Origin: Desulfurispirillum indicum S5
Lineage (GTDB): Bacteria > Chrysiogenota > Chrysiogenetes > Chrysiogenales > Chrysiogenaceae
NCBI RefSeq assembly: GCF_000177635.2
Contig: NC_014836.1
Location: 2,464,001-2,528,000, forward strand
Length of the DNA: 64,000 nt
Reading direction: 5' to 3'
In this document: in pieces, positions 1 through 64,000 of the stretch
How the letters are laid out: every line of letters begins with the position of its first letter
Position numbering within the stretch: position 1 is the stretch's first letter
The notes under the pieces: generated by a model
What the model saw: only the letters and a program-made list of their open reading frames with translations
Told to the model about the DNA's origin: nothing
The model's database searches: none
Made by a program: the position numbers and the translations under genes

Positions 1-1
1 C

Positions 2-658
2 TCGCTGCAGATGGACATCAAGGTTGAAGGCATCACGCTGGAGATCATGAAGGCGGCCATCGAGCAGGCCAATGGTGGGCGCATGCACATCCTTGACCGC
101 ATGAATGAGGCCCTGGATACCCACCGCCCTGAGCTGAATCCCCACGCGCCCCGTATCGTGACCATCTATGTCAAGCCTGACAAGATACGCGATATCATCG
201 GAACCGGCGGCAAGGTTATCCGCGGTATTGTGGAGCAGACCGGCGCCAAGATCGATATTGACGACGATGGTCGCTGTCTTGTGGCTTCCGCCAACAAAGA
301 GAGCCTTGACATGGCGGTTGCCATCATCCAGGGAATCCTTGAGGAGCCGGAGATCGGCAAGACCTATAAAGGGAAAGTGAAGAAAGTTGCCGAGTTTGGC
401 GCTTTCGTGGAATTCCTGCCCAATCAGGACGGCCTGCTGCATATTTCGCAGATTGACCACAAACGCGTTGAGCGGGTCAGCGATGTTCTGCAGGAAGGCG
501 ACGAACTGGAAGTACAGCTGATTGAAGTTGACTCCAAGACCGGTAAGTACAAGCTGTCCCGCAAGGCGCTGCTGGTTCGCCCTGCCGGTATGCCCGATGA
601 TGATTCCGATGGCGATGGCGCTGAGCGTCGCCGTCCGATGCACAGTAAACGCCGCTGA
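2..658 (+). CDS. pnp: Polyribonucleotide nucleotidyltransferase, C-terminal part
   Basis: PNPase degrades RNA 3' to 5' using phosphate. Only the C-terminal part is present; the frame is open to the left edge, so the start lies outside the window. After the end of the second RNase PH-like domain come a KH domain (VTIYVKPDKIRDIIGTGGK, with the GxxG loop) and an S1 domain (GKVKKVAEFGAFVEF...GLLHISQI), the standard PNPase order. The tail is acidic, then basic (PDDDSDGDGAERRR). The ATG at 11 is an internal methionine, not the start. It lies ahead of rplU, which has its own promoter. Confidence 0.96.
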   Translation, partial: SLQMDIKVEGITLEIMKAAIEQANGGRMHILDRMNEALDTHRPELNPHAPRIVTIYVKPDKIRDIIGTGGKVIRGIVEQTGAKIDIDDDGRCLVASANKESLDMAVAIIQGILEEPEIGKTYKGKVKKVAEFGAFVEFLPNQDGLLHISQIDHKRVERVSDVLQEGDELEVQLIEVDSKTGKYKLSRKALLVRPAGMPDDDSDGDGAERRRPMHSKRR

Positions 659-672
659 AGCAGTATTTTTCC

Positions 673-699
673 TTGACTTGGGGTCGGGGGGTGTATATG
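673..699 (+). promoter_or_regulatory. Probable sigma70 promoter of rplU-rpmA
   Basis: TTGACT at 673-678, then TATATG at 694-699 (15-nt spacer) or TATGCT at 696-701 (17-nt spacer). It lies in the 92-bp gap after pnp. The G-rich spacer is unusual. Confidence 0.5.
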
Positions 700-750
700 C
701 TTTGTCGGTTTTGTAAGAAAAATGATTGAGAGTTTCATGGAGGTGCAGCC

Positions 751-1059
751 GTGCAAGCGGTCATAAAAACCTGCGGAAAGCAGTACCACGTCAGCGAAGG
801 AGATGTCCTGTCTGTCAGCCGTCTTGAAGGCGAGATCGGTGATGTCGTGCATGTCAATGAAGTACTTCTGCTCAGTGGTGACAGTGTTGTTGTTGGCGCT
901 CCCTATGTCGAAGGCGCGAAGGTATCTCTGGAGATCCTGAGCCAGTACAAAGGGAAGAAGATTATCGCTTTTAAGTCCAAGCGACGTAAAAAATCGAAGT
1001 GTAAGCGCGGCTTCCGGCAATCGCTGACCAAGATTCGCGTTGCCAAGATAGAACAGTAA
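751..1059 (+). CDS. rplU: 50S ribosomal protein L21
   Basis: Structural protein of the large ribosomal subunit that binds 23S rRNA. The 102 residues match the family length. The N-terminus (MQAVIKTCGKQYHVSEGD) and the basic stretch KRRKKSKCKRGFRQ followed by a terminal TKIRVAKIE are typical. The start is GTG, placed by a GGAGG about 8 nt upstream. rpmA follows 21 bp later, the usual L21-L27 pairing ahead of obgE. Confidence 0.97.
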   Translation: MQAVIKTCGKQYHVSEGDVLSVSRLEGEIGDVVHVNEVLLLSGDSVVVGAPYVEGAKVSLEILSQYKGKKIIAFKSKRRKKSKCKRGFRQSLTKIRVAKIEQ

Positions 1060-1080
1060 CGAGTATTGAAGGAGTAGACC

Positions 1081-1353
1081 ATGGCTCACAAGAAAGCAGG
1101 CGGCAGTTCCCGCAATGGACGGGATTCACAGTCCAAACGCCTTGGAGTGAAAAAGTTCGGTGGCGAACAGGTTCTGGCCGGAAATATTCTTGTTCGTCAA
1201 AGAGGCACGCGCTTCTATCCCGGTGAAAACGTTGGAATGGGCAGGGACTTCACCCTTTTCTCCAAGGTTGAGGGCAAGGTGACTTTTGTGACCAGAAAAG
1301 GTGGCAGAAGGTATATTAATGTTGTTGAAGCGGGCACGGAAAGCGCCAGCTGA
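1081..1353 (+). CDS. rpmA: 50S ribosomal protein L27
   Basis: L27 lies near the peptidyl-transferase centre. At 90 residues it has the usual length, and it begins directly with [20 protein letters not shown], so there is no cleavable N-terminal extension of the Firmicutes kind. The core motifs [23 protein letters not shown] are intact. A GAAGGAG ribosome-binding site precedes the ATG. A strong terminator follows, so rplU-rpmA is a separate transcription unit from obgE, at least in part. Confidence 0.98.
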
Positions 1354-1377
1354 ACACAGGTGAATTTTAACCCCCGA

Positions 1378-1414
1378 GGGAGCACCAGCCATGCGTGGCC
1401 AGTGCTCCCTTTTC
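1378..1414 (+). terminator. Rho-independent terminator after rpmA
   Basis: Stem GGGAGCAC (1378-1385) / GTGCTCCC (1402-1409), with a further 4-bp inner stem, followed by TTTTCT. It overlaps the longest possible obgE reading frame and so argues for the downstream obgE start at 1446. Confidence 0.85.
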
Positions 1415-1445
1415 TCATTACAGATGTACCGTAAAAGAGTTTCAT

Positions 1446-2462
1446 ATGTTTATTGACAGTATCAGTATAAAGGTTCAGGGCGGCCGTGGCGGCAATGGCT
1501 GCATGAGTTTCCGCCGTGAGAAGTATGTGCCGCTGGGTGGCCCCGATGGAGGCTGTGGCGGCGCGGGCGGTAATGTCGTTCTGGAGGCTGATGAACGCTA
1601 TCAGACGCTCCATGACTTCAACTACCAGCGCCACTATACCGCCAAGCGGGGGCAACACGGCAAGAGTGCCAATATGACCGGGCGCACCGGCGAGGATCTG
1701 GTGTTGAAGGTTCCTCCCGGAACCCTGGTGCGCGATGTTGCTACTGGTGAACTGCTGGCGGATATGGTGGAAAATGGCCAGCGATTCGTGGTGGCAGCTG
1801 GCGGTCGTGGTGGTCGGGGAAATCTCTGTTTTCAGTCTGCAAATAACAAGGCTCCACGCCGGGCTGATGATGGTCAGGAAGGCGAGTACCGCGAAATTGA
1901 GCTTGAATTGAAGCTGTTAGCCGATGTGGGTATTGCCGGGCTGCCCAATGCCGGCAAGTCTACTCTGATCTCGCGCATTTCATCGGCACGCCCGAAGATT
2001 GCTGACTATCCTTTCACAACGCTTGTGCCGCAGTTGGGGGTAGTGAAGGTTTCCGATTACCAGTCCATGGTGGTGGCCGACATTCCCGGCCTTATCCGCG
2101 GAGCCTCCGAGGGAGTTGGCCTTGGTCACCAGTTTCTCAAGCATATAGAGCGTACTTCCCTGATTCTCCACCTGGTGGATCTGGCCACAGATGAATATGA
2201 CATCGAAGAGGCATATTCCATCGTTGACGAGGAGCTGCGTGCCTATGGAGATGAACTGGCCAGAAAGCATCGCATCGTAGTGGGTACCAAGACCGATAGT
2301 TGCCAGGATAGTGATCGTCTGCAAAAAATACGCAAGCTGGCTGAGGAAAACGGGTTTGACATAATTTTCATTTCCAGTATAACAGGCGACAATCTTGACG
2401 CCCTGGTGCGTCTTGCCTGGGAAAAGCTCTGTGATATTCGAGGTATACATGAAGTCCAGTGA
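1446..2462 (+). CDS. obgE: Obg family GTPase
   Basis: Ribosome-associated GTPase needed for 50S assembly and growth control. The glycine-rich Obg fold is at residues ~1-158 (MFIDSISIKVQGGRGGNG), followed by the G domain: P-loop GLPNAGKST, switch region DYPFTTLVPQLG, DIPGLIRGASEG and GTKTD. It has 338 residues and no C-terminal OCT domain. The frame could be opened at a GTG at 1395, but that codon sits inside the rpmA terminator; ATG 1446 gives the family N-terminus. Its 3' end overlaps rsfS. Confidence 0.96.
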   Translation: MFIDSISIKVQGGRGGNGCMSFRREKYVPLGGPDGGCGGAGGNVVLEADERYQTLHDFNYQRHYTAKRGQHGKSANMTGRTGEDLVLKVPPGTLVRDVATGELLADMVENGQRFVVAAGGRGGRGNLCFQSANNKAPRRADDGQEGEYREIELELKLLADVGIAGLPNAGKSTLISRISSARPKIADYPFTTLVPQLGVVKVSDYQSMVVADIPGLIRGASEGVGLGHQFLKHIERTSLILHLVDLATDEYDIEEAYSIVDEELRAYGDELARKHRIVVGTKTDSCQDSDRLQKIRKLAEENGFDIIFISSITGDNLDALVRLAWEKLCDIRGIHEVQ

Positions 2463-2826
2463 ACTTTTGGAGCGCATCCACCAGCTGGCGGATGAGAAAC
2501 ATGCAGCGGACGTGAAGGCCCTGGAGCTTGCAGGAGTCTCAAGCTTTGCCGATTATTTCTACATCTGTACAGCCCAGTCCGCGCGCCAGGCCCAGGCAAT
2601 CGCTGACCATATTCGCGAGACGGTGAAGAAGGAAGCCGGTGTCAGCGTGCTGGGCGCAGAAGGCTATGATACCGGTGAGTGGGTTCTGCTTGATTTTGGA
2701 GATATTATTGTGCACATTTTTTCTCCCCAGCTGCGCGAGTACTATCGACTGGAGTCCCTCTGGGAGGGAGCGCCCGAGGTGAATTTTGAAGTATCGTCTT
2801 CTGAGCACCGGCAAGATCCGCAATAA
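2449..2826 (+). CDS. rsfS: Ribosomal silencing factor RsfS
   Basis: RsfS binds L14 and blocks subunit joining in starved cells. The ATG at 2449 lies 14 bp inside obgE and gives 125 residues, the normal size. Conserved features include FADYFYICTAQSARQAQAIAD, the central GYDTGEWVLLDFGDIIVHIF and the C-terminal YYRLESLW. A longer reading frame from 2395 would add 18 non-homologous residues inside obgE and was discarded. It overlaps rlmH, so the genes are probably translationally coupled. Confidence 0.96.
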   Translation: MKSSELLERIHQLADEKHAADVKALELAGVSSFADYFYICTAQSARQAQAIADHIRETVKKEAGVSVLGAEGYDTGEWVLLDFGDIIVHIFSPQLREYYRLESLWEGAPEVNFEVSSSEHRQDPQ

Positions 2827-3256
2827 GCATATCCAGGCACTGGTCGCCGACTATGAAGGGCGTATTCATCGCATGGTGCCTTTCGAAAGCGTTGAGATCG
2901 CCGATGAAAAGATTCAGTCTGGCCGGCCCGTCGCGGCCATTCAGAAGGCTGAAGGAGAGCGGCTGCTGAAAAAGATTCCCGCTGATGCCTGTACGGTGGT
3001 GCTTGATGAAAAGGGAAAGCAATTGAGTTCTGTTGAGTTGGCAAACTGGATTCAGGGCATGGAGAGTCGGTACCGGGAGATGATCTTCTGTATCGGTGGT
3101 GCCCTGGGGCATGGCGAGGAAGTGAAGGCGCGGGCTGATTGCCTCCTCTCACTCTCCGCCATGACCATGACCCACACGATGGCCCGGCTCTTTGCCGTGG
3201 AGCAGCTGTACCGGGCCTTCGCCATTCAAAAGGGTTTGCCTTATCATAATGAATAA
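2786..3256 (+). CDS. rlmH: 23S rRNA (pseudouridine1915-N3)-methyltransferase
   Basis: RlmH methylates pseudouridine 1915 in helix 69 of 23S rRNA with SAM, acting as a SPOUT dimer. The 156 residues cover the whole family. C-terminal SPOUT motifs include FCIGGALGHGEEV and LSLSAMTMTHTMARLFAVEQLYRAF. The start is TTG, 40 bp inside rsfS, with GAGG about 7 nt upstream. The order obgE-rsfS-rlmH is a common ribosome-maturation cluster. Confidence 0.95.
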   Translation: MKYRLLSTGKIRNKHIQALVADYEGRIHRMVPFESVEIADEKIQSGRPVAAIQKAEGERLLKKIPADACTVVLDEKGKQLSSVELANWIQGMESRYREMIFCIGGALGHGEEVKARADCLLSLSAMTMTHTMARLFAVEQLYRAFAIQKGLPYHNE

Positions 3257-3271
3257 CTGGAGGTTTGCCAT

Positions 3272-3631
3272 ATGGCGATGAATCTGGAAAACGCAAAAGA
3301 AACCTTGATTCAGATGAAGCGGGATCTCTTGGAGGCTATTCGACAGCGCAGCGAACAGAGCAATGAGCTGGGTCGCGATGGTGCTCAGGACAGTGCGGAT
3401 GAGGCCAACAATGATAACCTCCGCAATATCATGATTGAAATGAATGACCGGGACTCCCGCAAGGTGCGCCTGATTGAGCTGGCCCTTGATCGCATTGAAA
3501 AAGGCGAGTATGAGACCTGCATGGAGTGCGGAGAGCCTATTGGCACCGAGCGCCTGGAGTATCGCCCTTTTGCCCGTTACTGTCGTGACTGCAAGGAAGA
3601 ACTGGAGCAATCCAAGGAAGTGGATGACTGA
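3272..3631 (+). CDS. dksA: DksA/TraR-family zinc-finger protein
   Basis: Proteins of this family bind the RNA polymerase secondary channel and modulate transcription with ppGpp. The 119 residues hold an N-terminal helical hairpin (residues ~1-80) and a four-cysteine zinc knuckle at C83, C86, C104 and C107. In place of the E. coli coiled-coil tip it reads GAQDSADEANND, so it may be a DksA-like paralogue rather than a strict orthologue. A TGGAGG site precedes ATG 3272. The stop overlaps the gpmI start as TGATG. Confidence 0.88.
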   Translation: MAMNLENAKETLIQMKRDLLEAIRQRSEQSNELGRDGAQDSADEANNDNLRNIMIEMNDRDSRKVRLIELALDRIEKGEYETCMECGEPIGTERLEYRPFARYCRDCKEELEQSKEVDD

Positions 3632-5142
3632 TGTCCAGCCGGGCTGCACTGATTATTCTGGATGGTTTTGGCTTTCGCCCCGAGCAGCTGGGGAATGCGA
3701 CCGTCGCCGCTGATATGCCATTTTATCGTGGGCTCCTGTCCCGGTATCCCCATACACTGATTCATGCCAGTGGCGAGGCGGTCGGCCTGCCGACCGGTCA
3801 GATGGGAAACTCGGAAGTGGGGCACCTCAATATCGGGGCCGGAAGGGTTGTCTACCAGGATCTTGTGCGCATCAGCAAGGCCCTTGGCGAAGGGAGTATC
3901 GCCGAAAATGAGACTGTGAACTCCTTTCTTGCGCAGGTGAAACCAGGGCGGACCCTGCACCTTATCGGGCTGTTGTCCGACGGTGGTGTGCATTCCCACC
4001 TCGAACACCTTTTTGGTCTTATCGACTACGCCCGTTCCCGCGGCGTGAAATCCATCGCCGTGCACGCCTTTCTGGACGGGCGGGATACGCCGCCACGCAG
4101 TGGCCTGGGCTATATCAGGCAGCTGCAGGATTTCCTGGCCAGCCGTCCTGGTGTGGTGCTGTCATCGGTCATCGGCCGTTTTTTTGCCATGGATCGTGAC
4201 AAACGCTGGGAGCGGGTGGAGAAGGCGTACCGCCTGTTAATTCACGGTGAAGGGGAGGTCTGCCCCGATGTCGAAGCCGCGCTGGAGCGCAGCTATGCCA
4301 GCAATGTCACCGATGAGTTCATGGAGCCCCTGAAGTGCAGTGACATTCCCAATATAGCGTGCGATGACAGTGTTTTCTGCTTTAACTTTCGCTCGGACAG
4401 GGTTCGTGAACTGACACAGGCTCTGGCTCTGGACGCAGATCTGCCTTTCGCGACACCGGTAAAAATTCAACGCTTCCTGTGCCTTACCGAATACTCTGCC
4501 GACTTTGGGCTGCCCGTAGCCTTTGAGCAGCAGCCGCTGGCCGATATTCTCGGTGATGTGGTCAGTGCCCGGGGGCGAACCCAGCTGCGCATCGCCGAAA
4601 CCGAAAAGTACGCCCATGTCACCTTTTTCTTTAATGGAGGAGTAGAGCGGCAGTTTCCCGGTGAGCAGCGGCTCCTCATTCCCTCTCCCCGTCAGGTCAG
4701 AACCTACGATGAAAAACCCGAGATGAGTGCCATGGAAGTGGCCGATGCTCTTTGCGCCCATGTGCGTCAGCAGCAGCCGGATCTGATTATTCTGAATTTC
4801 GCCAATCCTGATATGGTAGGACATACGGGGATTTTCGAAGCTGCTGTGGCAGCCTGCGAGGCGGTTGACCGTGCACTGGAAAAAGTTGTCAATGAGCTGC
4901 TGCAGCACGGGTATGCCGTATTGATCACGGCAGACCATGGCAACGCTGAACAGATGCTGGATGCCTCCGGCCAGCCGCATACTGCCCATACCAGTAACCC
5001 CGTGCCCTTCATTGCGCTGACATCGCAGCCATGTCAACTGCAGCAGCATGGTAAACTGGCGGATATCGCGCCGACGCTTCTGTATCTGATGGGTATTGAA
5101 AAGCCTGCTGCCATGACCGGGACACCGCTGCTCTCCCTATGA
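3631..5142 (+). CDS. gpmI: 2,3-bisphosphoglycerate-independent phosphoglycerate mutase
   Basis: Interconverts 3- and 2-phosphoglycerate through a phosphoserine intermediate with two metal ions. The 503 residues are full length. Metal-binding ILDGFG lies at the N-terminus, the catalytic serine is in GQMGNSEVGHLNIGAGR (about residue 62), then come HAFLDGRDTPP, FFAMDRDKRWER and the C-terminal ITADHGNAEQM and PHTAHTSNPVPF. It overlaps dksA and comF by a few bases, so it is co-translated within the ribosome-maturation operon. gap and pgk lie downstream. Confidence 0.97.
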   Translation: MSSRAALIILDGFGFRPEQLGNATVAADMPFYRGLLSRYPHTLIHASGEAVGLPTGQMGNSEVGHLNIGAGRVVYQDLVRISKALGEGSIAENETVNSFLAQVKPGRTLHLIGLLSDGGVHSHLEHLFGLIDYARSRGVKSIAVHAFLDGRDTPPRSGLGYIRQLQDFLASRPGVVLSSVIGRFFAMDRDKRWERVEKAYRLLIHGEGEVCPDVEAALERSYASNVTDEFMEPLKCSDIPNIACDDSVFCFNFRSDRVRELTQALALDADLPFATPVKIQRFLCLTEYSADFGLPVAFEQQPLADILGDVVSARGRTQLRIAETEKYAHVTFFFNGGVERQFPGEQRLLIPSPRQVRTYDEKPEMSAMEVADALCAHVRQQQPDLIILNFANPDMVGHTGIFEAAVAACEAVDRALEKVVNELLQHGYAVLITADHGNAEQMLDASGQPHTAHTSNPVPFIALTSQPCQLQQHGKLADIAPTLLYLMGIEKPAAMTGTPLLSL

Positions 5143-5786
5143 AACCGCTTGCACGTCTGTGTTCACGGGTTCTGGATATTGCCTATCCCCGCATCTGCCG
5201 TCACTGTCATCGACCCATCGAGCGTGAGTTGCAGGCCACGGCTTTGTGTGCAGCCTGTTCACGGCTCTGTGTCCTGGATATGTCCACCCAGCTTCTTGAC
5301 CCCCTCTGGGTTACTTCCCTGTATACCTATAAATCGCCTCTGCTCTCCCTGCTGAAGTCGTGGAAATACAGCCGCGACATGCAGGCTTTGCAGACCCTGA
5401 CCTGGTACTGGCGCAAAGGGATTGTCAGTATGCCCGATGAGTATTTCGCGGGCGCCGTAGTCACCTGGGTGCCCATGCATTTTTCCAAGTACCTGTACCG
5501 GGGCTTCAACTCGGCCCGGCAGCTGGCGCTGGATGTTCCGGGGGAGAAACGGACACTTCTGTGGCGCTACCTGCCCGGTTTCTCCCAGGCAGGCAAAGGG
5601 AGAAAAGATAGACTTGCCACGGCTGGCTTTGCTATAGTGCCAAAGAAATATAACGTTCAGAAAGTGGTGCTGGTGGATGATATTGTCACTACTGGAGCCA
5701 CTCTGCGGGCATGCGCTGTGGCGCTGTTGCCGAAAACCGGGGGGAATGTGCGTGCAGTGACGCTTTTGAGGGCCGATTCGCTATGA
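5139..5786 (+). CDS. comF: ComF-family phosphoribosyltransferase-like protein
   Basis: ComF proteins act in natural transformation in some bacteria; in others the role is unclear. The N-terminus has a zinc-ribbon pattern (CRHCHRP...CAACSRLC), followed by the double-zinc/ComF core TYKSPLLSLLKSWKYSRD and the PRPP-binding motif VVLVDDIVTTGAT near residue 180. It has 215 residues. It overlaps gpmI by ATGA and the next gene by ATGA. Confidence 0.9.
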   Translation: MKPLARLCSRVLDIAYPRICRHCHRPIERELQATALCAACSRLCVLDMSTQLLDPLWVTSLYTYKSPLLSLLKSWKYSRDMQALQTLTWYWRKGIVSMPDEYFAGAVVTWVPMHFSKYLYRGFNSARQLALDVPGEKRTLLWRYLPGFSQAGKGRKDRLATAGFAIVPKKYNVQKVVLVDDIVTTGATLRACAVALLPKTGGNVRAVTLLRADSL

Positions 5787-7414
5787 AGTATACCGTGTCA
5801 TCCAACGAAGTGAAGTTTCTGGAGTTTTTTACCCAGTCGCTTCTGCAGGCACAGTGCTTTTACCAGATGATCGTTGGTGTGGCTGGCCATGAGTCTTTCA
5901 CCATCATCGTGCGTGGTGCTGCTGATGACGTGAAGGTTTATCAGCAGGAGGTCAGCTATAAGGATAATCCGGTCAGCAATGCTATTCAGAGTGTTTTTGA
6001 GACAGGCAAGTCAGCGGTGGTGTCGGCAACCCAGAACGAACAGGCTTTTCAGATACTGGCCTTTGCCTTCCCCCAGCTTCACGAAAAAGGTTTTGTGCTC
6101 TTTGACAGCAAAGGCTATTCAGAGGTCTTTTCCCAGGACACCATAACCTTTCTTCAGAATAAAGCGTACAGCGTCGGTAACCTCAAAGGTCTGCTGATGA
6201 GTACCTTTGAATCCTACCAGAGTCAGATTAACCGCATGCGCAGAGATGCGGCTGACTTTTTTTTCCAGTCTCAGGGAGACAAGCCCGAATGCGACGAAGC
6301 AACGGCGCAGCTGCAGGAGATGCAGAACATCCTGGCTGTGGTCAAGGAAAGTCGTCGTAAACTCTACACCCTTTTTGACAATATCTCCGTTGGCCTGTGT
6401 TCTATTGATCCATCGCTGGTTATCGTCAATGTAAACCGTTATTTTGCCAGGGCCATAGCGGGTAAGGATGTCAAGGATCTGGTGGGGCAGTCGCTGAGCC
6501 CCTATGTCAATATCAGTCAGCACATGGCAACCATTAGTGAAGTGTTTGCTTCTGGCGAGGGTCGCACCACGGTGGTCGACGAGATGGGGGGGCATGGGAG
6601 TAACCGCACCTTTTCCGTTGAGCTGTTTCCCATTTCTGAAAATGATGCCATTATAGAAGTGGGACTGCTTTTCAAGGATATCACGGAGCTCATGAAGACC
6701 CAGAAGACCTTCCGTGATTTTCAGAAGTTCACCCAGAACAAGTTCAAGAACCTTGATTCGCTGCAGAAAGAGTACAGCCTGCTCTCTGAGAAGTACAAGG
6801 CACTCTATTCGCGCTATGTAAGTGCGACAAAGGAGTTCCAGGAGATGAGCAAGCGCCACCAGCTGCTGGGCGTGAAGTATGAGCAGGCTGTGGGGCTTAT
6901 TGAAAAGGGCGAGCAGGGAAAGTTGATGGTGGAGAAGCTTGCGGAGCAGAAGAAGCGGCGTGAGCTCGTATTGCTGCTCTCCCGTCAGAAAGAGATGGTG
7001 GAGAACCTTCTCATTGAACGGGCCGATGTTGCCAAGTCATTTGGCGAGGGGTATCAGCGCTACCTGCATCAGATATCCCTCTACCTCAATCGTGTTGATA
7101 ATATGGTGAGCAAGTCGGGGCTGAGCAGTGCCCAGCTTGAGGAGGTGCAGGAGATGACTGTGGAAGTGCGCCAGCAGCTTGAGCGTTTTACGCAGTTGAT
7201 AGCTCCGGTCTTTGAGGTGGTCAGTGATCTGCGTGGCAAGGTGCAGTCATTCTCCCGCGAACTCCATGAGTTTGTGCAGAAATATTCCCGCGAAGGAGCT
7301 CCAGAGGAAGAAGAGAGTTCCTCGGGTGAATACACCTACCGGGCACTGGCTCCTACCCAAGCGCCCCGTGAAGCGGGCAGCCGCGACGGAATACAGATGT
7401 TTGTTCTTTCTTGA
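5783..7414 (+). CDS. PAS-domain coiled-coil protein, probable signalling scaffold
   Basis: No family-level name can be given. The 543 residues start at the ATG overlapping the comF stop (ATGA); a longer frame from 5711 would lie in comF. Residues ~1-160 look like a sensory or GAF-type fold, ~205-315 are a PAS domain (LYTLFDNISVGLCSIDPSLV...VNRYFARAI), and ~325-500 are a long charged coiled coil. I see no kinase, GGDEF, HTH or output domain and no membrane span. It may be a cytoplasmic sensor that acts through protein contacts. Confidence 0.65.
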   Translation: MKYTVSSNEVKFLEFFTQSLLQAQCFYQMIVGVAGHESFTIIVRGAADDVKVYQQEVSYKDNPVSNAIQSVFETGKSAVVSATQNEQAFQILAFAFPQLHEKGFVLFDSKGYSEVFSQDTITFLQNKAYSVGNLKGLLMSTFESYQSQINRMRRDAADFFFQSQGDKPECDEATAQLQEMQNILAVVKESRRKLYTLFDNISVGLCSIDPSLVIVNVNRYFARAIAGKDVKDLVGQSLSPYVNISQHMATISEVFASGEGRTTVVDEMGGHGSNRTFSVELFPISENDAIIEVGLLFKDITELMKTQKTFRDFQKFTQNKFKNLDSLQKEYSLLSEKYKALYSRYVSATKEFQEMSKRHQLLGVKYEQAVGLIEKGEQGKLMVEKLAEQKKRRELVLLLSRQKEMVENLLIERADVAKSFGEGYQRYLHQISLYLNRVDNMVSKSGLSSAQLEEVQEMTVEVRQQLERFTQLIAPVFEVVSDLRGKVQSFSRELHEFVQKYSREGAPEEEESSSGEYTYRALAPTQAPREAGSRDGIQMFVLS

Positions 7415-7421
7415 ATTCTGA

Positions 7422-8462
<1,041 letters not shown>

Positions 8463-8474
8463 TTCGGGGGAAGC

Positions 8475-9662
8475 ATGGCCAAGCAAAGCGTGCGCGATAT
8501 TGATTTCCAGGGGAAGCGGGTTTTTGTCCGCGTCGATTTCAATGTTCCGATCAAAGATGGCGTGGTGCAGGACGCAACGCGAATTGAAGCCGCTGTTCCC
8601 ACCGTGGAGTATATTGCCGGTATGGGAGGCAAGGTTATCCTTGCCTCCCATCTGGGGCGCCCGAAGGGTAAGCCCGATGCAACATTTTCCCTTGAACCCG
8701 TTGCCGCCGAGCTCGCGAAGCGCATGGGCCGTCCAGTGGTATTTGTGCCGGACTGCGTTGGGCCGAAAGTGGTTCAGGCGGTTGCTTCCATGCGGGCTGG
8801 CGATGTCGTCCTGCTGGAAAACACACGCTTCTACCGTGAAGAGGAGCAGAATGACCCCGAGTTCTCCCGCAAACTGGCTGAGAGTGCCGATATCTATGTG
8901 TGCGATGCCTTTGGCTCTGCTCACCGTGCTCACGCTTCCACCGCAGGTATGACCGCGTATATTGCGCAGAGGGTCACCGGCTTTCTCATGGAAAAGGAGC
9001 TGGAATACCTCAGTGTTCGTATCAGTCAGGCTGAGGCGCCCTTCGTGGCTATTCTTGGCGGCGCCAAGGTCTCCGACAAAATCCCGGTTATCGAAAACCT
9101 CTTTGATAAGGTGCACCATATCATCATCGGTGGCGCCATGGCCTACACTTTCCTCAGTGCCCAGGGAATACGCACCGGGAAATCCATGGTGGAAGAGTCC
9201 ATGAAGGAATATTCCCTGCAGCTGCTGGCTACGGCGCAGCGCAAGGGCGTTAAAGTGCATCTGCCCGTCGATCACGTGGCCGGACGGGAGTTCTCCGAGG
9301 TGACGGAAAAGCTGATCACTCCCGATGCCCATATCCCCGACGGGTATATGGGTCTTGACATTGGCCCCCGCACCAGGCAGGCGTTTCAGGAGATTATTGC
9401 GGAAGCCAGGACGGTGCTGTGGAATGGCCCCATGGGGGTGTTTGAGTGGCAGAGTTTCGCCGAGGGAACCTTTGCTATTGCCGCCGCCATGGCGAACAAT
9501 ACCGCTGCTACCACCATTGTTGGTGGTGGTGATAGTGTCAGCGCCATTCAGCAGAGTGGTCTCGCTGATCGCGTCAGCCATATCTCCACTGGCGGGGGAG
9601 CCAGCCTGGAGTTACTCAGCGGCGTCGACCTTCCAGGTGTGGCCTGTCTTTCAGACAAATAA
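8475..9662 (+). CDS. pgk: Phosphoglycerate kinase
   Basis: Transfers phosphate between 1,3-bisphosphoglycerate and ADP. It has 395 residues. Substrate-binding motifs RVDFNVPIKDG and LASHLGRPKG are near the N-terminus; the C-terminal half has FVAILGGAKVSDKIPVI, LWNGPMGVFE and the nucleotide-binding glycine loop VGGGDSVSAI...STGGGASLELL. Second gene after gap and probably co-transcribed with it. The ATP synthase operon starts after a regulatory gap. Confidence 0.98.
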   Translation: MAKQSVRDIDFQGKRVFVRVDFNVPIKDGVVQDATRIEAAVPTVEYIAGMGGKVILASHLGRPKGKPDATFSLEPVAAELAKRMGRPVVFVPDCVGPKVVQAVASMRAGDVVLLENTRFYREEEQNDPEFSRKLAESADIYVCDAFGSAHRAHASTAGMTAYIAQRVTGFLMEKELEYLSVRISQAEAPFVAILGGAKVSDKIPVIENLFDKVHHIIIGGAMAYTFLSAQGIRTGKSMVEESMKEYSLQLLATAQRKGVKVHLPVDHVAGREFSEVTEKLITPDAHIPDGYMGLDIGPRTRQAFQEIIAEARTVLWNGPMGVFEWQSFAEGTFAIAAAMANNTAATTIVGGGDSVSAIQQSGLADRVSHISTGGGASLELLSGVDLPGVACLSDK

Positions 9663-9687
9663 TTTTCTGTCACTTCCGTCCTGGCAG

Positions 9688-9701
9688 GATTGTATACACA
9701 C
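9688..9701 (+). promoter_or_regulatory. Putative operator copy 1, GATTGTATACACAC
   Basis: A 14-bp site with the palindromic core TGTATACA, repeated 23 bp downstream. It lies just upstream of the -35 element of the ATP synthase promoter. The core resembles operators of the FCD subclass of GntR regulators; the regulator itself is not identified. Confidence 0.5.
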
Positions 9702-9703
9702 GC

Positions 9704-9732
9704 TTGACGAGATTGTATACACATGGTAGATT
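9704..9732 (+). promoter_or_regulatory. Probable sigma70 promoter of the ATP synthase operon
   Basis: TTGACG (9704-9709), 17-nt spacer, TAGATT (9727-9732), ahead of the atpF' start at 9810. The second TGTATACA operator fills the spacer. Confidence 0.55.
9711..9724 (+). promoter_or_regulatory. Putative operator copy 2, GATTGTATACACAT
   Basis: Second copy of the 14-bp site, 13/14 identical to the copy at 9688. It lies between the -35 and -10 hexamers, where a bound protein would be expected to block polymerase. Confidence 0.5.
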
Positions 9733-9809
9733 ACGGCGTTTTACTCTCTCGGGGTGCGCTTGTATCTATTTGTGAACGGGCGTATTAAGTATTGCTCAAG
9801 GGGTTTATC

Positions 9810-10235
9810 GTGATTGATTTGAATGTGACGTTTTTTATTCAACTTGCGAATTTCCTGATTTTCCTCGTCCTTCTCAATCATATCCTCATCAAACCCATGG
9901 TATCCATGCTGCAGAAAAGAAGGACCACCATGGAGGGTTCCGCCGCTCAGGTGCAGAGCACTGACGAACTGGTTGCCCGCAAGAAAGCAGAGTATGAGGA
10001 TGCTTTGGCCCAGGCCAAAAAAGAAGCCAAGGATTATGCCGAAGCCGAGCGTCGCGCGGCACTGGCCCAGCAGGAAGCTCTTCTTCAGGAGGCGCGGCAG
10101 GAGTCCGAAGCTCTTCTGCAGTCTGGACAACAACAGATTCAGCAGCAGATGGAAACATCACGCAAACAGCTTTCCGGCGAAGCTCAGTCGCTGGCTGAGC
10201 TGATCAGCTCGAAGTTGATGGGGAGGGCATCATGA
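9810..10235 (+). CDS. atpF': ATP synthase F0 subunit b'
   Basis: Peripheral-stalk subunit linking F1 to the membrane sector. The GTG at 9810 gives MIDLNVTFFIQLANFLIFL, the classic N-terminus, with AAGGGG about 6 nt upstream; a TTG at 9792 would add six residues. It has 141 residues: one N-terminal membrane helix (~8-25), then a long charged coiled coil. It overlaps the next stalk gene by ATGA. Operons with both b and b' genes are typical of delta-proteobacterial, cyanobacterial and some deep lineages. Confidence 0.9.
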   Translation: MIDLNVTFFIQLANFLIFLVLLNHILIKPMVSMLQKRRTTMEGSAAQVQSTDELVARKKAEYEDALAQAKKEAKDYAEAERRAALAQQEALLQEARQESEALLQSGQQQIQQQMETSRKQLSGEAQSLAELISSKLMGRAS

Positions 10236-10789
10236 ACCGCCGTCTTTGCGCTCTGCTGGGCCCGATTCTCATCCTGATACCGACCATGGTGCAGGCTGCC
10301 GAAGGTTATCCCACCTTCAGTTCCATGTTTCCCAAAGCGTTTAACTTCTTTCTCCTGGCAGCATTGTTGTATTTTATTCTGAAAAAATATGTCATAGCCT
10401 TTTTCAAGGGGCGTACAGAACGCATTGAAAGTGAGCTCAGCGCCGCTCGCAAGGCCCAGGAAGAGGCGCAGCGCAAGGCGGCCGAGTACGAGGAGAAGTA
10501 CCGTACCGTAACCGACGAACTGGCGAAGCTGAAAGAGACCATGCGCATATCTGCCCTTGATGAAAAAGAAAAGATTCTGGCTGAATCCAAGGAGATGGCG
10601 GATAAAATGGTGGCCAACGCCAAGTCTGCCATTGAGATTGAGTTCGCCAAAGCTCAGGCGGAAATCCGTGAGCTGGTTCTTGAAAGTGCCTTCACCGTCG
10701 CCAGGGATAAGCTCAAGGACACCATGGACAGTGCCAAGAATGAAGAGCTGGTCAAGGAATATGTCAGTGGTATAAGGGGGATGAAGTGA
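10232..10789 (+). CDS. atpF: ATP synthase F0 subunit b
   Basis: Second peripheral-stalk subunit. It has 185 residues: a signal-like N-terminal hydrophobic stretch ending in VQAAEG, a membrane helix (FNFFLLAALLYFILKKYVI, ~35-54), then a coiled coil to the C-terminus. The cleavable-looking leader in front of the membrane helix is seen in b subunits of several delta-proteobacteria. It overlaps atpF' and atpH by four bases each (ATGA and GTGA), implying coupled translation. Confidence 0.92.
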   Translation: MNRRLCALLGPILILIPTMVQAAEGYPTFSSMFPKAFNFFLLAALLYFILKKYVIAFFKGRTERIESELSAARKAQEEAQRKAAEYEEKYRTVTDELAKLKETMRISALDEKEKILAESKEMADKMVANAKSAIEIEFAKAQAEIRELVLESAFTVARDKLKDTMDSAKNEELVKEYVSGIRGMK

Positions 10790-11322
10790 GTGAATCCATA
10801 GTAGCCCGGCGCTATGCGCTGGCGGTATATGAGCTGCTCAAAGCACAGTCAGCCACCGAGATTTTCGCGGCGGAGGTTGGCGCTTTTTCCCGTGAAATGC
10901 TGAGCTCCGATGAACTTGCCCACTTCTTTCTCAATCCGACCGTCCAGAAGCGGGATAAAATTACCGCTCTGGAGCTGAGCAGCAAAGGCATGCATTCGGT
11001 GTGTGCCCGATTCCTCGTGCTGCTGGCTGCGAAGGGTCGTCTGGGAATTCTGGACGCTATTGTTCGTGCCTACGAAAATATCTATAACGATGACCGCAAC
11101 CGGGTGGTCGCTCAGGTGCGCTGTGCGTTTCCCCTGGACGACAAGGGCCTTGAAGAGATTCGTCAGGCCCTTGCTGCCATTACCCGCAAGGAAATCGAAG
11201 TGCAGACAGAAGTGGATGAAACGCTGATCGGCGGCGTTTGCGCCCAGATCGGTTCCGTAGTTTATGATGGATCCCTGCGCGGCCATCTGGACAAGATGAA
11301 AGACAGCTTAGTAAAAGCTTAA
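10786..11322 (+). CDS. atpH: ATP synthase F1 subunit delta
   Basis: Delta joins the stalk to the top of the alpha/beta hexamer. The 178 residues begin at a GTG overlapping the atpF stop. Family features are the N-terminal IVARRYALAVYELLKA, the internal ARFLVLLAAKGRLGILDAIV and the C-terminal EVDETLIGGVCAQIGSVVYDGS. It lies between atpF and atpA as expected. Confidence 0.96.
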   Translation: MSESIVARRYALAVYELLKAQSATEIFAAEVGAFSREMLSSDELAHFFLNPTVQKRDKITALELSSKGMHSVCARFLVLLAAKGRLGILDAIVRAYENIYNDDRNRVVAQVRCAFPLDDKGLEEIRQALAAITRKEIEVQTEVDETLIGGVCAQIGSVVYDGSLRGHLDKMKDSLVKA

Positions 11323-11345
11323 ATTTTATAGAGGTGACGTGACTC

Positions 11346-12854
11346 ATGCAGATTAAAGCTGAAGAAATCAGCCGGATAATCAAGGAGCAGATCGCAGGGT
11401 TTGAAAAATCCTTCGATGTGCAGGAGACCGGCAAAGTCATTTCGGCAGGTGACGGTGTTGTACGTATCTACGGCCTGGAAAACGCCATGGCCGGTGAGCT
11501 GCTGGAATTTCCCGGTGATCTTTACGGATTGGTACTGAACCTTGAAGAAGACAATGTCGGTGCGGTTTTGCTGGGTGAGGCCACTGCCATTAAGGAAGGC
11601 GATACGGTCAAGCGTACCGGTCGCATTGCCCAGGTTCCCGTTGGCCCTGAAATGGTTGGCCGCGTTGTCAACGCCATTGGTCAACCCATTGACGGCAAAG
11701 GCCCCATTGACGCCAAGGAATTCGGCTATCTGGAACGCAAGGCGACAGGCGTTATTTCCAGAAAATCAGTTCACGAGCCACTGCAGACCGGTATTAAAGC
11801 CATTGACTCCATGATCCCCATCGGACGTGGACAGCGCGAACTGATCATCGGTGACCGCCAGACCGGAAAAACCACGATTGCCATAGACACCATTCTGAAC
11901 CTCAAGGGTGAAGATGTTTACTGTATCTATGTTGCCATTGGCCAGAAGCGCTCCACCGTTGCCCGCGTGGTCAACGTTCTCGAAGCCAACGGTGCCATGG
12001 CCTATACCACCGTTGTGGCGGCGACGGCTTCTGAGCCCGCTCCCATGCAGTTCCTGGCTCCTTATGCCGGTTGCACCATCGGTGAATATTTCCGTGACAA
12101 CGGCAAACACGCCCTCATCATCTATGATGACCTGAGCAAGCAGGCCGTTGCCTACCGTCAGCTCTCCCTGCTGCTGCGCCGCCCACCAGGACGCGAAGCA
12201 TATCCCGGGGACGTCTTCTACATCCACTCGCGCCTGCTTGAGCGCGCCGCCAAGCTCAATGATGACCTGGGAGCCGGTTCACTGACCGCTCTGCCCATTA
12301 TTGAAACTCAGGCCGGTGACGTCTCCGCCTATATTCCCACCAACGTCATCTCCATCACCGATGGTCAGATCTTCCTGGAGTCCGACCTCTTCTATGCTGG
12401 TCAGCGACCTGCGGTAAACGTGGGTATCTCCGTTTCCCGTGTTGGTGGTGCCGCGCAGATCAAAGCCATGAAGCAGGTTGCCGGTACGCTGAAGCTTGAG
12501 CTGGCCCAGTATCGCGAACTGGCGGCTTTCGCCCAGTTTGGCTCCGACCTTGATCCTGCCACCAAAGCTGTTCTCGACAAAGGCGCCCGTCTCTCTGAGC
12601 TGCTGAAGCAGCCTGAGTACAGCCCCTTCAAGGTAGAAGAGCAGGTGGTCAGCATCTACTGCGGTGTCAAGGGACATCTCGACGATATCCCCGTCAGCGC
12701 CGTTGGCAAGTTTGAAAAGGAATTTATCGCCTACATGAAATCCCAGCAGTCCGACATCCTCAAAGGCATTGTTCAGAAGAAGCAGCTGGACGAAGAACTG
12801 GAAGGAAAGCTCAAGGCAGCCATCGCAGAATTCAAGAAAACCTTTAGCGTTTAA
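11346..12854 (+). CDS. atpA: ATP synthase F1 subunit alpha
   Basis: Non-catalytic nucleotide-binding subunit of F1. The 502 residues carry the Walker A motif GDRQTGKTT near residue 170, the [17 protein letters not shown] region, [19 protein letters not shown], and the alpha signature [14 protein letters not shown] containing the arginine finger. A ribosome-binding site (GAGGTG) precedes ATG 11346. Flanked by atpH and atpG. Confidence 0.99.
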
Positions 12855-12865
12855 GGAATCAGGGC

Positions 12866-13741
12866 ATGTCAGGTTTCAAGGAAATAAAACGCCGAATTAA
12901 TTCGGTCAAGAGCACCCGGCAGATTACCAAGGCCATGAAAATGGTTTCAGCTGCCAAGCTGCGCAAAGCACAGGATGCCATCACCAATGCCAGACCCTAT
13001 GCCACGAAGATGCAGGATGTCATCGACAGCCTTTCGTGGAGGGTCTCCAGCGACGCGCACCCCATGCTGCGGCAGGCAGAGTCGGTAAAAAAGATAGCAG
13101 TGTACGTGATCACCTCTGATCGCGGACTCTGCGGCAGCTTCAACGGCTCGGTGATACGGACCGCCAAGAATTTTGTGCGCGACAGGCGTGCTGCCGGACA
13201 GGAAGTGGATATTTATGCTCTGGGCAAGAAAGCGCGGGATCTGTTTCGCCGTGACCAGGGCTTCCAGAAAGCCTATACGGATATCAGCCAGTCCTATCAG
13301 TTTGAACTGCTGCGACCCATTATCAACGAACTCAATGAAAAGTTCATTGATGGTGAGTACGACGAGGTGCATGTCATCTTTAACCGCTTTGTCTCCGCGC
13401 TTACCCAGCAGCCGATCACCCATCGACTGCTTCCGCTGAGCCCTGCCGATGAGCCGGACAATGTCCCCGTCGAGGAGAGCCAGCGCCTTGACTACACCTA
13501 TGAACCCCAGGATGAACTGTTACTGGCGCAGCTTTTGCCCAAGCATGTTGAAGTCCAGGTTCACACCATGATGCTTGATTCCGTTGCCAGTGAGCATGCC
13601 GCGCGCATGACCGCCATGGACTCTGCAACGAACAATGCGTCGGAAATGATCGACAAACTCACCCTGCTCTACAACCGGGCACGGCAAGCCGCTATCACCA
13701 CGGAGCTCACGGAGATTATTGCCGGAGCAGAAGCGCTGTAA
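12866..13741 (+). CDS. atpG: ATP synthase F1 subunit gamma
   Basis: Central rotor shaft of F1. The 291 residues have the N-terminal helix MSGFKEIKRRINSVKSTRQI and TKAMKMVSAAKLRKAQ, the central SDRGLCGSFNGSVIR, and the C-terminal helix ending in AITTELTEIIAGAEAL. The start ATG is 12 bp after atpA. Confidence 0.98.
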   Translation: MSGFKEIKRRINSVKSTRQITKAMKMVSAAKLRKAQDAITNARPYATKMQDVIDSLSWRVSSDAHPMLRQAESVKKIAVYVITSDRGLCGSFNGSVIRTAKNFVRDRRAAGQEVDIYALGKKARDLFRRDQGFQKAYTDISQSYQFELLRPIINELNEKFIDGEYDEVHVIFNRFVSALTQQPITHRLLPLSPADEPDNVPVEESQRLDYTYEPQDELLLAQLLPKHVEVQVHTMMLDSVASEHAARMTAMDSATNNASEMIDKLTLLYNRARQAAITTELTEIIAGAEAL

Positions 13742-15166
<1,425 letters not shown>

Positions 15167-15176
15167 GTGTGAACTG

Positions 15177-15593
15177 ATGGCCGAAAAAATTCGACTGGAA
15201 CTGGTGACACCGACCAAGCAACTCCTCAGTGTTGATGTGGACTCCATTTCCATGGTAGGTACCGAAGGCGACTTCAGCGTCCTGCCCAACCACACTCCCA
15301 TGCTGACGACTCTGGAAATGGGCGAACTCAGCTATCAGGTGAACGGCGAAACCCACTTTGTCTTTGTGGACTGGGGTTTCTGTGAAGTACTTCCCGATAA
15401 GGTCATAATCCTGGCGGAGACCAGCGAGCTTGCCTTTGATATTGATGTGGAAGAGGCGAAGCGACTGCGGGCAGAAGCCCAGGCGATCCTGGATCAGAAG
15501 CGTGCGGAAGATGATGTTATCTTCGAGCAGGCCCGCGTCGAGCTGCTCAAGCAGATTGCCCGCTTGGGAGTAGCCTCAAAGATTCGAATGTAG
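15177..15593 (+). CDS. atpC: ATP synthase F1 subunit epsilon
   Basis: Couples rotor to F1 and can inhibit hydrolysis. It has 138 residues: N-terminal beta sandwich (IRLELVTPTKQLLSVDVDSI, VGTEGDFSVLPNHTPMLTTL) and a C-terminal helical hairpin (EEAKRLRAEAQAILDQKRAE). Last gene of the operon, followed by a terminator. Genes for subunits a and c are not in this window. Confidence 0.97.
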   Translation: MAEKIRLELVTPTKQLLSVDVDSISMVGTEGDFSVLPNHTPMLTTLEMGELSYQVNGETHFVFVDWGFCEVLPDKVIILAETSELAFDIDVEEAKRLRAEAQAILDQKRAEDDVIFEQARVELLKQIARLGVASKIRM

Positions 15594-15627
15594 GCTTTTT
15601 GCTGAGTTGCCTTGAATCAGATACACC

Positions 15628-15661
15628 AACCGGGAAGCTTTCGGGCTTCCCGGTTGTTTTT
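15628..15661 (+). terminator. Terminator of the ATP synthase operon
   Basis: Perfect 11-bp stem AACCGGGAAGC (15628-15638) / GCTTCCCGGTT (15645-15655), followed by GTTTTT. Confidence 0.93.
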
Positions 15662-15708
15662 CATTGGATACACTCCATCACTTCGACACCATAACGGAAA
15701 GGTCCCGC

Positions 15709-16431
15709 GTGCTGCTCCCACCCCTTATTTTCGGAACCCTGATTCAACGCTATAAGCGCTTTCTGGCAGATGTCCGTCTGGAAGACGGCACCGTCGTCAC
15801 GGCACACTGTCCCAACTCCGGCAGCATGCTTGGCTGCGCTGAGCCCGGCAGTGTGGTTGCCCTTTCCCGCAGTGATAATCCCAGGCGCAAGCTGTCATAT
15901 ACCTGGGAGCTGGTGCAGGTTGATGGCAACTGGATCGGCATCAATACTTTCCGCACCAATGGTATCGTGGAAGAGGCGGTCGCGGGTGGGGCTGTCCCGG
16001 AACTGCAGGGGTATGCTTGTCTGCGCCGTGAGGTGCGCTACGGGCACCAGCGCAGCCGCATTGATCTTCTTCTGGAGGATGATCAGCGTGGGAGGTGCTA
16101 TGTGGAAGTCAAGAGTGTCACCCTGAAACTGGATGGGCGGGCCTGCTTCCCCGATGCTGTGACCACCAGGGGTCAGAAACATACTGAGGAGCTTATGGCC
16201 ATGGTGGCAGAAGGGCATCGTGCCGTGGTATTTTTTCTCGTGCAGCGAAGTGACGTGGAGTGTTTCACACCAGCCGATGCCATTGATCGGCGTTATGGCC
16301 AGCTGCTGCGTCAGGCGCTGCAGGCAGGTGTCGAGGTCTGCATCTATGGAACGGAAATTTCCCCCGCTTCCATCGTCGTGGCAGAGGCTCTGGCAGGAGA
16401 TTGGAGGCAGCATGAAGAGCAGCAGACATGA
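15709..16431 (+). CDS. sfsA: SfsA-family DNA/RNA nuclease protein
   Basis: SfsA was named for a sugar-fermentation phenotype in E. coli; the fold suggests nucleic-acid binding or nuclease activity. The core shows LIFGTLIQRYKRFLADVRL, TAHCPNSGSMLGC, YVEVKSVTL and FPDAVTTRGQKHTEEL, the last two carrying nuclease-like D/E-x-K residues. The GTG at 15709, with GGAAAGG 6 nt upstream, gives the usual N-terminus VLLPPLIFGTL in 240 residues; a TTG at 15664 would add 15 residues next to the preceding terminator. It overlaps rluD. Confidence 0.9.
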   Translation: MLLPPLIFGTLIQRYKRFLADVRLEDGTVVTAHCPNSGSMLGCAEPGSVVALSRSDNPRRKLSYTWELVQVDGNWIGINTFRTNGIVEEAVAGGAVPELQGYACLRREVRYGHQRSRIDLLLEDDQRGRCYVEVKSVTLKLDGRACFPDAVTTRGQKHTEELMAMVAEGHRAVVFFLVQRSDVECFTPADAIDRRYGQLLRQALQAGVEVCIYGTEISPASIVVAEALAGDWRQHEEQQT

Positions 16432-17353
16432 GTTGACGGTGGACGCCTCCCGGCGCCTGGATCAGTTTCTCGCCGCCACGGAGCTTTTCTCCCGGAGTAT
16501 GGCTCAAAAACTGGTGGCCCAGGGGCATGTCCAGGTGAACGGCACGGTGATCGAAAAAGCCTCTTACAGCCTGCAGCCGGGAGATCTGGTGTGCGTGCAG
16601 CAGCCAGCACCTGTGGACCATGCCACTGTGGTGGGCCAGGAAATTCCCCTGAATATCTGGTATGAGGACGAGTCCCTGCTTGTCGTCAACAAGCCTGCTG
16701 GCATGGTCGTGCATCCGGCTGCCGGCAACTATGATGCCACCCTGGTAAATGCGCTGGTGCACTATCTTGGGGATGGATTGCCCGCAATCGGTGGAGTGCT
16801 ACGCCCGGGTATTGTTCACCGTCTTGACAAGGACACCAGCGGACTGATGCTCGTGGCCAAAACAGAAGTGGCCCATCAGCGGCTGGTCAGCATGTTTGCC
16901 GCCAAGGAGATCGATCGGTGCTATCTGGCGCTGTGCCATGGATCGCTGGATGATTCCGGGGTTATTGAAGGCAATATCGGGCGCGATCCGAAGGATCGCA
17001 AGCGCATGGCCATTGTTGAGGCGGACAAGGGCAAGACGGCTCGCACCCACTACCGCCTGCTGGAAAAATTCTTCTGCCATCAGCAGTGGGTTTCCCTGAT
17101 CGAGTGTCGCCTTGATACCGGTCGCACACACCAGATACGCGTGCACCTGCGCTCCGTGCAACGCCCTTTGCTGGGAGACCAGGTGTATGGGGTAAAAAAG
17201 GAGCCGGGCTATGTGAGTATGCGACGCCAGGCGCTCCACTCGGCCTCCCTGTGTCTTCAGCATCCGATCAGCGGTGAAGTGGTGGAGCTGCAGTGTCCGT
17301 TGCCGGAAGACATGCGTGACCAGGTCGAGAGCCTGCGCAGGCGAAGCAGCTGA
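16412..17353 (+). CDS. rluD: RluA/RluD-family 23S rRNA pseudouridine synthase
   Basis: Isomerises uridines in 23S rRNA. An N-terminal S4 domain (residues ~12-70: LDQFLAATELFSRSMAQKLV) is followed by the catalytic domain with VNKPAGMVVHP and PGIVHRLDKDTSGLMLVAK, whose aspartate is catalytic, and RTHQIRVHL. It has 313 residues from ATG 16412, which overlaps sfsA by 20 bp; the longer frame upstream is sfsA shadow. RluD fits best, but RluC-type specificity is not excluded. Confidence 0.92.
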   Translation: MKSSRHELTVDASRRLDQFLAATELFSRSMAQKLVAQGHVQVNGTVIEKASYSLQPGDLVCVQQPAPVDHATVVGQEIPLNIWYEDESLLVVNKPAGMVVHPAAGNYDATLVNALVHYLGDGLPAIGGVLRPGIVHRLDKDTSGLMLVAKTEVAHQRLVSMFAAKEIDRCYLALCHGSLDDSGVIEGNIGRDPKDRKRMAIVEADKGKTARTHYRLLEKFFCHQQWVSLIECRLDTGRTHQIRVHLRSVQRPLLGDQVYGVKKEPGYVSMRRQALHSASLCLQHPISGEVVELQCPLPEDMRDQVESLRRRSS

Positions 17354-17377
17354 TGGTGCAGGCATCCTGTGAATCAG

Positions 17378-18868
17378 CTATTTTCCGTACATGTCATCGA
17401 CGGTGAAGTAGATTTCGCCGGTTGAGCGAAAGGTGCGATCCGCAAAGCTGTGGACGCGATACTGCAGGCCCCGGCGGTCCACGGAATAGCGCCAGTCAAG
17501 TTCTTCCGGATGCAGGGCGTAGCCCCTGTCGTCGGGAATTTTCCCCTCCAGGCCCGGGGGGACGTAGCCGGCTACATTGACCATGGTTTCTTCTCCCCGG
17601 TCGGTGAATCCCCTCAGAATCTTGAATCGCTCATGGACATGCACCACTTGTCCCTGGCGCAGCAAATGAATTTCCCCATCAACCAGCGCTTCAAAAAATT
17701 CCGTTGGCTCATCGGCCAGACGGACTTCAATGATGCCGCGGTCTTCATTATTGCGACGGATCACGATTTTTGTCTCTTCCGCGACGGAAAAGCTTCTCAG
17801 GCTGTCATCATAGAATCCGGTGCCGTAAATATCGGGATACCAGCCGATGGGGCTGCTGGCATTGATTTCCTGCACGGCAATGCTGTCGCCGGGCCGAACG
17901 TGGATGCGCCCGCTGGGTGGCATGGTGCGCGCAGCGCCGTTGATGGCGATGGTGACGCTGTGCAGGTGGTCCGTGTGTGCCAGGAAGATGCCGATATCGG
18001 CATAGGTGTTCCACGGGCGGTGGTACTCAATGCCCACGGCAGCCGCGAAACCCTCGATGGCATTGATGTGGTAGAAGACTTTCTGATTGATGTCCGGCAG
18101 GAGTTTGGAAGCTTCCATGCAGAATGCGGGCACACCCAGCTGGGTCAGGGTAAAAAATGTCAGACTGGTGCGCTGTTCGGCATGAATGGTCTGCGGACTG
18201 GCGGTATTGTGGTTATTGACGCGAAACTGGTGGTCCTCATGGAGGATCTGCCCGTTGAGGGTCTGGATGATCTCTTCGGCGATACACTGAAGGCAGACTG
18301 TGCCGTGCCTGGTTTCGTGGTAGATATCCGTGTCGATGATAATGGACTGTCCATAGCGCCGGGGATTGCGCACATTATCAATATACTCAGGGTGGTAGAA
18401 TCCTCCGCCGTCGTGAAGGCTGAGAATATAGTCGTACTGGGGGATTATGGAAATCAGTTCCCGCACGGTGCGCTGCTCCGGGATTCGGGGGGAGATATCA
18501 TGCTCAAAGAGCCGGTTCATGTCAGCGTAGACCCCGCGGCGGTTCAGAATAATGGCGCGTTTGTTCATGCGGGGGATGACATGGATCTCCCCTTTGCCAA
18601 CCACCCCTTCGAGGGCGTAGTCCGCTGCCAGGTAGCCGCCGGGCTCATCACCGTGGATGCCGCCGATAACCAGCACCTTGGGCCCTGGCTGCCATTTGGA
18701 GGCCTTGGGGACTTCGTGAATATCGAAAGCGAAGTCATGGTTCGCCAAAGTGATGGGCGGAGAAAGGAGCAGCGTGAGGAAAAAGAACACGCAGGCACCC
18801 CCCCGCGTAATGAGCGGGGGGCACAAACGTGCGAATGGGGAAGGAGTGGCGCCTTTGGGAGTGCTCAA
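17378..18868 (-). CDS. M99-type periplasmic murein carboxypeptidase (Csd4/Pgp1-like)
   Basis: Csd4 and Pgp1 trim peptidoglycan tripeptides and set helical shape in Helicobacter and Campylobacter. Family assignment rests on GGIHGDEPGG (zinc ligands H72 and E75), LHDGGGFYHPE (third ligand H152), DMNRLF and FCMEASK with a probable catalytic glutamate. Csd4 itself has Gln in place of the first His; here the canonical His is present. A hydrophobic segment (~27-42) ending before NHDF is a signal peptide. 496 residues from a TTG four bases after the chemoreceptor stop; the start is uncertain. Probably one operon with that gene. Confidence 0.78.
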   Translation of the reverse strand: MSTPKGATPSPFARLCPPLITRGGACVFFFLTLLLSPPITLANHDFAFDIHEVPKASKWQPGPKVLVIGGIHGDEPGGYLAADYALEGVVGKGEIHVIPRMNKRAIILNRRGVYADMNRLFEHDISPRIPEQRTVRELISIIPQYDYILSLHDGGGFYHPEYIDNVRNPRRYGQSIIIDTDIYHETRHGTVCLQCIAEEIIQTLNGQILHEDHQFRVNNHNTASPQTIHAEQRTSLTFFTLTQLGVPAFCMEASKLLPDINQKVFYHINAIEGFAAAVGIEYHRPWNTYADIGIFLAHTDHLHSVTIAINGAARTMPPSGRIHVRPGDSIAVQEINASSPIGWYPDIYGTGFYDDSLRSFSVAEETKIVIRRNNEDRGIIEVRLADEPTEFFEALVDGEIHLLRQGQVVHVHERFKILRGFTDRGEETMVNVAGYVPPGLEGKIPDDRGYALHPEELDWRYSVDRRGLQYRVHSFADRTFRSTGEIYFTVDDMYGK

Positions 18869-18871
18869 AGC

Positions 18872-20668
18872 CTACTCTTTCAGACGTAAGCTCTTGGGCG
18901 CAAGGGCCACTTTGTCATGAGCCTGGAATTTGAAGTCATTGACGGTACTGTTCATCTGCTGAGCCAGGGCCGAAAGCTCTTCAATGGCTCTGGCAGCGTC
19001 TTCCGATCCACGGGCAGTTTCATCGGCGACATTTTTGATGTTTTCGATGCTGCGGGCTATTTCGCCCGTGGTAGCTGACTGCTCTTCGCTGGCGGTGGCA
19101 ACCTGCTGGAACTGGTCATTGAGGGAGTTGACCACGACCACGATGCTTTCCAGAGCCTGGGAGGCCTGTCCGGCCAGGCTATTGGCAAGTTCGACCCGCT
19201 CCTGTGTGTGCATCATGGTGTCATTGGTCTTGACCGCGTCACCCTGAATTCCCTTGATCTTGGTGGCAATTTCCTTGGTGGCATTCTGAGTGCGCTCTGC
19301 CAGCTTGCGGACCTCGTCGGCCACGACGGCAAAGCCGCGCCCATGCTCGCCGGCACGGGCCGCCTCGATGGCGGCGTTCAGAGCCAGCAGGTTTGTCTGG
19401 TCGCTGACTTCATCGATAACCTGAATGATTTCACCGATTTCCCGGGCGCTTTGATTCAGGCGCTGAACCATGTCATTGAGCTCTCCGGTGGCCTGCTGCA
19501 CAGAACTGATTTCATGCATGGCTTTGGAAACTACCGAGCGACCCTCAATGGCAGTGTTGTTGGCGTCCGAAGCTTTTTCAGCACTCTGTGAGATCAGCCT
19601 GGAAATTTCCACTACAGTCGAGCTCATTTCCTCAGCGGCGCTAGCGACCTGGGCTACGGCATCGGCCTGTTCGTTGGCCCCCTCGCTCATGGCGGCTGTG
19701 GTCTCGCTGAGCTGAGTGCTGTGGCTTGCTACCTGAATGCTTGATTTATTAAGTTTTTCAAAAGAGAGGCTCAGGTCATCGAAGGTTTTATTGATTGATG
19801 TCACCAGTGTGCTGATTTCGTCATTGGAGCTGCTTTCAGGCACGCGCTGGGAGAAATCGCCCTGGGCAGCATCGCCCAGTACATCCACCACCACATTGAT
19901 TTTCCGGGTGATCAGCCTCTCAAGCAGTTTCATCATGAAAAGGGTTACGGCGATCAGCATCACGACAGCAATGCCGATGACCTGCAGGGTCGTGCGGGTT
20001 ACGGCTGCCTGGATAGGGGCGAGGTCAGCGATGACTTCATAGGCTCCGTGAATCTGTCCGACTCTCCAGCCTTCCATGGGAAAACCCAGCGGGTCTATAC
20101 CGTCGCCGGAAATACTGTCAGCGCGGGTTCCATGGCAGACCATGCAGTTCTGGTCGAGTACGATTGGCTTCATGTAATAGAGAGCATTTTCCTGGCGATT
20201 CACCCGGTACAGTTCATTGAGGCGCTTTTCCGTTGCTTCACGTAACATGCCGGCTTCGAAGTCTGTGGGGGTGTTTTCCGGGTTTCGTGGCTGGAACTTT
20301 GGGACGCGGAAGGTGTAGTTGGAAAACTCCGCGTTTTCCAAGGCAACTCTCCAGCCAGCGATAATGGGAATAGTATAGTAGGCACCGGTTTTGCGCAGCT
20401 CCTGCAGACGCTGCTGCTGCGGAAGCTGGCGCAGGCGCTGGAAGTCACTGTTGATGGCGTGCTCATCCAGAACACCCATTTGCCGCAGGTTTGCTACGTA
20501 GGTGCGCGCGTTCTCGGCCTGGGTTGTGATGGCGCGGGCCTTTTCCACCAGCATGTCCTGGGCGATGCTGTCTATCTCAGTTTTCGCAACGAAAATGAAT
20601 ATAACGGACATGAAAATAAAAGCGATGGCAATGGCGAGTTGGACTTTTGCGCTGATGGATTGTAGCAT
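18872..20668 (-). CDS. Methyl-accepting chemotaxis protein with periplasmic c-type heme domain
   Basis: Transmembrane chemoreceptor of 598 residues. The start ATG at 20668 is preceded by an AGGAGG site; reading frame further upstream lies antisense to trmL. TM1 is ~9-28. The periplasmic part carries a heme-attachment motif C175-M-V-C178-H179 in a DUF3365/Tll0287-like domain. TM2 (~215-235) is followed by HAMP and a methyl-accepting signalling domain with the tip [33 protein letters not shown] heme sensor suggests response to redox state, oxygen or NO. The M99 carboxypeptidase gene follows directly. Confidence 0.88.
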
Positions 20669-20752
20669 TGTGCCTCCTGTGGGCGCTGATAGAGTAAAAC
20701 AGTTGCGCTTTCCATAGTAGATGTTTTTGAGCCACTTATACAAGAGTAATCT

Positions 20753-21229
20753 ATGTTGAACGTTGTATTGTTTGAGCCTCGTATACCTCAAAATACCGGA
20801 AATATCGGCCGCCTGTGTGTTCTCACCGGCTGTCGGCTGCACCTGATAGAGCCCCTGGGTTTTTCCCTGGACGCCAGGCACCTGCGTCGCGCAGGGCTGG
20901 ACTACTGGGAACACCTGCCCCTGCGCGTTCATGGGACGCTTGCGGAATTCCTTGAGTATGTGAACTTCCAGAAAGGTACACTGTGTGGCATTACCACGAA
21001 GGCGCGCAGACCATACACGCAGATTCCCGTCGATGGTGGCCCGCTCTTCGTCATTTTCGGTCGCGAAGATACCGGGATGACTGAGGCGCTGCACGGGGCC
21101 TGCGGCGAAAAACGCTACCGGTTGCCGATGCGGGAATGCTCCAGTTGCCGCAGCATGAATCTGTCCAGTAGTGTTGCTGTGGTGGTTTATGATATATTGC
21201 GAAGGCAGGGTTTTTCTGAACTTTTGTAG
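20753..21229 (+). CDS. trmL: tRNA (cytidine/uridine-2'-O-)-methyltransferase TrmL
   Basis: Methylates the ribose of the wobble base in tRNA-Leu species. It has 158 residues of a minimal SPOUT fold: N-terminal [19 protein letters not shown], then [11 protein letters not shown] and [26 protein letters not shown], the SAM-binding knot. ECSSCRSMN replaces the more usual short R-S-L-N. Divergent from the chemoreceptor, with an 84-bp gap. Confidence 0.92.
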
Positions 21230-21276
21230 CGGCAAGTTTCATTTTAGGCTCTTTGTCCATGTAAAGGGGATAATGC

Positions 21277-22713
21277 ATGCAGGATCAGCAGGAACTGTTG
21301 GGAGAAGAAGAGACCAGTGGCAGCGGTTCTTCTGAACTTTGTGAAACCACTGTCGGCAGCTGGTTTGATCTTTTCTGGCATGACAATCGCCAGAGGCAGG
21401 AGTTTCTCTACTACTGTGGCGTTGTCCTGCTGCTGATTCTTGCCGTTGGAGTGCTGGGGGGAATGTACCTGCACCTGGACGATGGTCATAGCGCTGGCAG
21501 CCGCTCGCTGGTTGTGCTGGTTCTCTCTTTTGCCGCAGGTGGCGCACTTGCCATTGGTTTGCTGTATGGAGCACTGCTTGTCGGCTTTATGAAGAGGTGG
21601 AAACGGGATATGCTGAGCCGACTTTTTGATGTGCGTTCGGCCGCTGAGCTTGCCGGAACGGGGCCCGTTGGGGTGCGTCTGTTCAGTGGACTGCAGAACC
21701 CCATGGCCAGCGCGGCTTTCCTCTGGTCGACGGTGGGAAATACCCCCTTTGAAGAGTTTGTCGAGCGCTGGGTTGTTTATATCGAGGAAGATATGCTGGG
21801 AAAGATGCCCTGTATTCGCGGCAATCCCCAAGCGGTCATCAGCGTGAACGCCTATCCGGAAAAATATCAGAAGGTGCTCTTTGCCGATGGCCTTGTGCGT
21901 ATGGATGGTTCCCAGACAGCGCTTTTCGGTGTGGTGCCTTTTCTTTCTGAAGGACTGGTGGCAGCAGACTACCAGGATTCCAAGGAGCTGCTCCTTTCCA
22001 TGCCGGCAGAAATCGCAGAAATGCAGAAGCGCATAGGGGGAGGAGAGGGGGCGCCCAGGCGCGAACTTCGCTATCCATCAGAGCTTGAGCTTCTGATACC
22101 CGAAGACACACTGGATGTTCTGACGGTATTTGATATTGATCTGGCCAAGTGGCACTTCGATGTCTTCAGTCGCCAGTACAGCCTGGAGCAATTCACGGAA
22201 AGCCCCCGGGAGTTCCGCGTGAAGGTGCTGGAGTACTTTGGGACAGTGCCGACGTTTCAACGCATTCGTGCCGGTATGCACGATCTCGAATCCAGTCTTG
22301 CCAGCTCCTACGGTAAGGCCTTTGGCTTGCTGCTGGATGAATTCGGCTATCGGCATAAGCGTAAGACCTATGAGCAGTTTGTTCGTCAGTGTACGCGCCT
22401 GTTTCGCCTGTTCATGATGATGGAGCACCAGATTCGGGAGTTGACCGTTCGCGATCGGGTGAGCATTGCCCTGTTGCGCAATCATCTGCGTGAAATGCCC
22501 TGGGAGATGGCGGTGCTGATGGTGGGCCCGCCCCGGGCGATCATCGCCCAGCTGAATATTGCCGGTATTCGACCTGACAGGCCCTATATTTTTTTCCTGA
22601 AAGAGGCAGGGGTTGATGATCTTGGTGAGTCGCCCTATCGGCGAACCATTGAGTCAACACTCGAAGAGGCTGGTTATAAAAGCTTTGAGCTGTGTTTTAT
22701 GCCACTGCCGTGA
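21277..22713 (+). CDS. Unrecognised two-helix inner-membrane protein
   Basis: I do not recognise this 478-residue protein. The acidic N-terminus (~1-44) is followed by two membrane helices (~45-66, ~76-100), a short basic RWKR stop and a large soluble part (~105-478) with no cysteine cluster, nucleotide motif or catalytic signature I can name. By the positive-inside rule the soluble part is cytoplasmic. AAGGGG precedes ATG 21277. It is monocistronic, ending at a terminator shared with the carbonic anhydrase gene. Confidence 0.7.
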   Translation: MQDQQELLGEEETSGSGSSELCETTVGSWFDLFWHDNRQRQEFLYYCGVVLLLILAVGVLGGMYLHLDDGHSAGSRSLVVLVLSFAAGGALAIGLLYGALLVGFMKRWKRDMLSRLFDVRSAAELAGTGPVGVRLFSGLQNPMASAAFLWSTVGNTPFEEFVERWVVYIEEDMLGKMPCIRGNPQAVISVNAYPEKYQKVLFADGLVRMDGSQTALFGVVPFLSEGLVAADYQDSKELLLSMPAEIAEMQKRIGGGEGAPRRELRYPSELELLIPEDTLDVLTVFDIDLAKWHFDVFSRQYSLEQFTESPREFRVKVLEYFGTVPTFQRIRAGMHDLESSLASSYGKAFGLLLDEFGYRHKRKTYEQFVRQCTRLFRLFMMMEHQIRELTVRDRVSIALLRNHLREMPWEMAVLMVGPPRAIIAQLNIAGIRPDRPYIFFLKEAGVDDLGESPYRRTIESTLEEAGYKSFELCFMPLP

Positions 22714-22724
22714 GTGTGAGATCC

Positions 22725-22757
22725 GCAAAAAAGACGCCCATGAGGCGTCTTTTTTGC
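22725..22757. terminator. Bidirectional terminator between convergent genes
   Basis: Perfect 14-bp stem: GCAAAAAAGACGCC (22725-22738) and GGCGTCTTTTTTGC (22744-22757). T runs appear on both strands, so it can end both the plus-strand membrane-protein gene and the minus-strand carbonic anhydrase gene. Confidence 0.9.
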
Positions 22758-22768
22758 GTTGAGGGGTG

Positions 22769-23407
22769 TTATGGGGTGAAGGTGTCGGTTACCAGCTCAA
22801 ACTCCATGGATTCCTTGTTGTAGCTGAAGACTTCACCGGTTTCGATAATATAATACCAGCCGAGAATACTCAGCTTCCCTTCCTGATAACGCTCCTTGAT
22901 ATAGGGGTAAGAGAGCAGATTTTTCATCTGCTGCACCACGTTCATCTGCTCCGTCATCCATTCGCGCTTTTGCGCATCGGCATCGGGGTACTCTCGCAGA
23001 ATTTTTTCCTTCACTCCGTGTGATATTTCCAGCCATTTCTTGACATGGGGTACGGCGTTCAGTGTCTCCTCGGGGGCGAAAAGGGCGTTGCAGCCGCCAC
23101 AATTGGAGTGTCCGCAGACGACGATATTTTCAACATTGAGCGCTTTTACCGCGTATTCAATGGCCGAAAGCGTGGCGACATAGTCGTTGGTATCGCGATA
23201 TGGCGGCACGATATTGGCCACATTGCGTATGACGAAAAGCTCTCCAGGCAGTGTCTGAGTGATGAGATTCGGTACGACCCGTGAGTCTGAACAGCCGATA
23301 AAAAGGGTGTGAGGGCTTTGGGACTGGCCAAGTTCTTTGAAAAGATCCTTGTGGCTCTGGTAGTCGCTTTCGCGGAAGCGGACTATCCCCTGGTAGAGGC
23401 GTTCCAT
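22769..23407 (-). CDS. can: Beta-class carbonic anhydrase
   Basis: Interconverts CO2 and bicarbonate. The 212 residues carry the zinc ligands in IGCSDSR and in CGHSNCGGC (Cys, Asp, His, Cys pattern). GELFVIRNVANIVPP and the C-terminal LGWYYIIETGEVFSYN are also typical. An AAAGGAG site precedes the ATG. It is divergent from the symporter operon, which could use bicarbonate balance during acetate uptake; that link is only inferred from position. Confidence 0.95.
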   Translation of the reverse strand: MERLYQGIVRFRESDYQSHKDLFKELGQSQSPHTLFIGCSDSRVVPNLITQTLPGELFVIRNVANIVPPYRDTNDYVATLSAIEYAVKALNVENIVVCGHSNCGGCNALFAPEETLNAVPHVKKWLEISHGVKEKILREYPDADAQKREWMTEQMNVVQQMKNLLSYPYIKERYQEGKLSILGWYYIIETGEVFSYNKESMEFELVTDTFTP

Positions 23408-23675
23408 GCAGTGTGCTCCTTTATTAATGGTGAACTTTATCTTGTCATGTTTTCGAGATGATCAGCGTGGGGATATTCTGAGTTTGAATCTTGAGAAAAA
23501 TCGCACAAACAACGTTCTGTTGTCAAGAAAATGTAACAGAGTAGCGGTAAAATGTTTTCTTTGCGCTAAATCGTTGTTAGGGAAAATGTTAGCCAAACAA
23601 CACTGCGCTTTGTAACTCCATATACGGTATTGTATTGTCTTGCGGTGTCCGGCGTCAACAACCAATGTTTTATGA

Positions 23676-23694
23676 ATTGTATACAGTGTACAAT
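23676..23694 (+). promoter_or_regulatory. Near-palindromic operator ATTGTATACAGTGTACAAT
   Basis: The 9-1-9 dyad ATTGTATAC/GTGTACAAT matches at 8 of 9 positions. It contains the ATTGTATACA core also found twice at the ATP synthase promoter. It lies 33 bp upstream of the symporter -35 box. Confidence 0.5.
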
Positions 23695-23727
23695 CTTTAT
23701 AAACAAAAGGCTTACGAAAAAAGTCGC

Positions 23728-23756
23728 TTGACATGTGAACGGGTTGGCACTATAAG
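23728..23756 (+). promoter_or_regulatory. Strong sigma70 promoter of the DUF4212/symporter operon
   Basis: Consensus TTGACA (23728-23733), 17-nt spacer and TATAAG (23751-23756). Transcription would begin near 23763, about 480 nt before the first start codon. Confidence 0.75.
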
Positions 23757-24241
23757 CAGGAACGAGGATAGAACGTCATATCATTTTGGCGACAATGATC
23801 GGAAAACCTGGAGGTGCCTGTCGAGGCGGTTACCAGGGAAGGGGATCTCGCTCTATTGGTAGCAGATGTTCTTTCATAAGGGAGTGGGATATCGTTAACG
23901 GTGTTTTATTTGTGTCGCCAGGATGTCAGTGGCGCGTCAATGTGACACCTTGGAACAATTCGCAGGGGGTGCAGAAGGGAAAGCAGCTCAAGATCGTTCT
24001 GGGGATAGTGCCGCAACGGCAGGTGGTCCCTGCAGAAATAACGCTACTGTTTAGGGAGGTGACATCATGGCCAAGACCTCAGGCCACCCTATAGGTTTTG
24101 CCACTGCTCCTTGACGCGGCGAGTCCGTGAAGGGTTATTGTGGACAGGGAGCGTATCTCTGGGAAATTTCGAGGTGCATCGCATCTCCATTGAGGTTTGA
24201 AAGGTCGTTGAACGCTTTTTTAAGAAAAGGAAGGTGGGAAT

Positions 24242-24535
24242 ATGAGTGAAAAAGACACTGAATTGACCCCGCAAAATTACTGGAAAGAAAATGTACGCTT
24301 GCTGTCCATACTTCTGGTGATCTGGTTCGTGGTCTCTTATGGATTCGGTATTCTGCTGGTGGATGTGCTCAATAACATTCGTCTCTTCGGCTTTCAGCTT
24401 GGCTTCTGGTTTGCCCAGCAGGGATCAATTTACGTGTTCCTGGCATTGATTATCATCTATGTGCGTGGCATGGCCAAACTGGACGAGAAGTACAATGTCG
24501 GTGAAGACAAGCCTGTAAAAGCAGCGAAGAAATAA
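24242..24535 (+). CDS. DUF4212 small subunit of sodium/substrate symporter
   Basis: Small membrane partner found next to VC_2705-type sodium:solute symporters. The 97 residues have two hydrophobic spans (~20-40 and ~52-75), with the family motifs YWKENVRL, WFVVSYGFGILL and FGFQLGFWFAQQGSIYVF. The charged C-terminus is cytoplasmic. A GGAAGGTGG site precedes ATG 24242. The large subunit begins 10 bp downstream. Confidence 0.93.
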   Translation: MSEKDTELTPQNYWKENVRLLSILLVIWFVVSYGFGILLVDVLNNIRLFGFQLGFWFAQQGSIYVFLALIIIYVRGMAKLDEKYNVGEDKPVKAAKK

Positions 24536-24545
24536 GGGGGGACGT

Positions 24546-26261
24546 ATGGATTTACAACTTATGATATACCTCTTTGTCGGGGGTACCTTCGCGATTTATA
24601 TCGGTATTGCCATCTGGGCAAAGGCCGGTTCGACAAAGGATTTCTATGTGGCTGGTGGCGGTGTTCCGCCTGTGATGAACGGCATGGCGACTGCGGCTGA
24701 CTGGATGTCGGCGGCGTCCTTTATCTCCATGGCGGGCCTGATTGCCTTCCTGGGTTATGACGGCTCCATGTACCTGATGGGCTGGACTGGCGGTTACGTC
24801 CTGCTGGCGATGCTGCTGGCTCCTTACCTTCGCAAGTTCGGAAAGTTTACGGTTCCCGATTTTGTCGGTGATCGCTACTATTCCGATACGGCTCGTATTG
24901 TAGCGGCCATTTGTACCATCTTTATTTCCTTTACCTATGTTGCCGGCCAGATGCGCGGTGTTGGTATCGTCTTCTCCCGCTTCCTGCAGGTGGACGTGAA
25001 CAGCGGCGTTATCATTGGTATGGTTATCGTCTTCATCTACGCCGTACTTGGCGGCATGAAGGGTATCACCTACACCCAGGTTGCCCAGTATTGCGTGCTG
25101 ATCACGGCCTATCTGGTGCCTGCGATTTTCCTCTCCATTATGACCACCGGCCACTTCTTCCCCCAGACGGGTATGGGTGCCACGGTTCTTGACCCTGTTA
25201 CTGGCGCTGACACCGGAGTCTATCTGCTGGATCGACTGGATGGCATGCTGACGGAGCTGGGCTTTGTGGCCTACACCGACGGCACCAAGTCCACCCTTGA
25301 TCTGTTCTTTATTACCGTAGCCCTGATGGCTGGTACGGCAGGTCTGCCCCACGTTATCGTGCGTTTCTTCACGGTTCCCCGTGTGCATGACGCCCGTATT
25401 TCTGCAGGCTGGGCCCTGTTCTTCATCGCCCTGCTCTACACGACTGCCCCTGCGGTAGGTGTGTTTGCCCGTACCAACATCATCGAAACGGTGCATGGTC
25501 AGGATTACGCCGAGATGCCCCAGTGGTTCAAAACCTGGGAGCAGACGGGCCTGATTGGCGTTTCCAATCCGACTCCCAATGCCGAAGGGAAGATCATTCT
25601 CGATATGTCACGTGGCGCAACGGAGAACTCTGTGCGCGTTGACCGCGACATCATGGTTCTGGCGAACCCTGAAATGAGTCAGCTGCCCAACTGGGTAATT
25701 GCTCTGGTTGCAGCTGGTGGTATGGCGGCAGCCCTCTCCACGGCGGCTGGTCTGCTCCTGGTTATTTCGACATCCATTGCCCACGATGTTCTGGGTAAGG
25801 TGGTGATGAAAGGCAAGATGTCCGACAAGGGTGAGCTTCTGGCGGCCCGGATAGCAGCGGCGGTGGCCATCTGTGTCGCAGGTCTGCTGGGCATCTATCC
25901 GCCGGGCTTTGTGGCCCAGGTGGTGGCTTTCGCCTTCGGACTTGCCTGCGCCTCCTTCTTCCCGGTTATTATCATGGGCGTATTCTCCAAGCGCATGAAT
26001 AAGGAAGGCGCCATTGCCGGCATGACTGTGGGTCTGAGCTTTACTTTCGTGTACATCGTCTACACCCGCTTTATTAACACCGATCCCTCCATCTGGTGGT
26101 TCGGTATCTCTCCCGAGGGTATCGGTACCCTGGGTATGATCTTTAACTTTATCGCGGCCTACGTGGTTTCCAGGATGACATCGCCTCCTCCGGCGCATAT
26201 CCAGGATCTTATCGAGGACATCCGCGTTCCCAAAGGCGCTGGAGCGGCAACTCACCACTGA
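24546..26261 (+). CDS. Sodium:solute symporter, VC_2705 subfamily (probable short-chain carboxylate uptake)
   Basis: SSS-family permease of 571 residues with about 13 membrane helices. Family features include DFYVAGGGVPPVMNGMATAA, SAASFISMAGLIAF, FTYVAGQMRGVGIVFSR and the GTAGLPHVIVRFFTVP segment. Related proteins carry acetate or other small monocarboxylates with Na+; the substrate here is inferred. The strong GGGGGG site and 10-bp gap point to co-expression with DUF4212. A terminator follows. Confidence 0.92.
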   Translation: MDLQLMIYLFVGGTFAIYIGIAIWAKAGSTKDFYVAGGGVPPVMNGMATAADWMSAASFISMAGLIAFLGYDGSMYLMGWTGGYVLLAMLLAPYLRKFGKFTVPDFVGDRYYSDTARIVAAICTIFISFTYVAGQMRGVGIVFSRFLQVDVNSGVIIGMVIVFIYAVLGGMKGITYTQVAQYCVLITAYLVPAIFLSIMTTGHFFPQTGMGATVLDPVTGADTGVYLLDRLDGMLTELGFVAYTDGTKSTLDLFFITVALMAGTAGLPHVIVRFFTVPRVHDARISAGWALFFIALLYTTAPAVGVFARTNIIETVHGQDYAEMPQWFKTWEQTGLIGVSNPTPNAEGKIILDMSRGATENSVRVDRDIMVLANPEMSQLPNWVIALVAAGGMAAALSTAAGLLLVISTSIAHDVLGKVVMKGKMSDKGELLAARIAAAVAICVAGLLGIYPPGFVAQVVAFAFGLACASFFPVIIMGVFSKRMNKEGAIAGMTVGLSFTFVYIVYTRFINTDPSIWWFGISPEGIGTLGMIFNFIAAYVVSRMTSPPPAHIQDLIEDIRVPKGAGAATHH

Positions 26262-26277
26262 GTCCTGCTTCTGTGCG

Positions 26278-26304
26278 GCCCCCGGTTCTCCGGGGGCTTT
26301 TTTT
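26278..26304 (+). terminator. Terminator after the first symporter operon
   Basis: Stem GCCCCCGG (26278-26285) / CCGGGGGC (26290-26297), then seven T. Confidence 0.93.
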
Positions 26305-26395
26305 ATTTACCGTGCGAGCAAGAAGACGTATGGTATTGGCTTCAGCGTATGACTCTTTTGGTCGCGCACTTTCAATAAAACGAACATGGTGAGTC

Positions 26396-26707
26396 ATGAA
26401 TTTTTTGAAGAATCTCTATCGATCGGGCAAGCTTCCCCGCTGGCTCATTTTTCTTTCCATTATCATGTTCATTGTCGTGTATCTTTCCTTTCGCGAAACT
26501 ACGCAGGCCAAGTTCTATAACGGGTGTCTGCAGGGGGATTCCCGTCCGACGCCTGCACAGTGTCAGTGTCTGACGGACTACGTTTTCGAGCACCTTGATG
26601 GTATTCAGGTAATTGCGATCATGGAGCCCAAGCGCATCCGGAAGCAGGATGACATGGAGCGGATTCAGCAGGTGCTCAGAGCCGGAACCGAAGCGTGCGG
26701 GTGGTGA
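26396..26707 (+). CDS. Small membrane-anchored protein, function unknown
   Basis: It has 103 residues. One hydrophobic helix (~16-31, WLIFLSIIMFIVVYLSF) follows a basic N-terminus; the rest is a soluble domain with four cysteines (NGCLQG, QCQCL and a C-terminal EACGW). The cysteines suggest an oxidised periplasmic domain, if the N-terminus is inside. Not recognised. A second small membrane-protein gene follows 4 bp later. Confidence 0.6.
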   Translation: MNFLKNLYRSGKLPRWLIFLSIIMFIVVYLSFRETTQAKFYNGCLQGDSRPTPAQCQCLTDYVFEHLDGIQVIAIMEPKRIRKQDDMERIQQVLRAGTEACGW

Positions 26708-26711
26708 TCTG

Positions 26712-26948
26712 ATGGTGGCTGTTATTCTTTCCGCCCTGCAGTACATTTTCCTTGTTTTTGGCCTGCTGCTGGTGCTGGCGTCGTTCTTCCTGTATCTTCG
26801 CCGCACAGGCGACGTGAAGGGTGTTATCATGTTCTGGTCTCCCCGCATGGTGATGCTGAAGCAGGAGTTTGTCATTAACCGTGTTGGCTTCGGGCTGATG
26901 TTTGCGGGTGTGGTTCTTCGTATCCTCTATTTTTCCTTTTATCTTTAG
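26712..26948 (+). CDS. Small two-helix membrane protein, function unknown
   Basis: 78 residues from ATG 26712. Two hydrophobic helices (~4-27 and ~57-76) are joined by a basic loop (YLRRTGDVKGV). The frame is open further upstream, but there it overlaps the preceding gene in another phase. Probably an operon with the gene before it; ends at a strong terminator. Confidence 0.55.
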   Translation: MVAVILSALQYIFLVFGLLLVLASFFLYLRRTGDVKGVIMFWSPRMVMLKQEFVINRVGFGLMFAGVVLRILYFSFYL

Positions 26949-27002
26949 CGGGCTGCTGGAGAGGGGAAGGTCTTTTGTGCTGAGATTGTCATGAATTGTG
27001 GT

Positions 27003-27037
27003 GCCGCACGCGTTTTCGCGTGCGGCTCTTTTTTTTT
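27003..27037 (+). terminator. Terminator after the small membrane-protein pair
   Basis: 10-bp stem GCCGCACGCG (27003-27012) / CGCGTGCGGC (27017-27026), TTTT loop, then TCTTTTTTTTT. Confidence 0.93.
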
Positions 27038-27326
27038 GGGTTGGTGTGGCGTGGTCGGATGGGGCGTGTGATGGTGGTGCTTGTCGGTGCGCCTGGCCTA
27101 TCTTTTTTTCTTACAATGAGATATTGAGATTGTGCCATATTTTGAGCCATGCAAATGTTAATTGCTACAGCGATGCGTGTTTACAATAGCGCTTTCTTGA
27201 CTGTGCAACAATGCGCGCTGACTTTTCAGGCCGTTATCTGAGGTTGAAAACTTGATAATGTATGACGACGTTTGTCTGGTTACGATTTTTCAGTTGACAG
27301 GCTATGTGTTGTGTGGCAGCATCGGG

Positions 27327-27388
27327 CCGTTTTGGCTTTCCGGAAACAGATTAGCTGTTGCACGAGCTCTTTCCCGAAAGCCAAACGG
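27327..27388 (+). promoter_or_regulatory. Long leader hairpin upstream of the DUF485 gene
   Basis: CCGTTTTGGCTTTC (27327-27340) pairs with GAAAGCCAAACGG (27376-27388), 13 bp with one bulged T and a 35-nt loop. No T run follows, so it is not a simple terminator. A second hairpin, TTGCCGA/TCGGCAA (27392-27407), is close by. Confidence 0.45.
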
Positions 27389-27433
27389 GGTTTGCCGACA
27401 TCGGCAAGCCAATTCAGAGACAAGGAGAGTGTG

Positions 27434-27721
27434 ATGGGACACGGACCGGCGGTCAAGCTTGGCAAGGATAATGCCTCGCCGTACAAAGCAAAGCTCGGAA
27501 TTAAGATGTTTTGGGTGTATGCCCTTCTGTACCTTGGTTTTGTGGTGATTAACCTGAACTGGCCCTCATTGATGGCGGCCCATGTGCTTGGTATGAATTT
27601 TGCGCTGGCCTATGGCCTCGGGCTGATTGTCATCGCCATGGTGATGGCAATGGTCTATAACTACTTCTGCACCAAGGCAGAGCGTGAGATGAACAAGGAC
27701 GAGAAGGCGGTGGTACGATGA
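27434..27721 (+). CDS. DUF485 small membrane protein (symporter partner)
   Basis: 95 residues from ATG 27434, which has AAGGAG 6 nt upstream; the longer frame from 27272 lies in the leader. Two membrane helices (~26-44 and ~57-79), typical of the DUF485 (YjcH-type) protein encoded before ActP-type permeases. The stop overlaps the start of the permease gene (ATGA). Confidence 0.9.
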   Translation: MGHGPAVKLGKDNASPYKAKLGIKMFWVYALLYLGFVVINLNWPSLMAAHVLGMNFALAYGLGLIVIAMVMAMVYNYFCTKAEREMNKDEKAVVR

Positions 27722-29676
27722 TTTACGCACAGTCAAGCCTCGCGGTCGTTCTCTTCTGCCTGTTCGTTGCCCTGGTACTGGGGCTGACCTTCTATCTTGC
27801 CCGCAAGACGACTTCGGCTGCCGGTTACTACGCGGCAGGCGGTGGTGTTCACTGGTTCACCAACGGGGTCGCCTTTGCCGGTGACTACCTTTCCGCAGCA
27901 TCTTTCCTGGGGATTGCCGGTATGATTGCCACGGTTGGCTTTGATGGCTGGATGTACTCCCTGGGGTATCTCGGTGGATGGATTGTCGCTCTTTTCCTGG
28001 TGGCAGAACCCCTGAAGCGCCTTGGGAAATTTACCTTTACCGATGCCCTTGATTCAAAATTCAACTCAAAGGCCATTCAGCTGATGGCGGGTATCAGTAC
28101 TCTGGTGGTATCTGTTTTCTACCTGATTCCGCAGATGGTCGGTGCTGGTACGCTGGTAACACCTCTGCTGGGCCTTCCCCACGCGGCTGGTGTCGTGATT
28201 GTTGGTGTTATTGTTACGATTATCGTTGCCTCGGCGGGAATGGCCTCCACCACGATGGTGCAGTTCCTTAAGGGTGTGCTCTTGATCATCTTCTCAACGG
28301 TTCTGGTTATCGGACTGCTGGTTCGCGGTCTCTCCACAGAGCCCGATCATGGTGGAACCCGCGAATTCTACAACTTCCAGCAGATGGAAGCAGCGCTGGC
28401 TGCCGATGGTTCACTGGTTCTCCCCGCCAACAGTGGCTATGAGGTGGTGGATGGCTGGAAGCAGTCAGTCTATGCACAGAAAGGCTACGCTCGTCTGAAG
28501 TCCCAGCGTGATGGCTACGAGACGATCTGGCGTATCGAGGAAACTGCTGCTGGAATCGTGCTCAATGAAGCCATGTATCGCGAAACCCTTGCTGATGGCA
28601 CTCGTCTGTATAACGGTGCCCCTGCTGAAGAGGGTCGCTTTGTCCCCGTAGGCCAGGCCAAAGAGATTATGATTGATGGCGAAGTCGTCATGCAGACTGG
28701 CCCCATCGGTCCATTGGCTTTCCTGACGGCACTGCGCGACAGTACCATTGTCCTGTGGGGCACTGAGCATATGCGTGACGGCGACAATATTATCGTAGTC
28801 TACTACCAGAAGCCGACTCCCGGCAACGAGGTGCTGCGTCCCGGTATCCTGCTGCAGGTGGAAAATGCCACCCTGGTTCAGCAGCTGAACTTTATCTCCC
28901 TGATGCTGGCGCTGTTCTGCGGTACGGCGGCCCTGCCCCATATCCTGATCCGTTACTACACGGTTCCCAGCCAGGCAGATGCCCGCAAGTCCACCATTGT
29001 GGCGATTGGTCTCATCGGTTTCTTCTACATCCTGACCCTCTACCTTGGGCTGGGCGCCATGACCAGTGGTGTGGTAAACATCATGGACAGCAATATGGCG
29101 GCGCCGTTACTGTCCCTCTCCTTCGGGGTGGTGCTCTTTGCGATCATCTCGTCCATCGCCTTCGCGACGGTGCTTGGAACGGTGTCTGGCCTGATCGTTG
29201 CCTCCTCGGGTGCCTTGGCCCACGATCTGCTTGATAACTTCTTTGGTGTCAAATTTACCGATCAGGGAAAGGTGCGGGCCGGAAAGATTGCCGCGGTTAC
29301 TGTTGGTATCTTTGCGATCTATCTTGGTATCCTGTTTGAGGGCATGAACGTGAGCTTCCTGGTGGGCTGGGCCTTTGCCATCGCGGCTTCTGCCAACCTG
29401 CCGGCCATTGTCATGCTGCTCTTCTGGAAGAAGACCACGGCGTATGGGATTGCGGCATCGGTGGGAACGGGTATTGTTTCCGCTCTCGGCCTCATCCTGC
29501 TGTCGCCTGATATGTATACCCGCTATGGCCTGTTGCCCCAGGACGCTCCCATGGTTCTGAACAACCCGGGTATCATCTCCATCCCCCTGAGCTTCCTGGC
29601 TCTGGTGGTGGTGTCCCTGATGACCCAGAAGCACAATGAGGGTCTTGCCACTGAAGGTGAAGGCGCGACCAGCTGA
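27718..29676 (+). CDS. ActP-like cation/acetate symporter with large extra loop
   Basis: SSS-family permease, 652 residues against about 550 for E. coli ActP. N-terminal motifs YYAAGGGVHWFTNGVAFAGD and SAASFLGIAGMIA, and the GTAALPHILIRYYTVPSQADARKS segment, mark an acetate/glycolate-type carrier. The excess length is a hydrophilic stretch at about residues 205-380 between membrane helices (begins STEPDHGG), probably external. Substrate is inferred from family. Coupled to DUF485 by a 4-bp overlap. Confidence 0.9.
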   Translation: MIYAQSSLAVVLFCLFVALVLGLTFYLARKTTSAAGYYAAGGGVHWFTNGVAFAGDYLSAASFLGIAGMIATVGFDGWMYSLGYLGGWIVALFLVAEPLKRLGKFTFTDALDSKFNSKAIQLMAGISTLVVSVFYLIPQMVGAGTLVTPLLGLPHAAGVVIVGVIVTIIVASAGMASTTMVQFLKGVLLIIFSTVLVIGLLVRGLSTEPDHGGTREFYNFQQMEAALAADGSLVLPANSGYEVVDGWKQSVYAQKGYARLKSQRDGYETIWRIEETAAGIVLNEAMYRETLADGTRLYNGAPAEEGRFVPVGQAKEIMIDGEVVMQTGPIGPLAFLTALRDSTIVLWGTEHMRDGDNIIVVYYQKPTPGNEVLRPGILLQVENATLVQQLNFISLMLALFCGTAALPHILIRYYTVPSQADARKSTIVAIGLIGFFYILTLYLGLGAMTSGVVNIMDSNMAAPLLSLSFGVVLFAIISSIAFATVLGTVSGLIVASSGALAHDLLDNFFGVKFTDQGKVRAGKIAAVTVGIFAIYLGILFEGMNVSFLVGWAFAIAASANLPAIVMLLFWKKTTAYGIAASVGTGIVSALGLILLSPDMYTRYGLLPQDAPMVLNNPGIISIPLSFLALVVVSLMTQKHNEGLATEGEGATS

Positions 29677-29703
29677 TCTGCTGAAATAAAAAATACTTTC
29701 GGG

Positions 29704-29736
29704 AAGCATGCGGCAGACTCTGCCGCATGCTTTTTC
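29704..29736 (+). terminator. Terminator after the ActP-like operon
   Basis: 12-bp stem AAGCATGCGGCA (29704-29715) / TGCCGCATGCTT (29721-29732), then TTT. Confidence 0.9.
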
Positions 29737-29818
29737 ATTACCGGCAGGGCATATTGGCGCTTGTCAATTTGCAGGACTTGCAGTAGGTTAGCGACGAATT
29801 TTTGAAAGAGGAAGGCCC

Positions 29819-30442
29819 ATGAGACGATTTCGTTTTACGGTTTTGGCAATATGCATGCTGTTGCTCTACCTTGCCTGGGGTGACATGCAGATTACCCTGC
29901 GCAATGGAGCTCCGGAGACAGTGAGTGCGCGTGATGTCTATCTGGACGGTTATCCCCGTGAATGGCTTGAGCTGAAGGGGGGCTATCTGGATCTGCAGAG
30001 GGCTATATCCACTTCGGGAACGGTTGAGCTCGATGCCCTGGTGTTACCGCTTATGCCCGATCGTCGCTATGATGGAGAGATCCGTATTCTGGTGGAGACC
30101 CGCGATGAGGAGCTGCTGCACCACTTTGCCCAGTATCACTTCCGCTCCCCAACCCAGGAGCAGAAGCGACGTTACCTTGAGGAGCATCTGGACGCCTTTC
30201 ATCCCCAGCGCGATATCATCGGACTGGTGGCAACGGGCAGTGCGTCGCAGCGCAACCGCGGGAAAATCCTTGACATTGCGGCCAGTGCCGGGTTGGATAT
30301 CCATCCTGAAGTGATCTATGTGAGCGAGGGGAACACGCCACCACGGTATCGTGGGTGGTTCTATCTGATAGTCGGTGTCCTGGGCATAGCGCGGGTATTG
30401 ACAACCTGGAATGCCAGACCGGAGGCGCAACGCTCAGCCTGA
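29819..30442 (+). CDS. Membrane-anchored protein of unknown function
   Basis: 207 residues, not recognised. An N-terminal hydrophobic segment (~5-20, LAICMLLLYLAW) and a C-terminal helix (~180-197, WFYLIVGVLGIARVL) flank a mainly soluble region that would be periplasmic. It has one Cys and no catalytic signature. A GAGGAAGG site precedes ATG 29819. It stands alone; the 233 bp after it hold only the promoter of the next gene. Confidence 0.6.
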   Translation: MRRFRFTVLAICMLLLYLAWGDMQITLRNGAPETVSARDVYLDGYPREWLELKGGYLDLQRAISTSGTVELDALVLPLMPDRRYDGEIRILVETRDEELLHHFAQYHFRSPTQEQKRRYLEEHLDAFHPQRDIIGLVATGSASQRNRGKILDIAASAGLDIHPEVIYVSEGNTPPRYRGWFYLIVGVLGIARVLTTWNARPEAQRSA

Positions 30443-30616
30443 GCAAGGGATACTGGCTGTCCGCGTCGCATCTGCGATGAAGCCGGTGGCCGTGCTCTTC
30501 GTCTGCAGACACAGGTGCCGGGAGCCGCTCTGTGGAGAGTGGGCTTTTCGGTGCGTGGTTCGGTATTATCCGGCGCTTATCCGTAAAACATCTGGGGTAA
30601 ATGGCAGTATTTTCCT

Positions 30617-30645
30617 TTGACAGTGCCTGTGAAACGCTATACTGT
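30617..30645 (+). promoter_or_regulatory. Probable promoter of the aminotransferase-ddl-ftsQAZ cluster
   Basis: TTGACA (30617-30622), then TATACT (30638-30643, 15-nt spacer) or TACTGT (30640-30645, 17-nt spacer), about 35-50 bp before ATG 30676. Confidence 0.45.
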
Positions 30646-30675
30646 AAGAAAATTTTTTTATGGGGTGCTCTTTGT

Positions 30676-31887
30676 ATGCCATACCTGAAGTCTCAGCATC
30701 TTTGTGATGTCAATTACGAAATACGGGGCAAAATAGCCCAAAAGTCCGCTGAATTACTGCGATCGGGCCACAATATTATTGAGCTCAATATCGGAAATCC
30801 AGCACAGTTCGGGTTTCGTGTGCCTGAAGCCATTAACCAGGCGATAACGCAGAATATTATCCAGGCAGAAGCCTACACGGACTCCAAGGGGATTTTTCCT
30901 GCGCGCCAGGCGGTGGTCAATGAAGTACAGCTGCAGGGTATCGCCGATGTGAAAATTGAGCATGTGTTTCTGGGCAATGGGGTCAGTGAGCTGATTCTCC
31001 TGGCGATGGAAGCTCTGTTGAATCCTGGGGACGAAGTGCTGATTCCCTCACCGGATTATCCGTTGTGGACAGCTGCTGTGCGCCTTTCTGGCGGCAAGGC
31101 GGTTCACTACAACTGTATTGAAGAGAAGGGCTGGATTCCCGACCTTGCGGATATGGAAGCCAAGATAACCTCGCGTACCAAGGCGATTGTCGTCATCAAT
31201 CCCAATAATCCCACGGGCGCTGTCTATGACCGCGAGACGCTGACGGAAATTGTGGATCTTGCCCGCACCCATAACCTGATCCTCTACAGTGACGAGATTT
31301 ACAATAAGATTACCTACGACGGGATTGAGCACATTCCCATGGCTTCCCTTTCCACTGATGTTCTGACCGTTACTTTCGGGGGCCTCAGTAAGGTCTACCG
31401 CGCAGCGGGCTACCGGGTGGGATGGCTCTACTTCAGTGGCCCGGTGCGGGAAGCTGAAGACTATATTGACGGCATAACACTGCTTGCCAGCATGCGGCTG
31501 TGTTCCAACGCCCTTGGGCAGTGGGGCGTGCAGGCGGCACTTGGTGGCATTCAGTCCATCTTCTCCCTGACGGCGCCCGGCGGCCGTCTGTACAATCAGC
31601 GCAATGCGGTGTACGAGCGACTCAACGCCATTGACGGTGTGCATTGCGCCAAACCTCTGGGTGCTCTCTATGCCTTTCCTTCATTTGACCTCAGGCGTTT
31701 CCGTTTCAAGAATGACGAAGACTTTGTCTACCGCTTTCTCAGTGAACAGCAGGTGCTTCTCGTTCAAGGGAAGGGCTTTAACTACTTCAGTGAGTGTCAC
31801 TTCCGGGTGGTCTTCCTGCCGCAGGTTGACCTGATCAACGACGCCATGGATCGCCTCGAAGAGTTCCTGCGGGAAAACCAGGCATGA
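30676..31887 (+). CDS. alaA: PLP-dependent aminotransferase, AlaA-like
   Basis: Class I/II aminotransferase, probably glutamate-pyruvate transaminase by likeness to E. coli AlaA. 403 residues from ATG 30676; the frame is open to 30601 but that part overlaps the promoter. Motifs: IGNPAQFGF, NPNNPTGAVYDRETL, YSDEIYNKITYDG, and the PLP lysine in FGGLSKVYRAAGYRVGW. It supplies alanine, and the D-Ala-D-Ala ligase gene overlaps its stop by ATGA, linking it to murein precursor synthesis. Confidence 0.88.
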   Translation: MPYLKSQHLCDVNYEIRGKIAQKSAELLRSGHNIIELNIGNPAQFGFRVPEAINQAITQNIIQAEAYTDSKGIFPARQAVVNEVQLQGIADVKIEHVFLGNGVSELILLAMEALLNPGDEVLIPSPDYPLWTAAVRLSGGKAVHYNCIEEKGWIPDLADMEAKITSRTKAIVVINPNNPTGAVYDRETLTEIVDLARTHNLILYSDEIYNKITYDGIEHIPMASLSTDVLTVTFGGLSKVYRAAGYRVGWLYFSGPVREAEDYIDGITLLASMRLCSNALGQWGVQAALGGIQSIFSLTAPGGRLYNQRNAVYERLNAIDGVHCAKPLGALYAFPSFDLRRFRFKNDEDFVYRFLSEQQVLLVQGKGFNYFSECHFRVVFLPQVDLINDAMDRLEEFLRENQA

Positions 31888-32795
31888 TGAAGACCGTAGG
31901 GCTGCTGATGGGCGGCACTTCCCGGGAGCGGGAAGTGTCCGTGCAGAGTGGTACCTTTGTCGGCAAGGCTCTTGAGGAGCTTGGCTACGCTGTGCGCATT
32001 CTGGATCCGCAGGAGCCTCGGTGGCAGGAGAAGCTGATTGGTGTGGATATGGTGTACAACACCCTCCACGGCCCGGTGGGCGAAGATGGTACTGTGCAGG
32101 GATACCTGCAGATGTGTGGAATTCCCTATACGGGAACGGGTGTCCTGGGCAGTGCGGTGTCCATGGATAAGATTGCCGCCAAGCGCATAGCGCTTGCCTG
32201 CGGTATTCCCACCCCTGCCTATCTGGTAGTGACTGCAGATATGGCCCATGGGGCCGTGGATATGCTGGCAAAATCCAGCTTCAGTTTTCCCCTGGTGGTG
32301 AAGGTTCCCCGGGAAGGTTCCAGTATCGGTGTCTTCATCGTGCATGATGCCGGGGAATTTCAGCGGGCCTTGCAGGAATGTCTCCAGCTTGATAGCCAGG
32401 TGATGGTGGAGGAGTATATTCAGGGGTACGAGCTGACCAGTGGTTTTCTTGATGACCTGGCCCTTCCCCTGGTGGGCATTGTTGCGGGCAACGCCTTTTA
32501 CGACTATGCTGCCAAGTACACCAAGGGTATGACTGTCTATGATGTCCCCGGCAAGGTTGATCCATCAGCGGCCTCTCGCGTAGTGGACTACAGCCGCCGA
32601 CTCTGCCGTGCCCTTGGCTTGCGTGGGGCCTTCCGCGTTGACTACATGCTCAAAGATGATGTCCCCTATTTCCTGGAAGTCAATACAAACCCTGGAATGA
32701 CGCAGACCAGTCTCATTCCCAAAGCGGCCGGAGCGGCCGGCATGAGTTTTGCGGACGTGGTTGCAAAGGTTCTGGAAGGTGTCGCAAAGTCTTGA
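31884..32795 (+). CDS. ddl: D-alanine--D-alanine ligase
   Basis: Joins two D-alanines with ATP for peptidoglycan. 303 residues. Motifs: LMGGTSREREVSVQSG, NTLHGPVGEDGTVQGYLQ, ATP-grasp FPLVVKVPREGSSIGV, VMVEEYIQGYE and the C-terminal FLEVNTNPGMTQTSLIPKAA. It overlaps the genes on both sides by four bases. Its place ahead of ftsQAZ is the standard end of a division and cell-wall cluster. Confidence 0.97.
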   Translation: MMKTVGLLMGGTSREREVSVQSGTFVGKALEELGYAVRILDPQEPRWQEKLIGVDMVYNTLHGPVGEDGTVQGYLQMCGIPYTGTGVLGSAVSMDKIAAKRIALACGIPTPAYLVVTADMAHGAVDMLAKSSFSFPLVVKVPREGSSIGVFIVHDAGEFQRALQECLQLDSQVMVEEYIQGYELTSGFLDDLALPLVGIVAGNAFYDYAAKYTKGMTVYDVPGKVDPSAASRVVDYSRRLCRALGLRGAFRVDYMLKDDVPYFLEVNTNPGMTQTSLIPKAAGAAGMSFADVVAKVLEGVAKS

Positions 32796-33526
32796 GTGTA
32801 AAAAACAACAGCCGTCGACTGCCCGTGGCCGCCACTGTCGCCGTATTTCTCGCTGGTCTGAGCGTCTACTGGTATTACCTTGCCTCTCCCCTTTTTCCCT
32901 TGCGTGCTGTCGTGAAGGAAAATCACTATTACGCCCGCGAGGAAAAGATAACAGCACTGTTTACAAATTACCTGGGAAAGGATATCCTTGCCCTGGACAT
33001 TCAGTCGGTAGCACAGGAGCTTGCAGGATTGCCATGGGTAAAAAGTGTGGCCGTCTTTCGCAAGCTCAATGGTGTTGTCCAAGTGGTTCTTTCAGAGTAC
33101 CAGCCTGGGTACATACTGAAAACTCCTCAGGCAAAACGTTTCTACATCTCCGCTGACGGTTATGTCATGGAGGAGGTACACGGGGCCATGGATCGCAAGC
33201 TTGAGTACCATGGCATTCATCTGCCTGAGATTTTTACCGCTGAGTCAGGTGTTGCCCCTGGCGACTTTATATGGCAGACGCCACTGCTGTACTCGCTGGC
33301 GCAGAGTGTGCCGGAGGACTTCCTGCTGGATTTTTCCATCCGCCTCGAAAGCGGGGGGATTGTCCTGGTCAAGGGCAACATGGAAGTGTTCCTGGGCGAA
33401 GACAAATATCCGCGGAAAGCTGACGCGCTGGCAAGTGTGCTGGGTCAGCCATTTTCGTTTTATCTTGACTACAGGGTCCATATAGATGACAACGCTGTGT
33501 ATATCAGGGAGAGCTTGGGGAACTAA
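32792..33526 (+). CDS. ftsQ: Cell division protein FtsQ/DivIB
   Basis: Bitopic divisome protein. 244 residues: short basic cytoplasmic tail, one membrane helix (~12-30), a POTRA domain (LFPLRAVVKENHYYAREEKI... WVKSVAVFRKLNGVVQVVLSEYQP) and the FtsQ beta domain. Starts at a TTG overlapping the ddl stop (TTGA). Divergent in sequence, as usual for FtsQ, but position and domain order support it. Confidence 0.9.
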   Translation: MSVKNNSRRLPVAATVAVFLAGLSVYWYYLASPLFPLRAVVKENHYYAREEKITALFTNYLGKDILALDIQSVAQELAGLPWVKSVAVFRKLNGVVQVVLSEYQPGYILKTPQAKRFYISADGYVMEEVHGAMDRKLEYHGIHLPEIFTAESGVAPGDFIWQTPLLYSLAQSVPEDFLLDFSIRLESGGIVLVKGNMEVFLGEDKYPRKADALASVLGQPFSFYLDYRVHIDDNAVYIRESLGN

Positions 33527-34791
33527 TGTCAAAAGAAAGCGCTGAACAGAAAAACATTATCGTCGGACTCGATATCGGTACCACGAAAGTCTGTGTGGTT
33601 GTCGGTCAGGTCAAAAGTGATGGTTCCATCAATGTCATCGGTATCGGCAAGGCTGAGTCGCGGGGCATCCGCAAAGGAATAGTGGTCAATATCGACCAGA
33701 CCGTGGATGCCATACGCAAGGCCGTCAACGAAGCGCAGCTCATGGCAGGTGTTCCCATCCGTGACGTGTATGTCAGTATTGCCGGCGCCCATACCAAGGG
33801 CCAGAATTCCCGCGGTGTTATCGCCATAAAAAACAAGGAAGTCAGCCTCGAAGATATCGACCGCGTGATCGAGTCTGCCCGGGCCGTGGATATATCACTG
33901 GATCGTCAGATAGTACATGTGCTTCCCCAGGAATACGTTGTCGATGGTCAGGACTCCATCAAGGATCCCCTGGGCATGAGTGGTGTGCGCCTGGAGATAG
34001 AGGTACATATTGTTACCGCCTCTAAAACCTCTGTCGAAAATATAGTCAAGAGCTGCAACCGCGCCGGACTGAATATCTCTTCGCTGGTGCTGAGCCAGCT
34101 GGCCACCTCCCATGCCGTTCTCGCCCATGATGAACGGGATCTCGGGGTCGCCGTAGTTGATATCGGCGGCGGAACCACGGACGTGGCCATCGTCATTGAA
34201 GGCAGCCCCTGGCACACCTGCAGCATCCCGTTCGGTGGTGTCAACATCACCAATGATATCGCTATTGCCCTTAAGACTCCCTTCAAGGAAGCGGAGAGGA
34301 TCAAGCTCGACTACGGCAGCGCCCAGGTGCGTCCCCAGGATGAGAACAGCATTGTGGAAGTTCCGGGTGTTGGTGGACGTGATCCCAAGCGGCTCTCCCG
34401 CTATGTGCTGAGCCAGATTATCAACCCGCGCGTGGTGGAAATCATGGGCTGGGTGCGCAAGGAACTCGTGAGCGCAGGCCTTGAGGAGCGTATAACCAGT
34501 GGTATTGTCCTGACCGGCGGGACCAGCCAGATGGAAGGTATTGGCACCGAGACGGCCAAGGTCTTTGGAACCGAGGTGCGTAAGGGAATTCCCAGCAGAA
34601 TTGGTGGCCTGGTGGACATAGCCAGTGCGCCGGAGTATTCAACTGCTGTTGGGCTCGTGCTTTATGCTGCTTCGGAAAATCCGTTTCTCTTCCAGGCCGG
34701 CGTCGAAATCCACTCAGATGGGCCCCAGGGCTCAGGATCCATGAAAAAAGTTGCACAGAAAGTTCAAAAACTGTTTGGAGAATTCTTTTAA
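33526..34791 (+). CDS. ftsA: Cell division protein FtsA
   Basis: Actin-like protein that tethers FtsZ to the membrane. 421 residues. Phosphate-1 loop GLDIGTTKVCVVVG, SHS2 1C domain (~85-165), [31 protein letters not shown], and a C-terminal amphipathic tail (MKKVAQKVQKLFGEFF) that fits a membrane-targeting helix. ATG overlaps the ftsQ stop (TAATG). Confidence 0.97.
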   Translation: MSKESAEQKNIIVGLDIGTTKVCVVVGQVKSDGSINVIGIGKAESRGIRKGIVVNIDQTVDAIRKAVNEAQLMAGVPIRDVYVSIAGAHTKGQNSRGVIAIKNKEVSLEDIDRVIESARAVDISLDRQIVHVLPQEYVVDGQDSIKDPLGMSGVRLEIEVHIVTASKTSVENIVKSCNRAGLNISSLVLSQLATSHAVLAHDERDLGVAVVDIGGGTTDVAIVIEGSPWHTCSIPFGGVNITNDIAIALKTPFKEAERIKLDYGSAQVRPQDENSIVEVPGVGGRDPKRLSRYVLSQIINPRVVEIMGWVRKELVSAGLEERITSGIVLTGGTSQMEGIGTETAKVFGTEVRKGIPSRIGGLVDIASAPEYSTAVGLVLYAASENPFLFQAGVEIHSDGPQGSGSMKKVAQKVQKLFGEFF

Positions 34792-34843
34792 AAATATGCT
34801 ATATAAAGAAAAGCCATTACGTGACCGGTCAATTCCCACGACC

Positions 34844-34868
34844 ATTTCCGGTCGCTGGTACCGGAAAT
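34844..34868 (+). promoter_or_regulatory. Perfect stem-loop in the ftsA-ftsZ gap
   Basis: ATTTCCGGT (34844-34852) pairs with ACCGGAAAT (34860-34868), 7-nt loop, with no T run. An outer CGACCAT/ATGGTCG pair could extend it. It may be part of a leader controlling ftsZ. Confidence 0.45.
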
Positions 34869-34959
34869 CATGAACGGTATCATGGTCGCGTTCGTGGCAT
34901 CAGTAGCCGAGTGTGCTATTGTTGGGACCAGCTCAACGCTATGCGAGGGGGACTAACGT

Positions 34960-36339
34960 ATGTTGGAATTTGAAGAAGATTATATACCCGGTGCGACCAT
35001 TAAGGTCGTTGGTGTCGGCGGAGCTGGCGGAAATGCTGTCAACAGCATGATCGACGCCTCCCTGGAGGGCGTTGAGTTCATCACCGCCAACACGGATCAG
35101 CGCGCCCTTGACATATCCAAAGCACCGGTGAAACTTCAGATAGGATCGAAGCTCACCCGCGGCCTTGGTGCAGGAGCAAATCCCGATGTGGGACGTAAAG
35201 CGGCTGAAGAAGACGTGGAACGACTGCGTGAAGCTTTGAGTGGTGCGGATATGGTCTTCGTGACCCTGGGCCTTGGCGGGGGAACCGGTACTGGCGCTTC
35301 GCCGGTTATCGCCAAAATCGCCAAGGAAATGGGCGCCCTGACCATTGCGGTGGCCACCATGCCTTTTGCCTTTGAAGGACGTCGCCGTATCCAGGTGGCC
35401 CAGAAGGGGTACCTCGAACTGCGGGAGTTCGTCGACAGCATCATCACCATTCCCAATCAAAGCCTTTTTGAAATCTGCGACAAAAGCACCAAACTCACGG
35501 AAGCCTACCTCCTGGCGGATGATGTTCTGAAACAGGCCGTTCAGGGCATATCCGACGCCATCAACGTCACCGGTATCGTCAACATCGACTTTGCCGATGT
35601 ACGCACGGTCATGTCCAACTCTGGCCTGGCTTTAATGGGTACCGGCGAGGCTGAGGGCGAGAATCGGGCTGTCGAGGCTGCCCGCAAGGCCATCACCAGC
35701 CCCCTGCTCAAAGACTTCGATATCTCCGGAGCCAAAAATATCCTTCTGAATATCACCGGCGGCATGGAAACCACCCTCCATGAAATCGAAGCTGTCACCA
35801 AAGTGGTTTCAGAGGCCGCCAAAGGGGAAGCGGAAATTATCTACGGGAACGTCATTAACCCGGACATGCAGAATCGCATGAAGGTTACTGTTATCGCTAC
35901 CAGCTTCCGCAATGACAAGTCCCAGGTGGCCGGAATCCCTTCGGAGGCCCAGCGTAAAGGTACTACAACAGGCATGGAAAGCGGCTTGCGCAAGGCACCC
36001 GAGTCCGTGTCATCATCCCATGAGGGGGTTGCCAGTGCCGCTCAGGTGCGCGCGCCAGAGAGCTCCAGAGGCTCTTCCCATGCGGCTATGGCGGCGCTGG
36101 AGCGCGAGCTGAAAAGCGATGATGAGGATATGATCATTGAGGAGATACCGGCAAAAAGTGCAGGAACCGGGCCGGCGGCCCCAGCAGCACGCAGTGCCGT
36201 GAACCCTGAGTTTATTTCCATCAAGAAGATTCGCGAAAACCAGAGCGCCGATGTGCAGAAAATCCATCAGATTCTCGGCGGCAATGACGAGACCGATTAC
36301 TTTGATATTCCGGCGTTTTTGCGCAATCAGGCTGATTAA
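34960..36339 (+). CDS. ftsZ: Cell division protein FtsZ
   Basis: Tubulin-like GTPase of the division ring. 459 residues. GTP-binding [16 protein letters not shown], tubulin signature [14 protein letters not shown], and T7-loop region [12 protein letters not shown] variable linker (~325-445) ends in the conserved tail [14 protein letters not shown] that binds FtsA and other partners. GAGGGGG precedes ATG 34960. A GNRA-loop terminator follows. Confidence 0.98.
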
Positions 36340-36360
36340 AAGACGGCAAATACCTGAAAA

Positions 36361-36394
36361 AGCCGGACACACGAAAGTGTGTCCGGCTTTTTTT
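36361..36394. terminator. Terminator after ftsZ, probably bidirectional
   Basis: 12-bp stem AGCCGGACACAC (36361-36372) / GTGTGTCCGGCT (36377-36388) with a GAAA loop, A-rich before and T-rich after, so it may also end the minus-strand operon. Confidence 0.92.
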
Positions 36395-36409
36395 CTTTGG
36401 TATATGGCC

Positions 36410-37303
36410 TCAAAGGTTCTCCCAGCGGCAGTATATCCCACAGGGCAGGGTTTTGCCATCGCTGACCACGGGCAGGCCGATTTCGCCGCAGGTGATGGCG
36501 CCACGGCGTTTCCCGAGAATATCCTGCAGCATATTGGCGAGAACCGTTGGGGAGATGCCGGTGGTGTAGGAATTAATCAGCAGGAAGCGCGCGTTGGGGG
36601 CCAGGGCAGCTGCGCACAGTTCCAGCAGTTCCCAGAGGTGCTTTTCCAGTTTCCAGGTTTCGCCGCTCTTGCCCCGTCCGTAGGATGGTGGATCCATGAT
36701 GATGGCGTCGTAGGTGCTTCCACGTCGGATCTCCCGCTGCACAAACTTGATGCAGTCATCCACAATGTAGCGGATCGGCGCTTCCTGCAGGCCGTTCAGG
36801 CTGGCATTCTCCCGACACCACTGTACCATTCCCTTGGCGGCATCCACATGGCATACTGCGGCGCCAGATTTGGCTGCCACAATACTGGCCGCACCGGTAT
36901 AGCCGAAGAGGTTGAGCAGGGAAAAGGGGCGCTGCGACTGACGGATGATGGGGCCAAACCAGCTCCAGTTTGCCGCCTGTTCGGGGAAAAGGCCGGTGTG
37001 CTTGAAGTCGGTAGGCCGGACGCGGAAGCGGTAGTCCTGGTAGCGAATCTCCCAGGATGCCGGCAGCTTTCGGGTAAATTCCCACGTGCCACCACCGCTG
37101 GCACTGCGATGGTACCACCCATCGTAGGTGCTCCACTGACCACCCTGAGTGCCCTGCCACAGTACCTGGGGATCGGGGCGCACCAGGCGCACATCCCCCC
37201 ACTTCTCATATTTCATGCCATTGCCACAGTCAAGGAGCTGGTAATCTTCCCAGTCTGTGGCCTGCAGCAAGGGGCGATGGTGAACGGGCAGGGGGTTCAT
37301 CAT
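36410..37303 (-). CDS. Class I SAM-dependent methyltransferase (RlmI/RlmK-like)
   Basis: 297 residues. SAM-binding FSLLNLFGYTGAASIVAAKSG, acidic post-strand-2 residue in CHVDAAKGMVQWCREN, and DPPSYGRGKSG, a DPPxF/Y-type catalytic loop shared with 23S rRNA cytosine-C5 and guanine-N2 methyltransferases. The N-terminal third is a smaller beta domain. Exact rRNA target unknown. It overlaps prmC by ATGA and is last in the operon. Confidence 0.82.
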   Translation of the reverse strand: MMNPLPVHHRPLLQATDWEDYQLLDCGNGMKYEKWGDVRLVRPDPQVLWQGTQGGQWSTYDGWYHRSASGGGTWEFTRKLPASWEIRYQDYRFRVRPTDFKHTGLFPEQAANWSWFGPIIRQSQRPFSLLNLFGYTGAASIVAAKSGAAVCHVDAAKGMVQWCRENASLNGLQEAPIRYIVDDCIKFVQREIRRGSTYDAIIMDPPSYGRGKSGETWKLEKHLWELLELCAAALAPNARFLLINSYTTGISPTVLANMLQDILGKRRGAITCGEIGLPVVSDGKTLPCGIYCRWENL

Positions 37304-38181
37304 GGTGTCTCCGATGGGGTGATGACTGCTCCGCGAAACCGTTTGGCCTCGTCAAAAAGCGGTTTTTCCAGGGTATCTCCAAAGAGGCTGGCAAGGGATT
37401 GGTGTTGGTCGTAGCCTGCTTCAAGCAGCATGCGTCCTCCAGGATTGAGGTGGTGTCGAAAGCCTCTGGCCAAAGCGCGGTAGAAGTCCAGTCCATCCCG
37501 GCCGCCGTCTAGGGCATGGAGGGGTTCGTGGCGCACTTCGTCTTCACGCTCAGACAGATGGGCCTGGTCAAGGTATGGGGGGTTGCACAGGATGAGATCA
37601 AAGGTGCCCCTAATGGCGCCAAAGAGGTCTGAAGGAAGAACATGCCAGGCACCTGCGCCAAGGTGACGGCTGGCGTTGCGCTGGGCGTACTCCAGAGCAG
37701 CGGGGTCTATATCTGCCAGGGTGAGCTGACAGGGTTTGCCAGCCATATGGGCCACGGTGATGCCCAGGACACCGCTGCCACAGCATAGGTCGAGAATGGC
37801 TGGCTGTTGCGGTGCGCAAGGCAGGCGTAGACGGGCCACGGCTTCCATGGCAATGGTTTCCGTGTCAAAGCGTGGAATCAGCACTCCGGGGCCCACCTGA
37901 AAGTCCAGCCCCAGGAAGTTCTGTTCGCCGGTAATATAGGCCAGGGGTTCGCCACCGGTGCGGCGCTGCAGCAAGTGCTTGAAGCTCTGCAGCTCTTCTG
38001 GGGTGCAGGGCCGGTCAAAGTGCAGGTAAATATCGAGGCGCCTCTGGTAGTCACAGACTTTTGCCAGCAGTGTTTCCGCACTGTAGCGCGCCGCATTCAC
38101 CCCTTTTTTTTCCAGGTACGTCGTACTCCACAGCAGCAGGCGCTGCAGGGTCCAGATCTCAGGTGTTTCCACTGAGTTCAC
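37300..38181 (-). CDS. prmC: Release factor glutamine methyltransferase
   Basis: Methylates the glutamine of the GGQ motif in peptide release factors. 293 residues: N-terminal helical domain, SAM motif ILDLCCGSGVLGITVAHM and the substrate-binding NPPY (LILCNPPYLDQAHLS). Overlaps prfA by 23 bp, the usual prfA-prmC coupling of enzyme and substrate genes. Confidence 0.95.
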   Translation of the reverse strand: MNSVETPEIWTLQRLLLWSTTYLEKKGVNAARYSAETLLAKVCDYQRRLDIYLHFDRPCTPEELQSFKHLLQRRTGGEPLAYITGEQNFLGLDFQVGPGVLIPRFDTETIAMEAVARLRLPCAPQQPAILDLCCGSGVLGITVAHMAGKPCQLTLADIDPAALEYAQRNASRHLGAGAWHVLPSDLFGAIRGTFDLILCNPPYLDQAHLSEREDEVRHEPLHALDGGRDGLDFYRALARGFRHHLNPGGRMLLEAGYDQHQSLASLFGDTLEKPLFDEAKRFRGAVITPSETP

Positions 38182-39226
38182 CGGCGCGGGCGCTCTTGGT
38201 CAGGGTGTCAATGACCTCATCCAGGTCACCTTCGAGAACCTGTTCCAGTCGGTGGAGGGTCAGGTTTACCCGGTGGTCGGTCACGCGTCCCTGGGGGAAA
38301 TTATAGGTGCGGATGCGCTCGCTGCGGTCACCGGATCCCACCTGCAGCTTGCGATCCTGGCTGCGCTGGGAGTCGGACTGCTGGACGGCATGGTCCAGCA
38401 GACGCGAACGCAGAATACTGAGTGCTTTCTCCTTGTTTTTGTGCTGCGAGCGCCCCTCCTGGCAGGCAACGGATACGCCGGTAGGGATATGGGTGACCCG
38501 CACGGCAGAGTCCGTCGTGTTGACGTGCTGCCCACCTGCACCGCTGGAGCGATAGACATCGATGCGCAGGTCGGCGGGGTTGATATCGATATCCACCTCT
38601 TCTGCTTCCGGCAGCACGGCCACCGTGACCGCTGAAGTGTGAATGCGTCCACTGGATTCGGTCTGGGGAACCCGCTGAACCCTGTGGGTGCCGGACTCGA
38701 ATTTCAGGCGCGAATAGACGTTACGGCCTTCAATCATGGAGATGATCTCGCGGAAACCGCCATTGCCCGTTTCATTGACACTGAGCACTTCCACTTTCCA
38801 GCCACGCTCATCGGCGTAGCGGGAGTACATGCGGAAGAGATCCGTCGCGAACAGGGCAGCCTCCTCGCCGCCGGTTCCGGCGCGTATTTCCAGAATGATG
38901 TTCTTGGTGTCGTTGGGGTCCCTTGGCAGCAGCAGTTCGGTCAGGGTGTCTTCGAGCTGCTGTTCCTGGTGGCGCAGGCTCTGGATTTCCTGCTGAATCA
39001 TTTCGCGCAGTTCACGATCCTTTTCACTGGTGAGCATCTCCTGATTATCTGCCAGTTCACGACGCACGGTTTTGAACTGCTGGAAGGCTTCCACCACTTC
39101 GCGCAGCTCGCTCAGTTCCCGGGTTGCCTGTTGCAGTCGTTGGGTATCCGCCGTGGCGCCAGGGTGGGAAAGCTCGGCGCTGAGCAGTTCATAGCGATCT
39201 TCAATATCCTGAAGTTTTTCGAGCAT
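38159..39226 (-). CDS. prfA: Peptide chain release factor 1
   Basis: Recognises UAA and UAG stop codons. 355 residues. N-terminal helical hairpin, then RAGTGGEEAALFATDLFRMY, the catalytic GGQ in SSGAGGQHVNTTDSAVRVTHIPTG (GGQ near residue 230) and C-terminal FPQGRVTDHRVNLTLH. RF1 rather than RF2 from length and lack of an internal frameshift site. Confidence 0.97.
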   Translation of the reverse strand: MLEKLQDIEDRYELLSAELSHPGATADTQRLQQATRELSELREVVEAFQQFKTVRRELADNQEMLTSEKDRELREMIQQEIQSLRHQEQQLEDTLTELLLPRDPNDTKNIILEIRAGTGGEEAALFATDLFRMYSRYADERGWKVEVLSVNETGNGGFREIISMIEGRNVYSRLKFESGTHRVQRVPQTESSGRIHTSAVTVAVLPEAEEVDIDINPADLRIDVYRSSGAGGQHVNTTDSAVRVTHIPTGVSVACQEGRSQHKNKEKALSILRSRLLDHAVQQSDSQRSQDRKLQVGSGDRSERIRTYNFPQGRVTDHRVNLTLHRLEQVLEGDLDEVIDTLTKSARAGELSGNT

Positions 39227-39256
39227 GGTCTTCTTTCCGTAAAAAGTATATTCAGA

Positions 39257-39688
39257 TCAGTGGATCGGTTGCCTGTTGAAGATGGCGGCATGCTCGACCA
39301 TGAGACAGCGATCCATCACGACAGCAAGTCCGGCGGTACAAGCTGCTGTGGCGGCCTCCCGATGCTCAATGCCCTTTTGCATCCAGATCGCCTTGGCGTG
39401 GCAGGTGATGGCCTGTTCAACCGTGGGGGGGACGTTTTCCGAACGCTGAAAAATATCAACCAGGTCAATGGGTTCCGGTACCTGCGCCAGGGAGCCATAG
39501 CAGTGCTCCCCCAGCAGCAGCTGGCCTTCGTAGACCGGGTTGACGGGGATGACGCGGTATCCCTCCCGCTGCAGGTAGCGGCTGACGAAGTTGGAGGCCC
39601 GATCCTCCTTGGGCGAGAGCCCTACGACGGCGATGGTTCGGGTTGTTTCCAGGAGGCGTTTCATATCGGCACGGTGTTCCAGTATCAT
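39257..39688 (-). CDS. CoA-binding domain protein
   Basis: 143 residues from ATG 39688, which overlaps the upstream gene by ATGA; a longer frame would lie inside the epimerase gene. Rossmann-like CoA_binding_2 domain: TIAVVGLSPKEDRASNFVSRYLQREGYRVIPVNP, then IDLVDIFQRSENVPP, AKAIWMQKGIEH and VMDRCLMVEH. Relatives of E. coli YccU; biological role unknown. Confidence 0.88.
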   Translation of the reverse strand: MILEHRADMKRLLETTRTIAVVGLSPKEDRASNFVSRYLQREGYRVIPVNPVYEGQLLLGEHCYGSLAQVPEPIDLVDIFQRSENVPPTVEQAITCHAKAIWMQKGIEHREAATAACTAGLAVVMDRCLMVEHAAIFNRQPIH

Positions 39689-40716
39689 GGTGTGTTCCTT
39701 GGAGAAGTTTGCAGAGTGCGTTGAAAGTTTTCCAGAATCGATTGCTGCTTTTGCGGTGGAAGGTGCACAAACCACTGAACCGTCTTCTCCAGACCATCGG
39801 CAAGGGATGTCCGGGCACTGTAGCCAAGCTCTGCAGCGGCCAGTGCCGTGTGCGCCAGCCCATGGTGCATGTCGCCGGGTCGCTGCGGCAGGTGGCGGGG
39901 GGGGATATCCGCGTTCAGGCCACGTCGCTTCAGAATGGTCTGCAGTTCTTCACAGATTTCATTTACCGAAAAGCGTTGTCCGGAGCCGACATTATACTCT
40001 CCGGCGGGAATGTCGCGGTGGAGGGCGGCGGTGAGAGCGCTGACGGCATCATTGACGTAGACAAAGTCACAACTCTGATTGCCATTGCCGAAAATGATGG
40101 GCTCCTGAGCCTGGGAGAGGTGCGCGATAAGGGATGTCACCAGCGCCGGGCCCTGCTCACCCCAGATCTGCCCCGGGCCGTAGACATTGAAGAAGCGCAG
40201 GCCCACGGTGGGGATATGGTACTGCCGATGCATCAGGCCGGCATAGAGTTCGCAGGTGTACCGGCTGACGCCATAGGGTGTCAGGGGCTTTCCCAGTGAG
40301 TTCTCCGCCAGGGGAACCGCAGAACTGTCTCCATATACCTTGTGGGAGGAAGCGTAGACGATTTTACCCACTCCCTGGCGATATGCCGCCCAGAAGAGGT
40401 TGAGACTTCCCTGGATATGGATGGCAGCGCTGGGGAAAGGATCTGTGAGGCTGTGGGGGGCGCAGCTCTGCCGGGCCAGGTGCACAATGGCCTGCTGCCC
40501 GGAGCAGGCTTGCATGCAGGTTTGGGGGCAGGTCACTGTGCCCTCGATCAGGCGCAGGCGCTGATGGTGGCGGTTCTGCAGGTTTTCCAGCTGCTCGCGG
40601 CTGCCGGAAGAGAAGTCATCCAGGACGCTGACGTGCAGATGCTGCTCTTGCTCAAGCAGTGTTTCCAGCAGATGCAGGCCGATAAAACCGGCTCCGCCGC
40701 TTACGAGTACCCTCAT
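39685..40716 (-). CDS. NAD-dependent epimerase/dehydratase, GalE-like, with YxxxR
   Basis: Extended short-chain dehydrogenase fold, 343 residues. NAD-binding GGAGFIG at 7-13, then DDFSSG, the serine of ASSHKVYGDSS (S123/S124) and Tyr148. The usual YxxxK catalytic pair reads Y148-GVS-R152, with codon CGG for the arginine. C-terminal substrate domain includes RFFNVYGPGQ and NVGSGQRFSVNE. Likely a nucleotide-sugar epimerase or reductase for surface glycans; the K-to-R change may reduce or alter activity. Flanked by rsmE and the CoA-binding protein gene. Confidence 0.85.
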   Translation of the reverse strand: MRVLVSGGAGFIGLHLLETLLEQEQHLHVSVLDDFSSGSREQLENLQNRHHQRLRLIEGTVTCPQTCMQACSGQQAIVHLARQSCAPHSLTDPFPSAAIHIQGSLNLFWAAYRQGVGKIVYASSHKVYGDSSAVPLAENSLGKPLTPYGVSRYTCELYAGLMHRQYHIPTVGLRFFNVYGPGQIWGEQGPALVTSLIAHLSQAQEPIIFGNGNQSCDFVYVNDAVSALTAALHRDIPAGEYNVGSGQRFSVNEICEELQTILKRRGLNADIPPRHLPQRPGDMHHGLAHTALAAAELGYSARTSLADGLEKTVQWFVHLPPQKQQSILENFQRTLQTSPRNTP

Positions 40717-40789
40717 GGATGTTCCTTGACCTCGGAGATATTTCGACTCAGATTATCCTGTCCGCTGGTGGATTGCAACAGATGGGAGT

Positions 40790-41521
40790 TCATGGGATAT
40801 CGCCAAAGCGATGCTGCACTATGCTCAGGGCAGCGACCTGCGCGGTACTGGCTTTGAGTATGCGTGGCCCAAGGCTGACCATCTGTATGCCGCACATGCG
40901 GGCTTTTTGCGCTTCCCGCTGACTGATTCCCCCTTCGGGACCGATCATGAGCAGCAGTGGCTGGCCTGTGTCAATGGACAGGGAGGCTATGGGCTCCCGA
41001 GCGCCCTCATAGCAGAGGATCTTCTGGCGGGGCAGCCACTGATCGTCACTGAGCAGCTGCTCAAAGGTCGTCAGCGGATCAATGGCTGGCGGGCAGGTAC
41101 GCAGGTTCTGCTTGCAGGATTCGTTGACGATGCGCTGCATCTTTTCCCGTTTGCGCTGAGCCCTTTTTTCATCGTACTGCACGACGCAGTTCTCCGACAC
41201 GAAGACGACAATGCGGTGGGCGCCCAGCTCGCAGAACATGCGCACGTTGTCAAAAAAAGCATCGCCTTTGATCGCCGCGCAGGCGATCGTCAGCTGGAGC
41301 GATGATTCCGTTTCGTGGGCAATGGGATCGCTCAGGGAGATTGCGGCGCTGTCATCTGCCATGGCGGTGATTCTGCCGCGATATCGCACTTTACCGGTGG
41401 AGAGAATATCCACCGGGTCGCCGATATTTTTGCGCAGCACCCGTCGCAGATGGTGGAAGTCCTCGCCTTCAATGCGGCAGGAGTCCTGGCCTATCAGTGC
41501 CTGGTCAATCAGGAACGCCAT
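40790..41521 (-). CDS. rsmE: 16S rRNA (uracil1498-N3)-methyltransferase
   Basis: SPOUT methyltransferase acting on U1498 of 16S rRNA. 243 residues: N-terminal PUA-like domain (FHHLRRVLRKNIGD), then the knot motifs LLLMIGPEGGISQREA and VSLGPRILKASTAQVAALSIVQH. Lies 6 bp after prmA, forming an L11-methyltransferase/RsmE pair common in many bacteria. Confidence 0.94.
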   Translation of the reverse strand: MAFLIDQALIGQDSCRIEGEDFHHLRRVLRKNIGDPVDILSTGKVRYRGRITAMADDSAAISLSDPIAHETESSLQLTIACAAIKGDAFFDNVRMFCELGAHRIVVFVSENCVVQYDEKRAQRKREKMQRIVNESCKQNLRTCPPAIDPLTTFEQLLSDDQWLPRQKILCYEGAREPIASLSIDTGQPLLLMIGPEGGISQREAQKARMCGIQMVSLGPRILKASTAQVAALSIVQHRFGDIP

Positions 41522-41527
41522 GGCAGC

Positions 41528-42388
41528 CTAGACCTCGACGCACAGGGCGCACCAGTCTCCGCGATAGGTGCTGGCTGCATGCCTGAAGCCGTGCAGGTTC
41601 AAGGCCGTACGCACATCGGCTTCCCGCTCTCGCAGGATGCCTGAGAGGATGAGGTACTCGCCGGCCAGTCGCCGGTAGTGGGGCATGATCTCGATATGCA
41701 CCCCGGCAATAATATTGGCAATGACAATATCATGTACCTGGCTGATGTGCTCTGCCGTGGTCGTGCGGAAATCGATGCCTTCCACCTGGTTCAGGGCGGC
41801 ATTTTCCCGACAGATGGGCTCACAGAGGGGGTCGTTGTCAAAGGCCAGCACAGGGTTTGCCCCCATTTTGCGGGCGCCGATGGCAAGAATGCCGGAGCCG
41901 GTTCCCACATCAAGGACGCTTTTGCCCGCCAGGGGCAGGCGGGCGAGGGCCTCGAGGCAGAGGATGGTGGTCGGGTGCTGGCCGGTGCCGAAGGCCATGC
42001 CGGGGTCAATGAGGATAACCGCCATGTAAGGCGCGGTCTCCTGGGGGCTCAGGGGCTCCCAGGCTGGCTGGATGCGTATGGAGCCTTCGGCCACCTCAAG
42101 GGGCTGAAAGTAGGCCTTCCAGCTGTTTTCCCAGTCCTGGGGTTCAATGACACGGGTGCAAAAACCTGCGGCCGCGCTCTGCAGATAGCGCTCAATGGCC
42201 TGGCGTCGGCCTGCGTACTCCTGGGGATCGAAATAGGCCTTGAGGCTGAGGGTCGGCTGCTCTTCACGCTCAACCTCTTCGAGCTCCTTGCTGAGGAATG
42301 CCTGGCAGCCGAAGAGTATCAGTTGGGTTTCAATGGCTTCGTGGCAGGAGCGTTCATAGGTGATGGTGAGTTCAATGGAGTTGCTCAT
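41528..42388 (-). CDS. prmA: Ribosomal protein L11 methyltransferase
   Basis: Trimethylates L11. 286 residues. N-terminal substrate-recognition domain, then DPGMAFGTGQHPTTILCLEAL, SAM-binding VLDVGTGSGILAIGARKMGA and HDIVIANIIAGVHIEIMPHY with the N-x-x-x motif of the family. The start overlaps the lipoprotein stop by ATGA. Confidence 0.95.
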   Translation of the reverse strand: MSNSIELTITYERSCHEAIETQLILFGCQAFLSKELEEVEREEQPTLSLKAYFDPQEYAGRRQAIERYLQSAAAGFCTRVIEPQDWENSWKAYFQPLEVAEGSIRIQPAWEPLSPQETAPYMAVILIDPGMAFGTGQHPTTILCLEALARLPLAGKSVLDVGTGSGILAIGARKMGANPVLAFDNDPLCEPICRENAALNQVEGIDFRTTTAEHISQVHDIVIANIIAGVHIEIMPHYRRLAGEYLILSGILREREADVRTALNLHGFRHAASTYRGDWCALCVEV

Positions 42389-43809
42389 GGATAGTGCCGC
42401 CGCAGGTGGGGGAATTCTTCCTGGTAGAGCAGTGGTTCGTGCGGTACAAGTGCCTCGGGGAAAATATCTTCCGGCAGATTAATGAAGAGTGTTTCGGGTG
42501 TGGCGCGGTAGACCGGCGAGGTTCTTTCCAGCACACGGAAGCCGCCACGGGCAACTTCGACCATGGCGGGACGTTTGACAAAGCGCTGTTCTTCATCGCG
42601 GAACATGACTCCGGTTACGCCGAGGAAGCAGGCTTCGTTGGCTTTGCTGACGCCGTAGAGCAGGAGCAGATGTCCGAGGGTGGCTGCGTCATAGCCCTGG
42701 GCCGAAAGCCAGGAAGGCTGGTCGGAGTGGCTGTACTCCTGCAGGGAGCGGCGGAAAATGACATCGGAGATCCAGCGGTTATCGGATATGTACAGGGTAG
42801 GGAATCTGGCGCCATGGATGTGGGGCGCGGCTTCATAGATCTTCTGGTCGTGCCAGTAGCTGGTGCCATAGACTTTCAGGTGATCCATGTCAAAGTTGAA
42901 GAAGGGAAACAGTGGTGCCACGACGATGGCATCCAGGAAGTCCATGGGCAGGAAGACCCCGTCAAAGTCGGTGGTGTAGGTGGCAAATTTTTCCCGGGTC
43001 TGGTGCTCCACCAGCTCTCCCAGGAACTCGCGGATAACACGTGACTGGTTGTTGAGCTGTTTGGAGTAGATCCTCTCGCGGAACAGTGTCAGGTAGCGGC
43101 TGTATTGTGCCTGCTGCTTGATGGCGTTGGCATATTCGGCGGTCATGGGTTCGCCGGGCCGGAAGACGATATAGCGGAAGATGCCATCGTCCTCCATCTG
43201 CTTGATAACAGCGCTGACTTCATCGCGTACGCTCAGGCCGGTGGAGTACTCGGCAGGCTGCTGAGGATTGTGGGCAATGGTGGGTGTGATGAACACCTTG
43301 CGCTGGCCGAACCGCGCGCGCATCTTTTCCAGCAGTGAAGGCTGCAGGGGGCCGATGACAACAGCGTAGGGCCGCAGGCTGTCCAGGAGCTCCTCTTCTT
43401 CCATGGAAGCGGAGTTATAGACGATCAGGGAAAAGCCCCGCTCATGGGCGCTGGCGGTAATTCCCCTGAGAATTTCACGGGATGCGGAGAAGTATGCTGG
43501 CGAAAAGTCCAGCACCACTGCCAGGGAGCGGAAGCTGTCATGGTAGGCTTCAATGGCGCGGCCTGGATCCATCTCCATGTCCTGCTGGAGAGAAAAGGGC
43601 ATGGCGTAGCCCTGCAGGCTGTCCCAGAGGTAGCGATCGTCAACAGCAGCGCGATGGCGCGGGTGTCGTTGACCCTGGATGGTCTGGTCGTCTGTATCGC
43701 CAAACGTGGTGCTGATACCCTCAAAGGTGGATTTGGCAGGTCCGGCGCAACCGCTGAGCATGAGCAGGGCCGCAATGGTGAGAAGCGTAATGAGTCGCAA
43801 GGCTGGCAT
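42385..43809 (-). CDS. Lipoprotein with periplasmic-binding fold (penicillin-binding protein activator-like)
   Basis: 474 residues from ATG 43809: signal MPALRLITLLTIAALLMLSGC with lipobox LSGC. The rest resembles the type I periplasmic-binding fold of LpoA/LppC proteins (LAVVLDFSPAYFSASREILRGI, VVIGPLQPSLLEKM, FDGVFLPMDFLDAIVVAPLFPFF). LpoA activates murein synthase PBP1a in gamma-proteobacteria; here that role is inferred. A GTG at 43851 could extend it, but it lies upstream of the expected transcription start. First gene of the minus-strand operon. Confidence 0.72.
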   Translation of the reverse strand: MPALRLITLLTIAALLMLSGCAGPAKSTFEGISTTFGDTDDQTIQGQRHPRHRAAVDDRYLWDSLQGYAMPFSLQQDMEMDPGRAIEAYHDSFRSLAVVLDFSPAYFSASREILRGITASAHERGFSLIVYNSASMEEEELLDSLRPYAVVIGPLQPSLLEKMRARFGQRKVFITPTIAHNPQQPAEYSTGLSVRDEVSAVIKQMEDDGIFRYIVFRPGEPMTAEYANAIKQQAQYSRYLTLFRERIYSKQLNNQSRVIREFLGELVEHQTREKFATYTTDFDGVFLPMDFLDAIVVAPLFPFFNFDMDHLKVYGTSYWHDQKIYEAAPHIHGARFPTLYISDNRWISDVIFRRSLQEYSHSDQPSWLSAQGYDAATLGHLLLLYGVSKANEACFLGVTGVMFRDEEQRFVKRPAMVEVARGGFRVLERTSPVYRATPETLFINLPEDIFPEALVPHEPLLYQEEFPHLRRHYP

Positions 43810-43842
43810 GGCAGTATGTCCTGGGGGTACGAGTTTTTTCGG

Positions 43843-43871
43843 ATTATACACATGAACACCTTGATTCTCAA
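43843..43871 (-). promoter_or_regulatory. Strong sigma70 promoter of the lipoprotein-prmA-...-prmC operon
   Basis: On the minus strand, TTGAGA (43871-43866), 17-nt spacer and a perfect TATAAT (43848-43843). Transcription would start near 43836, just before the ATG at 43809. Confidence 0.78.
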
Positions 43872-43918
43872 CGCATCATCAGGGTATTTTTGTCGGGCAT
43901 CCTGAGGAGGTGTTTTTC

Positions 43919-44527
43919 ATGAAACTTTTTACGGTACAACCGAATAACATTGACAGCCGTCAGATTGCCGCTGCAGTGGAAATCATGCGCAACGGCGGCC
44001 TGGTCGCCTATCCCACCGATAGCGCCTATGGCATTGGCTGTGATATTCTCAATAAAGATGCCATCGCCCGCGTGCGGCGCATCAAACAGATGCATGACGC
44101 CAAGCCGTTGACCTTCATCTGCAGCTCCCTCTCCCACGCTTCCCAGTACGCGATAATTTCCGACTACGCCTATCGCACCATGAAGCACCTGATTCCCGGC
44201 CCCTACACCTTTTTGCTTGATGCCACCAAGCTCACGCCCAAAGCGGTGCAGAACCCCAAGCGCAAGCGGTGCGGCATCCGTATTCCCGCCAATGACATCT
44301 GCATGGCACTGGTGGAGGAGCTGGGCCGGCCGATTATCTCTACTACCGCCAAGGTAGACGGTGAGCCCACCGGTGACCCCTGGCGCATTCACCAGGAGCT
44401 TGAAGGGATGCTGGATGCGCTGGTGGATGGCGGCTACAGCGAGCCAACGCAGACCACGGTCCTGCTTTTTGAAAACAACCAGGTGGAGCTGGTGCGCCAG
44501 GGAATGGGCGCCGTTGATTTTCTATGA
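43919..44527 (+). CDS. YciO/Sua5-family threonylcarbamoyl-AMP synthase-like protein
   Basis: 202 residues from ATG 43919, with GAGGAGG 9 nt upstream. The YrdC fold is marked by GLVAYPTDSAYGIGCDI, RRIKQMHDAKPLTFICSSLS, IPGPYTFLLDATK and KRKRCGIRIPANDICMAL. Length and the LTFICSSLSHAS pattern are closer to YciO than to TsaC/Sua5, so a role in t6A tRNA modification is possible but not certain. Overlaps lpxK by ATGA. Confidence 0.85.
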   Translation: MKLFTVQPNNIDSRQIAAAVEIMRNGGLVAYPTDSAYGIGCDILNKDAIARVRRIKQMHDAKPLTFICSSLSHASQYAIISDYAYRTMKHLIPGPYTFLLDATKLTPKAVQNPKRKRCGIRIPANDICMALVEELGRPIISTTAKVDGEPTGDPWRIHQELEGMLDALVDGGYSEPTQTTVLLFENNQVELVRQGMGAVDFL

Positions 44528-45483
44528 GCCTGCGGGATCGCTATCTCTATGGTGGGGGATTGTGGCACCTGCCGCGCCTGGCCCTGCTGCCCCTGAGCCT
44601 GCTCTACCCTCTGATCGGTGCCTGGCGCTATCGCCTGGCCACTCCCCGGCGCTTTCCTTTTTTTACCATCAGCCTCGGCAACCTGGTTGCCGGAGGGACC
44701 GGCAAAACGCCCCTGACCATTGTTCTCGCCCGCCTGCTGACTGAACATGGGCTGAAGGTGGGTATTCTCAGCCGCGGTTATGGGGGCTCCTATCGCGAAC
44801 CCTATCTGGTGGTGACCGAATCGACCCCGTGGCGGGAGTGCGGGGACGAACCGCTGCTCATGGCCCGCAGAACCGCAGCGCAGGTGGTGGTCAGCCGCCA
44901 GCGCATTCCCGGGGCTCTTTATCTGCAGCAGCAGGGAGTTGACGTGGTGCTGTTGGATGATGCTTTCAGCAACCATAAGCTGGTGAAGGACTTCGAAATA
45001 CTTTTACTGGATCATCGGCGTCCTTTGGGGAACGGACTGCCCATTCCCAGCGGTTTGCTGCGGGAGTTTCCCTCCGCCATTGCACGGGCGGACCTGGTCA
45101 TCCGTACCCGGGTGGAGGAGCATTTTGCCGGCGATGCTCCGGCGGCCCACTATGCCATGAGCTGTTCTGCGGACAGGGCATTTCCCATCAGTGCTTACAG
45201 CGCCCTTGGGAATAACCGGGCATTTTTTGAAGGTTTACAGCAGATGGGATACCGGTTGGAGCGAACCCTGGCTCTGCCCGATCATGGCGTGCCGACGGAT
45301 GATCAGCTGGAGGCGCTCAGCGCGGGTGGGCACCCGCTGGTAACCAGCGAGAAAGACCACCTCAAGCTGTCAACCCACTGGCAGCCCCGCGTGATGCCCG
45401 TTGGCCTCGCCCTGAAGCTTCTGAATACAGATGCCCCTCTGGAAAACCTTCTGCAGAGGATCAAACGCCATCAGGAAAGGTGA
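44524..45483 (+). CDS. lpxK: Tetraacyldisaccharide 4'-kinase
   Basis: Adds the 4'-phosphate of lipid A at the inner membrane. 319 residues: an N-terminal hydrophobic segment (~17-38), P-loop SLGNLVAGGTGKTPLT, GILSRGYGGSY, GDEPLLMARR and VLLDDAFSNHKLVKDFEILLLD. The C-terminus ends in ALVTSEKDHLKL-like residues. Shows the cell makes LPS. Confidence 0.96.
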   Translation: MSLRDRYLYGGGLWHLPRLALLPLSLLYPLIGAWRYRLATPRRFPFFTISLGNLVAGGTGKTPLTIVLARLLTEHGLKVGILSRGYGGSYREPYLVVTESTPWRECGDEPLLMARRTAAQVVVSRQRIPGALYLQQQGVDVVLLDDAFSNHKLVKDFEILLLDHRRPLGNGLPIPSGLLREFPSAIARADLVIRTRVEEHFAGDAPAAHYAMSCSADRAFPISAYSALGNNRAFFEGLQQMGYRLERTLALPDHGVPTDDQLEALSAGGHPLVTSEKDHLKLSTHWQPRVMPVGLALKLLNTDAPLENLLQRIKRHQER

Positions 45484-45487
45484 ATTC

Positions 45488-46324
45488 ATGTCCACTCTCC
45501 GTCCACGGGCCGGCGTTGTCAGCTATATCAATTCGGTTCCCATGATCCATGGTATCCAGCAGGGCCGGGTCCCCTGCAACTGGGATTTGCACTTTACTAC
45601 TCCTGCGTGCATCTCTGAGTTGCTGTTCGCAGGGGAAGTGCAGTCGGGCCTGGTTTCCAGCTTTGCCTATACAGGCGCTGGCAGCGAATATGTGGTGCTG
45701 CCCGATGTTTCCATCTCCAGCTGCGGCAATGTCCAGAGTGTTTTACTCTTTCACAACAAACCCCTTGGCAGAATTCGTCATATTCACCTTTCCAGTTCCA
45801 GCCTGACCAGCAGTAACCTGATGCGTCTGCTGATGCACCTTGAAGGTGTGCCCTGCCAATACACGGCCATTGATGGCGAGGAGCAGTTCGCCCCTGATCA
45901 GCAGCCCGAGGCGGTGATGTACATTGGCGATCGCGCCCTGCAGGAGCTGCGTCTGGGGCGCTTCAGTTACGTTTCTGATCTGGCAGCCCTGTGGTACGAC
46001 AAATTCCACCTGCCCTTTGTCTTTGCCCTGTGGGTGGTGCGCCGGGACTTCGCTGGCGAGCACCCGGCTGCGGTGGGTGAACTCTACCACAGCCTGCAGC
46101 AGTCCATGGCTTATGGAAAACAGCACCGGGATGAGATTGCCGCTCTCTGTGGGCAGCGTATCGGCTATAGCCCTGCCGAGTCCCGCGACTATCTGAGTAA
46201 AATTCACTATGAGCTGGGCCCTGAGCACCTGAAGGCGCTGAAACTCTTTTATTCACTGCTGGAAATTTTCCAGATCATTCCCGAAGCACCAGTTGTCGAA
46301 TTTTTTCCGGTACCCGAGCGCTGA
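45488..46324 (+). CDS. mqnA: Chorismate dehydratase, menaquinone (futalosine) pathway
   Basis: Converts chorismate to 3-[(1-carboxyvinyl)oxy]benzoate, first committed step of futalosine-type menaquinone synthesis. 278 residues in a periplasmic-binding-like fold. RAGVVSYINSVPMIHGI at the N-terminus, LVSSFAYTGAGSEYVVLPDVSISS, EAVMYIGDRALQE and a C-terminal LKLFYSLLEIFQIIP are typical. ATG 45488 follows the lpxK stop by 4 bp. Confidence 0.92.
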   Translation: MSTLRPRAGVVSYINSVPMIHGIQQGRVPCNWDLHFTTPACISELLFAGEVQSGLVSSFAYTGAGSEYVVLPDVSISSCGNVQSVLLFHNKPLGRIRHIHLSSSSLTSSNLMRLLMHLEGVPCQYTAIDGEEQFAPDQQPEAVMYIGDRALQELRLGRFSYVSDLAALWYDKFHLPFVFALWVVRRDFAGEHPAAVGELYHSLQQSMAYGKQHRDEIAALCGQRIGYSPAESRDYLSKIHYELGPEHLKALKLFYSLLEIFQIIPEAPVVEFFPVPER

Positions 46325-46407
46325 CAGACAGCTGAAAGCTCCTGGCTGCCATTTCCCGCTCGCTGTGTTATCATGGGCGGACTTCAACTGACGGTGAGAG
46401 TTGCCCG

Positions 46408-48501
46408 ATGCCAGACCCGCAAAACACTCTAATGCAAAGCTACTTTGCTCCCGATGGTGCTCTGGCCGAAGTACTCCCCGGCTATGGCTTCCGCCAGGAG
46501 CAGTTTCGAATGGTCCGTTGTATTGAGTATTGCCTGGACCGTCAGGAAAGCGCCATCATTGAAGCGGGCACTGGCACGGGCAAGTCGCTGGCCTATCTCA
46601 TTCCCTCCATCGTCCATGCCCTGCGCTCCAAGGTGCGGATACTGATTTCCACCAATACCATCAATCTGCAGGAGCAGTTGCTGGAGAAAGATCTGCCAGT
46701 GGTCCGGGCCCTGGGCCTCGAGTTCAACGCTGCGCTGATCAAAGGCCGCGGCAATTACCTGTGCCAGCGCAAGCTCGATAGCCTTCCGGAACTGGATTCG
46801 CCCCTGCTGCTGCCCGACGCAGTAGAGGATGCCTATGAACAACTCTACCACTGGCTGGGGCGAACCCGGGAGGGTTCCCGCAATGACCTGGACTTCGCCC
46901 TGCCGCCCTCGGTGTGGGAGGAGGTCTGTTCCGAAGGTGATACCTGTCAGCACGGTCGCTGTGCCTTTTACCGCGACTGTTTCTTCTTCCGCAGCCGGCG
47001 CGAAGCCCAGAACGCCCATGTGTTGATCGTGAACCACGCACTGCTGTGCAGTGACCTGGCCCTGCGCGGGCTGGACAATGACTCCTCCGGCATTATTCCG
47101 GCCTATGGTGTCGCCATTATCGATGAGGCCCACAACCTGGAGGATGTGGCCAGCTCCCATCTGGGAATGCAGTTCCACTTTCGCGGTTTTCTGAAAAATC
47201 TCTCCCGTATCTACTTTCTGCGCGGCAGCCGCGAATCGGGCAAACTCCTGCAGCTGGCCCAGAGTATTGTGCGCCGGGAACTGCCGCCCACCAGCCAGGA
47301 GGAGATGCTGGTGCGCCTTGAGGGAGTTCGCCAGCGCATAAGCGGCTTTTATGGCAGTGTACAGGTACGGGCGCAGCGGGTCCTGGATGAGCTGGCCGGG
47401 CTCAGCCAGCGCCGCATTCGCAAGGATTCAGATTACCCCCAGGCCCTGCTGGAGTTTGTCTTTCTGTGCACCGAGGAGGGTCGCCTGCTCCTTGATCAGC
47501 TGCAATCGGCCATTGGATACGCAAAAATTCTCCTGGAAGGAGATGATCTGCTGCAGGAGCTCAGTGCCTACCGCAGTCGCCTGGAAGGCTCTATCAGTGC
47601 CCTGGAGTTTTTCCTGCGCCACGACGATCCCACCCATGTGCGCTGGTTTGACGTGGGGCGTGACAACTTTGCCATGGTCAGCGCTCCCCTGGAAGTAGGG
47701 CCGATATTGGCGGAGCTTCTGTTCAGCCGTGTCAAAAGCAGCTTTTTGACCAGTGCCACCCTGGTCGTTGAGAATTCCTTTCAGTACATGCGCCGCAGCC
47801 TTGGCTGCCAGCCGCGTTATGAACTGACCCTGCAGAGCCCGTTTAATTATGACGAGAACGCCGTGCTGATCGTGCCCCGCCTGCCGGATTATCAGGATGA
47901 AGGACAGCACCAGAGCGCCTTTTCGCATCTGATTCTGGATGTGACCCGCACCATGGGAGGCGGCATATTTGTGCTCTGCACCTCCTACCGGCGCATGAAC
48001 CAGCTGGCTGCAGTGCTGGAAGGGCCAATGGCAGGGCTGGGCGTCAATCTCTACGTGCAGGGGAGTTTTGCGCGCACGGAGTTGCTGAGGCGGTATCGGG
48101 AAAATCAACCGGCAGTGTTACTGGGAGTCTCATCATTCTGGGAGGGTGTGGACGTCAAAGGGGAGGCCCTGCAGTGCGTGATTATTGAGAAGCTCCCCTT
48201 CCCCGTTCCCGATACCCCGCTGTTTCAGGCTCGCTGTGAAGCCATAGATCGCGCGGGGGGGCGATCCTTCTGGGATCTTTCAGTGCCCAAGGCGGTTATC
48301 CGGTTGAAGCAGGGTTTCGGGCGCCTTATCCGGGACACCAGTGACCGCGGAAGCTGTATACTTTGTGACAACCGGATCGTGAATCGACGTTACGGAACCA
48401 TTTTTTTACATTCACTTCCATTGAAAAAACATGTATTCTGTGAGGCGGATGAAGTGGCGCGGCATCTGAAATTTTCCATACCCACACTGCCCGAGCACTG
48501 A
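46408..48501 (+). CDS. dinG: DinG-type Fe-S helicase (XPD-like superfamily 2)
   Basis: 5'-3' DNA helicase, 697 residues. Walker A EAGTGTGKSLAYLIPSI near residue 53, four-cysteine Fe-S insert (CQRKLDS..., C..GDTC..GRCAFYRDC), Walker B DEAHNLEDVASSH, and C-terminal motifs FVLCTSYRRMNQLA, SSFWEGVDVKGEALQCVIIEKLPF and KQGFGRLIRDTSDRG. Likely in R-loop or damage processing. Stands alone; mreB follows after 85 bp. Confidence 0.93.
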   Translation: MPDPQNTLMQSYFAPDGALAEVLPGYGFRQEQFRMVRCIEYCLDRQESAIIEAGTGTGKSLAYLIPSIVHALRSKVRILISTNTINLQEQLLEKDLPVVRALGLEFNAALIKGRGNYLCQRKLDSLPELDSPLLLPDAVEDAYEQLYHWLGRTREGSRNDLDFALPPSVWEEVCSEGDTCQHGRCAFYRDCFFFRSRREAQNAHVLIVNHALLCSDLALRGLDNDSSGIIPAYGVAIIDEAHNLEDVASSHLGMQFHFRGFLKNLSRIYFLRGSRESGKLLQLAQSIVRRELPPTSQEEMLVRLEGVRQRISGFYGSVQVRAQRVLDELAGLSQRRIRKDSDYPQALLEFVFLCTEEGRLLLDQLQSAIGYAKILLEGDDLLQELSAYRSRLEGSISALEFFLRHDDPTHVRWFDVGRDNFAMVSAPLEVGPILAELLFSRVKSSFLTSATLVVENSFQYMRRSLGCQPRYELTLQSPFNYDENAVLIVPRLPDYQDEGQHQSAFSHLILDVTRTMGGGIFVLCTSYRRMNQLAAVLEGPMAGLGVNLYVQGSFARTELLRRYRENQPAVLLGVSSFWEGVDVKGEALQCVIIEKLPFPVPDTPLFQARCEAIDRAGGRSFWDLSVPKAVIRLKQGFGRLIRDTSDRGSCILCDNRIVNRRYGTIFLHSLPLKKHVFCEADEVARHLKFSIPTLPEH

Positions 48502-48586
48502 GCCGCGCCAGCGGGCGAATATGTTTGCAAAAGCATGCGAAATCTATTACACGATAGGCTTACACCACTGTTGACGGAGGGTTCCC

Positions 48587-49609
48587 TTGATATTTGATGC
48601 ACTGGTTGGGATTTTTTCCCGCGATCTGGCGATTGACCTTGGAACAGCTAACACGCTGGTCTACTGCAACGGCGTAGTGATTAGCGAACCGAGCGTGGTT
48701 GCCATAGATGAGAGGACGAAACAGGTTCTGGCCGTCGGGAAGGAAGCCAAGGAGATGCTGGGCAGAACTCCCGGCAGCATTACCGCGATCCGCCCCATGA
48801 AAGACGGTGTTATCGCGGACTTCGAAGTCACTGAAGCCATGCTGAAGTACTTTATCCAGAAGGTCCATAACCGCAAGACTCTGGTCAGCCCCCGCATTGT
48901 CATCTGTATCCCCAGCGGTATCACCCAGGTGGAAAAACGTGCTGTCAAGGACAGCGCCCGTCAGGCCGGTGCCCGCGAAGTCTATCTGATGGAAGAGCCC
49001 ATGGCGGCAGCCATCGGCGCCGACCTGCCCATTCAGGACCCCAGTGGCAACCTGATTGTGGATATCGGTGGCGGTACCACTGAAGTGGCGGTTATCTCCC
49101 TCTCGGGAATCGTCTATGCCAAGAGCCTGCGTATCGCCGGCGATGAAATGGATGACGCCATCGTCCAGTATATCCGCAAAAAACACAATCTGCTTATCGG
49201 TTACCGCACCGCCGAGCAGATCAAGATAGAAATCGGCTCAGCCTTTGACGTCTTCGAAACGCCGCTGACCATGGCGGTCAAGGGCCGTGATCTGGTGACC
49301 GGCATACCCAAGCACGTTGAAGTTTCTTCTGACGAAGTCCGCGAAGCCCTCAGCGAGACCATTGCCACCATTGTGGATACCATCAAGGTAACCCTGGAGA
49401 AAACACCACCCGAGCTGGCTGCTGATATCGTGGACAAAGGCATTATGCTTGCCGGTGGCGGTTCGCTGATCCGTGGCCTCGACACCATGATTCGCGAAGA
49501 GACCAACCTGCCCGTATCCATCGCCGAAGACCCCCTGAAAGCGGTGGTACGCGGTGTCGGCAAGGCACTGGACAATATCGGGCTGCTGAAAGCCATTTCT
49601 GTTGACTGA
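48587..49609 (+). CDS. mreB: Rod shape-determining protein MreB
   Basis: Actin-like filament that directs lateral wall synthesis. 340 residues from a TTG start (ACGGAGGG upstream) giving [22 protein letters not shown]. Motifs: [46 protein letters not shown] and [13 protein letters not shown]. No mreC, mreD or pbp2 gene follows; ahcY does, after a terminator. Confidence 0.97.
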
Positions 49610-49650
49610 TTGCTTCGCCGTGACGCGAAGAGCAGAAGGAAAATGAGGAT

Positions 49651-49692
49651 AAGGAAAAGACGTCGGGCAATCCGGCAGCTTTTCCTTTTTTT
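49651..49692 (+). terminator. Terminator after mreB
   Basis: Outer stem AAGGAAAAG (49651-49659) / CTTTTCCTT (49679-49687) with a small inner stem, followed by five T. Confidence 0.75.
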
Positions 49693-49706
49693 CTGGAATA
49701 CGATAA

Positions 49707-51023
<1,317 letters not shown>

Positions 51024-51040
51024 CGGGAATACCAACATGG

Positions 51041-51078
51041 AAAGCCGCCGGCTCAGCACAGAGCCGGCGGCTTTTTTT
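51041..51078 (+). terminator. Terminator after ahcY
   Basis: 14-bp stem AAAGCCGCCGGCTC (51041-51054) / GAGCCGGCGGCTTT (51061-51074), then TTTT. Confidence 0.95.
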
Positions 51079-51602
51079 GTGCAGCCAGAGAATGCATGGT
51101 GAATTCATACGGTTTCCATGCGGTGAAACATCATTCTCAGTTTCTGCACCCCGAAACGGCAGGTTGTCTGCGCAGACACTGATGCCATGCTGGAATGGCG
51201 GAAATAGTTCTGCGCAGACTGTTTCGCTTGGCATTGCCCTCAGCTTGTTTATGAGTTTCTTTTGCCACTTTTTACCCGCAAAAAGTGGCGCAAAAGCGGC
51301 CCCCAGTGCTGTCCTTTTCAGCCGTCCGCTTGCCTGGAACTGGGGACCGCAAACAACCGCCCTCCGTGGCTTTTGGTTTGCGGTTGCCGCCGTCGTGGCG
51401 GCAACCCTGCGGGTCCATAGCGTTCCAGTCTTCGCGTCCTGGCTGGGCCAGCACACGGGGGAAAGGCAGAAGCAGGCCGTTCCCCCCTGAGCCCGTCCGG
51501 TGAGTGCGACGCCTGGCTGGCAAGACCCGAACGGGACACTCACAGGAAGTGAGTGGTCCGGCAGCACTGCAGGGATGCAGGGGTCAGGCGTGCCGGAAAA
51601 AC
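51079..51602. other. Gene-free, hairpin-rich intergenic DNA
   Basis: No convincing gene on either strand. Two perfect stem-loops: GCCACTTTTT/AAAAAGTGGC (51264-51289) and GGTTGCCGCC/GGCGGCAACC (51382-51406). The rest is GC-rich and resembles the dispersed intergenic repeats seen near insertion sequences in many genomes. The open frames here lack protein features. Confidence 0.6.
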
Positions 51603-51606
51603 GGGT

Positions 51607-52098
51607 TCATCCGGTTAAAGCGTACTTTGAATTATGGAGGGCCTTTATTCTGAGCTCGAAGAATTCCATATCTCTGTATCCATAGGCTTGCCTTTTGAGG
51701 GTATCAATTTTGTTGTTGATCCCCTCAAGTGGTCCTGTTGATATGGGGTGATCATACCAGTTCAGGATTCCCTCTCGGTGCTTCTCCAGCGTTTTGGCCA
51801 TTTTCTTCAATCCTTTGATAGCTGATGCTTGAGCCCTGTTGATCCAGTCATCGAGGAATACCGTGGCAGTTACCTTGTCAGTTTGTTGCCATATCTGGCG
51901 GAGGTCTTCTTTCATGTAATAGGCAACCGCCAATGGTCGATTGGCCTGCAGGGCAAGTTCAAGGCGTTCATGATCACTGGTTTGCTCGCCAATGCTCTGC
52001 GGATTTTTGAGAAGCATCCAGCGAGTGCCTTTGAGAATGCTCTTGTCATGCTGACTTGTGAGCTCATGGTACAGCTCGCGGCGAATATCGGTAAGGCG
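51607..52098 (-). pseudogene. ISL3-family transposase, C-terminal part (interrupted)
   Basis: Reads RLTDIRRELYHE...LKGTRWMLLKNPQS, LAVAYYMKEDLRQIW, INRAQASAIKGLKKMA and the DDE-domain end YDHPISTGPLEGINNKIDTLKRQAYGYRD with the catalytic glutamate. It is the 3' portion of the gene whose 5' portion is at 53412-54134. It lacks its own start; the reading frame upstream enters the inserted IS. Confidence 0.88.
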
Positions 52099-52193
52099 TT
52101 CTATAATGGGCCCAGTAAATCGGACAGGGGTTTAAGTTTGGCAAAGTCATCGGAAGTGGCGTAGATTGACCTGATCCAAACATCACCTGGAGA

Positions 52194-52510
52194 GTGACTA
52201 TAGTGCAACGTAAGACATTTACCAATGAGTTCAAAGCCAAGGTAGCCCTTGAGGCGCTGCGTGAAGAAAGACTGTTCAGGAGCTGGCTCAGGAGTATGAG
52301 GTTCATCCCCAGCAGATCAAGGAGTGGAAGAAGCGTGCTCTGGAAGCCATGCCTGATATATTCGATCGTCCCAACAAGAAGAAGGGCAAGGACAAAGAGG
52401 ATCGCAATGTTGACGCCCTTTACAAGCAAATTGGCATGCTTCAGGTTGAGAAGGACTTCCTAAAAAAAAAGTATGTGCAACTCTACGGTCACGAGCCAAA
52501 AATGCCATAG
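52194..52510 (+). pseudogene. IS3-family orfA (HTH protein) with a 1-nt deletion
   Basis: Begins VQRKTFTNEFKAKVALEALREER, then loses frame near 52270. In the -1 phase the expected sequence resumes (VQELAQEYEVHPQQIKEWKKRALE... to YVQLYGHEPKMP, stop at 52510). A single missing base explains it. The A9 run at 52462-52470 is the usual -1 slippery site for making the OrfAB transposase, but OrfA itself is broken here. Confidence 0.8.
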
Positions 52511-52539
52511 AGCCAGGCCATAAAAACCTGAGCATACGG

Positions 52540-53352
52540 ATGCAGTGCAAGTTGCTTGGCATCAGCCACTCGACCTACTATTACCAGTCACGTTCGTCGG
52601 CGCTGGAGGAATCTGATCTTGAAATACTGAAGGTTGTTCTCAGGGTGCTGCAAGACATTCCCACCTTCGGTTATCGCAAGATAGCCATACAGCTCAATGA
52701 GGAACATGATATGGCCGTGAGTTCCAAACAGGTGCGGCGCATTATGCACAAGCATGGGCTGCGTGCGATTTACCCCAAACCCAATCTTTCACGGGCCAAC
52801 AAGCAGCACAAGAAGTATCCGTACTTGCTGCGAGGATTGAATATCTGGCTTCCCAACCAGGTTTGGGCCACTGATATCACGTACTTGAAGCTTGGCGCCA
52901 AGACGGTGTACCTGACAGCTATCATAGATCTGTTCAGCCGCAAAGTACTGAGCTGGCGCATCTCCAACACCATGGATACCTGCTTTTGCCTCGAAGCACT
53001 GGATGAAGCCATCAGACGCTATGGAGTCCCTGGGATATTCAACACCGACCAGGGAAGCCAATATAGCTCAGAGGCATTTACGCAAAGACTCAAGAGTCAC
53101 GGCATCAGAATCAGCATGGACGGCAAAGGCAGAGCCCTTGACAATGTCTACGTAGAGCGCCTTTGGCGCAGTGTGAAATACGAAAACATCTATATCAAAT
53201 GCTATGAGAACATGACCGAACTCAAGGAAGGAGTAAAGCGATACTTCACCTTCTACAATAGCAGAAGGTTTCATCAGTCTCTTGACTACAGAACACCAGA
53301 CAAAATGTACATGTCAGTATTTAGAATAAAGGAGGAAAAGCTTGCGGCATAG
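52540..53352 (+). CDS. IS3-family orfB, DDE transposase
   Basis: 270 residues as drawn; the frame is open upstream to the A9 run and would normally be fused to OrfA by -1 frameshift. HTH_21-type segment (FGYRKIAIQLNEEHDMAVSSKQVRRIM), then the rve catalytic core: WATDITYLKLGAKTVYLTAIIDLFSRK (first D), FNTDQGSQYSSEAF (second D) and VERLWRSVKYENIYIK (E). Catalytic triad intact. Confidence 0.9.
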   Translation: MQCKLLGISHSTYYYQSRSSALEESDLEILKVVLRVLQDIPTFGYRKIAIQLNEEHDMAVSSKQVRRIMHKHGLRAIYPKPNLSRANKQHKKYPYLLRGLNIWLPNQVWATDITYLKLGAKTVYLTAIIDLFSRKVLSWRISNTMDTCFCLEALDEAIRRYGVPGIFNTDQGSQYSSEAFTQRLKSHGIRISMDGKGRALDNVYVERLWRSVKYENIYIKCYENMTELKEGVKRYFTFYNSRRFHQSLDYRTPDKMYMSVFRIKEEKLAA

Positions 53353-53411
53353 GCTGCAATAAGAAAACTTAAACTTCCTCGAAATATGTCTGGACAACTG
53401 GGCCCACTTTA

Positions 53412-54134
53412 TTCATTCATAAGCTTGACGACATGGAAACGATCAAACACCAACGCAGCAGATGGAAGGTGTTCGAGCACTGCCGACCGGTAAGCCGGAC
53501 TCATGTCAGCAGCAACGGCTTTGATAGATGACTTGCGACGACCAAGGCGTTTCCAGAAACCATCAAGCGCTTCTGCCTGTTTGCCTGCTCCAACGTATAC
53601 GACCCTGGCTGAACCAAGGTCAATGACGAGAGTAATGAAGCCATGTTTGCGTCCTGTGTATTTCTCATCAATGGCGATATACTCAAGCCCAGCAAGTGAA
53701 GGGCTACTGTAGTGATGATGCAGATACTGCTTGAAAATGGACTTGACCAGGTCCCAGCCTATACCAAGAAGCCGTGCTACATCAATGAGGGTCATAGCTT
53801 GGGCAAGGGAGACCACATACCGAGCAAATGCATGGGTGTAGGAACACCGTGGAGAGGCTATTTTCAGACTCACCCGCCTGACACTACCGCACTGAAGGCA
53901 CTGGATGCGTGGAACGTGGACGTGCAACCAAGTGGACTTGATCCCCAAAGGCAAACCTCGTAACCGACGAATGCTACTGCCGCGTAATATGACAGAACGG
54001 CCAAGGCACGCAGGGCAGCGAATCAGCTTTTTACGGGGCCGGACATGGAAATTGATGGTATTGCCGCAATACTCTGTGCGGATGTAATCGTAGCCAGCAA
54101 GGCCGTAGGCATGGTAAAGAACACTGGTGAGCAT
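53412..54134 (-). pseudogene. ISL3-family transposase, N-terminal part (interrupted)
   Basis: Zinc-finger N-terminus (RCPACLGRS, QCLQCGSVRR), HTH, then the first DDE aspartate in EYIAIDEKYTGRKHGF and DMSPAYRSAVLEHLP with ALVFDRFHVVKLMNE. The frame stops at a TAA supplied by the end of the IS3 element, after residue 241. The other part is at 51607-52098. Confidence 0.9.
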
Positions 54135-54207
54135 GGTGCTTCTCCCGGAATTATTTGGTTGTAATCCCGATAAGTGGCACCATGCTCACTTTTTTGTCAA
54201 TGTATCC

Positions 54208-54489
54208 TCAATACGGAAGAGCCATATTTTTCTCTGCATCGTTAAATGCGCTATTTGATGAGAGTATTACACTATTTCTATTTCTGAAAAACTCTTCTGC
54301 GACCTGATGGGAAATCCAAGCTCTACCGTCAAAGGCATTAATCGCAGCAAGCAAAGCTTCCCTAGTGTCTTCGTGGTACCTATAAAGATCTAAAAGCACG
54401 TTCGTATCAACTGTTAGAATTCCCTCTTTCCATATATTTCTAATCTCGTCATCACTTAGAGGGAAATACCACTTAAACAGTTCTTTCAT
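54208..54489 (-). pseudogene. PIN-like domain protein, truncated by the ISL3 end
   Basis: Residues 1-88 match the start of PIN_8-type (DUF4935) proteins: LFKWYFPLSDDEIRNIWKEG, ILTVDTNVLLDLYRYHEDTR (first metal-binding Asp) and WISHQVAEEFFRNRNSVI. The last five residues (MALPY) and the stop come from the ISL3 terminal repeat. A GGAGA site precedes ATG 54489. The rest of the gene is absent from the far side of the IS. Full-length relatives are nuclease-like proteins; this remnant is unlikely to work. Confidence 0.7.
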
Positions 54490-54526
54490 AAAATCTCCGA
54501 GATGTGGAAAAATCTAACTATATTTA

Positions 54527-55451
54527 GAACTTATCCATAAATTACGCCGATTTTCCTGTATGTGATTATGGCTGCCGCAAGACACGTCAACCCGTAGTGA
54601 GTGACCTCAAGCTTCTCAAAGCGCACATGAATCTTCCTGAAACGGTTGAACCAGGAAATAGATGCTTCCACTATCCAGCGCCTCGCCTTCTTTGATGGGT
54701 CACGCTTCTTGTCCTCGATCTCTTCTTTTCGCTGCTTTACATGGGGTATGTATCCGCGCTGAAGAATGCTGCTGAGCGCCTGCTTTCCCTTGTAGCCACA
54801 ATCTGCGCAAAGATGCTGCTCCTGCTCTGCAGGCTTCTCGAAGACTACGCCATCAAGAACAGCTTCAAGCTGGCTCACATCATGCCGGTTCGCTCCGGTT
54901 ACGACGATGGACAACGGGACGCCACGACCGTCCACCAGGACATGACGCTTGCTCCCGTTTTTTTCCCCGATCCGTCGGGTTCTTCCCTACGGTTTCAAGA
55001 GCCATTGGTGCTTTGTACATTCCGCCATCTATGCTTTGCCACTCCCAGGCAATTCCCTCCATCTCGTCATACTCAGCCAGCCCTTGACGCCAAATAGCTT
55101 CGAATACACCGGCCTTACTCCACTCAATGAAGTACTTGTGCACGGCACTGGCGCAACCAAACTGCTCCTTGGGTATGGCTTTCCACTGGCAACCGGTGCG
55201 CAGCACATAGACAATGCCGGAAAACGCCATTCTGGGGTCAAGTCGCTTCCGTCCGCCACCAGGCTTGCGTTTGTAGGTCTTGTCAGGATCTCTTTGCTGG
55301 ATTGGCAGCAAAGGCTCAACTCTTTGCCAGAAAGCATCTGAGACTTCCCATGATTGCACTTTAGACATAAATCACCGCCATGAATGATCTCTCACTGAAT
55401 CATTCTATAGCAAACTATCATAATGGTCAATAATTATTTATGGACAAGCTC
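54527..55451 (-). mobile_element. IS5-family (IS427-type) element, copy 1
   Basis: 925 bp. Inverted-repeat ends GAACTTATCCATAAAT (54527) and, read leftward from 55451, GAGCTTGTCCATAAAT. A 3-bp target duplication TTA flanks it (54524-54526, 55452-55454). A second copy in the opposite orientation starts at 63160. Confidence 0.9.
54531..55368 (-). CDS. IS5-family transposase, two overlapping frames
   Basis: First frame 55368-54880 (162 residues, MSKVQSWEVSDAFWQRVEPLLP, GGGRKRLDPRMAFSGIVYVLRTGCQWK, first Asp in WQSIDGGMYKAP). Second frame to 54531, DDE remainder: GRGVPLSIVVTGANRHDVSQL, CADCGYKGKQAL and WIVEASISWFNRFRKIHVRFEK. The phases meet at an A7 run (GGGGAAAAAAACGGG); the second is +1 to the first. 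Both copies share this, so programmed frameshifting is likelier than an error. Confidence 0.88.
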
Positions 55452-55564
55452 TTAGGCGTCAAAAGTGACGCTATGCACTTTCTCAAAAACCGTACAAAAT
55501 GACGGATAAAAATGCCCGCCTGACTGTGCATCCTGTAACTCTTTCATGAAAATATGCTTTCCTG

Positions 55565-55774
55565 TCAGGCTTTTATCCGGGCCAGTATTTCCGTCAAATC
55601 CACAATTGGAAAGACCGTCTTCCTGATGCGTTGCATTGCCGCGCCAGTTGCTTCAGTCTGTATGATATCAGAATAAATGTTACAGGAATACCATTGACCT
55701 CCATGGAATTGACAGATGCGTGATTTTATTCCTGGAGCAGCTCGTTTAAACGCTCTGCGTTCAGATCGGCTCAT
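55565..55774 (-). CDS. Possible small protein, 69 residues
   Basis: ATG 55774 gives MSRSERRAFKRAAPGIKSRI... ending in IVDLTEILARIKA. Basic N-terminus, three cysteines or fewer, no known domain. Upstream ribosome-binding site is weak. It could be a fragment left by IS activity. Confidence 0.3.
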   Translation of the reverse strand: MSRSERRAFKRAAPGIKSRICQFHGGQWYSCNIYSDIIQTEATGAAMQRIRKTVFPIVDLTEILARIKA

Positions 55775-55810
55775 GTACCCCAATCCGCTCCGCAGTTAAT
55801 CCTCCTGCCT

Positions 55811-55945
55811 TTCCTTGGTGCCTTTGCGAGCTTGGCGAGAGGTATGTCTTTCTCTCTTTTTCCGTGCCTTCCGTGTTTTCCGATGGAGGGTAACAGCCAG
55901 CTGAAACCACGGATGAACACGAATAAACGCGAATCCAGAAGAGTG
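55811..55945 (+). repeat. Degenerate intergenic repeat block 1
   Basis: A TTTCCTTGG...CTTGGCGAGAGGTATGTC module, then a CCGTGCCTTCCGTGTTTTCCG module, then a periodic tract (CCACGGATGAACACGAATA...). The same modules recur at 57000-57335, in part on the opposite strand. Confidence 0.65.
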
Positions 55946-55984
55946 AAGCAAATCTCTCGCCCGTTCGCTACGCTCACCGGGGTT

Positions 55985-56035
55985 GCAAAGCCCGCCAAGG
56001 AAGGCAGGGGCGCACAGCGTACAGTGGGTGTCCTT
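55985..56035 (+). repeat. 51-bp direct repeat, copy A
   Basis: Begins GCAAAGCCCGCCAAGGAAGG and ends GTGGGTGTCCTT. Copy B is at 56727-56778. Together they bracket the orphan HTH gene and its degraded toxin partner. Confidence 0.75.
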
Positions 56036-56065
56036 AGTTCGCGGGGGCGTCGGGTCTGCATGGGG

Positions 56066-56359
56066 TTATTTCTCCAGACTGACGTGCAACCTCATTCCCA
56101 GAGCATTTGCCGCCTTGCCAAGGGTTTGCAGCGTGATTCCAAGATTCTCCGGGTCAAGCAGACGATTCAGCGAAGCACGGCTGGTGTGCATCTTCTCCGC
56201 CATAACCTTTTTGGTCACTTTCTTATCCCGCAGCTCCTGCTCTATCTGATGAGCAATAATTCGTTTCACAGCCACCAGTTCCACTTCCTGAAGAATACCC
56301 TCTTCCGTAAGGAAATCATCAAAGTCGCTGCCTATATGAGAATTTCGTTTACTCACCAC
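56066..56359 (-). CDS. HTH antitoxin-like DNA-binding protein (HigA/XRE type)
   Basis: 97 residues. The helix-turn-helix (VTKKVMAEKMHTSRASLNRLLDPE) sits in the C-terminal half, followed by LGKAANALGMRLHVSL, as in antitoxins paired with Gp49/HigB-type toxins. It starts at a GTG overlapping the stop of a toxin remnant, with AGAAGGAGG upstream. With its toxin degraded it is an orphan and may now act only as a repressor. Confidence 0.75.
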   Translation of the reverse strand: MVSKRNSHIGSDFDDFLTEEGILQEVELVAVKRIIAHQIEQELRDKKVTKKVMAEKMHTSRASLNRLLDPENLGITLQTLGKAANALGMRLHVSLEK

Positions 56360-56498
56360 ATACCTCCTTCTGGCGCTTTCTGGCTAGGTCGATATCATTT
56401 CTTGGGGCCTTCTGTGTCTTCTTGATGAAACCATGCAAAAGGACGATTGAAAAGAGCGTACCTTTTTTGATTCGCAAGTCAAGGGGTCGCCGGGAGAG
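56349..56498 (-). pseudogene. HigB/Gp49-type toxin, C-terminal remnant
   Basis: The minus strand reads LRIKKGTLFSIVLLHGFIKK then TQKAPRNDIDLARKRQKEV, the C-terminal motif of phage-type HigB (RelE superfamily) toxins. An in-frame TAG at 56501-56499 and repeat DNA replace the N-terminal half. The stop overlaps the antitoxin start, as in intact operons of this type. Confidence 0.7.
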
Positions 56499-56510
56499 CT
56501 AAGTGAGAGT

Positions 56511-56690
56511 TTACCACGAATGGACACGAATATACGCGAATATGGGAGAGGGGAGACTTGTAACCACGGATGAACACGGATGACACAGATGCGCAAAGAC
56601 AACGAGGCATAAAAACGTAACCGCTGAAGAAGAAAGGCATATTGTCCGCAGATTACGCAGATGAGCGCAGATAACGGCAAATACAAAAAG
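56511..56690 (+). repeat. Periodic ~10-11-nt tracts, three core types
   Basis: Three adjoining tracts share a period of about 10-11 nt but differ in core: CACGAAT/CGCGAAT (56513-56552), CACGGATG/CACAGATG (56572-56590) and CGCAGAT (56647-56672). This points to a shared origin or shared constraint. Confidence 0.65.
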
Positions 56691-56726
56691 ACGGTTCCTC
56701 ACGCGTTTGCTGCGCTCACTCAAGTC

Positions 56727-56778
56727 GCAAAGCCCGCCAAGGAAGACAAGGGGCGCACAGCGCAAAGTGGGTGTCCTT
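56727..56778 (+). repeat. 51-bp direct repeat, copy B
   Basis: Near-identical to 55985-56035 (GCAAAGCCCGCCAAGGAAGA ... GTGGGTGTCCTT), same orientation, 742 bp away. Confidence 0.75.
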
Positions 56779-56999
56779 TTCGTCTATTGCTGCTCGACCG
56801 TTTATAAGAGTGCAATTAATCCTGATCTAGCCTCATTATAATAGCGCATTACGTTTTCACTTGCTTGCCCTTTCCTGCCTTTGTCTGCGGTAAAAGAATG
56901 CTGCTATGCTTTCCCTCCGCAGCTTTGCATGAGACTGTGCCTTTCTCTGTGCCTTGGTGGACTTTGTGTGAGACATATTATCCCAACTGGCGGATGCGC

Positions 57000-57335
57000 G
57001 TTCGCTTATCCGCCCTACATCTATTCGCGTTTATTCGCGGCCATTCGCGGTAAACCCTGCCTTTCCTTGGCGAGCCTGGCGGCTTGGCGAGAGATATGTC
57101 TTTCCCTCTTTTTCCGTGCCCTCCGTGTTTTCCGTGGTTCAATCTCTCTTTGCCTTTTCCCCGCGCCTCTGCGTGCTCCGCGAGAAACCTGCCTTCACAG
57201 CTCCCTGCATCTATTCGCGTTTATTCGCGTCCATTCGCGGTAAAGCTCCCCCTGCCTTTCCTTGGCGAGCCTGGCGGCTTAGCGCGAGGCATATTTTCCC
57301 CTCTTTATTTCGTGGCTTCCGTGTTTTCTCCCCGT
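57000..57335 (-). repeat. Degenerate intergenic repeat block 2
   Basis: Two rounds of: ATTCGCG-type periodic tract (57020-57050 and 57210-57241), then CTTTCCTTGGCGAGCCTGGCGGCTT (57060 and 57256), with a CCGTGCCCTCCGTGTTTTCCG module between. The periodic tracts are reverse complements of those at 55905 and 56513. The end touches the nrdG stop. Confidence 0.65.
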
Positions 57336-58015
57336 GTTATCACGCGGGAAAACATCTGCGCGAAGCGCTGGTGCGCGGTGGTGAAATCGGTGGCCGACAG
57401 GGGAGAGCGAAAGCGTTTATCCAGCATGGGGGCGCGGTCGCGCAGAAACTGCAGGGCCAGGGGAGCGCTGCCGCAGTGGGCGGCCAGGGCGCGCAGTTCT
57501 TCGGGTTCGGGCAGTTTCCAGAGGGTGTGGCGCAGTTCAAAGGGGATGCTGGCGCTGCACAGATGGGCCAGGCTGGTCAGCAGGGGCTGTATGCTGGTGC
57601 AGGTGCGGGTGATGTGGGCCATGTCGGCATCATTAAAGGCTTTGACGTCTACGGCCACAAAGTCCACCAGTTCCTGTTCCAGCACCTGTTTCAGGCGATG
57701 GGGCAGGGTGCCGTTGGTGTCGAGTTTGATCCGGATTTTCCGGCTGCGCAGCTGTTGCAGCAGGGTTTCAAGTTCCCGCTGAAAAAGGGGCTCGCCGCCG
57801 GTGATGGCGACGGCCCCGATCTGGTGCCGGTCAATGTATTCCAGCAGCTGGTCCTGGCGGCTCCTTCCGGGCTGTCCCAGGACGAGTGCGGGATTGTGGC
57901 AGTAGCGGCAGCGCAGGTTGCAGCCGTGGGTGAAGACGGTGGTGGCGATTTCACCGGGAAAGTCCAGCAGACTGACGGGGGTGAAATCGGCCACCAGGGT
58001 GGGCGTGTGGCTCAT
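57305..58015 (-). CDS. nrdG: Anaerobic ribonucleotide reductase-activating protein (radical SAM)
   Basis: Uses a 4Fe-4S cluster and SAM to make the glycyl radical on NrdD. 236 residues. Cluster motif CNLRCRYC (CxxxCxxC) near residue 33, preceded by LLDFPGEIATTVFTHG, with AITGGEPLFQ and KLDTNGT downstream. The ATG overlaps the stop of the small glycyl-radical gene. The C-terminus runs into repeat DNA. Confidence 0.94.
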   Translation of the reverse strand: MSHTPTLVADFTPVSLLDFPGEIATTVFTHGCNLRCRYCHNPALVLGQPGRSRQDQLLEYIDRHQIGAVAITGGEPLFQRELETLLQQLRSRKIRIKLDTNGTLPHRLKQVLEQELVDFVAVDVKAFNDADMAHITRTCTSIQPLLTSLAHLCSASIPFELRHTLWKLPEPEELRALAAHCGSAPLALQFLRDRAPMLDKRFRSPLSATDFTTAHQRFAQMFSRVITRGENTEATK

Positions 58016-58185
58016 GGGTTGACCGCAAAGGTCTCCCGCTTGCCGAATTCCTCTTTTTTGCCTTCGTTCCAGTGGTTGGTGGGGCTGTGGTAGCCCACGA
58101 CACGGCTGTAGATGTCGCAGGGGGTTCCTTTGACGCTGGCAAGCTGTTCTTCCAGTTGCTGAATCTGTGCTTCGCGCTGGCTCAT
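58012..58185 (-). CDS. Separate glycyl-radical domain of the anaerobic ribonucleotide reductase
   Basis: 57 residues, running from ATG 58185 (overlapping the nrdD stop) to TGA 58012 (overlapping the nrdG start). An N-terminal helix (~1-18) is followed by CDIYSRVVGYHSPTNHWNEG and KKEEFGKRE. RVVGY is the glycyl-radical motif of NrdD C-termini, with the radical expected on G31; the W-N-x-G-K and EEF pattern is also conserved. The large NrdD chain next door lacks this motif, so the two must act together. Confidence 0.82.
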   Translation of the reverse strand: MSQREAQIQQLEEQLASVKGTPCDIYSRVVGYHSPTNHWNEGKKEEFGKRETFAVNP

Positions 58186-60248
58186 GAGTGTGCTCCTGTC
58201 AGATTGATTTCGTGCAGGCCGTCCTGGCCTTTGAGTTCGGTAATCCGGGTCTGAATTTCCTGCCGCTGTTCCTGGGCGCAGTGGGGGCAGTGGGTGTGCT
58301 CGCCCTTGAGGTAGCCGTGAACAGGGCAGATGGAAAATGTCGGTGTGATGGTGATGTAGGGCAGGTGGTAGCGCCGGGTGATGGTGTCCAGCAGTTTGCC
58401 CACGGTGGTGCCGTCCTCCACGGCTTCGCCCAGGAAGATGTGGAAGACGGTCCCCCCGGTGTAGAGGGGCTGCAGCTGATCCTGATGGTCCAGGGCGGCA
58501 AAGAGGTCGCGGGTTTTCTCCACCGGTATCTGGGTGGAGTTGGTGTAGTAGGGGCGCTCTTCAGTACCGGAGGTGATGATGCCGGGAAGGGTCTGGCGGT
58601 CCTTGCGGGCCAGGCGGAACGAGGTGCCTTCGGCGGGGGTGGCCTCCAGGTTGTAGAGCACGTCTTCCTCCAGCTGGAACTGTCCCAGGCGCTCCCGCAT
58701 GAATTCCATGACGCGACGGGAAAATTCCAGCCCTTCGGGATGGGTGATATCCACGCCGATAAAGTTCAGCAGCGCTTCGTTCATGCCGATGATGCCGATG
58801 GTGTTGAAGTGGTTTCGCCAGTACTCGCCAAAGCGCTGATGAATATCCTGCAGGTAAAAGCGGGAATAGGGGTAGAGGCCGTTTTCCGTCAGGCGCTCCA
58901 GGGCCTTGCGTTTGATTTTGAGGCTGTCGCGGGCCAGCTCCATCAGCTCGGCCAGCCGCTCAAAGAAGGCCGTTTCGCTGTCCACGCTGTGGGCGATGCG
59001 GGGCAGGTTGATGGTTACCACGCCAATGGAGCCGGTCAGGGGATTGGCGCCAAAGAGTCCGCCACCGCGCTTGTGCAGTTCCCGATTGTCCAGACGCAGG
59101 CGACAGCACATGCTGCGCGCGTCGTCGGGGCTCATGTCGCTGTTGACGAAGTTGGCAAAGTAGGGGATGCCGTACTTGGCGGTAGTCTCCATCAGCCTGC
59201 CCACCATGGGGTGCTGCCAGTCGAAGTCGCGGCTGACGTTGTAGGTGGGAATGGGGAAGGTGAAGACGCGCCCTTTGGCGTCGCCTTCCATCATCACTTC
59301 CATGAAGGCCTGGTTGAGCATGAACATCTCTTCCTGAAATTCCCCGTAGGTGCGTTCCTGGGGCTTTCCGCCTATGATGACCGGCTCGTCGCGGTGGGTG
59401 GAGGGGACGTACAGGTCCATGGTCAGGTTGGTGAAGGGCGTCTGAAATCCCACGCGGGTGGGGATATTCAGGTTGAAGACGAACTCCTGCATGGCCTGCT
59501 TCACTTCGGGGTAGGTCAGCTGGTCATAGGCGATAAAGGGTGCCAGGCAGGTATCGAAATTGGCAAAGGCCTGGGCCCCCGCGGCTTCCCCCTGCAGGGT
59601 GTAGAAGAAGTTGACCACCTGACCCAGGGCCGAGCGCAGGTGTTTGGCCGGCTTGCTCTCCACCTTGTCGGCCACGCCGCGAAAGCCGCGCACCAGCAGA
59701 TCCTTCAGATCCCAGCCGCAGCAGTACACCGCCAGCAGCCCCAGATCGTGAATGTGAAAGTCGCCACGGGAGTGGGCTTCCTGCACCTGGCGCGGATAGA
59801 TCTTATTGAGCCAGTAGCGGGCGGTGATGGTGGAAGAGATGTAGTTGTTGAGCCCCTGCAGCGCATAGGTGGTGTTGCTGTTTTCGTTGACCCGCCAGTC
59901 GCTGCCGCCCAGGTAGGATTCCACGATGCTCTCCAGACCTTCGAAGCTTTCGGTCATGGCCCGCATGTCGGCGCGCTGGTGGCGGTAGATGATATAGGCT
60001 TTGGCGGTTTTGGCGTGGCCACCCTCGATGAGAACCTTTTCCACGCAGTCCTGCACCTGCTCTACGGTGCAGGAACCGTACTGGCCGTACTGGTCCACCA
60101 GGGCGCGCAGCACCTGCAGGGAGAGGGCCGAGGCAATGTTACGGTCGCTGCCGCCCACCGAACGGGCGGCCTTGAAGATGGCAGTGGCGATGCGCTCCTG
60201 GTCGAAGGGGACAAAACGACCATCGCGCTTCATGACAGTAGTGATCAT
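58182..60248 (-). CDS. nrdD: Anaerobic (class III) ribonucleoside-triphosphate reductase, large chain without glycyl-radical tail
   Basis: Makes dNTPs without oxygen. 688 residues. N-terminal ATP-cone (~1-90: MITTVMKRDGRFVPFDQERIA... AYIIYRHQRAD), ten-stranded barrel (FHIHDLGLLAVYCCGWDLKDLL, QTPFTNLTMDL, FANFVNSDMSPDDARSMCCRLRL) and a C-terminal zinc site with C641, C654, C657 (CPVHGY...CPHC). The chain ends 31 residues later without RVVGY. GGAG precedes ATG 60248. A cobalamin riboswitch lies upstream. Confidence 0.95.
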   Translation of the reverse strand: MITTVMKRDGRFVPFDQERIATAIFKAARSVGGSDRNIASALSLQVLRALVDQYGQYGSCTVEQVQDCVEKVLIEGGHAKTAKAYIIYRHQRADMRAMTESFEGLESIVESYLGGSDWRVNENSNTTYALQGLNNYISSTITARYWLNKIYPRQVQEAHSRGDFHIHDLGLLAVYCCGWDLKDLLVRGFRGVADKVESKPAKHLRSALGQVVNFFYTLQGEAAGAQAFANFDTCLAPFIAYDQLTYPEVKQAMQEFVFNLNIPTRVGFQTPFTNLTMDLYVPSTHRDEPVIIGGKPQERTYGEFQEEMFMLNQAFMEVMMEGDAKGRVFTFPIPTYNVSRDFDWQHPMVGRLMETTAKYGIPYFANFVNSDMSPDDARSMCCRLRLDNRELHKRGGGLFGANPLTGSIGVVTINLPRIAHSVDSETAFFERLAELMELARDSLKIKRKALERLTENGLYPYSRFYLQDIHQRFGEYWRNHFNTIGIIGMNEALLNFIGVDITHPEGLEFSRRVMEFMRERLGQFQLEEDVLYNLEATPAEGTSFRLARKDRQTLPGIITSGTEERPYYTNSTQIPVEKTRDLFAALDHQDQLQPLYTGGTVFHIFLGEAVEDGTTVGKLLDTITRRYHLPYITITPTFSICPVHGYLKGEHTHCPHCAQEQRQEIQTRITELKGQDGLHEINLTGAHS

Positions 60249-60445
60249 AGTTCAGGCTCCGTGGCTTCCGCCACTGTCCGTCCGCGAAGACGGCACATCA
60301 TCCCGGCAAATATCCGGGCAGGCAGTGGCAGGGGTACGCATGTGATGAAAGAAATGGGTACGTGGGCCGCAGAGCGCTGGCTACAAAAGACGGGAACGTG
60401 AAGACAGAACTTCCATAGGAACATCCCTCCGCTGTGTGTTCTCGG

Positions 60446-60594
60446 GGCAGGTATCCTGGCTCGCCATCATCCTCAGCTCCGCCTTCCCGTGTTGTCACAG
60501 TGGCGCATGGAGCCTTGTCCGGCTTACAGTTGCGGGGGCAGCGACGGATTTTCACCGCACTTCCCTGAATCCCGGATCGATATAGTGCCCTGCC
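60446..60594 (-). promoter_or_regulatory. Cobalamin (AdoCbl) riboswitch controlling nrdD-nrdG
   Basis: On the minus strand: GGCAGG (60594-60589) opens a stem closed by CCTGCC (60451-60446). Between them are CAGGGAAGTGCGGTGAAAAT, the core CTGCCCCCGCAACTGTAAGC, GCCACTGTG, CACGGGAAGGC and the B12 box GCGAGCCAGGATACCTGCC. These are the standard conserved blocks in order. About 200 nt separate it from the nrdD start and contain further hairpins (CCCGG/CCGGG; CCGTC/GACGG) that may form the expression platform. Confidence 0.93.
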
Positions 60595-60719
60595 TCTGCG
60601 ACCATGTCAACGGAAGATTTCCCACCCCCGGCTTCCCTTGATTGCCACGGGTTTCTGGAGTAGTATCTGCCCATCGGACTCGTATTTTTTTATCCATCTC
60701 GAATATCAGGAGGCATTCC

Positions 60720-61217
60720 ATGCATGAAAAAAGTATAGCTCTGCTGAACAAGGCCGTATCTGAAGAAATCGCCGCGCTCCACCAGTATATGTATTTCCAC
60801 TTTCACTGTGACGACCAGGGCTACGACCTGCTGGCCGGGCTCTTCAAGCGCACCGCCATCGAAGAGATGATCCACGTGGAGCGTCTGGCCGAGCGCATCC
60901 TCTTCCTGGGTGGCGACGTGGAAATGAAAGCCGGCTCCAACGTTATTCCAGAACAGGACGTGAATAAAATGCTGGAAATGGCTGCCAAAATGGAAGAGCA
61001 GAGCGCCATGGACTATAACCGCTGGGCCAACGAGTGCGGCACCAACGCCGACTCGGTCTCCAAGAAACTCTTCGAGGATCTGGTCATGGATGAAGAGCGT
61101 CACTACGACCAGTATGACAACGAAATCGACAACCTCAAGCGTTTTGGCGAAAACTACCTGGCCCTGCAGTCCATTGAGCGCAGCAAGAGCCGCAGCGCCG
61201 GACAGCCCGCAGAGTAA
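60720..61217 (+). CDS. bfr: Bacterioferritin
   Basis: Iron-storage cage protein. 165 residues from ATG 60720 with AGGAGG upstream; a longer frame to 60642 overlaps the riboswitch leader region of the other strand. Ferroxidase-type residues: VSEEIAALHQYMYFHFHC, AIEEMIHVERLAERILFLGGD (E-x-x-H, with the Met that can bind heme), and VMDEERHYDQYDNEI (E-x-x-H). It lies next to FecI/FecR, an iron-uptake regulatory pair. Confidence 0.9.
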   Translation: MHEKSIALLNKAVSEEIAALHQYMYFHFHCDDQGYDLLAGLFKRTAIEEMIHVERLAERILFLGGDVEMKAGSNVIPEQDVNKMLEMAAKMEEQSAMDYNRWANECGTNADSVSKKLFEDLVMDEERHYDQYDNEIDNLKRFGENYLALQSIERSKSRSAGQPAE

Positions 61218-61239
61218 AACCCCTCAGAACATGTATATC

Positions 61240-61273
61240 CAGGGAGCGTCAGCCGGCGCTCCCTGTTTCTTTT
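61240..61273 (+). terminator. Terminator after bacterioferritin
   Basis: 9-bp stem CAGGGAGCG (61240-61248) / CGCTCCCTG (61257-61265), then TTTCTTTT. Confidence 0.8.
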
Positions 61274-61347
61274 GCTGGCCACGGCACCCCTTCACCCCTG
61301 CGACAGCCTCACCCACAGCACTTTCCTGCTGAAATGCCCGAATACCC

Positions 61348-61377
61348 TTGACAGAGGATCGAAAAAAGCGCTAGAAA
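61348..61377 (+). promoter_or_regulatory. Probable promoter of fecI-fecR
   Basis: TTGACA (61348-61353), 18-nt spacer, TAGAAA (61372-61377), about 100 bp before the fecI ATG. No convincing Fur box was seen. Confidence 0.4.
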
Positions 61378-61478
61378 GTTTGCGTAAACTAACATGATCG
61401 CCCGTGCCTCCACACTCACCAGAAGGTGAAGCAGCGTGAACGCGACGCACCCGGAAGAGCGACTGGAAGAGGGCATCC

Positions 61479-61994
61479 ATGTCAGATCAGAATCCCCACG
61501 ACATCTACCGCAACCACCACAAGGATATCCTGCGCTATTTCTCCAGCCGCGTATCCTCTTCCGGAACAGCGGCAGACCTGACCCAGGAAACCTTCCTGCG
61601 CCTGCTGCGCAGCTCCATCTCCCTGCTCAATCCCAAAGCGTACCTGCTGAAAGTTGCCCACAATGTACTGATCGACTACTATCGATCCGCGAGCCACATG
61701 CCCGTGGAGGATATCAGCCCCGAAGAACTGGAAAGTGCCATGGGCCGGGCTCCCTCAGCCGAAGACACCGCTTTGTCCCGTGAAGAGCTGGCAATCCTCA
61801 TGGATGCCATCGCGGAACTGCCCCCCAGGGCCAGGGAGGTCTTCCGGCTCAAGCGCCTGGAAGGGTTGAGTTACAGCGAAATCGGACAACAGCTTGGCAT
61901 CACGCGCAGCACTATCATGGAACATATGGCCCGCGCCCTCACCCACTGCACCAGACGCCTGGATGAGTACGCCACGCAACAGGAGAAATCATGA
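61479..61994 (+). CDS. FecI-type ECF sigma factor
   Basis: Extracytoplasmic-function sigma factor, 171 residues. Region 2 (~8-75: YRNHHKDILRYFSSRV...DLTQETFLRLLRS) and region 4 (~105-165: LPPRAREVFRLKRLEGLSYSEIGQQLGITRSTIMEHMARAL) with the linked HTH. GGAAGAGGG precedes the ATG. Overlaps the fecR-type anti-sigma gene by ATGA. Such pairs normally switch on an outer-membrane siderophore or heme receptor gene next door. Confidence 0.9.
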   Translation: MSDQNPHDIYRNHHKDILRYFSSRVSSSGTAADLTQETFLRLLRSSISLLNPKAYLLKVAHNVLIDYYRSASHMPVEDISPEELESAMGRAPSAEDTALSREELAILMDAIAELPPRAREVFRLKRLEGLSYSEIGQQLGITRSTIMEHMARALTHCTRRLDEYATQQEKS

Positions 61995-62974
61995 GCCAGC
62001 ACCCGGAGACCTCCTTCACCCCGGACCTTTCATCACCCCAGAAACAGAGTCCAGACGAGCAGGCCATCGCCTGGCTTGTACGCCTGCAGGACGACCAGGC
62101 CAGCGAAACCGACCGCCGCGCCTGGTCCGCGTGGATGGACCAGAACCCCATCCACGCCCAATCCTGGCGGAAAATACAGCGCATCTGGCACGGCATGGAG
62201 GACCTGGCCCCGCGCCGGGCCAGCACCACCTTTCGCCACCGGGCACTCCGGCAACGCGCCTGGTCCACCCTGGCCACCGCCGCCGCCGTCCTTCTGGTGG
62301 TCGCAGGCATCACAAGTATCAGCCTGCACCACTCTCCCGGTCTGCACTGCCTGGGCGCAGACTACTGCACCCGTGCCGGTGAGCTGCGCCAGATTACCCT
62401 GGCAGACGGCTCCCGCATCTCCCTGGGGGCCGCTTCGGCCATCAGCGTCCAGATGGAAAACCACCAGCGCCAGGTAACCCTGCGCCATGGCGAAGGGTTC
62501 TTTGACGTTGCCCCCGACACAACTCCTTTCCGGGTAAAAGCCGCCGCAGGCGAAGTCCGCGTGCTGGGCACCAGCTTCAACCTGCGCCTTGAGCCCGCTG
62601 GCGCCAGGGTCGCCGTGGCCAGCGGCCAGGTGGAAGTTGACACCCTGGGGCACCAGGTAACCCTGAACCCCGGCCAGGTACTGCACTACGACACCAGCCG
62701 TCTCCAGCGCCTGCCCGACGTGGATGTCAACAGCATCGGCCTGTGGCGCCAGAAGCGCCTGCTCTACCAGAACACCCCGCTGGGTGAAGTCCTGCGCGAC
62801 CTGGAGCGCTACCACAGCGCCCGCTTCAGCGTCGACCCGGACGTGGCCGCCATCCCGGTAACCGGAATATTCAGCGCCAGCGACCCCGAAGCAGCCCTGC
62901 ACAGCATCGTCAACAGCTTTCCCGTGCGCATGAGCCGCTACACCCATTTTTTCATCCGCATATCCGCCAACTGA
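61991..62974 (+). CDS. FecR-type anti-sigma/signal-transfer protein
   Basis: Inner-membrane partner of the sigma factor, 327 residues. N-terminal cytoplasmic DUF4880-like domain (~20-70: AIAWLVRLQDDQASETDRRAWSAWMDQNP), one membrane helix (~93-112), then the periplasmic FecR domain (TLADGSRISLGAAS... GEGFFDVAPDTTPFRVKAAAGEVRVLGTSFNLR) and a C-terminal secretin/TonB short-N-type tail (LERYHSARFSVDPDVAAIPVTG) that contacts the receptor. Confidence 0.9.
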   Translation: MSQHPETSFTPDLSSPQKQSPDEQAIAWLVRLQDDQASETDRRAWSAWMDQNPIHAQSWRKIQRIWHGMEDLAPRRASTTFRHRALRQRAWSTLATAAAVLLVVAGITSISLHHSPGLHCLGADYCTRAGELRQITLADGSRISLGAASAISVQMENHQRQVTLRHGEGFFDVAPDTTPFRVKAAAGEVRVLGTSFNLRLEPAGARVAVASGQVEVDTLGHQVTLNPGQVLHYDTSRLQRLPDVDVNSIGLWRQKRLLYQNTPLGEVLRDLERYHSARFSVDPDVAAIPVTGIFSASDPEAALHSIVNSFPVRMSRYTHFFIRISAN

Positions 62975-63146
62975 CTGATGCCGCAACCGCACGAAACAAC
63001 AGGGGCTCACCCTCGCCATAAGCATTAGCTTCGTTGAATTTTTAAAGATTATGCAAAAAATGTTTTCACCGGCCCGTACATTTTGCATGGTTTTCCGTCT
63101 TACCTGGTAGAGGGATCGATAACCAGAAAAGAGGAGAAAACACCGC

Positions 63147-63159
63147 ATGCCCCGACTTA
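63147..63159 (+). pseudogene. First codons of a gene cut by IS5 (predicted FecI-controlled receptor)
   Basis: AGAGGAG, then ATG at 63147 and CCC CGA CTT A before the IS5 end at 63160. Read through, the frame stops in the IS after eight codons. Position after fecI-fecR predicts a TonB-dependent receptor; the sequence left is too short to prove it. Confidence 0.4.
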
Positions 63160-64000
63160 GAGCTTGTCCATAAATAATTATTGACCATTATGATAGTTTG
63201 CTATAGAATGATTCAGTGAGAGATCATTCATGGCGGTGATTTATGTCTAAAGTGCAATCATGGGAAGTCTCAGATGCTTTCTGGCAAAGAGTTGAGCCTT
63301 TGCTGCCAATCCAGCAAAGAGATCCTGACAAGACCTACAAACGCAAGCCTGGTGGCGGACGGAAGCGACTTGACCCCAGAATGGCGTTTTCCGGCATTGT
63401 CTATGTGCTGCGCACCGGTTGCCAGTGGAAAGCCATACCCAAGGAGCAGTTTGGTTGCGCCAGTGCCGTGCACAAGTACTTCATTGAGTGGAGTAAGGCC
63501 GGTGTATTCGAAGCTATTTGGCGTCAAGGGCTGGCTGAGTATGACGAGATGGAGGGAATTGCCTGGGAGTGGCAAAGCATAGATGGCGGAATGTACAAAG
63601 CACCAATGGCTCTTGAAACCGTAGGGAAGAACCCGACGGATCGGGGAAAAAAACGGGAGCAAGCGTCATGTCCTGGTGGACGGTCGTGGCGTCCCGTTGT
63701 CCATCGTCGTAACCGGAGCGAACCGGCATGATGTGAGCCAGCTTGAAGCTGTTCTTGATGGCGTAGTCTTCGAGAAGCCTGCAGAGCAGGAGCAGCATCT
63801 TTGCGCAGATTGTGGCTACAAGGGAAAGCAGGCGCTCAGCAGCATTCTTCAGCGCGGATACATACCCCATGTAAAGCAGCGAAAAGAAGAGATCGAGGAC
63901 AAGAAGCGTGACCCATCAAAGAAGGCGAGGCGCTGGATAGTGGAAGCATCTATTTCCTGGTTCAACCGTTTCAGGAAGATTCATGTGCGCTTTGAGAAGC
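63160..64000 (+). mobile_element. IS5-family (IS427-type) element, copy 2, cut by the window edge
   Basis: Left end GAGCTTGTCCATAAAT at 63160, preceded by TTA as expected for the target site. It runs to the window end (841 of about 925 bp) in the opposite orientation to copy 1 at 54527-55451. Confidence 0.9.
63243..64000 (+). CDS. IS5-family transposase, two overlapping frames, partial
   Basis: First frame 63243-63731 is identical in protein sequence to the copy 1 first frame (162 residues). The second frame continues from about 63676 in the +1 phase and remains open to the window edge (…WFNRFRKIHVRFEK). The phase change is again at the A7 run near 63645-63651. As copy 1, it would need frameshifting for a full transposase. 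Confidence 0.88.

Follow-up and report, generated by a model that had tools for sequence, protein, structure and literature searches.

How does a class III ribonucleotide reductase work when its large chain ends before the glycine that would carry the radical? This question is raised by three consecutive minus-strand genes in Desulfurispirillum indicum S5, which we analyzed within a window of 64,000 nucleotides (contig NC_014836.1, positions 2,464,001 to 2,528,000). The first, nrdD (58182–60248), is an open reading frame for a class III reductase chain of 688 residues, supported by profile matches. It is followed by a gene for a 57-residue protein (58012–58185), identified by a profile match and by purifying selection, which bears an SRVVGYH motif with Gly31 behind a short N-terminal helix. 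The third gene, nrdG (57305–58015), encodes a 236-residue radical SAM activase of the NrdG2 type (TIGR02495, 150.7 bits; cut-off 131). The sequence shared by neighboring genes is ATGA in both cases, combining the nrdD stop with the start of the small gene at 58182–58185 and the small-gene stop with the start of nrdG at 58012–58015. The coordinates, lengths and overlaps given for the three frames in a preliminary description of this DNA were exact on re-examination. An AGGAG ribosome-binding site stands 7 nt ahead of the ATG of the small gene, and the break between nrdD and that gene is free of any intron, intein or endonuclease, consisting of the 4-nt overlap with no intervening DNA. On the same strand, 5′ of nrdD, lies a cobalamin riboswitch (60429–60621; RF00174, 90.6 bits, E = 3 × 10−22). 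Separately, the intergenic segment at 56700–57250, downstream of nrdG, is a member of a dispersed repeat family with 72 matches of 27–551 bases in the D. indicum genome, itself included.

We examined what each chain contains. NrdD aligned with positions 1–540 of the 562 in PF13597 (E = 1 × 10−181) and scored 1022 bits against PRK08270. An ATP-cone at residues 4–93 precedes the NRDD barrel at residues 122–670; the finger loop reads SMCCR, with Cys381/382, and is invariant across relatives. The zinc motif, Cys641-x2-His644...Cys654-x2-Cys657, is a sequence motif for a predicted metal site. Scanning all 688 residues for R-x-x-G-[YFW] returned no occurrence. The profile and the motif scan thus agree with the preliminary account of a chain that has ATP-cone, barrel and zinc site and lacks RVVGY, and no glycyl-radical motif is hidden elsewhere in the large chain.

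The end missing from NrdD, PF13597 positions 532–562, is precisely what the 57-residue protein matches (31.7 bits; cut-off 26.2). PF13597 was the sole family matched, with no assignment to PF01228. Gly31, within RVVGY, occupies the profile position aligned with Gly621 of Thermotoga maritima NrdD, the radical glycine of that enzyme (PMC4493059); the radical-domain profile aligns to residues 616–645 of the Thermotoga protein. The profile match and the ATGA junctions together bear out the initial observation that the motif is carried by a gene at 58185–58012 which itself overlaps nrdG. At the level of sequence, the radical glycine and the active site are accordingly on two chains, NrdD being without the motif and the next gene having it. 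Pairwise dN/dS values of the small gene against relatives were ~0.1–0.17, taken only where dS was unsaturated, which shows purifying selection on this gene. Together with the retention of the pair across phyla, this conservation is far beyond chance.

A sequencing error or a recent frameshift could have divided one gene, or programmed frameshifting could rejoin the two, as might be suspected from the 4-nt overlap and from the fused NrdD in L022, a genome that belongs to the same family. Comparative evidence contradicts this explanation. A second genome of the family (L002) has the identical layout, with a small protein that differs by one substitution, and in relatives anything from a few bases to several hundred, frequently including more than one stop, lies between nrdD and the small gene; the gaps that run to tens or hundreds of bases and the multiple stops count against this explanation. 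In Orenia metallireducens (L080, 3799–6699) the order is nrdD–nrdG–radical gene; with nrdG between the two genes, neither a frameshift nor readthrough can rejoin the chains. The small genes have dedicated ribosome-binding sites, and no slippery heptamer was seen at the D. indicum junction. The fused NrdD of L022 (genome G001), for its part, has just 61% identity to the D. indicum protein and sits on a separate branch of the tree; it is therefore a different NrdD, which suggests replacement or horizontal transfer of nrdD within the family. Given the L002 layout, the gapped relatives and the gene order in L080, we rejected an erroneous split; a frameshift rejoining the two genes, one of the two outcomes that the preliminary description had considered fatal to its reading (the other being a second motif in the large chain, excluded above), is excluded, and this whole line of explanation is extremely improbable.

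The content of the genome bears on the role of the small protein. The D. indicum S5 assembly is one closed contig of 2,928,377 bases, the size reported for the complete genome (2,928,377 bp; PMC3368425), and it encodes one NrdD only and one radical domain of the NrdD type only; no PFL-type radical domain (PF01228) was detected in it. With neither an NrdD bearing its own domain nor a PFL-type domain in the genome, the small protein would act as an obligatory subunit. YfiD (GrcA) of Escherichia coli and Y06I of phage T4, the spare parts of pyruvate formate-lyase (PFL), are likewise free-standing glycyl-radical domains, predicted to be activated by a radical SAM enzyme while in a complex that includes the large chain, and they are reported to be the only spare parts to have been validated (PMC8683613). 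However, both belong to PF01228 and rescue an enzyme that has a domain of its own, whereas D. indicum has no such NrdD. The comparison with YfiD made at the outset therefore holds for the chemistry and fails for the role, there being no intact NrdD to rescue. A reading of the small protein as a YfiD-like replacement for domains lost when oxygen cleaves intact NrdD can draw on this shared chemistry, and stand-alone domains do exist in genomes with intact NrdD (e.g. L136) and on many phage contigs. It is nonetheless very improbable for D. indicum, where the single NrdD is domainless, in contradiction to a rescue function, and the operon position beside a domainless NrdD is conserved.

How widespread is the split? 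The core tree of NrdD comprised 95 rows (79 split, 16 fused) and placed D. indicum NrdD in a Deferribacterota clade whose members are all split. Wherever enough sequence was available, Deferribacterota loci with this type of NrdD were split as well, except for the fused L022. Changes between the split and fused states number at least five on this tree, of which strongly supported branches force only one. Two loci of the same phylum with NrdD of the PRK07111-type subfamily (L026 and L027) also have their break ahead of the radical domain, suggesting that the split arose more than once. We surveyed further phyla with the radical-domain profile, using open-frame length as the criterion and so covering domains close to that profile. 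Of the matches that could be classified, split pairs accounted for 37 of 133 (28%) in the Desulfobacterota-type phylum, 16 of 23 (70%) in Omnitrophota and 2 of 36 (6%) in Bacillota. They were also present in Paracoccus and Cupriavidus metallidurans megaplasmids; the annotation of Paracoccus ferrooxidans lists the small gene between the reductase and the activase as a hypothetical protein. Short NrdD-like proteins, whose existence in other genomes had been anticipated, thus occur in large numbers. As to how often such a protein follows a domainless NrdD, which had been proposed as a check, we examined 88 split loci from several phyla (some genomes counted twice) and found a ribosome-binding site before the small gene in nearly all of them. 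The activase came next in 83 of 90 split loci, and six of the other seven left no room for it. The two-gene arrangement, its conservation, its single copy and the identity of the glycine can all be read directly from these sequences.

Split pairs fell into two patterns at the zinc site. In 37 split loci, D. indicum included, NrdD keeps the four ligands Cys, His, Cys and Cys, and the small protein has a cysteine directly ahead of the [DE]VYSR motif, with none at −3 to −6 in any of the 37. In another 51, any of twelve residues, including His, stands in place of the fourth NrdD ligand, and every small protein (51/51) has a cysteine 3–6 residues before the motif. The equivalent place is also occupied by a cysteine in L079, a relative in which both parts are fused into a single chain. 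In lineages without the fourth NrdD ligand, the break may lie inside the zinc site, with the small-chain cysteine appearing to complete it and the metal binding both chains as a staple. The association is strong as a pattern and not as a statistical test, since it represents only two to three independent changes on the tree, too few for an independent-pairs test. This reading is inapplicable to D. indicum, where all four ligands are in the large chain.

AlphaFold2 was applied twice to the read-through pair of a close relative (L004), the alignment including fused relatives in the second case only. The barrel was predicted well, and a fold search with the model gave only class III enzymes as top PDB matches. 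The radical domain reached a pLDDT of ~35–70, with the glycine loop below 50 under both alignments. Given these low values, docking of the small protein on NrdD in trans is what we infer from homology. The tethered model also contained confident helices at the C-terminus of NrdD and the N-terminus of the small protein. In the D. indicum proteins, the amphipathicity of both helices was no better than that of shuffled sequences, and the correlation between the lengths of the NrdD tail and of the small-protein N-terminus (Spearman 0.63) is confounded by kinship. A coiled-coil dock formed by the two extra helices was rejected on these two grounds.

Next, we considered regulation. A cobalamin riboswitch lay upstream of nrdD in 7/7 Deferribacterota loci tested and in 0/7 loci tested from other groups. 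D. indicum also encodes a B12-dependent class II reductase, NrdJ, as a separate, unsplit frame of 756 amino acids. The riboswitch and NrdJ together indicate that the split NrdD is probably a B12-independent back-up. A similar logic applies to nrdDG of Desulfovibrio and Desulfuromonas, described as being under cobalamin riboswitch control (PMC545781): as in D. indicum, a B12-independent reductase is repressed when B12 allows NrdJ to work. The passages of that study concerned with these genes report regulation, and we found no mention in them of a split enzyme. The same two features, a class II NrdJ and an operon under a cobalamin riboswitch, could also be taken to mean that the two genes are pseudogenes in decay, kept silent because deoxyribonucleotides come from NrdJ. 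Yet the motifs are intact, the small gene is under selection, the pair is conserved over several phyla and the riboswitches are retained, and we give decay hardly any credence.

Radical domains unlinked to an NrdD gene were also encountered. Two are proteins of ~112 residues in which a CxxC...CxxC zinc ribbon precedes the radical domain: one (L136, 3041–3394, minus strand; genome G340) occurs beside two fused NrdDs, and the other (L138, 2685–3068, plus strand; genome G362) in a genome that also has NrdD genes. Similar zinc-ribbon types were found in the viral loci L186, L203, L217 and L219. A search of 198 genomes for a family of this type gave a single full-length match, the query itself. Three further unlinked radical domains were noted at L137 (3045–3404, plus), L139 (2899–3084, minus) and L140 (2725–2910, plus); among their contexts are one phage-like neighborhood, one genome that has a split pair too, and one position at the end of a contig, beside an Ssb-like gene and phage-like genes.

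The best 80 IMG/VR loci with the radical domain (L144–L223) comprised 61 with a small frame and no NrdD in the flanks, 12 fused, four with NrdD nearby and three unclassified. Whole records were searched for 36 loci that had no NrdD in their flanks or were unclassified, and in 34 of these 36 only the radical domain was found, in records that may be fragments. The viral stand-alone domains are ~40–140 residues long (e.g. L219:2791–3111, L213:2962–3168 and L157:2935–3135), and neighboring genes include those for terminase, primase, tail and adaptor proteins. By analogy, the phage domains are possible candidates for an NrdD counterpart of T4 Y06I, that is, a spare part for the host NrdD. A broader proposal would treat the radical domain as an exchangeable cartridge in nature, which many bacteria make as a separate subunit, which some hold in place with a zinc ion that takes its fourth ligand from the small protein, and which many phages bring along by itself so that the host NrdD keeps working or starts again during infection; we offer it tentatively, as somewhat less probable than even.

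For D. indicum itself, the small protein is very probably the obligatory glycyl-radical subunit of a two-chain class III reductase plus activase, docking into NrdD in trans. In the proposed scheme, nrdD, the 57-residue gene and nrdG would form one operon, probably expressed when cobalamin is short and backing up NrdJ, and coupled translation would produce the small protein beside NrdD. The small protein would then dock at the site taken by the C-terminal radical domain of an ordinary NrdD, for which the D. indicum chains may use the extra helices that lie C-terminally in NrdD and N-terminally in the small protein. NrdG with S-adenosylmethionine would activate Gly31, and the radical would be passed from the small protein to the finger-loop cysteine of NrdD. 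What we infer in this scheme is the docking, the activation and the trans catalysis. A variant compatible with this two-chain enzyme would make the radical carrier a dissociable cartridge, exchanged during the life of the enzyme, instead of a permanent subunit. The short length of the protein, the recurrence of the split in several lineages, and the unlinked bacterial and phage copies speak for exchange, but zinc stapling in relatives would favor a stable complex, and we consider the variant rather unlikely.

The two-chain enzyme can be compared with known systems. T. maritima NrdD (PDB 4COI/4U3E; double-cysteine finger loop MCCR/SCCR) shares the barrel, finger loop, zinc motif, radical-domain sequence and NrdG partner. 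However, its zinc site and its radical glycine belong to a single chain, whereas the D. indicum chain ends after the zinc site and leaves the glycine to another protein; D. indicum NrdD also has an N-terminal ATP-cone, unlike the Thermotoga enzyme. Split class II NrdJa/NrdJb of Pseudomonas aeruginosa (PMC4009431, PMC9669993) is alike in that the C-terminal part of a reductase is a neighboring second gene, but it is a class II enzyme that uses adenosylcobalamin and no glycyl radical, with other domains in NrdJb, while the D. indicum chain is class III. Phage nrdD genes also occur in pieces (PMC3653736), owing to introns, inteins, homing endonucleases or an unknown cause, in contrast to the bare overlap of D. 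indicum, which falls exactly between the zinc site and the radical domain and is conserved over phyla. The class III and other glycyl radical enzymes that we found described in the open-access literature carry the radical on their own chain, except for the PFL spare parts. Within that literature (RNR reviews, RNRdb papers, class III structures and PFL spare parts), we found no account of a class III reductase whose glycyl radical resides on a subunit of its own.

These results portray the class III enzyme as more modular than it is in textbooks. Split enzymes are miscounted by databases in which NrdD is scored as a single chain, and the stand-alone radical domains borne by phages gain a testable role. 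If the natural 57-residue radical carrier is indeed separate, the radical domain alone could be labelled, mutated, titrated and swapped, and the swing of the domain between the activase and the active site would become a simple binding experiment.

Follow-up and report, generated by a model that had tools for sequence, protein, structure and literature searches.

Computational analysis of a 64,000-nucleotide stretch of the Desulfurispirillum indicum S5 genome (hereafter, the window) identified a cobalamin aptamer in front of the genes of an anaerobic ribonucleotide reductase and its activating protein, nrdDG. The association is conserved among relatives, the genome also encodes a B12-dependent isozyme, and a conserved hairpin and start codon follow the aptamer. 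On balance, this arrangement is probably a cobalamin OFF switch that acts on a short upstream open reading frame (uORF) in the leader, from which the signal would be relayed to nrdDG.

The nrdDG genes and their riboswitch

Both proteins score above the curated cut-offs of class III families, namely, NrdD with 1022 bits for NF006126 (cut-off 548) and 537.6 bits for TIGR02487 (cut-off 326), and NrdG with 150.7 bits for TIGR02495 (cut-off 131.15). The translated C-terminus of NrdD contains the CPxHGY region (CPVHGYLKGEHTHCPHC), which we take to be the glycyl-radical/zinc region. The gene pair and the elements of the riboswitch and its promoter are as follows:

58182..60248, minus strand: nrdD, anaerobic (class III) ribonucleoside-triphosphate reductase, 688 amino acids (NF006126, TIGR02487)
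57305..58015, minus strand: nrdG, radical-SAM activating protein, 236 amino acids (TIGR02495)
60440..60576, minus strand: putative functional cobalamin aptamer, ends inferred from the RF00174 match and the arm
60574-60564 with 60451-60443, minus strand: closing arm CGGG-AUU-CAGG / CCUG-C-CCCG (duplex -12.8 kcal/mol)
60446..60459, minus strand: B12-box core CCAGGATACCTGCC (Rfam alignment)
60605..60610, minus strand: predicted -35 element TTGACA (6/6 match, 17-nt spacer; relatives alike in position)
60582..60587, minus strand: predicted, weak -10 element CACTAT (from the sequence; site kept in relatives)

A cmscan search of the whole 64-kb window returned a single match to RF00174, at 60621..60429 on the minus strand, with 90.6 bits (E 4.1e-21; the gathering score of the family is 31.5 bits). 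It includes the conserved core and the B12 box and lies on the nrdD strand, 180 nt upstream of nrdDG, which confirms the cobalamin riboswitch that had been proposed before nrdD in a sequence-only reading. The interval claimed there, 60446-60594, holds the conserved core and approximates the functional element better than the Rfam match does. In the Rfam alignment, the 5' helix (the first ~40 nt) consists mostly of non-standard pairs according to the NC line, and a short fused arm takes the place of the consensus full-length P1/P2 helix. P1/P2 is a peripheral helix that varies within the RF00174 family, and membership stands without it because it rests on the core, which is present; the aptamer also has a P8-P12 extension (GCCACUG...CGGGAAGGC).

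Because a predicted sigma-70-type promoter sits within the 5' portion of the region matched by Rfam, we infer that the real aptamer is shorter, spanning approximately 60576-60440, and is closed by the short fused arm. The arm duplex of the window is stronger than 12 of 13 cross-family swaps, and native arm pairs average -10.6 kcal/mol, compared with -6.2 kcal/mol for the swaps, the native mean being weakened by a shortened 5' arm in three rows of the comparison (L097, L100 and L109).

The -10 hexamer, with 3/6 matches, was missed by the generic promoter scan, which needed 4/6 per hexamer; at the same place, relatives have CAGAAT, CAAAAT, TATAAT, TAATAT and others. A sigma-70-type site ends 7-17 nt upstream of the aptamer core in nearly all relatives, although in the promoter comparison a site farther upstream scores higher in L109, L110 and L108, and L112 differs. 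The transcript would probably start near 60577-60574. The weakness of the -10 hexamer counts against the proposed model. A role of the P1 3' strand as a Shine-Dalgarno (SD) mimic pairing with an upstream UCUUCCGUUG was considered and rejected, because the latter strand lies upstream of the predicted transcription start and is absent in G002, a genome of another genus of the same family.

B12-dependent and B12-independent isozymes

The sequence-only reading had predicted a class II reductase elsewhere in the genome, and one intact nrdJ gene was indeed found, with 714.5 bits for TIGR02504 (cut-off 400). Its product of 756 amino acids is the sole Ribonuc_red_lgC (PF02867) protein recovered by the family search of the genome, in which no match to a NrdB-type small subunit was obtained, and NrdDG is the only B12-free reductase found in the genome. 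D. indicum S5T is an obligate anaerobe (PMC3368425).

A covariance search of the single 2,928,377-base contig yielded five cobalamin riboswitches, and the other four precede a BtuB-type receptor gene (followed by a BtuC-type permease gene), the cobalt importer genes cbiM-cbiQ-cbiO, a cobT/cobA/cobD cluster and metE, with CbiC encoded ~12 kb from the cobT riboswitch. Genes for B12 synthesis, a check suggested by the sequence-only reading, are present, as are genes for B12 uptake. The riboswitches of biosynthesis and uptake score 124-131 bits, compared with 90.6 bits for that of nrdD. A search of the 10 kb around nrdJ gave no riboswitch, and metH is intact, so that the two B12-independent isozymes, metE and nrdD, carry a switch, whereas nrdJ has none nearby. 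It should be noted that an apparent interruption of metH by an in-frame TGA proved to be the natural end of the frame, and that all tRNA-Sec matches fell below the cut-off, the six best being read by ARAGORN as ordinary tRNAs.

A conserved hairpin and start codon behind the aptamer

Directly after the aptamer arm lies a hairpin, which is followed by a start codon. The leader contains the following features:

60421..60435, minus strand: hairpin ACAGC-GGAGG-GAUGU (covariation, 14 sequences)
60430-60426, minus strand: SD-like GGAGG in the hairpin loop (sequence)
60381..60416, minus strand: predicted uORF, MEVLSSRSRLL and stop, with its ATG 9 nt after GGAGG (conserved ATG spacing)
60245..60424, minus strand: alternative uORF of 59 amino acids, overlapping the nrdD start as ATGA (ORF list)
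60305..60384, minus strand: stretch between uORF and nrdD with much C and little G, a candidate region for Rho loading (composition)
60257..60260, minus strand: SD-like GGAG of nrdD itself (sequence)

Across the 14 sequences, 85.7% of the hairpin cells are paired and 9 cells are changed on both sides; this covariation score was reached by none of 500 shuffles and was near zero in all slid controls. An ATG is located 5-9 nt past GGAGG in 14 of 15 leaders, compared with a chance expectation of ~0.1 per leader, and these leaders belong to six families, a fairer count given that the leaders are related rather than independent. The fifteenth leader (L110) has TTG in place of ATG, and at 10-49 nt past GGAGG every 5-nt bin contains an ATG in 0 of the 15 leaders. 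An SD motif and the start codon of a short ORF ahead of the gene thus adjoin the riboswitch, as in a relay of the ppe2 type (see below). Behind other B12 riboswitches of the phylum, this slot is occupied either by the start of the first gene itself (L149, L161 and L162) or by a short ORF with a good ribosome site (L141, L143, L146, L156 and L159), which favours a genuine start of translation over a coincidence of structure. A platform hairpin, CCTTCCCGGGTATGGAAGG, is common to three B12 riboswitches of the genome (L008:5367-5460, L009:5061-5150 and L010:4722-4830) and occurs also in G002 and in G001, a second genome of the family.

The uORFs of the relatives comprise 6-46 codons and have no common peptide sequence; they end anywhere from 158 nt upstream of nrdD to 47 nt inside it (132 nt upstream in the window), and the nrdD start lies 75-247 nt beyond the uORF start region. 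The lack of conservation of both the peptides and the stop position relative to nrdD counts against a uORF relay, as does one relative (L112) without hairpin and uORF. Moreover, nrdD has its own GGAG, and in most relatives its ribosome site is stronger than that of the window, so that the uORF may not be needed. The frame of the alternative 59-residue ORF is open in G002, but its ATG is only 1 nt from GGAGG, and it was rejected as a conserved coding frame, given that most of the 10 substitutions relative to G002 alter residues. The AUGA overlap with the nrdD start belongs to this poorly spaced ORF only and not to the well-spaced ORF of 11 amino acids.

The window leader showed neither a clear L5-L13 kissing partner nor an anti-SD element for the uORF start. 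The GGAGG loop itself was rejected as L13, because L5 (UGAAAAU type) is not complementary to it; candidate L13 partners, judged by eye, are good in few relatives only and weak in the window. The leaders of L107 and L108 contain an AAUAA-UUUUCCA-UUAUU hairpin right behind the uORF start, and in L107 its loop complements L5 (UGGAAAG), making it a candidate P13/L13 kissing loop within the uORF (by eye).

The proposed mechanism and its alternatives

The model that we favour would operate as follows. When adenosylcobalamin, the presumed ligand, is plentiful, the aptamer would fold such that the GGAGG hairpin and the uORF start codon are masked and the short uORF is not translated. As a consequence, nrdDG would be switched off, either by Rho termination in the C-rich leader or because ribosomes would not reach the nrdD start, and the cell would rely on NrdJ, which uses the same cofactor; when B12 is absent, the uORF would be translated and NrdDG would be made. 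The leader of the window has up to 27 C and 10 G per 60 nt, and 357 C compared with 238 G were counted over 15 leaders; a generic scan of the nrdD leader returned no intrinsic terminator.

An ordinary translational B12 OFF switch that acts directly on the nrdD start, with the uORF being incidental, appears rather unlikely. In the minimum-energy fold, CAGCGCUCUG of the window (60379-60370) pairs with CGGAGCCUG over the nrdD SD motif, and several relatives of family f2 have CCUCC hairpins over this motif, in agreement with such direct masking. However, several families have no CCUCC anti-SD elements, and the element next to the aptamer that is kept in nearly all relatives is located at the uORF and not at nrdD, which begins 75-247 nt further downstream. 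Folding of the window leader is not more stable than that of shuffled sequences (z-score near zero), which speaks against direct masking and also counts against the uORF model. We consider it highly improbable that the GGA-loop hairpin is instead a binding site for CsrA, adding carbon-storage control with the neighbouring start codon being secondary: CsrA is encoded in the genome, and a GGA in a hairpin loop that overlaps a ribosome site resembles CsrA sites, but the loop here, GGAGG, is closed by a C-G pair, the window does not preserve the A(N)GGA context, and the start codon is kept at a fixed distance.

It is harder still to believe that the riboswitch has lost its function and is a relic that came in with transferred nrdDG genes, despite the apparent horizontal transfer of the cassette (see below) and a score below those of the switches for biosynthesis and uptake in this genome. 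Between the window and G002 the core has not changed, while positions in the leader differ; the arm and the hairpin covary across families, and all 17 scanned relatives that have nrdD with its upstream DNA retain the switch.

Conservation in relatives and probable horizontal transfer

Among 30 related genomes, 20 contain nrdD, and NrdJ was matched in every one of these, in 19 above the cut-off and in one as a fragment that lies at the edge of a contig. RF00174 precedes nrdD in 17/17 of the scanned relatives that have nrdD together with upstream DNA. A block of the window, 57316-60593, is 97.4% identical to G002, although the flanks are unrelated and the nrdJ loci of the two genomes are only 74-87% identical; the upstream edge of the shared block lies between the -35 and -10 elements. 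In a quick tree, the NrdD proteins of the window and of G002 fall with good support inside the f2 group, which matches named Deferribacterales records, while NrdD of the family member G001 is far off on a long branch, with a placement that is accordingly unsure. The riboswitch-nrdDG cassette looks horizontally transferred, and the block shared with G002 fits a recent transfer of riboswitch and nrdDG together.

A transposase gene is present twice, at 54531-55368 on the minus strand and at 63243-64000 on the plus strand; the copies encode identical protein fragments in opposite orientation and flank the region of nrdGD, a ferritin-like gene and a sigma factor; a related copy is located at L010:10687. 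The ferritin-like gene (60723-61217, plus strand; bacterioferritin/rubrerythrin-like, TIGR00754 below cut-off) is divergent from nrdD, and it is followed at 61479-62974 on the plus strand by an ORF pair that by eye resembles a FecI-type sigma factor and a FecR-type regulator.

Relation to known systems

Control of a B12-independent enzyme by B12 where a B12-dependent isozyme exists, as assumed in the sequence-only reading, has a precedent: in 2004, B12 elements were described upstream of nrdDG in Desulfovibrio vulgaris and Desulfuromonas, whose genomes also encode NrdJ (PMC545781). The proposed logic is the same as in D. indicum, in another lineage; neither a uORF nor an SD hairpin platform is described in that passage. 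In Propionibacterium acnes, cobalamin riboswitches precede nrdAB and nrdDG but not nrdJ, as in D. indicum for the latter two, and RNA-seq fits down-regulation (PMC3848588). P. acnes has a class I nrdAB in addition, whereas no NrdB was found in D. indicum. In Streptomyces, coenzyme B12 controls a B12-independent reductase via the nrdABS riboswitch (Borovok 2006, as cited in PMC5962746). The Streptomyces switch controls an aerobic class I enzyme, whereas that of D. indicum precedes class III. Streptomyces also has a B12-dependent reductase.

The closest parallel to the leader architecture is ppe2 of Mycobacterium tuberculosis, a proposed translational OFF switch in which a uORF (uPPE2) that is controlled by the riboswitch and needed for ppe2 expression lies behind a fused P1-P3 arm (PMC11260477). 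Common to both are the fused arm and a short ORF between aptamer and gene. Yet uPPE2 overlaps its gene by AUGA and ppe2 has no SD motif, whereas the likely uORF of D. indicum ends well upstream of nrdD, which has one; the ppe2 aptamer lacks the P8-P12 extension, and the target genes differ.

The riboswitch-nrdDG arrangement in the presence of NrdJ is a further case of an already published logic. New are the conserved hairpin-uORF platform and the apparent transfer of the cassette, neither of which is described for nrdDG in the literature searched; the promoter placement, the uORF and the transfer history go beyond the sequence-only reading. A tentative generalization, to which we give slightly less than even credence, is that across the phylum that holds the Deferribacter and Chrysiogenes relatives the switch acts on a sequence-variable leader ORF and not on nrdD, that its translation is relayed to nrdDG, and that switch, ORF and nrdDG travel together from genus to genus as a single cassette.

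For D. indicum, the arrangement would mean that a strict anaerobe without a detected NrdB chooses between two reductases on the basis of the cofactor, with the B12-free enzyme as the sole back-up for DNA precursor synthesis. If true, the uORF layout would mean that the riboswitch-uORF relay, demonstrated until now in mycobacteria, also occurs in another phylum, where numerous natural variants could be used to test it.
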